From a virus: 30,320 bases of DNA. The first letter of the stretch is position 1. Every line of letters begins with the position of its first letter. This document shows positions 1-30,320 of this stretch, one piece after another. Below the pieces are notes generated by a model. It saw only the letters and a program-made list of their open reading frames with translations, had not been told where the DNA came from and ran no database searches. The position numbers were made by a program, and so were the translations under genes. Where the stretch lies: positions 1 through 30,320 of the IMG/VR virus record IMGVR_UViG_3300048625_000043, one strand, 5' to 3'.

Positions 1-32
1 TGGTCTGTTATTCTATTGCGCGTTTTTTTCAT
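1..32 (-). CDS. Zinc-ribbon protein, 5' fragment (duplicate of 29998-30225)
   Basis: This is the first ten codons of the 75-residue zinc-ribbon gene, cut by the window edge. Its start codon at 32-30 overlaps the stop of the 253-residue gene as TAATG, the coupling used throughout this genome. It is the same gene as the complete copy at 29998-30225, not a second gene. Confidence 0.9.
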   Translation of the reverse strand, partial: MKKTRNRITD

Positions 33-127
33 TATTCAATAGGTTTAATTTCTCCTTCTTCGGTTAGATACGCTTTAAAATCTGCTAAGTTTTCTACAAA
101 CTCTTTATAACATTGGGCTTTACAAGC
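1..127. repeat. Left copy of the terminal direct repeat
   Basis: These 127 bases are identical to positions 30194-30320. The repeat cuts through two genes that become continuous when the ends are joined: the start of the zinc-ribbon gene and the end of the 253-residue gene. A length of 127 equals a common maximum assembler k-mer, so it is best read as the overlap of a circular contig rather than a biological terminal repeat. A real direct terminal repeat of this size cannot be excluded from sequence alone. Confidence 0.95.
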
Positions 128-793
128 CATAATTAACTCCTCTTTGTCCAGATTTTTAGTCAAATTACTTGCGTAAATTCTTTGTTTATCCTCTAAACTA
201 GCCTCGTATATCCCAAACTTAACGATGTAGTCGTAGAGTACATGTAAGCCTCCGGCTATCCAATTCATTTTAATATTTCGCTCTTGGCATCTTATCATTT
301 CTTGAGCGTACATATTAGCTGAGTTAATCGCTGCTATCTTTAAATCTCTATCACTTGGAATTTCCTTGACAACTTCCTCTACTTGTTGAACGGTTATAGT
401 CTCTTGTCTAGCGTAATCAATGTAAGCTTTCATAATTCTACCGAAGTATTCACAAGAGAAGTTTTCGTAGCATTTAGCATCGATATTTAGCTTACCACTT
501 ACCGCCCATTCAAAAGCTAGTTTAATCTCTTCCGGTGTTTGGTTTCCAAAGTTTGAACGAATGAAATTTAATAAGACAAACTTCTCTTCTTCGCTTGGCA
601 TATTATTGCCTCTAAGACCGACTAATACCATTGCATAACGTAAGACTTGTTTTATATCCTCTTCGTGTCTTAAACGTAAGCTTTGAGTGCTTCTAGCTTG
701 TAGAATTATATTAGCTTCAGCGTTACCAATTTTTAAGGGCTTCCATTCTTGCTTGGCTAGTTCCGAGTTTTGGTTCGTTTGTTGTAGCTCCAT
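32..793 (-). CDS. Conserved phage protein, probably replication-associated, 253 aa
   Basis: No catalytic motif is visible and there is no P-loop. The first 25 or so residues are polar and carry a Trp (KQEWKPLK). A helical body follows that includes VLRYAMVLVGLRG (about residues 50-62), and then FSCEYFGRIMKAY (about 112-124). Proteins with this layout recur directly behind DUF4373 replication proteins in Bacteroidetes phages, so a helper role in replication initiation is inferred from position only. The start at 793 overlaps the upstream gene by 71 bp, and both frames look like real protein there. The stop at 34-32 is coupled to the next gene as TAATG across the circular junction. Confidence 0.75.
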   Translation of the reverse strand: MELQQTNQNSELAKQEWKPLKIGNAEANIILQARSTQSLRLRHEEDIKQVLRYAMVLVGLRGNNMPSEEEKFVLLNFIRSNFGNQTPEEIKLAFEWAVSGKLNIDAKCYENFSCEYFGRIMKAYIDYARQETITVQQVEEVVKEIPSDRDLKIAAINSANMYAQEMIRCQERNIKMNWIAGGLHVLYDYIVKFGIYEASLEDKQRIYASNLTKNLDKEELIMACKAQCYKEFVENLADFKAYLTEEGEIKPIE

Positions 794-1409
794 TGTTTTT
801 AAATTTAGAATTGTTTGTCATCCAAGTTTTAACTCGTCTGCTAATATCAAAAAATTTCTCGCATTCCCATCGCTCCTTTCCTTTATTATTTTTTTCTGTC
901 CAATAATAAAAGAAATTAGAATATTCGTCTTTTAATTCGTGAAGGTGTGGCGAAAGCATTTCGCTAAAAGATACTTTACTTTCTTTTTCTTTTATTTCAT
1001 TTACTTTACTTTCCTTTACTTTACTTTGTTGAACGGTCGTTGTACGGTCGTTGAGCAATCGTTTCTCGGCCGATGCTTTGCCGGCTAATTTACGTTGCTC
1101 TTTCATCTTAAAGTAAGGTTCTAAGTAAACTAGCATCTTTGGAGAGAAAAACTTTTGTTCTTTGTCTATTTCAAATAGCTGATAGTTGCAGACTGCTACT
1201 CTTACCTTAGCTTCTGATACACCAAACTCTTCGGCTAGTAGGTCTAAATCCTCTAAAGGATACATTAAGTCTTGTTGTTCTCTTAGTGTCTCTAAAAGCA
1301 TAAAGTAAATACCGTACCCTTCAGTACCTAATTCTTTGCGTAGTCTTCTTATCTTCCTATCATGCCTAGCATTGCAAAAATGCGGGAAGTAAAATGCTTC
1401 TTTTTCCAT
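723..1409 (-). CDS. DUF4373 (Lin1244/Lin1753-like) replication protein, 228 aa
   Basis: The N-terminal ~100 residues fit the DUF4373 / Lin1244-Lin1753 domain: FPHFCNARHDRKIRRLRKEL followed by GTEGYGIYFMLLETLREQ. This winged-helix-like domain is found in phage replication initiation or primosome-type proteins. The middle (about 110-150) is Lys/Glu/Ser rich and probably a linker. The C-terminal part (SNFFYYWTEKNNKGKERWEC, about residue 165 on) resembles the small C-terminal domain seen on such proteins. It most likely marks the origin or recruits the host replisome, since the phage has no polymerase. The start at 1409-1407 is fused to the previous stop as TAATG. The last 71 bp are shared with the downstream gene in another frame. 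Confidence 0.85.
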   Translation of the reverse strand: MEKEAFYFPHFCNARHDRKIRRLRKELGTEGYGIYFMLLETLREQQDLMYPLEDLDLLAEEFGVSEAKVRVAVCNYQLFEIDKEQKFFSPKMLVYLEPYFKMKEQRKLAGKASAEKRLLNDRTTTVQQSKVKESKVNEIKEKESKVSFSEMLSPHLHELKDEYSNFFYYWTEKNNKGKERWECEKFFDISRRVKTWMTNNSKFKNNGATTNEPKLGTSQARMEALKNW

Positions 1410-1663
1410 TATTGCTCAAAGTATGGTTCAAAATCGCTTGACAAGAAAAAGTCTCCAACCGATGGGGAAGGTGGACTTGTAGGCTCAAAGCTCAATACAA
1501 AAACTCTTTTATGTGTTTTTGATGGATGTATGAAATTTACATACAAATAATTTCTACCCTTTTCTTTAGCCATTTTAAAATGCTGAGAATTGTGCAAATC
1601 TTGTGCATAACTTTTTGAATGAGGAATTACTTTCATTCCAATTTCTACTAATGAATTTTCCAT
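1409..1663 (-). CDS. Hypothetical protein, 84 aa
   Basis: I do not recognise the family. It has no signal peptide, membrane segment or metal motif. It contains a Pro/Ser stretch (EPTSPPSPSVGD, about residues 60-71) and ends in aromatic and acidic residues. It is the first gene behind the promoter and terminator-like hairpin at 1679-1776. Its stop is coupled to the DUF4373 gene as TAATG, so it probably belongs to the replication operon and is translated together with it. Confidence 0.65.
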   Translation of the reverse strand: MENSLVEIGMKVIPHSKSYAQDLHNSQHFKMAKEKGRNYLYVNFIHPSKTHKRVFVLSFEPTSPPSPSVGDFFLSSDFEPYFEQ

Positions 1664-1678
1664 TGTTATAAAATAAAA

Positions 1679-1709
1679 AAGCCAGCTACGTGAGAGAGTA
1701 GACTGGCTT
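1679..1709 (-). terminator. Terminator-like hairpin in the leader of the replication genes
   Basis: On the minus strand AAGCCAG pairs with CTGGCTT. Inside it CTAC pairs with GTAG across a one-base bulge, giving about 11 pairs around a loop of TCTCTCAC. A T-rich run (TTTTTTATTTTATA) follows, ending just before the ATG at 1663. It may simply end transcription from the small-gene cluster upstream. Because a promoter box lies further upstream at 1769-1776, it may instead act as an attenuator in the leader. Confidence 0.75.
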
Positions 1710-1741
1710 AGTTTGGTTTTTAACCCTAAAATACCTATTCG

Positions 1742-1748
1742 CTCTCAC
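1742..1748 (-). promoter_or_regulatory. Candidate antiterminator strand
   Basis: The minus-strand heptamer GTGAGAG here is exactly complementary to CTCTCAC in the loop of the 1679-1709 hairpin (positions 1696-1690). Pairing could compete with the terminator or form a loop contact. This is a sequence observation; no folding energy was computed. Confidence 0.35.
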
Positions 1749-1768
1749 CCGTATAGCTATTTGTTTAT

Positions 1769-1776
1769 CAAATATA
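1769..1776 (-). promoter_or_regulatory. Bacteroidetes-type -7 promoter box (TATATTTG)
   Basis: The minus strand reads TATATTTG, a full match to the TAnnTTTG -7 element of Bacteroidetes housekeeping promoters. It lies directly after the stop of the 44-residue gene and about 105 bases ahead of the ATG at 1663. No clear TTTG -33 box was identified. It would drive the 84-aa / DUF4373 / 253-aa operon through the hairpin leader. Confidence 0.55.
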
Positions 1777-1779
1777 AAC

Positions 1780-1914
1780 CTAATTTTTAGAAAGTAAAAC
1801 TTTTTTTACCTCTTTTTTCTTAGTGTATTTAGCCGAATAATAAAGCTTTTTATAATCCTTACTTAGCTCTTTGGCTATGTATTGTTGCCAGTTGTTAAAT
1901 GATTTGTTTTCCAT
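1780..1914 (-). CDS. Small basic hypothetical protein, 44 aa
   Basis: A short open frame starts at 1914 (MENKSFNNWQQYIAKEL...) and ends at TAG 1782-1780. It is very Lys/Tyr rich, with 12 lysines in 44 residues, and the C-terminal half is strongly basic. It fills an otherwise empty gap and overlaps the stop of the upstream gene by 20 bp, like its neighbours. Its MENK start resembles that of the next gene upstream. The family is unknown; a nucleic-acid-binding role would fit the charge but is a guess. Confidence 0.55.
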   Translation of the reverse strand: MENKSFNNWQQYIAKELSKDYKKLYYSAKYTKKKEVKKVLLSKN

Positions 1915-2125
1915 GAATTTCGTTATAAATATCTTCTAGCGATTCATTAATATGAACTATTCCAGTCCAACTACATTCTGCCTTATTTAATACTTTACTG
2001 GCAAAATCTAGCTTTTGGTCTTTCTCCATTTGTTTGGCTTGATTTAATACATTTTCAAAATTGAATATAAAATCACTTTGTATTCTTTCCGCAAACCATT
2101 CTACTGCTGTTTGTTTATTTTCCAT
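1895..2125 (-). CDS. Small TAVEW-family phage protein, 76 aa
   Basis: It has the recurring layout of tiny Bacteroidetes phage proteins: TAVEWFAERIQ near the N-terminus, QAKQMEKDQ in the middle, and IYNEIHGK near the end. A longer frame opens at 2170, but the start at 2125 is preferred. It gives the MENKQTAVEW N-terminus that matches the paralogue at 2335-2586 (MEKKQTAVEW) and a short 11-bp overlap with the upstream gene. The function of this family is not known to me. It is probably expressed early with the rest of the small-gene run. Confidence 0.75.
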   Translation of the reverse strand: MENKQTAVEWFAERIQSDFIFNFENVLNQAKQMEKDQKLDFASKVLNKAECSWTGIVHINESLEDIYNEIHGKQII

Positions 2126-2357
2126 AAGTATTTTCGTAATAATGATGTCCGTTATTATAAAAACTTCCAATAGCCATATCTCCTATACCTTCGGAATATG
2201 CTTTTGCTATTTGTTTCTCTTCATTTTTTAAATAAAGTTCTGCAATATTAATTGCCATTTTGTAATGATATGCTTGTTCATCGTCCATACTACTTACAAC
2301 TCTTTCAAGTCTTTTGAAATGTTGAATCATTAATTTAATTGCTGTCTTCTTTGCCAT
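2115..2357 (-). CDS. Small phage protein related to the TAVEW family, 80 aa
   Basis: The start MAKKTAIKLMIQHFKRLERV departs from the TAVEW pattern. The C-terminus HHYYENTYGK matches the YYNETYGK end of the neighbour at 2335-2586, and KNEEKQIAKAYSEG resembles its EKEQIKDAF segment. It is therefore a diverged member of the same group, mostly helical and soluble, of unknown function. It overlaps the upstream gene by 23 bp. Confidence 0.7.
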   Translation of the reverse strand: MAKKTAIKLMIQHFKRLERVVSSMDDEQAYHYKMAINIAELYLKNEEKQIAKAYSEGIGDMAIGSFYNNGHHYYENTYGK

Positions 2358-2586
2358 AAGTTTCGTTGTAATATTGTTCTGCTGTCATATCGGTTATCCA
2401 AAATTCATCATTATCCTCAAATCCCATAAACTGCCTTTTCTCTCCAAAAGCATCTTTTATCTGTTCTTTCTCCATTTGTTTGGCTTGTTCGAATAATTCA
2501 AGATACCTTGTTCCCCTCCATCTAATTTCTTCATTCTGTGTTATCTTTTCAAATAGCCATTCAACCGCTGTTTGTTTCTTTTCCAT
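2335..2586 (-). CDS. Small TAVEW-family phage protein, 83 aa
   Basis: This is the most typical member of the local family: QTAVEWLFEKI at the N-terminus, EQAKQMEKEQIKDAF in the middle, and EQYYNETYGK near the C-terminus. Such proteins are very common in Bacteroidetes phages, often in several copies, and I know of no assigned function. The start at 2586 lies one base after the upstream stop (TAAAATG). Confidence 0.8.
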   Translation of the reverse strand: MEKKQTAVEWLFEKITQNEEIRWRGTRYLELFEQAKQMEKEQIKDAFGEKRQFMGFEDNDEFWITDMTAEQYYNETYGKEDSN

Positions 2587-2587
2587 T

Positions 2588-2776
2588 TTAATTATGGTTA
2601 ATTAAAGCCTGTTTAACTTCTAGCCAATACTCTACGTCTTTAACTTCCGAGTAGTTTAAAAACAATTCTACAAATAATATACTACTTGCGATTGCCTCCT
2701 CTTTGCTCTCTTTGATTTTAACTTGAGCATCCTTAAATTTCTTAACTAAGTCTTTTGCTTTTTGGGATGGTGTCAT
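2588..2776 (-). CDS. Small MTPxxKA-family phage protein, 62 aa
   Basis: The start is placed at 2776 (MTPSQKAKDLVKKF) because it overlaps the upstream stop as ATGA. The longer frame from 2803 would run 31 bp into the neighbour. The pattern MTPxxKAxDLVxxF, an alanine-rich helix, then a final YWLEVKQ matches the proteins at 27933-28130 and 26932-27108. The family is frequent in Bacteroidetes phages and its function is unknown. Confidence 0.75.
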   Translation of the reverse strand: MTPSQKAKDLVKKFKDAQVKIKESKEEAIASSILFVELFLNYSEVKDVEYWLEVKQALINHN

Positions 2777-3033
2777 AGTCTTGTAAGGTTTACGATATTC
2801 CAATTAGGAATACCAATTGTTTTATTAGTTACTTCTGGATGATTAAAAATAAGCGTTCTATCGTCTTCGGTTGTATCTAATAACCTACTAACCATAACTT
2901 GAGTACCTAATCCTAATTTGTATTCTACTTCGTACATTGAGCCTTTATGTAATTTATGATTGCGTGTTTCATAAATGAATATCTCACGTCCGCTATCGGC
3001 TTTTAAAACGTCTACTATTTCTCTATTTTTCAT
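2773..3033 (-). CDS. Hypothetical protein, 86 aa
   Basis: I do not recognise it. It looks like a small beta-rich soluble protein with alternating hydrophobic residues (GREIFIYETRNHKLHKGSMY, then EVEYKLGLGTQVMVSRLL). No catalytic or metal motif is seen. It overlaps the upstream gene by 11 bp and is coupled to the downstream gene by ATGA, so it is part of the early operon. Confidence 0.65.
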   Translation of the reverse strand: MKNREIVDVLKADSGREIFIYETRNHKLHKGSMYEVEYKLGLGTQVMVSRLLDTTEDDRTLIFNHPEVTNKTIGIPNWNIVNLTRL

Positions 3034-3205
3034 ATTCTTCCATTATAAGTTTAATTTCTTCCATTACTTCTGGGTAGTTCACCTTGCCATAAACGGTTTG
3101 TTGTATCAAAGGTAAGCTCCATTCTCTAGCACTAAAAGGTTTCACCCCTTTAGCGTTTAATCTATCAGCACAAAGCTGATATAAATTCATTTTCTTTACT
3201 TTCAT
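3023..3205 (-). CDS. Hypothetical small protein, possible HTH, 60 aa
   Basis: A mostly helical 60-residue protein. The segment FSAREWSLPLIQQTVYGK (about residues 24-41) followed by PEVMEEIKLIMEE could form a helix-turn-helix with a C-terminal helix, as in small phage regulators. That reading is weak. An alternative start exists at 3190 (MNLYQLCADRL). It starts right after the upstream stop and overlaps the next gene by 11 bp. Confidence 0.6.
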   Translation of the reverse strand: MKVKKMNLYQLCADRLNAKGVKPFSAREWSLPLIQQTVYGKVNYPEVMEEIKLIMEEYEK

Positions 3206-3206
3206 T

Positions 3207-3533
3207 TTACAAATTTTTATAAGGCTCCGAGCCTATTACTTTAAATCCTTCTAATAGCTTGTAATCACAATACTTAACATATTCTTCGCTAGTCTTAAAC
3301 CTTTCTATAACCGTGAAATAATTTCCACCATTGCTTTTTAAATCAAGCTTTAAAACTTGTGGGTAAATTTGAGGTTCAATAACTACCTTTTCTTCGGATA
3401 TAAGTTCAAACCCGCTATCCTTCCACTCTTTTAAAAACGAATCAAACTCTATTTTAGATTCGAAGTTTTTAGTAACCCTCCAATTATTTGAAGGGCTACG
3501 TGAGAAAGTAAATGTTAATCCTTGCTTGTACAT
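3207..3533 (-). CDS. Hypothetical protein, 108 aa
   Basis: The family is not recognised. There are two similar alpha/beta halves: an N-terminal WRVTKNFESKIEFDSFLKEW...GFELISEE and a C-terminal YFTVIERFKTSEEYVKYCDY...GFKVIGSEP. This suggests an internal duplication of a small ferredoxin-like unit. It is soluble, with no signal. It sits one base downstream of the SSB-like gene and is probably co-expressed with it. Confidence 0.65.
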   Translation of the reverse strand: MYKQGLTFTFSRSPSNNWRVTKNFESKIEFDSFLKEWKDSGFELISEEKVVIEPQIYPQVLKLDLKSNGGNYFTVIERFKTSEEYVKYCDYKLLEGFKVIGSEPYKNL

Positions 3534-3534
3534 A

Positions 3535-3834
3535 TTAAAAAGGCAAATCGGTTAAAGTAGTAGGAGCTTCTCTAGGCATTTCCGGAGCATTTTGTTTAGG
3601 CATATTAGAATCGTAGATAACTTTTCCATTACCTAGGTAAACCTTTGGTGCTTTAGTATCACGCTCTTCTTTAGTTTGCGAAATCCAAATAGAAGCGTTA
3701 TTTCCGTACTGGTCTGGCGCATCGTTTAAAGAGATAGTAATGTTTACCGATTCTTCGTTTGTGCGTTTGTTCGTGTAATGAACCAAGCCTTGAAGTTTTG
3801 ACTTGTTGATTTGAGCGTTAATTAATTGTCCCAT
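3535..3834 (-). CDS. Putative single-stranded DNA-binding protein, 99 aa
   Basis: The body is beta-rich with an OB-like pattern (INAQINKSKLQGLVHYTNKR, then SVNITISLND and NASIWISQT). A flexible Pro-rich tail (MPREAPTTLTDLPF) follows. It ends in DLPF, like the acidic DDLPF/DDIPF tip that bacterial SSB proteins use to recruit partners. It follows the ERF annealing gene by two bases, a usual pairing in phage recombination modules. It is shorter than typical SSB, so the call rests on tail, fold pattern and context. Confidence 0.6.
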   Translation of the reverse strand: MGQLINAQINKSKLQGLVHYTNKRTNEESVNITISLNDAPDQYGNNASIWISQTKEERDTKAPKVYLGNGKVIYDSNMPKQNAPEMPREAPTTLTDLPF

Positions 3835-3836
3835 TG

Positions 3837-4358
3837 TTATTTATTTAATTGTTGTTTACGTGTTTTGAATGCTTCTAAATCGCTTGGAGTTAGTGAGCTT
3901 TTAAATGAGTTGTATAGCATACCTAACTCGTCTTCGGTGTGGACGTTGTTAAGCATATCTAAACGGAACTTAGGAGATTGTGCAACCGGCATAGATGAAC
4001 CCGAAGCATCGGTATCTTTGTCAGTCACTAACCCAAGCATCGAGCTTAGCGCATAACGTCTGTAGTATGTAACACCCGACCCATAGCTCTGATATTCGTT
4101 CATAGCCCCTAACTTTACAATCGGAATAGTAGTAAAGCTTTCTAAATATTCTCCACTCTCTACGTGGAAAAGAATAGTCTTAATTCCGTTGTCTTGTAGT
4201 AATTGAGTAAAGCAAAGCTTGTGCTTTTTAAGTAGCGGATTAATCACACTAAAGATTTGAGGCAAGTCGGCATAAGTGTAGTTATGTCCTTTGGTATCCT
4301 TGTGGATAATCGGGCATTCATTTTGAAACTCCGATAGTGCTTTAATTAAGTTTTTCAT
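3837..4358 (-). CDS. ERF-family single-strand annealing recombination protein, 173 aa
   Basis: It matches the ERF superfamily. The N-terminal LSEFQNECPIIHKDTKGHNY is followed by the hallmark GSGVTYYRRYALSSMLGLV (about residues 92-111) and the acidic TDKDTDAS just after. ERF proteins form rings that anneal complementary single strands during phage recombination and replication. The C-terminal ~50 residues are a variable helical part. Partners nearby are the SSB-like gene downstream, and RusA and a PD-(D/E)XK-like nuclease elsewhere in the genome. The upstream 53-residue gene overlaps its start by 17 bp. Confidence 0.85.
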   Translation of the reverse strand: MKNLIKALSEFQNECPIIHKDTKGHNYTYADLPQIFSVINPLLKKHKLCFTQLLQDNGIKTILFHVESGEYLESFTTIPIVKLGAMNEYQSYGSGVTYYRRYALSSMLGLVTDKDTDASGSSMPVAQSPKFRLDMLNNVHTEDELGMLYNSFKSSLTPSDLEAFKTRKQQLNK

Positions 4359-4503
4359 TTGAGATAATGTTTACAAGTTTAGAATTTGATTTGTGGCATT
4401 CGTGTGAGATAATATCTCTTGCTTGCCAAAGCTCTGGATTGTATGACCAAGTCATAGTGTAGATTCCGGATGAGTCTTGGAATTGTGCTTTTAAAATGCT
4501 CAT
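4342..4503 (-). CDS. Small hypothetical protein, 53 aa
   Basis: A short open frame (MSILKAQFQDSSGIYTMTW...) ends at TAA 4344-4342. Its start at 4503-4501 overlaps the stop of the 36-residue membrane protein as TAATG, and its end overlaps the ERF start by 17 bp. It contains DIISHECHKSN, a Glu-Cys-His cluster without a recognised site. The precise coupling on the upstream side makes a real gene likely. The family is unknown. Confidence 0.65.
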   Translation of the reverse strand: MSILKAQFQDSSGIYTMTWSYNPELWQARDIISHECHKSNSKLVNIISNEKLN

Positions 4504-4613
4504 TAGATATGTTGGATAAAGTAGATAATGTAGTAAGTAATGTAAGCAAACGTGGAGATTAGAATAGCTCCGGCTATGTCGTTCTTGTCGATTTGTTTAA
4601 GATGCTCTCTCAT
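4503..4613 (-). CDS. Small membrane protein, 36 aa
   Basis: A short frame starts with MREHLKQIDKNDIAG and continues into one hydrophobic stretch (AILISTFAYITYYIIYFI), a single predicted membrane span. The positive and polar N-terminus would stay in the cytoplasm. It is the first gene after the promoter at 4653-4660 and ends as TAATG into the next gene. The function is unknown. Tiny membrane proteins at the head of early operons are common in phages. Confidence 0.65.
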   Translation of the reverse strand: MREHLKQIDKNDIAGAILISTFAYITYYIIYFIQHI

Positions 4614-4652
4614 TTTGATTGTGTTTAGAATTGTTTTGCCTTATTGACACTT

Positions 4653-4660
4653 CAAAGATA
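4653..4660 (-). promoter_or_regulatory. Bacteroidetes-type -7 promoter box (TATCTTTG)
   Basis: The minus strand reads TATCTTTG, a full TAnnTTTG match, about 40 bases ahead of the ATG at 4613. The upstream side is extremely AT-rich (4661-4720) with no sharp TTTG -33 box. It follows a terminator at 4723-4751, so it starts a new transcription unit: the recombination and small-gene operon. Confidence 0.65.
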
Positions 4661-4722
4661 CGACTATATTTTAAATAAAAAAATCTTTTTTAATTTTTTT
4701 TTAATTATTTCTTTAAAACAAA

Positions 4723-4751
4723 AATGCCCCTAGACATTATCCAGAGGCATT
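4723..4751 (-). terminator. Rho-independent terminator after the HNH gene
   Basis: On the minus strand AATGCCTCT pairs with AGGGGCATT (nine positions, one U-G pair) around an 11-base loop. TTTTGTTTT follows. It closes the HNH transcription unit, 57 bases after the stop codon. Confidence 0.8.
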
Positions 4752-4808
4752 CAATACACAATTCTAAACCTATCGCCTTTCGGCTAACACTATGAAAAAC
4801 AATCTAAT

Positions 4809-5303
4809 TTACGCTAAATATTTATTATCTATACTATTTTCTTTCTCAAATTTTACCCTTGCTATATAAGCTTCTATCTCTGTATTGTAAGTACCTAGTG
4901 ATATTTTCTTTTTATTAATCTGAATCTGAGATTTCCACTTGTTCTCTTTTTTATTAAATGTTACCCCAAGAAACTTACTTGACGTATTCCAACTTTTTAT
5001 TTTGTGGCTTTGGTTTTCAAAGTGAGACACCCATTCCAAATTGTATATTAAATTATTTTTTGGGTTTCCATCAATATGATTTACTTCTTTTTTATTCTGT
5101 GGATTAGGAATAAATGTTAAAGCCATTAACCTGTGAAGTTTAAATTTTTTAGTTATACCACCTCCACTTAATCCGTGATATACATATCCATATTTATCTA
5201 TATAAGATTTTAATATTCTACCTGTTTTAGTATTCCTAACTTCACAATAATTACTTATTTCATAATTATCAAATTCACAATTAATCTTTTTCCAAATTGA
5301 CAT
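4809..5303 (-). CDS. HNH homing-type endonuclease (NUMOD4 + HNH + AP2-like), 164 aa
   Basis: Three parts can be read. A NUMOD4-like start (WKKINCEFDNYEISNYCEVR, residues 4-23) leads into an HNH core with LHRLMALTFIPNP and then VNHIDGNPKNNLIYNLEW. A C-terminal AP2-like DNA-binding segment follows (FLGVTFNKKENKWKSQIQI ... SLGTYNTEIEAYIA). These enzymes nick or cut a target site and spread by copying into it. It stands alone between the phosphoesterase and the recombination operon, with its own promoter and terminator, like a selfish insert. Tyr replaces the usual Gly in the NUMOD4 'IS..G.VR' motif. Confidence 0.9.
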   Translation of the reverse strand: MSIWKKINCEFDNYEISNYCEVRNTKTGRILKSYIDKYGYVYHGLSGGGITKKFKLHRLMALTFIPNPQNKKEVNHIDGNPKNNLIYNLEWVSHFENQSHKIKSWNTSSKFLGVTFNKKENKWKSQIQINKKKISLGTYNTEIEAYIARVKFEKENSIDNKYLA

Positions 5304-5313
5304 AAAATATAAA

Positions 5314-5362
5314 GGCTCAAATTAAATACAAGTCTGCAACGTCTTGTAAATAAAATGAGCCG
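5314..5362 (-). promoter_or_regulatory. Hairpin-forming leader of the HNH gene
   Basis: On the minus strand GGCTCA pairs with TGAGCC, and inside it ACAAG pairs with CTTGT around a ten-base loop, separated by unpaired A/T stretches. It lies between the promoter at 5398-5405 and the ATG at 5303. It may control HNH expression or end readthrough from the phosphoesterase gene, but there is no U-run directly after it. The rest of the 99-base gap holds no gene that I can see. Confidence 0.5.
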
Positions 5363-5397
5363 TTAATGTTGTAGTTAGCAGTTGCAGTTGCTTTATA

Positions 5398-5405
5398 CAA
5401 AGTTA
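5398..5405 (-). promoter_or_regulatory. Bacteroidetes-type -7 promoter box (TAACTTTG)
   Basis: The minus strand reads TAACTTTG, a full TAnnTTTG match. It overlaps the stop codon of the phosphoesterase gene and lies about 95 bases ahead of the HNH start, so the endonuclease is probably transcribed separately from the lysis genes. Confidence 0.55.
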
Positions 5406-6395
5406 AACTATTTTTCCATCTTTAATAACTATATTATCTACTTTAGTTTTACCATTTTCAATAGTAACAACTGCCATTCCGTGATTGTGTTGGGCAAATG
5501 GGTAATACTTGGGAGACAATTGAGTTAGACATCCAGTACTATAAGTGTGAATAAACTCTTTAAAACCATTCTTTTTAATAGTGTTTGTCGTTCTATGTAC
5601 GTGACCTATTAAGGTGTTGCAAAATGTTTTATTAAAGGTAGATTGCGAAGGGTTCATACCTCCAGCTAGAAGCTCGTGTCCATGAGCCACTAATAAATTA
5701 GCTAGCTCTATCCCTTGCCAATCGGGTACGTAAGTAATAGCAAGTTTATCTAGCCTAAAGAATTGCTCAAATTGCATCTCGTGTAACTGGGCAAATTCTT
5801 CGGCTTGTTCGTTTAGATATCTTTGCCAGCGATTCTCGTGGTTACCCATCTTGTAATAGATAGGTATTAAGGGGAATATATCTCTTATCTTTTGTAAGAA
5901 GTTTCGACCCATCTCAATCTCCCTAGCAAAGTCACGTAAATCTTTCTCTTTCTCGTGTCTTGATATAGCGTAGAAATCAAAGACATCGCCATTAAGAATG
6001 AGGCAATCTATTGCTTGCTCTCTTAGATGCTTAATAGCACAGGTTAAAGCTTCTAAAGAGTGATAAGGTACGTGTATATCCGATAGAATACCGACCTTTT
6101 TAAAGTCTTCTGTAATACGAAAGCTAGTATATTCTTTACCTAAGCTCTCTTCGATTCCAAAGTTATCAACCTCGTCTAGGTTAAAGGATTCTATTTTAGC
6201 ACTTGGTCTAGTTTGTTTCCAATATTCCGACCTTTTCTTAACTGAAATACCCATTCTAGTAAGTGCCTTGTGTAAATTTATTACGTCTTTATATCCATAA
6301 TTCTCCCAATTCTCTCGCTCAAAGTCCGCTCTAGTCATGTTAGTAGAATAGAAATGGTCTTTGATTGTCTTAGCTAATTCGCTATTTGATTGCAT
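5403..6395 (-). CDS. Calcineurin-like metallophosphoesterase, 330 aa
   Basis: It has the full set of metallophosphoesterase motifs in order: GILSDIH (about residue 105), LNGDVFD, MGNHENRW, VAHGHE and IGHVHR. These residues bind two metal ions and hydrolyse phosphodiesters or phosphomonoesters. The ~90-residue N-terminal part (MTRADFERENWENYGYKDV...) is helical and may bind DNA, but it is not assigned. The substrate is unknown; phage enzymes of this type may act on nucleotides or nucleic acids. It overlaps the spanin gene by 14 bp, placing it at the end of the late operon, which is unusual for a metabolic enzyme. Confidence 0.85.
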   Translation of the reverse strand: MQSNSELAKTIKDHFYSTNMTRADFERENWENYGYKDVINLHKALTRMGISVKKRSEYWKQTRPSAKIESFNLDEVDNFGIEESLGKEYTSFRITEDFKKVGILSDIHVPYHSLEALTCAIKHLREQAIDCLILNGDVFDFYAISRHEKEKDLRDFAREIEMGRNFLQKIRDIFPLIPIYYKMGNHENRWQRYLNEQAEEFAQLHEMQFEQFFRLDKLAITYVPDWQGIELANLLVAHGHELLAGGMNPSQSTFNKTFCNTLIGHVHRTTNTIKKNGFKEFIHTYSTGCLTQLSPKYYPFAQHNHGMAVVTIENGKTKVDNIVIKDGKIV

Positions 6396-6837
6396 TTAGT
6401 CCAAATTTAAGGTATATCCAAGCTACTAAAGCAAGTAACTCTATCAATAATATAATAACTACCCAAGTAGGCACTCGGTATTTAATAACTTCTTTGTCTC
6501 TATACTCAATCCATTTAACATTTGAGTTACGATAGTTATTCTCTATCTCGTTTCTCATGGAGTCTATATCGATTTGAGCTTGAATATTGCCACCTACCGA
6601 GCGAATAATAACCTTACCTTGTGGTAGTACCAATTTAGAATAAAAGTTGCTTAGAAGCCCGCTAGAGTCGCAAGGGTTTACAATGGTCAATGTGTCGTGA
6701 ATAGCCTTATACTTTTCTACTATTTTCACGCTTTGTATAGTATCGATTCTAACGAGTTCTTTATACTCGGTTAATGTCTTTGTGCGCTTACAAGATAATA
6801 AGCTAACACAAGCCAAAAGAATAAGTAATTTTCGCAT
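6382..6837 (-). CDS. Probable unimolecular spanin (lipoprotein with C-terminal membrane span), 151 aa
   Basis: The start at 6837 gives a lipoprotein signal, MRKLLILLACVSLLSC, with lipobox LLSC and acylated Cys at residue 16. A longer frame from 6864 would bury this signal and overlap the endolysin gene. The middle is soluble and mixed alpha/beta. The last 30 residues hold a strong membrane span (VPTWVVIILLIELLALVAWI). An outer-membrane lipid anchor plus an inner-membrane C-terminal span in one protein is the architecture of u-spanins such as T1 gp11, which join the two membranes in the last step of lysis. Its place right after the endolysin supports this. Confidence 0.7.
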   Translation of the reverse strand: MRKLLILLACVSLLSCKRTKTLTEYKELVRIDTIQSVKIVEKYKAIHDTLTIVNPCDSSGLLSNFYSKLVLPQGKVIIRSVGGNIQAQIDIDSMRNEIENNYRNSNVKWIEYRDKEVIKYRVPTWVVIILLIELLALVAWIYLKFGLNAIK

Positions 6838-6838
6838 A

Positions 6839-7294
6839 TTAGGAGAAGTAAAGGTTAGCCTCATCTTGTCTACGTTTAGTAAGTCCTTTTAATACCGAGC
6901 CATTAGCTTTATTCCATTTAAGAAACTCATCCGCTATGGTAACGTCTTTATAGTTAGCGTTTACTTTTTTAATTAATGTGGACTTTTGTAAAGCCACTAC
7001 ACCTATATTATAGCACAAAGCCACCAAAGAATCAAACTGGTGTTGTGATATGTCATCACGGCAAAATGAATCAACCGCTTTTTCATAGGGTACTAATAAG
7101 AATTTTAGAAGTTCTTCAGCTTTTTCTTGAGTAATAGCTGGGTCTGATAATTTAACTTTTTGTCCATTAGGGTAATACGTATTTCCGAACCCAATAGTAG
7201 GAATTGAAGCGGGACACAGATAAGGTTTAAGCTTTAATCCCTCAAACTGCTTTATTAGCTCTAGTCCTTTTGGGCTTAACTTCGTTATTTTCAT
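6839..7294 (-). CDS. Endolysin, GH24 (T4-type) lysozyme, 151 aa
   Basis: The GH24 signature is clear: LIKQFEGLKLKPYLCPASIP followed by TIGFGNT. The catalytic set reads Glu18, Cys27, Thr33, spaced Glu-x8-Cys-x5-Thr. It is the E/C/T version known from P21-type endolysins in place of the E/D/T of T4. The C-terminal QHQFDSLVALCYNIG and LTKRRQDEANLY are also typical. It cleaves the MurNAc-GlcNAc bond of peptidoglycan. No signal peptide or SAR segment is present, so export should need a holin. The start overlaps the holin-like gene by 53 bp. Confidence 0.92.
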   Translation of the reverse strand: MKITKLSPKGLELIKQFEGLKLKPYLCPASIPTIGFGNTYYPNGQKVKLSDPAITQEKAEELLKFLLVPYEKAVDSFCRDDISQHQFDSLVALCYNIGVVALQKSTLIKKVNANYKDVTIADEFLKWNKANGSVLKGLTKRRQDEANLYFS

Positions 7295-7568
7295 CTAATA
7301 GATTTAGTTTGGATTTAAGCGAAGAGTTCTCGCTTTTAAGACTATGTACTTCGGCGGTTAATATGTCAATCTTTTCGGATAGCTCCTTTACTTTGTCAGT
7401 CATATCTTGAGCTAATTCCCTCCAGATTTTAATAGCCTCGTTAGTATTAGACAACTCCCCCCCTTGTATTTCAATATTCTCTTTTTTGCGTGTGCTAAAG
7501 TACGTTGCTAAAGAAGCTACTAAAGCCGTTAAGATATTTGTGAACCAGTCAGGGAGGGAGTTTAACAC
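7242..7568 (-). CDS. Holin candidate with one membrane span and a coiled coil, 108 aa
   Basis: The N-terminal DWFTNILTALVASLATYFST (residues 7-26) is a single membrane span followed by basic RKK. A long heptad-rich helix then runs from about 48 to 95 (LAQDMTDKVKELSEKIDILT, then VHSLKSENSSLKSKL), and the tail is basic. Its position directly ahead of, and overlapping, the endolysin gene suggests a holin or a holin accessory. One span plus a coiled coil is less usual than the classic holin classes, so an antiholin or another membrane scaffold is possible. Confidence 0.55.
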   Translation of the reverse strand: MLNSLPDWFTNILTALVASLATYFSTRKKENIEIQGGELSNTNEAIKIWRELAQDMTDKVKELSEKIDILTAEVHSLKSENSSLKSKLNLLDENNEVKPKRTRANKAV

Positions 7569-7571
7569 CGC

Positions 7572-7841
7572 TTAGTCTTTTTTAAGTTTATGTAAAATTT
7601 GAGCCTTTGCAATGATAGCGAAATTCTCGTTATCCTTTACAAAGTTTTTAAAAGTTTCTTGGTCGCTAGAATCTAAATCTAGCACCTCGCCTTTGTTTAA
7701 TGCTACCGCCCAATCCCAGAACTTCAAGGCATCGCCTTTAGATTGTTGAACTAATGCACTAGCCACTAGCTTGCCTGAGTTTGCGTTGTCAATGGCTTTG
7801 CCATCTAAGTCTACTAAGTTAAAGTTTAAATCAATTTTCAT
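7572..7841 (-). CDS. Conserved phage protein of unknown function, 89 aa
   Basis: A small acidic alpha/beta protein: MKIDLNFNLVDLDGKAI, then SKGDALKFWDWAVALNKGEV and LDSSDQETFKNFVKDNENFA. Similar short proteins occur between the tail-fibre and lysis genes of Bacteroidetes phages. I know of no function. It is the first gene after the CGTTTATA motif at 7862-7869 and so may head a lysis transcription unit. Confidence 0.7.
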   Translation of the reverse strand: MKIDLNFNLVDLDGKAIDNANSGKLVASALVQQSKGDALKFWDWAVALNKGEVLDLDSSDQETFKNFVKDNENFAIIAKAQILHKLKKD

Positions 7842-7861
7842 TATTTTGTTGTTTGTTTGCT

Positions 7862-7893
7862 TATAAACGCAATTTAGTATTTTTTGTTTCTAA
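7862..7893 (-). promoter_or_regulatory. Shared late motif, copy D (ACAAAA...GCGTTTATA)
   Basis: This 32-base stretch matches 14216-14247 at 28 of 32 positions and holds the core CGTTTATA at 7869-7862. It fills the 52-base gap between the DUF7936-like gene and the 89-residue gene. Here the ATG is 20 bases downstream of the core, further than at the other three copies. Confidence 0.5.
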
Positions 7894-8205
7894 TTACTCC
7901 CATGGTAATTTATAAGCCACTATCGGGGGATTCAAAAAGTTCTCTATCTGGGCATCTAAGTTTGCTTCGATTGCCTCGCAGTCTAGCCCAGCTTCAAGCC
8001 AAGACTCCACCATTTCTTTAGTAACCTCATCGTAAGGAGTGAAGCTCGCTTCGTGTGGTGCATCTACGGATAAAGCTCCGTAAGTGTCAGCCGTAAAGTC
8101 TTCACTTGCCTTGTGTGCTCTCCAATGAATTACGCTAATTACTTTGTCCATTCTGTCAATGGAAGGGATTGAGTCTAGTTGAGATATTACCCAAGTGAAT
8201 GCCAT
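7894..8205 (-). CDS. DUF7936-like phage protein, 103 aa
   Basis: It begins FTWVISQLDSIPSIDRMDKV and ends IEANLDAQIENFLNPP...PW. This matches a small conserved phage family that I recall as DUF7936, typically encoded beside tail fibre genes. Conserved features seen are the ITW-like start, VIHWRAHK, YGALSVD and the IEANLxxQI helix. It may be a tail-fibre accessory, but the role is not established. Its start lies one base after the fibre gene stop. Confidence 0.65.
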   Translation of the reverse strand: MAFTWVISQLDSIPSIDRMDKVISVIHWRAHKASEDFTADTYGALSVDAPHEASFTPYDEVTKEMVESWLEAGLDCEAIEANLDAQIENFLNPPIVAYKLPWE

Positions 8206-8206
8206 A

Positions 8207-11206
8207 TTATTTATTTTCTATAGTTTCTATTTTATTATTAAGCTCCTTAATTGCATTTATTAAAGTAGCATAAATTGCATCTTTTTCTAATCCTAAAAAC
8301 TTAGTTTTATCTCCAAATTCCTTTATAGCATCTGGCATTATTTCTTGTACTTCTTGAGCTATAAATCCAAATTGAATACCTTGATTAACTTTGTCATCTT
8401 TCCAATTATAACTAACTGGTCTAAGTTTTAAAATATCATTTAAGCCATATTCAATACTTTTAATATCAGTTTTTAATCTGCTATCTGAAGGATTTGTGCT
8501 TGTTAAAGCTCCAGCATTTGAATAAACTAATCCAGTACCTAAATTATAAACTATAAAATCTCCATTTGAATTAATTCTAGTTTTAGCACTTCCAGCAATA
8601 TAATTTATAATATATCCACCAGTTGTATTTATTAATAATCCTCCTGCAGAATCATTTCTAAAATCAGCATAAGTAGTACTACCATCATAAGATAGTCTTA
8701 GTTGTTCAGCAGTATTAACTACCGTTAAAGTTTTAGCTGGCGAAGTCGTTCCGATACCTACGTTGCCAGAAAAAAATGCTGAATTATCATAATTTAATTT
8801 TAATGCAGCCGTAGTATTAGGATTACTACCATTATTTGGAGAAGTATAAAAAGCAAGATTAAAGCTATAATCTGCGTTTGTGCTATTTTGTTTTTCTAAA
8901 CTAATTCTACCAAATGATAACGGAGAACCTCCATTGGTATAAACACCTTTAAATAGAATGCTTCCTCCTACTCCCGCTGCTTGAGTGGTTGAATCTGAAA
9001 CTGTCAAAGCATCTTTTCCAGCAGTTACAAACGTTGCACTCGTACCACTTAAAGCCCCCGTAAGAGTTGCGCCAGTTGCACTAATTGTACTATTAAAACT
9101 AGCGCTAGTATCAGAATTAATTGTTAAAGCTCCATTACCTCCGTTTACCTCAAAGTGAAGCGTTCCGCTAGCATTATAGTTAGCAAAAGTTAATCGTCTA
9201 TCAGTGTGATAAATAGCACCGCTTCCAGCAGTCATACCGCTAACATATAAAGCGCTTCCAGTTAAAGAACCTCCAGCACTTACAAAAGTTCCGACGCTTA
9301 ACGAAGTGCCTACGCTTACAATTCCATTTGAATAAATAGATTCTCCAGTAATTGAGCCTCCGCCAATAATTGCATTTCTAAAATTAGCGTTACCAGTTGT
9401 CCCAATTGTGAATCTATCTAATGAATTAGTGACATCATAAACCGTAAAAACTCCATTATTATTAGAAATATAATAGTCTGGATTATTATCAGAATCTGTA
9501 AGATATAATTTTGGATTAGTAGAACTAATAGTTAAATCTCCCGTAAACGTTGCACTTGTTCCACTTAAAGCTCCGCTAAAAGTTGCTGAAGTTCCTACTA
9601 TTGAAGTTGCAAAAGTACAAAGATTATAGTCTATAATTAAAGGACTTTTTGCAGTTCCATCAGCACCAGCACTATAAAAAAATCTAAATCTTTGTCCACC
9701 ACTATCAAAAGGACTTCCATTATCTCCTAAATCAAAAACTAATTCTCCCTTATCTCCTTCTGTGCTATTACCATATATTTTCCAATTATCACTCGTAGCC
9801 ATTACTTGACCTATGTAATAATTAGTTCCTCCTACCGTATTATTAGCTGGTAAAAATATATTTCCAGTCATTGTACCGCCAGTAAGAGCTAAATAAGTAG
9901 AGGCAGCAGAACTAGTAGTTAAATAAGTGCTATTATCGTAGCTAATTGTAGTACCGCTAATCTTAACGAAACCAGTTCCAGAAAGTGCCGCTTGTTTAGC
10001 ATTAAATGTAGTCCAGTCGGTGCTAGTCAAATAACCATTTACACTAGAAGTAGCGGCAGGAATAGAAACCGAATTTGTTGAACGTGATAAAGGAGAGCTA
10101 AAAGTTAATGGTTGCTCTGGGCTATAACCTAAAATGGTTGCAATGCTTTTATTCTTCCAAAGGCTAGTTGAAGATTCGTAAAACAAACCATCGTTATTAG
10201 CTTTTGAAGTAATTAAAACATCGTGAATCTCATCTAGCTCATAACCATTTTGAATCTTAACCTCAATTTGTCCTTGAGTAGGATGTGACCTTGTTACAAC
10301 ACCGATATAAACTAAGTGAGCTGGTGCAACTTGCTTTGTAGTCGTGTAAGTTCCTGCGGTTGTAGACGAAAGATATAATTGAACTCCTTCGCTAATTGCT
10401 GAAGTATCTAAACCTACAATATCTCCTACACAAACAACATAACCAATTGAGTTATTTGCAATATCAGCTTGACATAAACCAAATGTTTGAGCCGAAGTAG
10501 AATCGCCTGTTGCTAATGCTTTTGAAACTGTAGGTTTATTACCAGTCGCTCCCGAAATATAAACAACAGTTCCTTTTGTTAATGTCGCACCCGTTGTATT
10601 TCTAACCTCACGAACTAAAGTACCTGCTTGTCCTGCAATTGGAAAAGTTACAGGAGTTCCTGCTCCGTTAAGATATTGAGTAGAATCGCCAGTCGGATTA
10701 TTAAACTTAGCATTTAAAGCGTTTTGTAAATCAGTTTGCGAGCTTAATGTACCTGTAATTGCTCCCCAAACTGCGCTTGAATCCTTTATTTCTATGTAAG
10801 CTGAACCAGACCATCTATAAATTAAATTTGTGTCTAAAACGACATAAATCTTACCTGTCTCTCCGGTAGTAGGAAGTGCTGAATAAGTAGCCACCTCTAC
10901 TACATCATCTACATAGCTAGGCAATTGTGATGAAGGAACTTTGCCATCTACTAAGTCAGCCTTTAAATTTAAAGCGTTTTGTAAATCAGTTTGATTTGAT
11001 AAAGTACCACCAATCTCACCCCAATTAACTCCAAAGTTACCCGTTAAGGAATTGATATTAATTTCTACTACACTAGGAGTAACGTTAAGCGTTATGTCCT
11101 CTCTATTGTCGATTATATTGACATCTATTACCTCGTCCGTAGGTTGAGACGTAATCTCGATTAGATTGGTGGTTTCCGTTACTATGATGTCTATAATATC
11201 TTCCAT
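8207..11206 (-). CDS. Tail fibre with C-terminal S74 autoprocessing chaperone, 999 aa
   Basis: A long, low-complexity beta protein rich in Ser/Thr/Gly with repeated modules. LSNQTDLQNALNLK and LSSQTDLQNALNAK form an N-terminal pair, followed by several GALSGTSATF repeats (about 540-745). The C-terminal ~93 residues are a peptidase S74 / intramolecular chaperone domain starting SDSRLKTDIKSI. Ser907 and Lys912 have the dyad spacing of the family, which helps the trimer fold and then cuts itself off. IQFGFIAQEVQEIMPD is also typical. This is the main candidate for host recognition. Confidence 0.9.
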   Translation of the reverse strand: MEDIIDIIVTETTNLIEITSQPTDEVIDVNIIDNREDITLNVTPSVVEININSLTGNFGVNWGEIGGTLSNQTDLQNALNLKADLVDGKVPSSQLPSYVDDVVEVATYSALPTTGETGKIYVVLDTNLIYRWSGSAYIEIKDSSAVWGAITGTLSSQTDLQNALNAKFNNPTGDSTQYLNGAGTPVTFPIAGQAGTLVREVRNTTGATLTKGTVVYISGATGNKPTVSKALATGDSTSAQTFGLCQADIANNSIGYVVCVGDIVGLDTSAISEGVQLYLSSTTAGTYTTTKQVAPAHLVYIGVVTRSHPTQGQIEVKIQNGYELDEIHDVLITSKANNDGLFYESSTSLWKNKSIATILGYSPEQPLTFSSPLSRSTNSVSIPAATSSVNGYLTSTDWTTFNAKQAALSGTGFVKISGTTISYDNSTYLTTSSAASTYLALTGGTMTGNIFLPANNTVGGTNYYIGQVMATSDNWKIYGNSTEGDKGELVFDLGDNGSPFDSGGQRFRFFYSAGADGTAKSPLIIDYNLCTFATSIVGTSATFSGALSGTSATFTGDLTISSTNPKLYLTDSDNNPDYYISNNNGVFTVYDVTNSLDRFTIGTTGNANFRNAIIGGGSITGESIYSNGIVSVGTSLSVGTFVSAGGSLTGSALYVSGMTAGSGAIYHTDRRLTFANYNASGTLHFEVNGGNGALTINSDTSASFNSTISATGATLTGALSGTSATFVTAGKDALTVSDSTTQAAGVGGSILFKGVYTNGGSPLSFGRISLEKQNSTNADYSFNLAFYTSPNNGSNPNTTAALKLNYDNSAFFSGNVGIGTTSPAKTLTVVNTAEQLRLSYDGSTTYADFRNDSAGGLLINTTGGYIINYIAGSAKTRINSNGDFIVYNLGTGLVYSNAGALTSTNPSDSRLKTDIKSIEYGLNDILKLRPVSYNWKDDKVNQGIQFGFIAQEVQEIMPDAIKEFGDKTKFLGLEKDAIYATLINAIKELNNKIETIENK
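10712..10738. repeat. 27-bp direct repeat in the tail fibre gene, copy 1
   Basis: Identical to 10967-10993. It encodes the shared TDLQNALN part of two N-terminal fibre modules, a sign of recent duplication or recombination within the gene. Confidence 0.85.
10967..10993. repeat. 27-bp direct repeat in the tail fibre gene, copy 2
   Basis: The partner of 10712-10738, 255 bases away and in the same orientation and frame. The spacing is a whole number of codons (85). Confidence 0.85.
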
Positions 11207-11208
11207 TA

Positions 11209-11547
11209 TTAGCGTGTTACTTCTGGTGTTACATTAAATCCCCCTTTTACGTATGTCTTTACTTCTCCCGAAGCAAGAGTAAATTGAATATCATAAACGT
11301 AGTTAAATACCTCAATGTCGATTATTTGAGCATTGATTTTAAATTGTCCGCTAGTTGCGTTTGTGATTGTAATGCCCGCACTAGATACGGAGGTAAGAGA
11401 TAGCACCGCCGAGACATCGCTATACTCTTTTCTAAGTTGCATTTTGATTGTCGCACCAGTTAAATCAATAGCCGTGCCATTCTTTTTAACTTCAAAAGCT
11501 ACTTCGTTAAATGTATCGCCTTTTGTATGCGTGAAATTAAGAGCCAT
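11209..11547 (-). CDS. BppU-like / Ig-fold virion protein, 112 aa
   Basis: A small beta-sandwich pattern: KGDTFNEVAFEVKKNGTAID, then LTGATIKMQLRKEY, then GQFKINAQIIDIEVFNYVYD and a final GGFNVTPEVTR. The 'G-D-T ... DLTGATI.mqlR ... YDI.f....G....y..G.f.V..evTR' arrangement is that of the N-terminal domain of BppU-type baseplate proteins and short fibre-associated proteins. It probably sits at the tail tip or anchors the fibre encoded just downstream. Confidence 0.65.
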   Translation of the reverse strand: MALNFTHTKGDTFNEVAFEVKKNGTAIDLTGATIKMQLRKEYSDVSAVLSLTSVSSAGITITNATSGQFKINAQIIDIEVFNYVYDIQFTLASGEVKTYVKGGFNVTPEVTR

Positions 11548-11632
11548 TTTCTATTTTGTTAAGGTAAACCTTTAGTTTTTTAATATTAGTCGCTTTAGGT
11601 GCATACTTGCCTCTACAAGTACCAGCCTGCAC
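11537..11632 (-). CDS. Possible 31-aa protein with GTG start
   Basis: The gap between the connector and BppU-like genes has one open frame that reads like protein: CRGKYAPKATNIKKLKVYLN, ending IENGS. It starts at GTG 11632-11630 and stops at 11539-11537. It overlaps the upstream stop by 20 bp and the downstream start by 11 bp, like other gene pairs here. It is basic and soluble. The GTG start and short length keep this tentative. Confidence 0.4.
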   Translation of the reverse strand: MQAGTCRGKYAPKATNIKKLKVYLNKIENGS

Positions 11633-12113
11633 TAAAGGAGCTTTTATCTGGGTACATATCCGCATTTGAATTCGTGTTATATTCAGGGTATGAAGATTGG
11701 TTAAAACTCATGTAATCTACAAAACGTCTTGTGTAGTGTTCAGCTATTGAACGTTCCTTTTCTACTAAGAAATCTACTTCGCTTTTATCTACGTTTGTAC
11801 TATTCTCACTATTGTGCTTAAATACTCCTTTATTAGCAATCGTGTAAGCTGCGAATGGTAAAAACTCTACCATAGACCAATGGATAACCATAGGCTTGAT
11901 ATACACGTTTAAAAGCATCATGTAAGAGCTATTTAAGTTAGCGTTTACAATGCCATCGTTAATCTTATTGAATAGTTTAGTTCCTAGATAACCTTGAATA
12001 TGAGTATCTTGAGCAACTTTAACCCATTGAATAAACTTATCTACGTCTACATTACCATTTACGGCTGTAAATTTTACAATGTCATCCCTAGACACAAAGA
12101 GAGCTTGAGCCAT
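11613..12113 (-). CDS. Head-tail connector candidate, 166 aa
   Basis: The N-terminal half is helical and typical of gp6-like connectors: LFVSRDDIVKFTAVNGNVDV, then KFIQWVKVAQDTHIQGYLGT and later KPMVIHWSMVEFLPFAAYTI. The C-terminal part is polar, with YTRRFVDYMSFNQ. It follows the portal gene by eight bases, where connectors are often found. It may belong to the DUF6712 group of Bacteroidetes phage proteins; that name is from memory and needs a profile search. Confidence 0.6.
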   Translation of the reverse strand: MAQALFVSRDDIVKFTAVNGNVDVDKFIQWVKVAQDTHIQGYLGTKLFNKINDGIVNANLNSSYMMLLNVYIKPMVIHWSMVEFLPFAAYTIANKGVFKHNSENSTNVDKSEVDFLVEKERSIAEHYTRRFVDYMSFNQSSYPEYNTNSNADMYPDKSSFSAGWYL

Positions 12114-12121
12114 TTAATTAA

Positions 12122-13891
12122 TTATTTTGGTAAAAATCCTTTATTTGGCATATCGATAGGTTTCGTATATACCAGTTTACTATCTTTTTTATAATTCTTA
12201 CCATCTGCTTTATCAAATGGATTAGGTAAAATTTCACCTGCTTTTCTTGCCTCCGCTGGTGTTATTTCTTGAGCTCCTTTTTTACGTGGGTCGGTAAAAC
12301 GCTTATATGTTTCACGAGTCCAAAAATGGTGACAAGCTCCACCTCCTTTATATAAAAATATGTCGTATGTATCTATACCATTTGGGCCCCAACCAGGATT
12401 TGTACTAGGTTTTTGACTCATTAATTCAATATCTTCTTTACGATATAACTTATTTAATGAAGTCATTTTCTTACAAAATTCTCTTGATTTTGCACTTGTT
12501 TCCCCACTATATCTATAACGAGAAATAAAAAGTTTGCCATCTTGAGAACTTTTTAAATCTGGTCTAGCTACTCCGGTAGTTACAAAATTCCAAACCTTAG
12601 ACATTAAAGACTTTTCGGGGTTATTTAAAGCCTCTAGTTCCGCATCTAAGCGAGCTTCTTCTTCGTAAGATACTCTTCTGCTATCAATTAATTCCCACTC
12701 ATTAGAATCGAGTTCTTCGCCAAATTCTTCTAAGTTTAAATAATCTAAATGAGAAGATAATTTAACCCCAGTCTCCTCCTCCATTGTGGCCGAATCCATT
12801 TTAGGGTTTTGGTCAATAAACTCTAAAGGTTGTAAAGTCTTAAAGTAAAGGTTTAAGCTAATAGCGTTAAAAGCTAAAATCTTATCGATAGAATCTAAAA
12901 CCGTACCTTGTTTAGGACGAATTACCATATTATCGAATAAGATAGAGGCATTCTTTAACTCGTCCGCATTAGAGCTAAATCCGTTGTTAGATGGAATACC
13001 AAATAACAAACCGCTAGTAATAGAGTGGCCTAATAGAATCTTACCTCTAGCCTCTTCGCTTAAATATTGGTAGTGAGCTGGTGCATCGTTTAAAGGTACG
13101 CTATCGATTGTAGTCTTCTTAGTCTCATCGCTATTGAACGCTACAACTATTTTAGCTCCATTTGAGCCACTTAATTTACGCTTGACATCCGAAGCTATTA
13201 AACCTTGCTTTTCTTCGTCTGGTACTCCATTATTAAAGTTAATAACGCTAGTTGGAGAGAAGCCATTTTGTACGTCATTAATCAAGTAGTCCGCTATCTC
13301 TTCTTCTAAAGTCGCATAAGGTAAAGCACCAATATAATCAACATTAGAGTAATACTTTTGTCCTACGCTATAATCACGCACACAAAGAAGCTCTAAAGTT
13401 TTATCTCCATATCCAAAAGCACCAATACGCTTGGGAGGATAATTCTTCGTATCGCTCCAATTATCGGAGTAGTAGTAGCCTGTAATCTCGCCCTTATCGT
13501 TGCACTTCTCGGTACGGATTAATTGAGCTGGTACGTGTTCTACTCTAACTACCGCATTTTTAGCCTTGTTGTAAATTACTTGGAAATATCCTTGACCTAA
13601 AAGCTTGTAGTCCGTAATTATGCACTTTAAAACCTCGGGTCTAAATAACATCTTCATTTGAGCGTACTCGTTTGGCTTCTTATTTGAATCCGTAGCATCT
13701 AAACCCCTACCATAAATAAGTTTATTAATAGAATTAATAACCGAGTTATTAGTAGTCGAGTTATTGTATCTATCAATTAGGTATTTAAAGTATTCGTTGT
13801 CATCGCCAAAATTAACCCATGCTTCCTTATTAGATTCGATGGATTGAGGCGGTTTATGCGATTCAAAATTGAACACGTGAACGTTACTCAT
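12122..13891 (-). CDS. Portal protein with extra C-terminal domain, 589 aa
   Basis: The first ~400 residues look like a portal. KYLIDRYNNSTTNNSVINSI and INKLIYGRGLD are followed by FRPEVLKCIITDYKLLGQGY and a central helical stem region (GHSITSGLLFGIPSNNGFSS). The last ~160 residues are a separate domain with RYRYSGETSAKSREFCKKMT, then NPGWGPNGIDTYDIF, LYKGGGACHHFW and ETYKRFTDP. I associate a similar domain with head-morphogenesis or XkdF-type proteins of Bacteroidetes phages, so this may be a fusion. The gene lies downstream of the capsid gene instead of next to terminase. It overlaps the upstream gene by 8 bp. Confidence 0.75.
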   Translation of the reverse strand: MSNVHVFNFESHKPPQSIESNKEAWVNFGDDNEYFKYLIDRYNNSTTNNSVINSINKLIYGRGLDATDSNKKPNEYAQMKMLFRPEVLKCIITDYKLLGQGYFQVIYNKAKNAVVRVEHVPAQLIRTEKCNDKGEITGYYYSDNWSDTKNYPPKRIGAFGYGDKTLELLCVRDYSVGQKYYSNVDYIGALPYATLEEEIADYLINDVQNGFSPTSVINFNNGVPDEEKQGLIASDVKRKLSGSNGAKIVVAFNSDETKKTTIDSVPLNDAPAHYQYLSEEARGKILLGHSITSGLLFGIPSNNGFSSNADELKNASILFDNMVIRPKQGTVLDSIDKILAFNAISLNLYFKTLQPLEFIDQNPKMDSATMEEETGVKLSSHLDYLNLEEFGEELDSNEWELIDSRRVSYEEEARLDAELEALNNPEKSLMSKVWNFVTTGVARPDLKSSQDGKLFISRYRYSGETSAKSREFCKKMTSLNKLYRKEDIELMSQKPSTNPGWGPNGIDTYDIFLYKGGGACHHFWTRETYKRFTDPRKKGAQEITPAEARKAGEILPNPFDKADGKNYKKDSKLVYTKPIDMPNKGFLPK

Positions 13892-14210
13892 AGAAAATTA
13901 TATTTTGGTCGTTTTGTACGTACTCGTCTTTATTAACTGAATACGTCCCTATTGTTTGATTCGTGCAAAATACCTTATCTCGATAAATTAACTCGGAATC
14001 TTGCTTAATTGTCATCGTATAAAAGTGACCTTCTTCTAAAGATAGTACTTTTAAAAATGTAAGATAGTACGATTCTTGAGTACAAGTAATAGAATACTCT
14101 ACCTCTACATTAGTCGTTTCGTTTCTTAAAAATAGCTTATTGCCCGCATTTCTACGAGTTGGTACAAATCGTACCTCTTGAGCTAAATTAGATTCCTTTA
14201 AAACTATCAT
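13884..14210 (-). CDS. Hypothetical virion-region protein, 108 aa
   Basis: A beta-rich small protein (VRFVPTRRNAGNKLFLRNE, YSITCTQESYYLTFLKVLSL, YTMTIKQDSELIYRDKVFCT) with no signal or membrane span. The strand pattern would fit a small head or tail joining protein or decoration protein, but I do not recognise the family. It starts five bases after motif copy B, with the tail tube terminator further upstream, and runs into the portal gene with an 8-bp overlap. Confidence 0.65.
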   Translation of the reverse strand: MIVLKESNLAQEVRFVPTRRNAGNKLFLRNETTNVEVEYSITCTQESYYLTFLKVLSLEEGHFYTMTIKQDSELIYRDKVFCTNQTIGTYSVNKDEYVQNDQNIIFYE

Positions 14211-14215
14211 TATGG

Positions 14216-14247
14216 TATAAACGTTATTTAATATGTTTTGTTTCTAA
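14216..14247 (-). promoter_or_regulatory. Shared late motif, copy B (ACAAAA...AACGTTTATA)
   Basis: This 32-base stretch matches 7862-7893 at 28 of 32 positions; the core CGTTTATA is at 14223-14216. The ATG of the 108-residue gene follows after five bases. A terminator sits directly upstream, so new transcription must begin about here for the portal genes. Confidence 0.55.
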
Positions 14248-14256
14248 AACGAAAAA

Positions 14257-14277
14257 GGGGAAGACCTCAGCTCCCCC
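14257..14277 (-). terminator. Rho-independent terminator after the tail tube gene
   Basis: On the minus strand GGGGGAG pairs with CTTCCCC (seven pairs, one G-U) around a seven-base loop, followed by TTTTTCGTTTT. It lies about 30 bases after the tail tube stop codon. Confidence 0.85.
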
Positions 14278-14305
14278 AATTTCAAACCTCAAACAACAAA
14301 AACTA

Positions 14306-14833
14306 TTATGAACCCGATACGATTGTAAAACCAGCCGAAGTTAAAGAAGTAGTTAAGAAGTTAGCCGGTACTGGCTCTTGACCCGATAACACTAAAGTGT
14401 ATCCCGATAAATCGCCCATCGCTGCACCTGTAACGATTGTACCTCCGGATACTTCCATTCCGTGAGCTAAGCCACAATAGAATAAGTTTCCGTTGTTATC
14501 TTCTACGATAACTTGAGGACGGCCGTAAGACAAAAGCTTAATTTGCTTATGGTCTACAATCGATAATTTTTTCAACGTTAAATTTAACGTTTGCTCGAAG
14601 AACGTAGTTCCGTTCTCACGAGAAGAAGTAATAGTTTGCTCGAAAGAACTATTACCTTTTAAGTCGTACTTATATGCACTAGGAGTACCTGTAACCGTAG
14701 CAATGGCATCCGTATTAGTAGCATCGTAAGTAACTCCCGTAGCATCACCCTCGTTAACAAAGTAAACGGCTTTCAATCCACCGTTACTCGTTTTACAAGG
14801 CTCAATTCTGCCTAAAGAAATATCACAAGACAT
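14306..14833 (-). CDS. Major tail tube protein candidate, 175 aa
   Basis: A soluble beta-rich protein: MSCDISLGRIEPCKTSNGG, YKYDLKGNSSFEQTITSSRE, TTFFEQTLNLTLKKLSIVDH, GRPQVIVEDNNGNLFYCGLA and a GYTLVLSGQEPVPA end. The size and strand pattern fit tail tube proteins of long-tailed phages. Its position between two terminators, directly after the capsid gene, fits a protein needed in high copy. The start is set at 14833. The longer frame from 14866 would begin inside the terminator at 14863-14884. Confidence 0.65.
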   Translation of the reverse strand: MSCDISLGRIEPCKTSNGGLKAVYFVNEGDATGVTYDATNTDAIATVTGTPSAYKYDLKGNSSFEQTITSSRENGTTFFEQTLNLTLKKLSIVDHKQIKLLSYGRPQVIVEDNNGNLFYCGLAHGMEVSGGTIVTGAAMGDLSGYTLVLSGQEPVPANFLTTSLTSAGFTIVSGS

Positions 14834-14862
14834 ATTATATAATTTAAAAGATTTAAAAATAA

Positions 14863-14884
14863 GCACCCCGAATTAACGAGGTGC
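14863..14884 (-). terminator. Rho-independent terminator after the capsid gene
   Basis: On the minus strand GCACCTC pairs with GGGGTGC (seven pairs, one U-G) around an eight-base loop, followed by TTATTTTTAAATCTTTT. It lies 13 bases after the capsid stop codon and probably limits readthrough into the tail tube gene. Confidence 0.85.
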
Positions 14885-14896
14885 TCTTAAAGCTAA

Positions 14897-15856
14897 TTAG
14901 TTAGCTGAGTTAGTGATTCCGTAAGTAACGATATCTTCTACCGCACCATATTGAACACCAGCCGTTAAACGCATAACTACACGTACGTTCTCTGAACCAT
15001 CTACGTCTGCCATGTCGATAACTTTTACAGAAGAAGAATCCATGTCAGCAAGTACACCAGTACCGAAGAACAAATTCTCTTTCAAAGTAGCGATTGCAGT
15101 GTTAGAAGCTAAACCATTAGCTACAAAAACTTTAACACCATCAAAAGAAAGAGAGCCATTGTTATACCATTGAGTTCCCATTGCGTTAGTACCATTAGCA
15201 CCTAAGCCAGAAGCAGCAAATCCACCCAAAGCACGAACATAAGCACGAGCAATGTTTTGAGATACATAAAGGTAAAGACCATCGTGTCCGTAAAGAGCTG
15301 CAGGGATTGCATCAACAATCTTTCCTAATTCAGCAACTACGTTAGAAGCAGTAACCGTTGTACCTGCAACTTCTTGAGCAGCTGGTAAAGCAGCATCCGC
15401 AGCTAATAAAGTAGCAAAACCATTGAACTCTCCAGCGTTAGCCGTAACACCAGCCCAGATGTTTGTTTCATTCTTAGCAGCAACCTTAGCAGCTACGTGA
15501 CCTACTAAGTAGTCAGCGAAAGATTTAGGAATAACATCAAAAGCAGAGTATCCTTGCTCAGCTGATAACCAATCAGAGTGAAAATCTTTCTTACATAATT
15601 GTAAGTTCACTTGGAATTCTTCTGGTTGTAAGATACGCTCAGTTAAAGTAACTGTAGAAGTTGCTGAGAAATCACAAGAAGCATCTTTTAAGATTGCATC
15701 AGTTGATAATTTCTTAACTACTTCTTTGTACTTGATACCCGGCTTAACCGTGATACCACCCGCATCGATAGTAGGTGAAGATAATAAAGCAGCCGAGATA
15801 ATTTGATTTTTAAACTCTCCGCTATAAGAAGTTGTGATACTTGTAGTAGTAGCCAT
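14897..15856 (-). CDS. Major capsid protein (HK97-type fold likely), 319 aa
   Basis: The size, Ala/Gly richness and secondary-structure pattern fit an HK97-type capsid subunit. Features include an N-terminal arm ending around SYSGEFKNQIIS, the stretch RILQPEEFQVNLQLCKKDFH, a long spine-like helix region SFADYLVGHVAAKVAAKNET, and late A-domain strands GLYLYVSQNIARAYVRALGG and VRVVMRLTAGVQYGAVED. It follows a scaffold-like gene by 20 bases and is closed by a strong terminator. No covalent cross-link residues were assigned. Confidence 0.82.
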   Translation of the reverse strand: MATTTSITTSYSGEFKNQIISAALLSSPTIDAGGITVKPGIKYKEVVKKLSTDAILKDASCDFSATSTVTLTERILQPEEFQVNLQLCKKDFHSDWLSAEQGYSAFDVIPKSFADYLVGHVAAKVAAKNETNIWAGVTANAGEFNGFATLLAADAALPAAQEVAGTTVTASNVVAELGKIVDAIPAALYGHDGLYLYVSQNIARAYVRALGGFAASGLGANGTNAMGTQWYNNGSLSFDGVKVFVANGLASNTAIATLKENLFFGTGVLADMDSSSVKVIDMADVDGSENVRVVMRLTAGVQYGAVEDIVTYGITNSAN

Positions 15857-15876
15857 TTTTTAAATTTGTTAGTTAA

Positions 15877-16491
15877 TTATTTTGAAAAGATTCTGTTAAA
15901 TACCGCATCCTCAATAGATGAAGTTCTGTTTTTACCAATTTTATACATTTGTTTTGGAGCATTAGCTTCAGGATTGTGTGCCAAAGGTTGAGCACCTTCT
16001 TCGATAGAAGACATTTCAACTTTTAAAGACTCATTTTCCGCTTTTAATGCTTCATTCTCTTGCTTGATTAATGAGAACTCTTGACGTAATTTCTCAATCT
16101 CAGCAAAGAAAGTTTCCTTAGATACTGATTCTACGATACGTTTCGCCTTCGGAGCTTCGCTCATTTGTGGAGCCGTAACTTCTTCAGGTGCTGGCTCTCC
16201 AGCCTCCGCTGCTGGATGTGCTGCCTCTGGCATAACTTCCTCTTCAGCCTCTGGAGAAATAGATGCGATAACACCCTCAACCTCTACTACCAAGATGTTT
16301 CCATCCTCTAACTTGTACTCGCCTACTGGCATCGGTACAATACCATCAGCCGTTACAATTCCTACCGAGTAATCCGGCTCAAATGATTCCGCCTCAATGA
16401 TAGTAATACCATCTTCTAGCTTCATTTGTGCGAGTTTTACCTCCATAGAAAGAACAGCCTTAATCTTGTTTAACTTGTTCTTGTATTCCAT
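15877..16491 (-). CDS. Scaffold-like capsid assembly protein, 204 aa
   Basis: It has a small N-terminal beta domain (KLEDGITIIEAESFEPDYSV ... VVEVEGVIASI, about 23-78), a long acidic Pro/Ala/Glu linker (about 80-115), and a coiled coil (TFFAEIEKLRQEFSLIKQEN, EALKAENESLKVEM, about 127-160). The tail is basic. This layout directly upstream of the capsid gene is typical of scaffolding proteins. The beta domain resembles ones seen on capsid assembly proteins of Bacteroidetes phages. It could also be a capsid-associated decoration protein. Confidence 0.65.
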   Translation of the reverse strand: MEYKNKLNKIKAVLSMEVKLAQMKLEDGITIIEAESFEPDYSVGIVTADGIVPMPVGEYKLEDGNILVVEVEGVIASISPEAEEEVMPEAAHPAAEAGEPAPEEVTAPQMSEAPKAKRIVESVSKETFFAEIEKLRQEFSLIKQENEALKAENESLKVEMSSIEEGAQPLAHNPEANAPKQMYKIGKNRTSSIEDAVFNRIFSK

Positions 16492-16514
16492 ATATTTATT
16501 AATTTATTTACTTA

Positions 16515-16907
16515 TTAAATCTTAGTATACAAAGTCTTATACTTTTTTGCATAATCAGCATTAGCTTTTACAATTTCAGAAGCCTTAGAAAAACCAGTAA
16601 TTTTTTGTGCTTCTTTTGGGTCCATACCAATTGCTTTAAGTGAGTCTTCGATTTCTTTTAAATCATTTGCAGAACCATTATTTAAAGCTACACTTTGGTC
16701 AATTAATGTTTGAAAATCCATATACATTTTAATATATGCCATTTTCATATCATTCATTTTTAATGATGCTTTTACTAAATTGTCTTGAATTTTTTGTGCT
16801 TCTTTAGCAACATCAGAAGCTTGTTTAGCAAACTCATAATTTTGAGATGCTAATTCTACTTTCTCATTAGAGAATAGTTTGTTAAATACTTGTTTTTGTG
16901 TGTTCAT
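16515..16907 (-). CDS. Helical coiled-coil protein, 130 aa
   Basis: Almost entirely helical, with a long heptad-like stretch from about residue 15 to 75 (SQNYEFAKQASDVAKEAQKI, QDNLVKASLKMNDMKMAYIK). No known family is recognised. It sits between the XkdF-type protease and the scaffold-like gene, so a role in head assembly is likely from context. The start at 16907 lies two bases after the previous stop (TAATTATG). Confidence 0.6.
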   Translation of the reverse strand: MNTQKQVFNKLFSNEKVELASQNYEFAKQASDVAKEAQKIQDNLVKASLKMNDMKMAYIKMYMDFQTLIDQSVALNNGSANDLKEIEDSLKAIGMDPKEAQKITGFSKASEIVKANADYAKKYKTLYTKI

Positions 16908-16909
16908 AA

Positions 16910-17095
16910 TTATCCGTTTTGTCTTGTTATAACTCTTGGTTCGTTTGTATTTACTACCGATGAGCTTACTTGCCCAACTAAAGCACCAATACCTTGATTA
17001 ATTTCTTCTCCTTTGCAACAATCTTTAGAGTAAGTTCCGTCTTTGCATAAGCAAGCTCTTGAAGAATCTTGCGGACTTGTCTTTTTATTTGCCAT
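16910..17095 (-). CDS. Small Cys-rich protein, 61 aa
   Basis: The distinctive block CLCKDGTYSKDCCKGEEINQ (residues 15-34) holds four Cys as CxC...CC, followed by GIGALVGQVSSS. Short proteins with this CLC-x-DGTYS-xx-CC-x-G arrangement recur in Flavobacterium-type phages, function unknown. The cysteines could bind zinc. It overlaps the XkdF-like gene by 11 bp and so belongs to the head gene block. Confidence 0.65.
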   Translation of the reverse strand: MANKKTSPQDSSRACLCKDGTYSKDCCKGEEINQGIGALVGQVSSSVVNTNEPRVITRQNG

Positions 17096-17663
17096 CTTTT
17101 AAAATATTTATGATTTGATTAATTAACTCCTCCTCTTCTAGCTCTTGTAAAGACATCTCTAGTTTATCTGCAAAGTATCCCTCGATAGAAAAACCTTTAT
17201 ACTTGCCATCTTTAACTTGCTTCCAAACGTTTTCGTCTTCTATCTTCATAGAAATCATCCAAGTACCTTTAGGTAGTGAGAATCCGTATTGCTTAGATTT
17301 GTCCATTTCTGGGTTATCAATAATCCAAGACTCAACAACCGTAGCACCATCGAATTTAGCTTTATGCTCAAGCGTTGCATTTGATTGGTTACCATTCTTT
17401 AAGAATAACTCGCTTGCTTGTTTTACCGTAGCCTCGCTAAAGAATACGTAGAACTCATCCTTGCCATTCTTACGATATATTTGCTTATTAGGAATTAACG
17501 CAGCTCCCATAAGGATACGCTTATCCGAATCCACTTCGGCAAGCTCTACTTTATAATCTTTATTTAAAGCGATAAAGTTCTCCTCGATAGCTGGTGCATC
17601 TACCAAGCTAACCGCATCAATCCCATCTAAATCTTTCTCGATAACTAATTCGACAATTCTCAT
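17085..17663 (-). CDS. XkdF-type putative head maturation protease, 192 aa
   Basis: It fits the XkdF (PBSX-like) family. The opening is MRIVELVIEKDLDGIDAVSL followed by VDAPAIEENFIAL, then ILMGAALIPNKQIYR, NATLEHKAKFDGATVVESWI (about 106-125), LPKGTWMISMKIEDENVW and KYKGFSIEGYF. The H in LEHK, the S in ESW and the GFSIEG turn are the conserved positions usually taken as the protease-like core. This family is often annotated as the prohead protease. It starts four bases after motif copy C and heads the scaffold and capsid block. Confidence 0.8.
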   Translation of the reverse strand: MRIVELVIEKDLDGIDAVSLVDAPAIEENFIALNKDYKVELAEVDSDKRILMGAALIPNKQIYRKNGKDEFYVFFSEATVKQASELFLKNGNQSNATLEHKAKFDGATVVESWIIDNPEMDKSKQYGFSLPKGTWMISMKIEDENVWKQVKDGKYKGFSIEGYFADKLEMSLQELEEEELINQIINILKDGK

Positions 17664-17667
17664 AGCC

Positions 17668-17694
17668 TATAAACGTTTATATTTTTTTTTGTTA
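17668..17694 (-). promoter_or_regulatory. Shared late motif, copy C (palindromic TATAAACGTTTATA)
   Basis: The core CGTTTATA (17675-17668) is here part of a perfect 14-base palindrome, TATAAACGTTTATA. An ACAAAA block lies upstream as in the other copies. The ATG of the XkdF-like gene follows after four bases. It lies in the 41-base gap behind the tape measure gene. Confidence 0.5.
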
Positions 17695-17704
17695 CATTTT
17701 CAAA

Positions 17705-19636
17705 TTATCCAAGACTAGCCGAAGTAATAATATTCCTATTAAGTGCTTGCTGAGTAGTTACATCACTAGCAACTACATAAGCTCTCATGGGCTCTTGTGG
17801 TTGTCCTAATGTTTGTGCTAATTGATTAACTCCACTTGTGCCAACTACGTTAAACGATGGAGCACTAGAAGAACCTGCACTAGGTGTAGATGTATCTCCA
17901 GTGCCTCCTCCTACGTTTGTAGAAAGGATATCATTAACCGATTTGAAACCAATCGCTGCGGTAGTCGCAATATTTGCAAGCTTAATACCGAACTCAAAAG
18001 GAGTAGCGGTCTTTGTAGCTAACTCGGCGGTAATACCTTGATAAGTATTAATTAACGCTTGTGCTACCGCAAATGCTTTACCCTCCGTAGAGTTTTGTTC
18101 AAATAAGCTAGACATATTGCTTAACGTTTGGCTAACCATTGCAAGCTTTTGCTTTTGTAATGCTTTCTCTTGAGCGTGAGTCTCCTTATCTATTTTAGCT
18201 TTTTCATCCGCACTTAATTGATTTGAAGCTTGAGCTAATTCGTTATACTTCCTTAAAGCCTCTAATCGAATTGACAAAGAGTTTTGCTCATTTGATAGCT
18301 CGGCTTGTAAACGTTCGCTTTGCTTATTATAGTTATAAGTAGCTATTTCATCTTCTTTAGATTTGATAGAAGCTTCTAATTCTTGTTTCTTAGCATTATA
18401 TTCTTTTACCGCCTCTACTCTAGCTTGAGTATCTAAAGCATAAGAATTAATATTATTTTGTAATCGCTCTAATTGAATCTTTTTCTCCTCCTCTAAATTA
18501 TCTAATTGCGCTTTTAATTTTTTATCTTCATCCTTTATTAACTCGGCGGTAGCTTGCTTTTCTGCTATTGCTAAATCCGCAACACCCTCTTTAGCGGTTT
18601 TATCTAAATCAATTTTTTCTTTCGTTAAAGCAATTGCGTTTGCTTGTTGTTCCGAACGCAAACCTTCTACTTGAGCTAGAACACCTGCAGCGTTTGCCTC
18701 GGCATTTATTAAAGCTACTCTATTTTCTATTGAAGCGTTTTTGTCTACATCAGCTTGAGCTGCATCAACTTGAGCTTGAGCTGCAGCAAGCATTGCCTTT
18801 GTTTGATTATCTAAAACTTCATTTAAATCCTCATTTGCTTTAATTCGTTTATCAATTGATAACAAATCATTATCTCTAATTTGTCTTTGTTTCTCCGCTT
18901 GTCTATCAAATTTTTCAGCATCTTTTGCTTGTTGGGCTGCAGCTAATTGAGCATTATTTTTTAATTGAACTAATTTCTCTGCAGCTTCTTTTACTTTTTT
19001 TGCATAATCCGATAAACTATTCGCTGCTTTCTTAACTATTTCCTTCCCTTTATCTACACTATTATTAACTCCAGTTAAAACATCTACCGATTCTTTACCA
19101 GCCTTTTTAACGTTGTCTAGGGCTGCAGCAAAGTTACCGGAGAATAATTCCTTCAAAGCACTACTTAAATAGCCTAGAGTGTCAAGGAATGAGTTAAAGC
19201 GTTCGATTAAGTTCTCCTTTATAGCATTACCTAACTTCTTTAAATTCTCTACCGGATGCTCAAAAACATCCTTAAAAAAAGCAACTATTTTAGGGAAGTT
19301 ATCAAAGATTAACTTAATTAAATCATTAAATACAATAGACAATGCTTCTAATGCCGTATTCATAATGTCTACTACCTTTTGATTTTTAGATAGTACCTCT
19401 TTGAACATATTGAATGCCTCCATTACAAGCCCAATACCAAGAGCTTTAACGGCTAATCCCATGCCTTTAAATCCATTGACTAAGCCTTTGATTCCGCCTT
19501 CGGCATTCTTCGTAGACTTACCAATATCTTTAATAGCCTCCTCGGTCTCCGCAAACTTTTCGACAAGGTCGCTAACCTTTTTTTCAAGGTCTTTGATATT
19601 ATTTTTTAACTCTAATTCGACTGTAACTTTTTCCAT
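17705..19636 (-). CDS. Tail tape measure protein, 643 aa
   Basis: An N-terminal coiled coil (ELKNNIKDLEKKVSDLVEKF) is followed by a Gly-rich hydrophobic segment (GFKGMGLAVKALGIGLVMEA, about 53-72) and helical membrane-active-like stretches (FNDLIKLIFDNFPKIVAFFK). A very long Ala/Gln/Lys coiled coil then runs from about 200 to 530, and the C-terminus is Ser/Gly rich. This is the tape measure pattern. It sets tail length by spanning the tube lumen. At about 1.5 angstrom per residue, 643 residues suggest a tail near 95 nm, a rough estimate. Its start overlaps a 51-residue gene by 25 bp. Confidence 0.85.
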   Translation of the reverse strand: MEKVTVELELKNNIKDLEKKVSDLVEKFAETEEAIKDIGKSTKNAEGGIKGLVNGFKGMGLAVKALGIGLVMEAFNMFKEVLSKNQKVVDIMNTALEALSIVFNDLIKLIFDNFPKIVAFFKDVFEHPVENLKKLGNAIKENLIERFNSFLDTLGYLSSALKELFSGNFAAALDNVKKAGKESVDVLTGVNNSVDKGKEIVKKAANSLSDYAKKVKEAAEKLVQLKNNAQLAAAQQAKDAEKFDRQAEKQRQIRDNDLLSIDKRIKANEDLNEVLDNQTKAMLAAAQAQVDAAQADVDKNASIENRVALINAEANAAGVLAQVEGLRSEQQANAIALTKEKIDLDKTAKEGVADLAIAEKQATAELIKDEDKKLKAQLDNLEEEKKIQLERLQNNINSYALDTQARVEAVKEYNAKKQELEASIKSKEDEIATYNYNKQSERLQAELSNEQNSLSIRLEALRKYNELAQASNQLSADEKAKIDKETHAQEKALQKQKLAMVSQTLSNMSSLFEQNSTEGKAFAVAQALINTYQGITAELATKTATPFEFGIKLANIATTAAIGFKSVNDILSTNVGGGTGDTSTPSAGSSSAPSFNVVGTSGVNQLAQTLGQPQEPMRAYVVASDVTTQQALNRNIITSASLG

Positions 19637-19767
19637 TGTCTTTTTATTTGCTCAAATGCCATTTTAAACGTACTCGGTATTTCGTATCTTCCTTTAGCTA
19701 TTTCTATCTCCTCACTTTGGTTATAATGAGGGAGCATATTTAGCATATCTAATATTTGCTTTATCAT
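19612..19767 (-). CDS. Small hypothetical protein, 51 aa
   Basis: A short open frame starts at 19767 (MIKQILDMLNMLPHYNQSEE) in an ATGA overlap with the stop of the 666-residue tail gene. It ends at TAG 19614-19612, inside the tape measure start. It is helical with a basic C-terminus (FEQIKRQWKKLQSN). Coupling on both sides and an otherwise empty 127-base gap support a real gene. Its place directly ahead of the tape measure hints at a tail assembly helper. Confidence 0.65.
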   Translation of the reverse strand: MIKQILDMLNMLPHYNQSEEIEIAKGRYEIPSTFKMAFEQIKRQWKKLQSN

Positions 19768-21764
19768 ATCGTTCTAAAATCGGTTAGTAATTCAAATTGA
19801 ACCTCACCACTTGTTAAATCGGTAGTAAATTGATTAATAGTATAACGCTTGTCTCTTATAATCACCCTATCATTTACTTTTAAATTAGTTAATAGGCTAA
19901 TTGGTAACATAGCTTTCACCTTCATAATCCTAGACTTTATGCCAAAAATATTATTAAGGTAATTAGAATAGTAATTATTGAATAATGATTGATTCTCTAC
20001 GTTTCCAGTGTATGTAGATTGTTCAGCTCCAAAGTTTAACGTATAATCTACTGAACTTATTGAAGTATCTTGTCCAAAAATATTAGCTAAAGTTTGTGTA
20101 GTCGTAGAAGTTCCATCGTTAAATTTATAAGATGATACAGTCTGAGTAGAGCCAAAATCGTAAAGGATAACTGGTTTAGGAATATAAGGTATAAAGCTAG
20201 GCTTTAAAGAATATCCTACTTGTAAATTAGTCCCACTAAATTTATTATGAAGCATTGTTTCAAATGGCAATTCTACACTATACTCTTCTCCATCGTTATT
20301 AAGTTCATAGTATAAATCGCCATAAGGAACTTTTGAACGTGACATGAATTCAACGTTTAAGAAAGAGTCCGCTTGTTGATATTTAAAGTTTACTTTCTTG
20401 TAAGCTTTTGAGCGTTCAATATCAAATACATCGTTTATAATATATTGAGTTATATCTCGTATAATTCCATTTGCATACCAGCCTTCTAATTGTTCTATTT
20501 TATAAATTCCAGGAGTGTCAGAATAGCACGTTAAATTAAACATCTTTAAAATACCACTAAAAAATTCTTCAATGGTCATCTCTGGCATATACTGAGAAAT
20601 ACTCATTGTAGTTGTGGTAGTCTGCGTAGTACTTTGAGTTACCGTTAAATCGGTCATCTTAGTATATGTAGAACCTACTATTTTACCAGTCTCATAGTAA
20701 TAGACTGAAGTAAAAGAAATAGCAGCCGTAGAGGCAATATAAAAAGTATAAGACCCAGATTCACCTAAAGGCACTTCTAAATACATTGGTGAAGTTTGAG
20801 TTAAATAACTTTGTGTATTAACTACAACCCCATCTTTATAAACATAAAAGAAAAACTCTTGTGCATCTTGTCCAATACTAGGAACGCTAAAACTAATAGT
20901 AATATGTGATTGAGATAAATACTCAGGACTTGTAGGCTTTGTATAAGTAAGCGTATCACTATATACATTGAAAATACCTTGCGTTCCAGTAGTTGAAGTA
21001 TTTGTTTGAAAGTTTAGCTTATTAGCTACCGTTTTCAATTCAAATAAATCACTATTTTTTAACCATAAGAATGCTCTAGTAAATCTTGAATCACTTAGGA
21101 AATCACCTTGAAAAGTTACCCCAAGAGTCGAGGCAATAGCATCAAAAACTTTCTTAACTCTTATAGCTGGGAATAAATCATTATAATATATTGGTGTAGC
21201 ACTATTAGAGATGTCCCAATTATTAGCCGTTACTCCTCCTCCTCCATATTGCCATACGTTCTTTGAAGAAATTAATGGAAACATAACGTCATTACCTGCA
21301 CCTCCAATAACTCTATTTTTAACTACGTTACCATTATAGGTAAAATTTAAAGTTGATAAGTCTAAGTCCTTAAGAAATTTACCTCCAAACGAATCTTTTA
21401 AAGATACTAAAGCCCCAAAGAAAGTAATTTGATAATTATCTATTTGCCCATTCTTATAACTTGCTTTCTCAAGTTGAACTTTGCCTTTACGAAATGGAGA
21501 ATAATCTAACTCTATGAATGCATCCTTTCGCGTTCTAGCATCGAATCCATTGTCTACCGAGTTCTCATACCAATGCTTGAAAATTCGGTTGTTATATGGA
21601 GTTGCGGGTACGGTAAAAGATTGCGAAAAGTCAGTAAATATTTTAGAAATATCGTTCACATTTTGAACGTTACTTGTTACGCTAATTTTCTCATCATCGA
21701 ATAATTCTATTCTTTGAGGCTCCCCACTAGCATCGTCATAAATATAAAGAAGTACATTAATCAT
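19764..21764 (-). CDS. Distal tail / baseplate protein, 666 aa
   Basis: A large beta-rich protein. The start MINVLLYIYDDASGEPQRIE leads to SVTSNVQNVNDISKIFTDFS and QSFTVPATPYNNRIFKHWYE (about residues 47-66). The middle is Ser/Thr rich, and the end has IKSRIMKVKAMLPISLLTNL and VNDRVIIRDKRYTINQF. I recognise this from Bacteroidetes phages as a large tail protein encoded beside the tape measure. The placement suggests a tail-tip hub or Tal-like protein, though no enzymatic domain is visible. Its start is fused to the previous stop as TAATG. Confidence 0.65.
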   Translation of the reverse strand: MINVLLYIYDDASGEPQRIELFDDEKISVTSNVQNVNDISKIFTDFSQSFTVPATPYNNRIFKHWYENSVDNGFDARTRKDAFIELDYSPFRKGKVQLEKASYKNGQIDNYQITFFGALVSLKDSFGGKFLKDLDLSTLNFTYNGNVVKNRVIGGAGNDVMFPLISSKNVWQYGGGGVTANNWDISNSATPIYYNDLFPAIRVKKVFDAIASTLGVTFQGDFLSDSRFTRAFLWLKNSDLFELKTVANKLNFQTNTSTTGTQGIFNVYSDTLTYTKPTSPEYLSQSHITISFSVPSIGQDAQEFFFYVYKDGVVVNTQSYLTQTSPMYLEVPLGESGSYTFYIASTAAISFTSVYYYETGKIVGSTYTKMTDLTVTQSTTQTTTTTMSISQYMPEMTIEEFFSGILKMFNLTCYSDTPGIYKIEQLEGWYANGIIRDITQYIINDVFDIERSKAYKKVNFKYQQADSFLNVEFMSRSKVPYGDLYYELNNDGEEYSVELPFETMLHNKFSGTNLQVGYSLKPSFIPYIPKPVILYDFGSTQTVSSYKFNDGTSTTTQTLANIFGQDTSISSVDYTLNFGAEQSTYTGNVENQSLFNNYYSNYLNNIFGIKSRIMKVKAMLPISLLTNLKVNDRVIIRDKRYTINQFTTDLTSGEVQFELLTDFRTI

Positions 21765-22843
21765 TAAACTACATTGTTAATAAGTGAGAAAGCATAATCA
21801 AACGTAATTTCGTAATTAATGTTTCTATCCTTTAGGCTAGTCTTTAAATCGGTAGCCGTAGTTTTTACTTCCACCGGCACTCCATCTAAAAGAATCGTCT
21901 CGGCAAGAAGTAAGTCTTGAATTAAATCATTATAAGCTTCATCAATCCAGCCTGTATTTAATCTTATGCTTTGAGTTCCATTAATATTAAATGATTTGGA
22001 TTGAGCCCGAACCGTATTATAATTAACTTGATTAGGCAATAAATTATATGTAGTTCCTTGAGTCTGAATACTATTTGTTTGTGCTTTATAGAATGTCAAG
22101 AATTGCCACCCTCCAAAACGATTAATGTACTGGCATTGAACAGGAGTAAATTTAGGCTCACAAATAGGTAATATAGTAAATGTACTAGACGTATCATTAT
22201 ACTCACCAGTTGAACGATAAGCAATCTCCATTGTATTACCTTTATCAAATTTAATAGAATCGGTTCTAAATGGTATTTTTAACATTTGTCTACCTCCTAA
22301 ATCATAATAGCTAACTATTACCTCATTACGACCTCGTAAATCCTTATAGCTAACTCTTACTTCAGTAGGTGTAGTGTTATCTGTTACAACATTAATAAAA
22401 GGATAAAATTGAGAAGCTATACCTTCTTGATAATTATATGTAATCCCTTGTTTAGTTAATACATTAAAATTGGGGAATGTTTCTTCGGCTGAATTCATTC
22501 CATCGATATAGAGTGTATATCCTTGAGTTGCATATCCACTTAATGTCTCTACTAAAGTATAAGTACCTAAGGAAGCCTCTTTATATCTTTTAACTTTTAC
22601 ATTTGCCCAGATATTATTTGTATCATAATTAGGAGCAATTGCTTCCATATATTCTCTTATATAAGGAGAAATATTATATACATTATTTCTATTTGTTGTA
22701 GAAGCAATAGTTTTAGTAAAAGTATAAGTTGGAGTAGATGGCTCAGCGTTTGGTCTATTCCAAATAAAAAGCTCAATCTTTGAGCCTAACTGACTTGTCT
22801 CGTTTACCTCAATAAAGTAAGGACTTCTAGCGTAGATTATCAT
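21764..22843 (-). CDS. Distal tail protein candidate, 359 aa
   Basis: Beta-rich throughout: SPYFIEVNETSQLGSKIELF, IWNRPNAEPSTPTYTFTKTI, NVYNISPYIREYMEAIAPNY, then PVQCQYINRFGGWQFLTFYK (about 240-259) and VKTTATDLKTSLKDRNINYE near the end. The FNRFGGWQ-like motif recurs in Bacteroidetes phage tail proteins of this size. By order it could be the distal tail (Dit-like) or another tail-tip component. It is linked to the gp10-like gene by ATGA and to the hub-like gene by TAATG. Confidence 0.6.
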   Translation of the reverse strand: MIIYARSPYFIEVNETSQLGSKIELFIWNRPNAEPSTPTYTFTKTIASTTNRNNVYNISPYIREYMEAIAPNYDTNNIWANVKVKRYKEASLGTYTLVETLSGYATQGYTLYIDGMNSAEETFPNFNVLTKQGITYNYQEGIASQFYPFINVVTDNTTPTEVRVSYKDLRGRNEVIVSYYDLGGRQMLKIPFRTDSIKFDKGNTMEIAYRSTGEYNDTSSTFTILPICEPKFTPVQCQYINRFGGWQFLTFYKAQTNSIQTQGTTYNLLPNQVNYNTVRAQSKSFNINGTQSIRLNTGWIDEAYNDLIQDLLLAETILLDGVPVEVKTTATDLKTSLKDRNINYEITFDYAFSLINNVV

Positions 22844-23376
22844 TTTCTATTTTCTAATTTATAACTAACAAGCGTGTCTATATCCGCTTTAAATGCTTTA
22901 ATCAACTCCTTGCCTAAATACCTATCCTTTGCAACCTCAAAAGGTTTAGTAAAGAATAAGCTAGGTCGTATTCCAGTTTGGTAAATACTTCTAGTAATAA
23001 TGAAAGCCGTAGATTGATAGCTCAAAAACTTACCGCTCTTTTTATCTCTAAATTGTATTCCTTTTAATCTAACCCACTTGTCTATGCCTTCGGTTAATCC
23101 TCCCTTTCTGCCTTTACCACTACCAAACTTAAACGGACTATTAGGAGCTTTTGCACTCTTCGATTTACCTCTAACCCCTTGGTCTTGGTAAGCTCCGTAG
23201 TCTTCCATAGAGAAGTTAATTAAGGAGTAGTTATCTTCCTTTAATACTTCGCTACTAATGCTATTGTAAAGCTTGCTAGAGACGTTCTTTCCGCCATTAG
23301 TTAGGTTACTTCGTGATTGTTGAATAACGTAGCTCCTAAACTTTTTAATTAAATCGTCTACGTTCTTTAATTCCAT
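22840..23376 (-). CDS. HK97 gp10-like tail completion / head-tail joining protein, 178 aa
   Basis: It has the pattern of gp10-like (neck or tail completion) proteins. An N-terminal helix MELKNVDDLIKKFRSYVIQQ is followed by LYNSISSEVLKED, a central MEDYGAYQDQGVRGKSK (the 'Y..y.e.G...' turn), a Gly/Lys loop, and a final RPSLFFTKPFEVAKDRYLGK. The start is set at 23376, where ATG overlaps the upstream stop as TAATG. The longer frame from 23382 adds only two residues. Confidence 0.65.
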   Translation of the reverse strand: MELKNVDDLIKKFRSYVIQQSRSNLTNGGKNVSSKLYNSISSEVLKEDNYSLINFSMEDYGAYQDQGVRGKSKSAKAPNSPFKFGSGKGRKGGLTEGIDKWVRLKGIQFRDKKSGKFLSYQSTAFIITRSIYQTGIRPSLFFTKPFEVAKDRYLGKELIKAFKADIDTLVSYKLENRK

Positions 23377-23831
23377 TAGCAAATAGTCATATCATTAGGA
23401 GTAATAACGTCAAACGTTAATGTCCATCCAGCCACTTTGTTTTCAAATCTATCGGTAAACGGTTCCGCATTCGGTGCCGATTCAACTTGCACTAGATTAG
23501 TAAATAATGAGCCTCTCATTAAGTCGGAACTTAATTTAGAAGCTAAAGCTAGTTGTGTGTTTAAAACATCTTGTTCATTATCATTCCCTACCCATACATC
23601 GGTTACCGCTTCCTTGCTCTCGTCCACTATATCCATGAATAGAATCGAGATATTTAAAGACGTAGTATTCTCCCCTAGTTGGGCATTGTTTACAATGATA
23701 TGAGACAAAGGGAAAATCGTTTGTTTGTTCAAGTCTACTTTAAATATATCCCCAATAGTTACCGTATTGATAAAATCGGTATTTTTTAGGTAATCCTTTA
23801 TCGTATTTACTACGTAATAATATCCGTTCAT
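23376..23831 (-). CDS. Tail terminator / tail completion candidate, 151 aa
   Basis: An alpha/beta protein of tail terminator size: MNGYYYVVNTIKDYLKNTDF, NTVTIGDIFKVDLNKQTIFP, LSHIIVNNAQLGENTTSLNI, ILFMDIVDESKE, then TQLALASKLSSDLMRG and a closing AGWTLTFDVITPND. The conserved-looking PLSHIIVNNA strand and the C-terminal 'aGW...f.v..pnd' strand recall gp17-like or minor tail proteins that cap tails. Its ATG overlaps, as TAATG, the stop of the -1 frame chaperone extension. That is evidence that the extension is translated. Confidence 0.55.
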   Translation of the reverse strand: MNGYYYVVNTIKDYLKNTDFINTVTIGDIFKVDLNKQTIFPLSHIIVNNAQLGENTTSLNISILFMDIVDESKEAVTDVWVGNDNEQDVLNTQLALASKLSSDLMRGSLFTNLVQVESAPNAEPFTDRFENKVAGWTLTFDVITPNDMTIC

Positions 23832-24085
23832 TATTTTTGATTTTTAATCATTCTCATTTCTAAATTGTTCTTTTGCTTCTCAAAGGTCAAAAACGTTAAG
23901 CATTGATGTAGGGGAAGTTTTGATATTTCATCAAATCGTCTAACATCTCCTTGAGCGAGAGCATAGATAGAGCTATACCATCCCCATCTTTTCCCAAATT
24001 GTGCTTGTTCACTATATCCATTATCTTCGGATTCTCCTCCAAATAGGTCAGCGTACTTTTCAGCAATTCGTTGCCTAAATGATAA
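23831..24085 (-). CDS. -1 frame extension of the tail assembly chaperone (gpGT-like), 84 aa
   Basis: No good start codon exists. The frame is open from the T9 slip site at 24084-24092 to TAA 23833-23831. The sequence reads as a conserved domain: FGKRWGWYSSIYALAQGDVR (84-aa extension, about residues 30-49), then LPLHQCLTFLTFEKQKNNLE. I recognise the KWGWY..IY.LA.GD...F..I..L pattern from Bacteroidetes phage tail chaperones. A -1 slip at T TTT TTT after codon 163 would give a 247-residue fusion, as with lambda gpG/gpGT, where the rarer fusion bridges tube and tape measure. About 190 bases are coding in two frames. Confidence 0.8.
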   Translation of the reverse strand, partial: LSFRQRIAEKYADLFGGESEDNGYSEQAQFGKRWGWYSSIYALAQGDVRRFDEISKLPLHQCLTFLTFEKQKNNLEMRMIKNQK

Positions 24086-24573
24086 AAAAAAACCATCGCC
24101 CCAAGAACTACATCTAGCGGAGCGTGTTTCATTACATCCGAATAAGTTAGAGAACCTTTGTACTCTTCTATCTGGTATCTATCTCCCATTTTATTAGTAA
24201 TCGGTCTAAATAACACCGCCATAGCTTTGTGCATCTCATCCCAATCGGTAATATAAGTATCTAAATCGACGTACTCTCCTTGAGTCATATCGTCTAGATT
24301 AGGAATAAATCCAAACTCCGCTCCCCCTAATTTAAAGCGTGGAATAAACTTATGATTTGTGTTAAATAAAGTACCAAGATTGCTAGTAATTTCGTTTACG
24401 TCCTTACGTTTAATACTTGCTACGTCCTTTAAATCAATTCCACAAAAAATCTGCACCATCTTTTGGTGCAAAAACTCGCTTTCTTCATTTTCCTTAGCAA
24501 TCTTTAGAAATTTTTGATATTGAGATAGCTTAATTTCTTTTAGTTGCGTAGGAATATTTAATTCTAGCTTCAT
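23896..24573 (-). CDS. Tail assembly chaperone, gpG-like, 225 aa
   Basis: The N-terminal part (MKLELNIPTQLKEIKLSQYQ, then KFLKIAKENEESEF) and GAEFGFIPNLDDMTQGEYVD (about 104-123) match a Bacteroidetes phage family encoded ahead of tail genes. The segment MVFFYHLGNELLKSTLTYLE spans the homopolymer slip site, after which the zero frame continues 62 codons to IQ-free, acidic SLKEMLDDLMKYQNFPYINA. In long-tailed phages two products from this locus escort the tape measure during tube assembly. It starts five bases after motif copy A and is the first tail gene. Confidence 0.7.
   Translation of the reverse strand: MKLELNIPTQLKEIKLSQYQKFLKIAKENEESEFLHQKMVQIFCGIDLKDVASIKRKDVNEITSNLGTLFNTNHKFIPRFKLGGAEFGFIPNLDDMTQGEYVDLDTYITDWDEMHKAMAVLFRPITNKMGDRYQIEEYKGSLTYSDVMKHAPLDVVLGAMVFFYHLGNELLKSTLTYLEENPKIMDIVNKHNLGKDGDGIALSMLSLKEMLDDLMKYQNFPYINA
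24082..24094 (-). promoter_or_regulatory. Slippery sequence for -1 ribosomal frameshifting (GGTTTTTTTTTAT)
   Basis: The minus strand has nine T in a row read as GTT TTT TTT TAT in the zero frame. T TTT TTT is a valid X XXY YYZ slip site, and moving back one base enters the open -1 frame at TTA TCA TTT. No downstream pseudoknot was worked out. A tenth T in some genomes, or in the true sequence, would fuse the frames directly. Confidence 0.7.
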
Positions 24574-24577
24574 AATG

Positions 24578-24603
24578 TATAAACGTTATTTGTTGTTTTT
24601 TGT
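24578..24603 (-). promoter_or_regulatory. Shared late motif, copy A (ACAAAA...AACGTTTATA)
   Basis: The core CGTTTATA is at 24585-24578, preceded by AAATAA as in copy B and by ACAAAA further upstream. The ATG of the tail chaperone follows after four bases. It lies in the 31-base gap behind the large terminase gene. Confidence 0.5.
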
Positions 24604-24604
24604 A

Positions 24605-25816
24605 TTAGTAGACGAAATACTTTCCACTATTGGGATTAGATAGCTGATAGAAGACGTTGTAACGTATGGCATCGATGGCATGGTTAAAGTTATCGACCAC
24701 AAGCCCAGACTTCTTATCGGAGTATATGTAGTTATTAAGTTCTTTTCCAATGTTTTGTGAGTTAGGTTCTATAATTAATTCGTAGTCTTGCATGAGTGCT
24801 AGTCCTGCGGTAATACTACCAGCTCCCTTTTCGGTTGCTATTATGTTACACCCTTGCGATTGAAGCTCGGCAATAAGTCTAGGCTCGGCACTATCCGCAA
24901 CTATTAAACCTTTTCCACAAACTCGCTTATTAATTTGCCCTATTTCGCTTGTAGTTAGCTTAGGTTTATACAAATGCTCCTTAATGTATATGCACTTCTT
25001 ATTTTTATCTATGGCTACCTCTACTAGCGTAGTCGGGTCAATCGAGAATCCAAAGTCTTGACCAAAAGAGGTTTGTAAATTGTCTGGGTTAAAGTCTCCG
25101 AATCTCCAGTTAGTAAATACTACACCTTCTGCTTTGTCTAACCACCCTCCTAAAATCGTATGCTCATACTTGCGTTTATTGGTCTTCTCTAATAGCTCGA
25201 TTTGATTAAGGAACGATTCGCTTAGATAATCTATGTTATCCTTGTAGGTAGTGTGAATGTAGGTCGTATCTCCTTTAGTAAGTGAAGTACCTTCTTGAAC
25301 TCCCTTTTCTTCGAAGAATCGATTATAGATAAAATGCTCTTTTGTAGTTGGGTTTAAGATTAAGATAACTCGGTTTTGTCTATAACTATTACGAATAGAA
25401 AAGTCAATCTTATCGAATACATCCTCGTCTACTAATTCTTCTGCCTCGTCAAGCACGAACGTAGTCACACCCGATAAAGACTTCAAGTTTGCGGTTTGCG
25501 TTCCGCTAGAGGTCTTAATTCCCTTAAATAAAATCTTTGAATTTGTGCGAGTGTTAATAATCTCGTCTTTTGTAATATAGAAGTCCGCTTCTAATCCAGC
25601 CATCTCAATCTTTTCCACAAACTCAGGAATAATTGACACGTGAGCAGAGACTAATGTATAACGAGTAAATAGTATTACGTGTCCTACTTCGTACGTTAGA
25701 AGCAAAAGAAAGGAGTTCAAGGCAAACGATTTCCCCGAACCCCTTCCTCCGGTAATTACAAAGTACCTACTTCCGCTTTCAAATAAAGGTACGTATTTAC
25801 TATTTAGCTCTATCAC
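24605..25816 (-). CDS. terL: Terminase large subunit, 403 aa
   Basis: An ATPase and nuclease of the PBSX/Terminase_3 type. Walker A is GGRGSGKS (residues 23-30) and Walker B is TTFVLDEAEE with Asp123-Glu124. A coupling-motif-like LILNPTTKEHF follows. The C-terminal RNase H-like nuclease has FGQDFGFSIDPTTLVE, LIVADSAEPRLIAEL and VVDNFNHAIDAIRYNV, which supply the acidic metal-binding residues. It powers DNA packaging and cuts concatemers. The start is coupled to the small subunit by ATGA. It is the last gene before motif copy A. Confidence 0.95.
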   Translation of the reverse strand: MIELNSKYVPLFESGSRYFVITGGRGSGKSFALNSFLLLLTYEVGHVILFTRYTLVSAHVSIIPEFVEKIEMAGLEADFYITKDEIINTRTNSKILFKGIKTSSGTQTANLKSLSGVTTFVLDEAEELVDEDVFDKIDFSIRNSYRQNRVILILNPTTKEHFIYNRFFEEKGVQEGTSLTKGDTTYIHTTYKDNIDYLSESFLNQIELLEKTNKRKYEHTILGGWLDKAEGVVFTNWRFGDFNPDNLQTSFGQDFGFSIDPTTLVEVAIDKNKKCIYIKEHLYKPKLTTSEIGQINKRVCGKGLIVADSAEPRLIAELQSQGCNIIATEKGAGSITAGLALMQDYELIIEPNSQNIGKELNNYIYSDKKSGLVVDNFNHAIDAIRYNVFYQLSNPNSGKYFVY

Positions 25817-26076
25817 TTAAATTTTACAATGTCTTTTATATCAAAGTCATTAATCGTATGAGTATTGTTTTGGTCTACCACTTGCTTAGGCATTCCGTAC
25901 TGGTATTGAAAGAATAGCTTAACCGCCCAATCCTTGTGGTCTTCTAATGCTTGTGCTAGTACCGCAAATGCTTTAGGCTCTAATGGTGTTAGCTTCTCTA
26001 CTAGCGATTGCTCTTCGGCTTTAGATTTGCGACCTGCACCTTCTCTAGCTCCTCCTCTTCTATCTATCTTTTCCAT
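25813..26076 (-). CDS. Small terminase subunit candidate, 87 aa
   Basis: The basic start RRGGAREGAGRKSKAEEQSL is the AGRKSK-type DNA-binding N-terminus common in phage small terminases. It is followed by a helical oligomerisation-like region (KAFAVLAQALEDHKDWAVKL, FFQYQYGMPKQ) and an acidic tail. At 87 residues it is short for the family. Position immediately ahead of the large subunit, with an ATGA overlap, makes the call reasonable. Confidence 0.75.
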   Translation of the reverse strand: MEKIDRRGGAREGAGRKSKAEEQSLVEKLTPLEPKAFAVLAQALEDHKDWAVKLFFQYQYGMPKQVVDQNNTHTINDFDIKDIVKFK

Positions 26077-26522
26077 TATTTCTCTTCTTCAAATACGTTA
26101 TAAACTTGTCTTATTTGCGAAATGTAATCTCTCCAGCATGAAGGGCAATTTGAAGCCTCTAATCTAATGCCAAAGATATTAAAGTAAATATCGGTTAACT
26201 CCCATTGCACTTTAGGTACGATTTGATTTTGAGGCTTAGAGAAAAACTCTTTTAAGTATTCGTAATCCTCTTGAACCAAACACTTAGGCTTGCGATAAGA
26301 CCAAAGCTTGTTTAGCTTCTCCTTGCGTTCATCGCATCCACAATCCCAATCTAAGGCTTTAGAAAGTAATTCTACACCTTTCTTAATTCCGGTAACCGTT
26401 GTAAATGCCTCAATGGTATCCCCTAGTCCTTGAGCGTTCTCAAACGTAGCCTCTTGTTTTGGCTCTACTATAATTCTTCTTTTAATTGGTCTTTTTGCCA
26501 TTCCTTTAATTTGTTTTGGCAC
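26076..26522 (-). CDS. Conserved phage protein with Cys motifs, 148 aa
   Basis: A basic N-terminus (MPKQIKGMAKRPIKRRIIVE) leads into GLGDTIEAFTTVTGIKKGVE and CGCDERKEKLNKLWSYRKPK (about residues 61-80). NCPSCWRDYISQIRQVYNVF is near the end. The CxC and CxxC pairs could bind one zinc. I know this GLGDTI...CGCxxRKxxLN arrangement from other Bacteroidetes phages near the terminase genes, without a function. The start could also be at 26501 (MAKRPIKRR), giving 141 residues. The stop is coupled to the small terminase gene as TAATG. Confidence 0.7.
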   Translation of the reverse strand: MPKQIKGMAKRPIKRRIIVEPKQEATFENAQGLGDTIEAFTTVTGIKKGVELLSKALDWDCGCDERKEKLNKLWSYRKPKCLVQEDYEYLKEFFSKPQNQIVPKVQWELTDIYFNIFGIRLEASNCPSCWRDYISQIRQVYNVFEEEK

Positions 26523-26932
26523 TTCTTAATAGTGTAATATACACTCATAAAAGCTATACCTGTTTCTCGTGATAATTTTCTAATTGATATTTTGTTATTG
26601 ACCCAAGTCATAAAGAGCTTCTTATCGTACCAATCCCAAGTTTCAATAAACTCTAAATATGGTTGCGCTCTCTCGCTTGTTAGTTCGTTGCTATCGTCTT
26701 CTTGTAAGTTATACTCTACGTCCTTTGTTATCTCGACCTTAATAACCTTCTTAGAGTGCAAATCCATTGTAAGGCTTCTAAGCGTGTAGTAGAAGTAAGC
26801 TTCGTTTACCTCCTTGTTGAGCTTCATTACCTTAATGTAAGCCTCTTGAACTACGTCTTCGGCATAATTAACTTCTCCGAATTTCTTAACCATTGAGACC
26901 CAATGCTTGTGCCTCGAGAAGATATGCTCCAT
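26468..26932 (-). CDS. Sigma-70-like RNA polymerase sigma factor, 154 aa
   Basis: It resembles small ECF-type sigma factors. A region 2-like helix, NYAEDVVQEAYIKVMKL (about residues 22-38), is followed by AYFYYTLRSLTMDLHSKK, an acidic linker, and a region 4-like HTH, ISIRKLSRETGIAFMSVYYT, then IKKCQNKLKE. The start is set at 26932, where ATG overlaps the upstream stop as TAATG. The longer frame from 26968 runs into the neighbour. Region 2 is short and may be degenerate. It could direct host polymerase to late phage promoters, the terminase and virion genes lying just downstream. Confidence 0.75.
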   Translation of the reverse strand: MEHIFSRHKHWVSMVKKFGEVNYAEDVVQEAYIKVMKLNKEVNEAYFYYTLRSLTMDLHSKKVIKVEITKDVEYNLQEDDSNELTSERAQPYLEFIETWDWYDKKLFMTWVNNKISIRKLSRETGIAFMSVYYTIKKCQNKLKEWQKDQLKEEL

Positions 26933-27108
26933 TAAAGTAGATAAATGTTTTCGGCTACCAATTTCCAATAAATTTTATCGTCAATCTTTGGCTTTGTTTC
27001 CCCTATTAATTCGCATATCCAAAGCGCAAGCTCTTTAGCTAGACTCTTATTACCAGTGAAGTAAAAAGCATTGTTTAAAATGGATTTAGCTCTTTCGTCT
27101 GGTTTCAT
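26932..27108 (-). CDS. Small MKPxERA protein, 58 aa
   Basis: The start at 27108 (MKPDERAKSILNNAFYFTGN) overlaps the stop of the 33-residue membrane protein as ATGA. The longer frame from 27180 only reads that gene in another frame. The pattern MxPxERAxxIL..., a helix KSLAKELALWICELIG and a final IYWKLVAENIY links it to the proteins at 27933-28130 and 2588-2776. The function is unknown. Confidence 0.7.
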   Translation of the reverse strand: MKPDERAKSILNNAFYFTGNKSLAKELALWICELIGETKPKIDDKIYWKLVAENIYLL

Positions 27109-27206
27109 CGCTTCTTCGATTCTTGAACTATCATATAGCTCATATAAATAATAAAAGCTATCTCGGCAATTCCTACCCAAATAGCTTGTAAGACTAATCT
27201 ATCCAT
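27105..27206 (-). CDS. Small membrane protein, 33 aa
   Basis: A short frame (MDRLVLQAIWVGIAEIAFII, then YMSYMIVQESKKR) has one membrane span at about residues 5-27 and a basic C-terminus. Its ATG overlaps the stop of the DUF3310 gene (AATGGATAG), and its TGA overlaps the next ATG. Perfect coupling at both ends makes it a likely gene. The function is unknown. Confidence 0.7.
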   Translation of the reverse strand: MDRLVLQAIWVGIAEIAFIIYMSYMIVQESKKR

Positions 27207-27426
27207 TGAATTTTTTAAGTTCGTTGTTAAGATACCAAATTGCCTTTTCTAGGTCTTGCTTCTTATTGCCTTTCTTATCCGCTCTTAAAATGTACTTAAT
27301 TGCGTTACCTAATGAGAAGTTCAAGTCGAACGCTTCAATAATATCTATTACTTCGATTCCGTTCCCTTGATAGTGCTTTGGATGATTAACTAAACTAAGT
27401 TTTTCGTGAGGCTCTACGTAGTTCAT
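27199..27426 (-). CDS. DUF3310 family protein, 75 aa
   Basis: A complete match to the DUF3310 pattern: VNHPKHYQGNGIEVIDIIEA, then GNAIKYILRADKKGNKKQDL and EKAIWYLNNEL. These proteins are widespread in phages and sometimes labelled nucleotide kinase, without convincing support that I know of. It is the first gene after the promoter-like element at 27476-27507 and heads the block leading to the sigma factor. Confidence 0.88.
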   Translation of the reverse strand: MNYVEPHEKLSLVNHPKHYQGNGIEVIDIIEAFDLNFSLGNAIKYILRADKKGNKKQDLEKAIWYLNNELKKFNG

Positions 27427-27475
27427 ATTTCCGATATTGTCAATGTTTTACTTCTTATTTTGGCATTGAGTTTCA

Positions 27476-27507
27476 CAAAGTTTAATGAAAAAAAATGAAT
27501 AAACAAA
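27476..27507 (-). promoter_or_regulatory. Promoter candidate with TTTG -33 and AAACTTTG -7 boxes
   Basis: On the minus strand TTTG (27507-27504) and AAACTTTG (27483-27476) are 20 bases apart, close to the Bacteroidetes -33/-7 spacing. The -7 box lacks the leading TA of TAnnTTTG. It sits about 50 bases ahead of the DUF3310 start, in an 85-base gap that holds no gene. Confidence 0.45.
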
Positions 27508-27511
27508 ATTT

Positions 27512-27865
27512 TTAAACATTAATACCATAAGATTTTAATAAAATATTCATTTGTATTGTTAAGCCTTCTCTTCTTATGTCATCAATACGAGATAGCTTTA
27601 CTCCTAATCTATAAAAGTATAGCATTGCCTCCGCTGCATCTACGAATTGCTCAGTAGCTCTCATCCCTTCTTCGCTATAATCTCCTCTAGGTAGTAGTAT
27701 TTCAATTACTTTATTTAGCTCGGTTAATTGCTGATTCGTTATAGACTTTACTTTTTGTCTATTCGCTGGGTTTCCTATCCATTCATCTTCGATAATATGT
27801 ATTAACGCTTGACACATTGTAAAATAGGTAAGTGCTTTGTCTTTGTCTTCTTGGCTTAGATTCAT
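27512..27865 (-). CDS. Hypothetical helical protein, 117 aa
   Basis: All-helical by appearance: SQEDKDKALTYFTMCQALIH, IIEDEWIGNPANRQKVKSIT, NQQLTELNKVIEILLPRGD, then FVDAAEAMLYFYRLGVKLSR and a C-terminal NILLKSYGINV. No known motif. It stands apart, with 67 bases upstream and 85 bases downstream free of genes, so it may be a separate unit. I do not recognise the family. Confidence 0.7.
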   Translation of the reverse strand: MNLSQEDKDKALTYFTMCQALIHIIEDEWIGNPANRQKVKSITNQQLTELNKVIEILLPRGDYSEEGMRATEQFVDAAEAMLYFYRLGVKLSRIDDIRREGLTIQMNILLKSYGINV

Positions 27866-27932
27866 TGGTTTGTATTTTTATCTATTTTCTATTAAAATAG
27901 CCTTGTTTTTTTATCACTTTGTAAATTATAAA

Positions 27933-28130
27933 TTATAGCTTTTCTATTTCTTTTGAAACTTGCTCCCAATAGTTATAAGCTTCTTTGCTATTAACCATAG
28001 TAGACATAAATGAAACTACTTCATCCACTGCTACTAGTGCATTTTGTTTAGCATTAAAATCAAAATCGCATTCTCTGCAACTCCAAGTCATTCTTCTAAC
28101 TAAATCTATTGCTTTTTCTTTTGGTGTCAT
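27933..28130 (-). CDS. Small MTPKEKA-family phage protein, 65 aa
   Basis: MTPKEKAIDLVRRMTWSC, then NAKQNALVAVDEVVSFMS and a closing YNYWEQVSKEIEKL. This is a typical member of a small family frequent in Bacteroidetes phages, with two diverged relatives in this genome (2588-2776 and 26932-27108). A CxxC pair (SCRECDFDF) is extra here. ATGA coupling to the upstream gene fixes the start. The function is unknown. Confidence 0.8.
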   Translation of the reverse strand: MTPKEKAIDLVRRMTWSCRECDFDFNAKQNALVAVDEVVSFMSTMVNSKEAYNYWEQVSKEIEKL

Positions 28131-28348
28131 TTGTATTGTTCGTTTAAATAATTCTTAATTTCTCTTACTCGTAAAAACGCTAATCTTCTTAGCGGGTCTA
28201 TCCCAAATAGAATACGTTCCTTTTGCGTTTTAAGACACGAATGCAAGTCATTGATATATATTCCATCCTTGAGCATAAATCGTTCGTTAGGTTTAAGCAA
28301 TTGAGCCTCTATCCACTCGATAGCTTTAGTTTCGTTTGTCGTTAGCAT
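28127..28348 (-). CDS. Hypothetical small protein, 73 aa
   Basis: The start ETKAIEWIEAQLLKPNERFM recalls the TAVEW proteins at the other end of the genome. The rest (YINDLHSCLKTQKERILFG, RLAFLRVREIKNYLNEQY) does not match them well. It is helical and basic. It is followed by the MTPKEKA gene with an ATGA overlap. The function is unknown. Confidence 0.65.
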   Translation of the reverse strand: MLTTNETKAIEWIEAQLLKPNERFMLKDGIYINDLHSCLKTQKERILFGIDPLRRLAFLRVREIKNYLNEQYK

Positions 28349-28354
28349 ATTAAC

Positions 28355-28678
28355 TTATAGTTTTTCTGGAAGCTTATATCTTTCTGATAAATAAGTAACA
28401 AAATAATGAGCACCGATATTGCCTTCGTCACAATAATCTTCCCATATAGAGTTCCAAGTAGTTTCTCTTTCTGGTTGCTCTTGAGTAAATCCAATTAATT
28501 CTATTGAGTAGGCATTGAAAGATAATAGCTCTAAATCATCTCCCATAATTTCTCTATATTTATCTTCAAATACAACTAATACAATTTTATCCTTAGAAAC
28601 TCCTACTTCTCCCCATCCATATTTGTGATGATAAACTTTGTCTCCATTTCTAAAAATTCTTTCTTTTTTCTTTTCCAT
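28355..28678 (-). CDS. Hypothetical protein with SH3-like N-terminus, 107 aa
   Basis: The start FRNGDKVYHHKYGWGEV, with KIVLVVFEDKYREIM after it, has the 'G..V.H.kyG.G.V' pattern of small barrel domains such as the UvrD/PcrA C-terminus and CarD-like domains. Those bind polymerase or other proteins. The C-terminal half (NSIWEDYCDEGNIGAHYFVT) is unrecognised. A regulatory or host-interaction role would fit but is a guess. Confidence 0.6.
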   Translation of the reverse strand: MEKKKERIFRNGDKVYHHKYGWGEVGVSKDKIVLVVFEDKYREIMGDDLELLSFNAYSIELIGFTQEQPERETTWNSIWEDYCDEGNIGAHYFVTYLSERYKLPEKL

Positions 28679-28679
28679 A

Positions 28680-29042
28680 TTAATTAATTAAATCTGTTAG
28701 TTTACATAAAATCCCTAAACTTGTATTATTGTCTCCACCTTTTACATTCATTCTAGCCTTACCTTCTTCTACTAATTGCTTTATCCTTTGCTTTAATTGG
28801 CTAGTCGATATTAAAATAGCTTTGTCTTCTCCTACTTTATAAACGTAAAAGTCCGCTTGGCTTGTTGATATTCCACTAGGCTTACCTCGTGACCAGTACT
28901 CAATATAAACGTTACTAGTTTCGCTTGTTCTTCTATCGCTTTTAACCTCTACTTTCTTGTTAGTAACTAGCTCATGAAACCAAGTCTCGCCATCTAATAC
29001 ACCAAACTCTAAATCAAACTTAAAATCGTTGTTAAAGTTCAT
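28680..29042 (-). CDS. PD-(D/E)XK-like nuclease candidate, 120 aa
   Basis: The first 70 residues read FDLEFGVLDGETWFHELVTN, VEVKSDRR, then NVYIEYWSRGKPSGISTSQA and DFYVYKVGE. The order E...G...E, then (V)EVKxD, then the (Y/F)IE strand and A-D-(F/W)-Y-V-Y is that of small PD-(D/E)XK nucleases in phages, where the ExK supplies the metal and lysine. It is coupled to the RusA-type gene by ATGA, which supports a job in DNA recombination or processing. Confidence 0.65.
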   Translation of the reverse strand: MNFNNDFKFDLEFGVLDGETWFHELVTNKKVEVKSDRRTSETSNVYIEYWSRGKPSGISTSQADFYVYKVGEDKAILISTSQLKQRIKQLVEEGKARMNVKGGDNNTSLGILCKLTDLIN

Positions 29043-29386
29043 AGTATGGTTATCTCAAATTCGATTCTAGGGTTTTCTTTGTCGATATACTTAACCATGT
29101 GTAACTCGTGGCATAGCCTATCGTTTTCAATTACTTTGCAATTTTGTAAACAATCTAGGATAATCTTTGCGGAATTATCAAGGTCGCTTCGGTTTGACTG
29201 AAAATAAACAAAAATTTCAATAGCAAATTTATCCTTAATAGTTTCAATGGGCTTTCCATTTGCTACTGCATTTTGCCACATAAATCGCTCTTCGTATTCT
29301 TTAAGCTCTCGAGATTTATAAAGCCTATTGTTTACAATCTTATACCCATTAGATTTGCTAGGTACTTGTCCAAAAATTGTTATCAT
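29039..29386 (-). CDS. rusA: RusA-type Holliday junction resolvase, 115 aa
   Basis: It matches the RusA family: an opening ITIFGQVPSKSNGYKIVNNR, the signature RSDLDNSAKIILDCLQ (about residues 71-86) and IENDRLCHEL. The three conserved acidic positions of RusA (the two Asp in DLDN and the Asp of NDR) are present. It would cut four-way junctions made during replication or recombination so that DNA can be packaged. The start is two bases after the upstream stop. The nuclease-like gene follows by ATGA overlap. Confidence 0.9.
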   Translation of the reverse strand: MITIFGQVPSKSNGYKIVNNRLYKSRELKEYEERFMWQNAVANGKPIETIKDKFAIEIFVYFQSNRSDLDNSAKIILDCLQNCKVIENDRLCHELHMVKYIDKENPRIEFEITIL

Positions 29387-29387
29387 A

Positions 29388-29585
29388 TTACTTATCGTAT
29401 GGAATATACATCCAAGATTCTACTTGATTAGTTATGTTATTACTTTGCCACATGTCAGCCCATAGGTTTTTTTTATAATAACACATTTTAATAAATCCGT
29501 TAACCATTCTACAAATATATGCTCCTTCTAAAGAAGGGTTTTCTTTGTGCCAAATTTTCATATTTTCTACTCTTAGTGTTATCAT
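29388..29585 (-). CDS. Hypothetical protein, 65 aa
   Basis: Aromatic-rich and small: MKIWHKENPSLEGAYICRMV, then FIKMCYYKKNLWADMWQSNN and a final VESWMYIPYDK. This resembles short phage proteins with a 'P...g.Yl......i....y....w......v..W.yIP' pattern and no known function. The start at 29585 gives an ATGA overlap with the upstream gene; an internal start at 29561 (MKIWHKE) would also fit. Confidence 0.65.
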   Translation of the reverse strand: MITLRVENMKIWHKENPSLEGAYICRMVNGFIKMCYYKKNLWADMWQSNNITNQVESWMYIPYDK

Positions 29586-29998
29586 GATTTTAATTCTTTA
29601 GCTATCTCTAAAAGTTTATCTATACAAGCATTCTCTGCTTCTTCGTAGGTGTTGAAGGGTCCATCTCCAAAATTTCCACATTCTTCTTTATCTTTATCTG
29701 CGTATAAAACATAATCATATTTTATTCCGTCTTGATAAACTAATTCAATAAATGAATTTTGATTATACTTCTCCCTAAACCACCGCAAAACTTGGGATTT
29801 AAGTGGAGCTGACGTTTGTGTTTCATCATCATATATTCTGTAACCATTAAGGGTATTTAATGTCATTATATGACTGATTTCAAGACCCTTTTTATAATCT
29901 CTTAATTCAGATAATTGATAACACCCAAAACATTTTTCATTAAACCCTAATTCCTTTAAGGCTAATGCTTGCTCGTATGTTACAAATTCTTTTTTCAT
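29582..29998 (-). CDS. Conserved phage protein of unknown function, 138 aa
   Basis: The start MKKEFVTYEQALALKELGFN, the middle PLKSQVLRWFREKYNQNSFI and the end NTYEEAENACIDKLLEIAKE define a protein type that I know well from phages of Bacteroidetes and gut bacteria, always unannotated. It is soluble with no catalytic motif. FNEKCFGCYQL contains a CxxC pair, but the family does not always keep it. It is coupled to the zinc-ribbon gene as TAATG. Confidence 0.8.
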   Translation of the reverse strand: MKKEFVTYEQALALKELGFNEKCFGCYQLSELRDYKKGLEISHIMTLNTLNGYRIYDDETQTSAPLKSQVLRWFREKYNQNSFIELVYQDGIKYDYVLYADKDKEECGNFGDGPFNTYEEAENACIDKLLEIAKELKS

Positions 29999-30225
29999 TA
30001 TTTTGCTCTTTTAACCTGGTCTTTCTTCTTAATATACCTTCTCATAACTAACCATCCATTTATATTCTCTCGAATTGTACTTCGTTGTCCACAACCGCAT
30101 TTTAAATTTATTGCTTCTTGTCCTTGTTCGTACATAATGTCTTGCAGTTGTATTGGATTCCAATGATTCCCACATTCTGGGCAGTCAGTTTTATGGTCTG
30201 TTATTCTATTGCGCGTTTTTTTCAT
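29998..30225 (-). CDS. Small zinc-ribbon protein, 75 aa
   Basis: A CPECGNHW knuckle (residues 15-22) and a second CGCGQRST knuckle (about 43-50) make a probable four-Cys zinc ribbon. Basic ends flank it (MKKTRNR and YIKKKDQVKRAK). Such small ribbons in phages usually bind nucleic acid or RNA polymerase. It links, across the circular junction, the replication genes (stop at 32) with the accessory block. Confidence 0.75.
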   Translation of the reverse strand: MKKTRNRITDHKTDCPECGNHWNPIQLQDIMYEQGQEAINLKCGCGQRSTIRENINGWLVMRRYIKKKDQVKRAK

Positions 30226-30320
30226 TATTCAATAGGTTTAATTTCTCCTTCTTCGGTTAGATACGCTTTAAAATCTGCTAAGTTTTCTACAAACTCTTTA
30301 TAACATTGGGCTTTACAAGC
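30194..30320. repeat. Right copy of the terminal direct repeat
   Basis: Exact copy of positions 1-127. See the left copy for interpretation. Confidence 0.95.
30225..30320 (-). CDS. 3' fragment of the 253-aa gene (duplicate of 32-127)
   Basis: The last 31 codons plus stop of the replication-associated gene, present only because the contig ends overlap. The stop overlaps the zinc-ribbon start as TAATG. It is not an independent gene. Confidence 0.9.
   Translation of the reverse strand, partial: ACKAQCYKEFVENLADFKAYLTEEGEIKPIE

Follow-up and report, generated by a model that had tools for sequence, protein, structure and literature searches.

A conserved nine-T run in a dual-coded phage tail-region gene points to recoding, probably by transcriptional slippage

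How is a second reading frame entered in a phage late gene that carries a run of nine T, and are the two frames behind this run both used? The question is raised by the viral IMG/VR record IMGVR_UViG_3300048625_000043, of which positions 1 to 30,320 were analysed (this whole stretch of 30,320 nucleotides is the window). Its late genes lie on the minus strand, where one gene reads GCG ATG GTT TTT TTT TAT CAT TTA GGC, the slip site GTT TTT TTT TAT being codons 161-164 of its 225-aa ORF (Table 1). Beyond the T9 the zero frame has 61 open codons before its TAA (23898-23896), and the -1 frame has 83 of its 86 codons; the two frames together have a predicted fusion product of 247 aa. A first-pass annotation, made from the letters of the window, had described a T9 slip site followed by an open -1 frame without a start of its own, and a 247-aa fusion; the site and the open frame are present, the fusion would have that length, and the counts given are off by one or two codons at most. 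No other nine-base T/A run of the window falls within a likely gene, the two further ones (4694-4702 and 17682-17690) being located between listed genes.

Table 1. Position of the frameshift gene, its parts and its neighbours in the window.
Feature	Position	Strand	Remarks
Zero-frame ORF, short product	23896..24573	-	225 aa; homologues found
Shared N-domain	24094..24573	-	160 codons ahead of the slip-site GTT codon; confident AlphaFold2 model
T9 slip site	24084..24092	-	GTT TTT TTT TAT; A9 on the plus strand
-1 frame extension	23834..24091	-	86 codons; predicted four-helix domain; under selection
-1 frame stop TAA	23831-23833	-	
Dual-coded stretch	23899..24083	-	185 nt; both frames open and under selection
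Next gene	23376..23831	-	151 aa; PHROG 30964, unknown function
Terminase large subunit (TerL) gene, upstream of the frameshift gene	24605..25816	-	
Probable tape-measure gene	17705..19636	-	PHROG 9483, E 2.3e-10

Searches with either frame gathered homologues from hundreds of viral contigs, two cultured phages and three contigs filed under genomes, and duplicate removal left 343 distinct sequences with a readable site at the locus. The run is exactly nine T in 336 of them and ten T in the remaining 7; no shorter or interrupted run occurs among the 343, even though protein identity falls to about 27%. The cultured Nonlabens phages P12024L and P12024S also have T9, and independent assemblies agree with these two isolates. 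Errors and replication slippage readily occur at long T runs (PMC3711429), and a sequencing error, a decayed gene or phase variation at the DNA level might be suspected at such a site; however, nine or ten T are kept in every distinct sequence, cultured isolates included, and both frames are under selection (see below), which leaves these explanations practically no chance. Replication slippage and phase variation were rejected on these two grounds. Since 9-10 T persist throughout the relatives despite the divergence of the proteins, the T9 of the window is no sequencing error, and of the miscount that the first-pass annotation had considered there is no sign among the 343. The two cultured members infect a marine flavobacterium, and the rest of this large group is mostly uncultured. 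One of the contigs, L293 (PBGL02000003.1), is filed as a Euryarchaeota MAG and has this phage gene family, and is probably a misbinned phage contig.

It is the length of the run that is kept, rather than the codon register. A second register, CGG (once AGG) TTT TTT TTT GCT/GTT, is found in 10 sequences, where the run is still nine. Three Phe codons before the Tyr would permit 12 T, but all seven members with this arrangement stop at 10 T, either by the use of TTC or by a preceding codon that does not end in T; as the seven stem from few lineages, this limit is suggestive. Two relatives, L181 and L192, carry a second T9 (TTG TTTTTTTTT GAT) at offset 63 of a 348-nt ORF, near the start of the 116-aa reading frame; apart from the slip site, genes of this family contain few T9 runs, and this is one of them.

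Selection on the two frames was tested on a tree of 86 gap-free homologues, with isolated substitutions classed by their effect in each frame and set against the opportunities for them; the test of the zero frame was stratified, i.e. conditioned on the effect in the -1 frame. In the overlap, omega is 0.27 for the zero frame (95% CI 0.18-0.44) and 0.16 for the -1 frame (0.105-0.217), as compared with controls of 1.23 for the third frame of the overlap and 1.20 and 0.99 for non-existent frames of the upstream single-coded part. The short single-coded -1 tail, a further control, gave 0.78, a value that comes from few sites, is not covered by its bootstrap range (0.83-1.47) and is unreliable. Per site, third positions have 12.6 changes in the upstream part and fewer, 6.1, within the overlap. 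The direction is the same in three smaller sets, which have lower power and noisy controls (0.48-2.30) and are taken to support the direction only. Ranking by one frame only still recovered loci with the other frame open, and the openness of the second frame is thus not an artefact of the search. That the -1 frame reads as a domain and that the zero frame stays protein-like past the run, so that the same bases code twice, had been proposed from the single sequence; the relatives bear out both, with purifying selection in each frame, and the -1 frame, for which a lack of conservation had been named beforehand as a possible refutation, is conserved in them.

The overlap had also been called unusually deep; in SEA-PHAGES frameshift genes the zero-frame stop comes on average 26 nt after the slip site (PMC10885494), against 185 nt here. 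Most of the clade to which the window belongs has an overlap of 61 codons, and one clade reaches 83. The zero frame ends 24 codons past the run in P12024L/S and 15-49 codons past it in remote relatives (mostly 15-38 in the most remote groups), and deep dual coding is therefore not universal. Judged from the selection in the sequences, there seem to be two alternative, conserved C-termini for a single N-domain.

It could still be argued that the recoding is real and that the zero-frame tail is a functionless by-product of constraint on the -1 frame. Given the -1 protein and phage codon usage, 8% of random back-translations keep the zero frame open to the same point, so its openness in a single genome is unremarkable and was dropped as stand-alone evidence (P about 0.08); the conserved GDG of the zero frame is partly forced by WGWY in the -1 frame, and the tail is modelled with low confidence from residue 188 and ends early in remote relatives. 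Against this stand the stratified omega, obtained with most controls about 1, and the complete absence of zero-frame stop gains from the overlap on the 86-homologue tree, where about 21 would be expected if they were tolerated like other zero-frame changes (an estimate from the same rates), as well as the fact that most of the clade has its zero-frame stop at codon 61. We therefore consider a functionless tail improbable. Entry into the -1 frame by a start of its own is also disfavoured, because no ATG is found in that frame between its upstream stop and 40 codons past the run in 321 of 333 relatives. The GenBank annotation of P12024L gp41 corresponds to a variant of this idea, in which a separate small protein would be translated from the -1 frame by reinitiation after termination at the zero-frame stop. 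This stop does overlap a -1 frame ATG in 70 of 333 members, P12024L/S among them, but the overlap is missing in the window, where the context is TAACG, and in most members, and the conservation of the -1 frame begins at the run, far upstream of that ATG; reinitiation was rejected on this account, as a very improbable source of the -1 product.

At the other end of the -1 frame, the first-pass annotation had pointed to coupling of the next gene to the -1 stop by TAATG. This holds in the window, where the ATG at 23831 overlaps the stop (TAATG at 23833-23829), but is not general: the next ATG is at +2 from the -1 stop, as in the window or nearby, in 50 of 333 relatives and at -1 in 106, and there is none within 25 nt in another 101.

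The question that remains is whether the frame is changed by the RNA polymerase or by the ribosome. The run is an uninterrupted A/T homopolymer of about nine, kept by length over register, as is looked for in transcriptional slippage; it also contains T_TTT_TTT in frame, a heptamer of the X_XXY_YYZ type on which -1 ribosomal frameshifting takes place, and does so in every member. Inside the run there is no change at any position where a substitution would be silent in both frames, the third base of the second Phe codon being one of these, while on the same tree TTT and TTC are exchanged 5.5 times at other conserved Phe codons, and about 15 changes fall on other silent sites. In the other genes of these contigs, runs of at least nine T were seen 2 times against about 20 expected (the slip gene of L260 left out), and T7 and T8 are also under-represented (observed/expected 0.40 and 0.35), the drop at nine thus not being sharp. 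Ribosomal frameshifting is commonly, though not universally, stimulated by a stem-loop or pseudoknot downstream. Folding of RNA around the site in sliding 70-nt windows from -150 to +170, a model of stem-loops only, showed nothing unusual in 30 diverse members (mean z-scores -0.6 to +0.2). In many bacteria, signs of selection against such runs appear from a length of nine (PMC1088944), and transcriptional realignment on Tn is described for n>8 (PMC3711429). Slippage of the RNA polymerase is favoured over lambda-type slippage of the ribosome because silent sites of the run are fixed, its length is nine in two registers and is capped at 10 T, runs of nine or more are avoided elsewhere in these contigs and heptamers tolerated, and no stem-loop signal was found near the site; on this pattern we consider it the probable mechanism. 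Of the lambda gpG/gpGT logic invoked in the first-pass annotation, entry into the -1 frame at the T9 thus stands, and the evidence leans to a transcriptional rather than ribosomal route.

The main rival is programmed -1 ribosomal frameshifting on T_TTT_TTT, in which two Phe-tRNAs would slip back by one base, as in lambda, and the same products would result. The presence of the in-frame heptamer in all members speaks for it, as does the fact that this is the established mechanism for phage tail chaperones (reviewed in PMC5009743), and the two extra T of the main register can be explained by the amino acids, hydrophobic before the heptamer and Tyr or Trp after it. However, a C at the end of the heptamer would be silent in both frames and is never found there, the run stays at nine in the second register and does not exceed ten, other genes of these contigs tolerate the heptamer in frame about 70 times, and the folding described above found no downstream structure. 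Ribosomal frameshifting is on this evidence the less likely route, though one with an appreciable chance.

Under transcriptional slippage, the RNA polymerase would slip on the nine-T run in some transcripts. The unslipped U9 mRNA would be translated into the 225-aa zero-frame protein, an mRNA with one added U into a 247-aa protein that joins the same N-domain to the four-helix domain of the -1 frame, and an mRNA one U short would soon meet UAG and give the bare N-domain. In most members the U-deleted frame does reach a UAG, in UUUAGG, within a few codons; this triplet follows from Leu-Gly coding in the zero frame and Phe-Arg coding in the -1 frame, and need not reflect selection of its own. 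Both alternative C-termini would be functional, as about 60 codons past the slip are selected in both frames, and the pair would act like the tail assembly chaperone gpG/gpGT of lambda, with short and long forms in a fixed ratio. We give this explanation as a whole, from polymerase slippage through two functional C-termini to a chaperone-like pair, an even chance.

Identification of the protein as a tail assembly chaperone, as first proposed, was not established, since neither the profile and PDB searches nor the comparison with lambda G/T gave a convincing match. The zero-frame protein and the -1 domain were modelled as separate parts; the AlphaFold2 model of the N-domain is mostly confident, and that of the -1 domain is mostly helical with a pLDDT of 80. 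Profile searches of Pfam, PHROG and PDB returned no functional family. Foldseek against the PDB gave nothing below E 1 for either model, VIA-align reached only Z<=3.4 for the models, and the 36 BFVD matches below E 0.001 are all uncharacterized or without a name at hand. One protein that carries a tail assembly chaperone annotation is matched weakly in fold, at rank 47 and without significance (E 0.94), a Phage_TAC_7 match at 0.022 is weak and occurs in 1 of 75 members, and hhalign against lambda G and T gave no match, which is weak evidence given a single sequence on each lambda side.

Lambda-type chaperones bind the tape-measure and tail-tube proteins and are absent from the virion. The gene resembles lambda gpG/gpGT and HK97 gp13/gp14 in making, to judge from the conservation of both frames, a short product and one extended in the -1 frame from a single tail-region gene, a likeness by comparison only, and in having the next gene close behind. 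It differs in that lambda's ribosomal slippage takes place near the end of G, whereas here the run is 61 codons before the zero-frame stop with dual coding in between, and in showing no detectable homology to G or T (single lambda sequences). A lambda-type gene is also usually directly upstream of the tape-measure gene; the frameshift gene is not adjacent to it but is followed by the 151-aa gene, a 180-aa gene and two large genes, and only then, after these four, by the probable tape-measure gene. Because of this position and the lack of detectable homology, it is not filed here as a member of the lambda-type chaperone family. The same two facts, together with its location directly behind TerL, would suit a recoded protein of the tail or head region that is no tail assembly chaperone. 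The two-product -1 design within a tail gene block is typical of chaperones and argues against such a protein, as do in a small way the chaperone-annotated fold match and the Phage_TAC_7 match given above. This two-form design and the tail gene block lead us, on comparative grounds, to favour moderately a chaperone role like that of gpG/gpGT, and some other recoded structural-region protein is a substantial possibility that falls short of it.

Among the neighbours, the 180-aa gene reads like a tail-completion protein, a relative of it matching PHROG 5. In relatives of the L261 type, the 182-aa gene behind the frameshift gene was tried as a tail-tube candidate and rejected, as it does not match the window's 186-aa candidate. 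Over 12122-19636 of the window, the tail genes precede a probable capsid gene (14897-15856) and portal gene (12122-13891), both named by reading only; this arrangement is unusual in a siphophage.

Few cases of recoding in phages are as widespread as the frameshifted tail chaperones, of which the known ones are explained by ribosomal slippage, usually near the zero-frame stop. Programmed recoding in a phage late gene is thus already known, and it is the combination here that is new. The genes known to use transcriptional slippage (Thermus dnaX with A9, Shigella mxiE, and IS elements with 9A/9T; PMC1088944) are similar in having an A/T homopolymer of about nine and a conserved frame behind it. 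They are cellular, plasmid or IS genes, whereas ours belongs to a phage, and its zero frame, unlike theirs, continues into a long conserved tail. In the part of the literature that was searched, no phage tail-region gene was reported to use transcriptional slippage. The combined claim, that in a tail-region gene the polymerase slips across the family on a length-controlled T9-T10 and two functional C-termini come from the same ~185 nt, is put forward tentatively, at slightly under an even chance. If true, the gene would be a counterpart of gpG/gpGT that is dual-coded and acts at the level of transcription, throughout a large phage family, and it is the invariant T9, kept by length over codon register, that points to the RNA polymerase. 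The overlap is moreover a good natural system for the evolution of same-strand overlapping genes, with ~60 codons, selection in two frames and more than 300 variants.

Cultured members make the question of slippage directly testable. Nonlabens phages P12024L and P12024S (Inhavirus) carry a homologous pair, gp40-gp41, with the same T9 and TerL upstream, which is annotated as two hypothetical proteins without a join. As the first-pass annotation had expected of ordinary ORF calling, annotation misses the -1 domain or, in these two phages, calls part of it a separate hypothetical gene. In GenBank, P12024L gp41 and P12024S gp39 (3528-3695 in L002 and L003) are the separately annotated C-terminal part of the -1 domain. 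A more distant likeness is that of gp10 of Flavobacterium phage 6H (Duneviridae): the zero-frame model has a fold match at E 1.7e-4 that appears to be this protein, with which it was equated by its length of 191 aa. This protein ends ...CFFYSTR* at a T run, T_TTT_TTC, with T6C in place of T9 and a -1 frame that stops at once. Within 10048-10927 of the 6H genome (L294, NC_021867), gp10 is followed by about 300 nt that are unannotated with other frames open, and a different frameshift arrangement may be present there.
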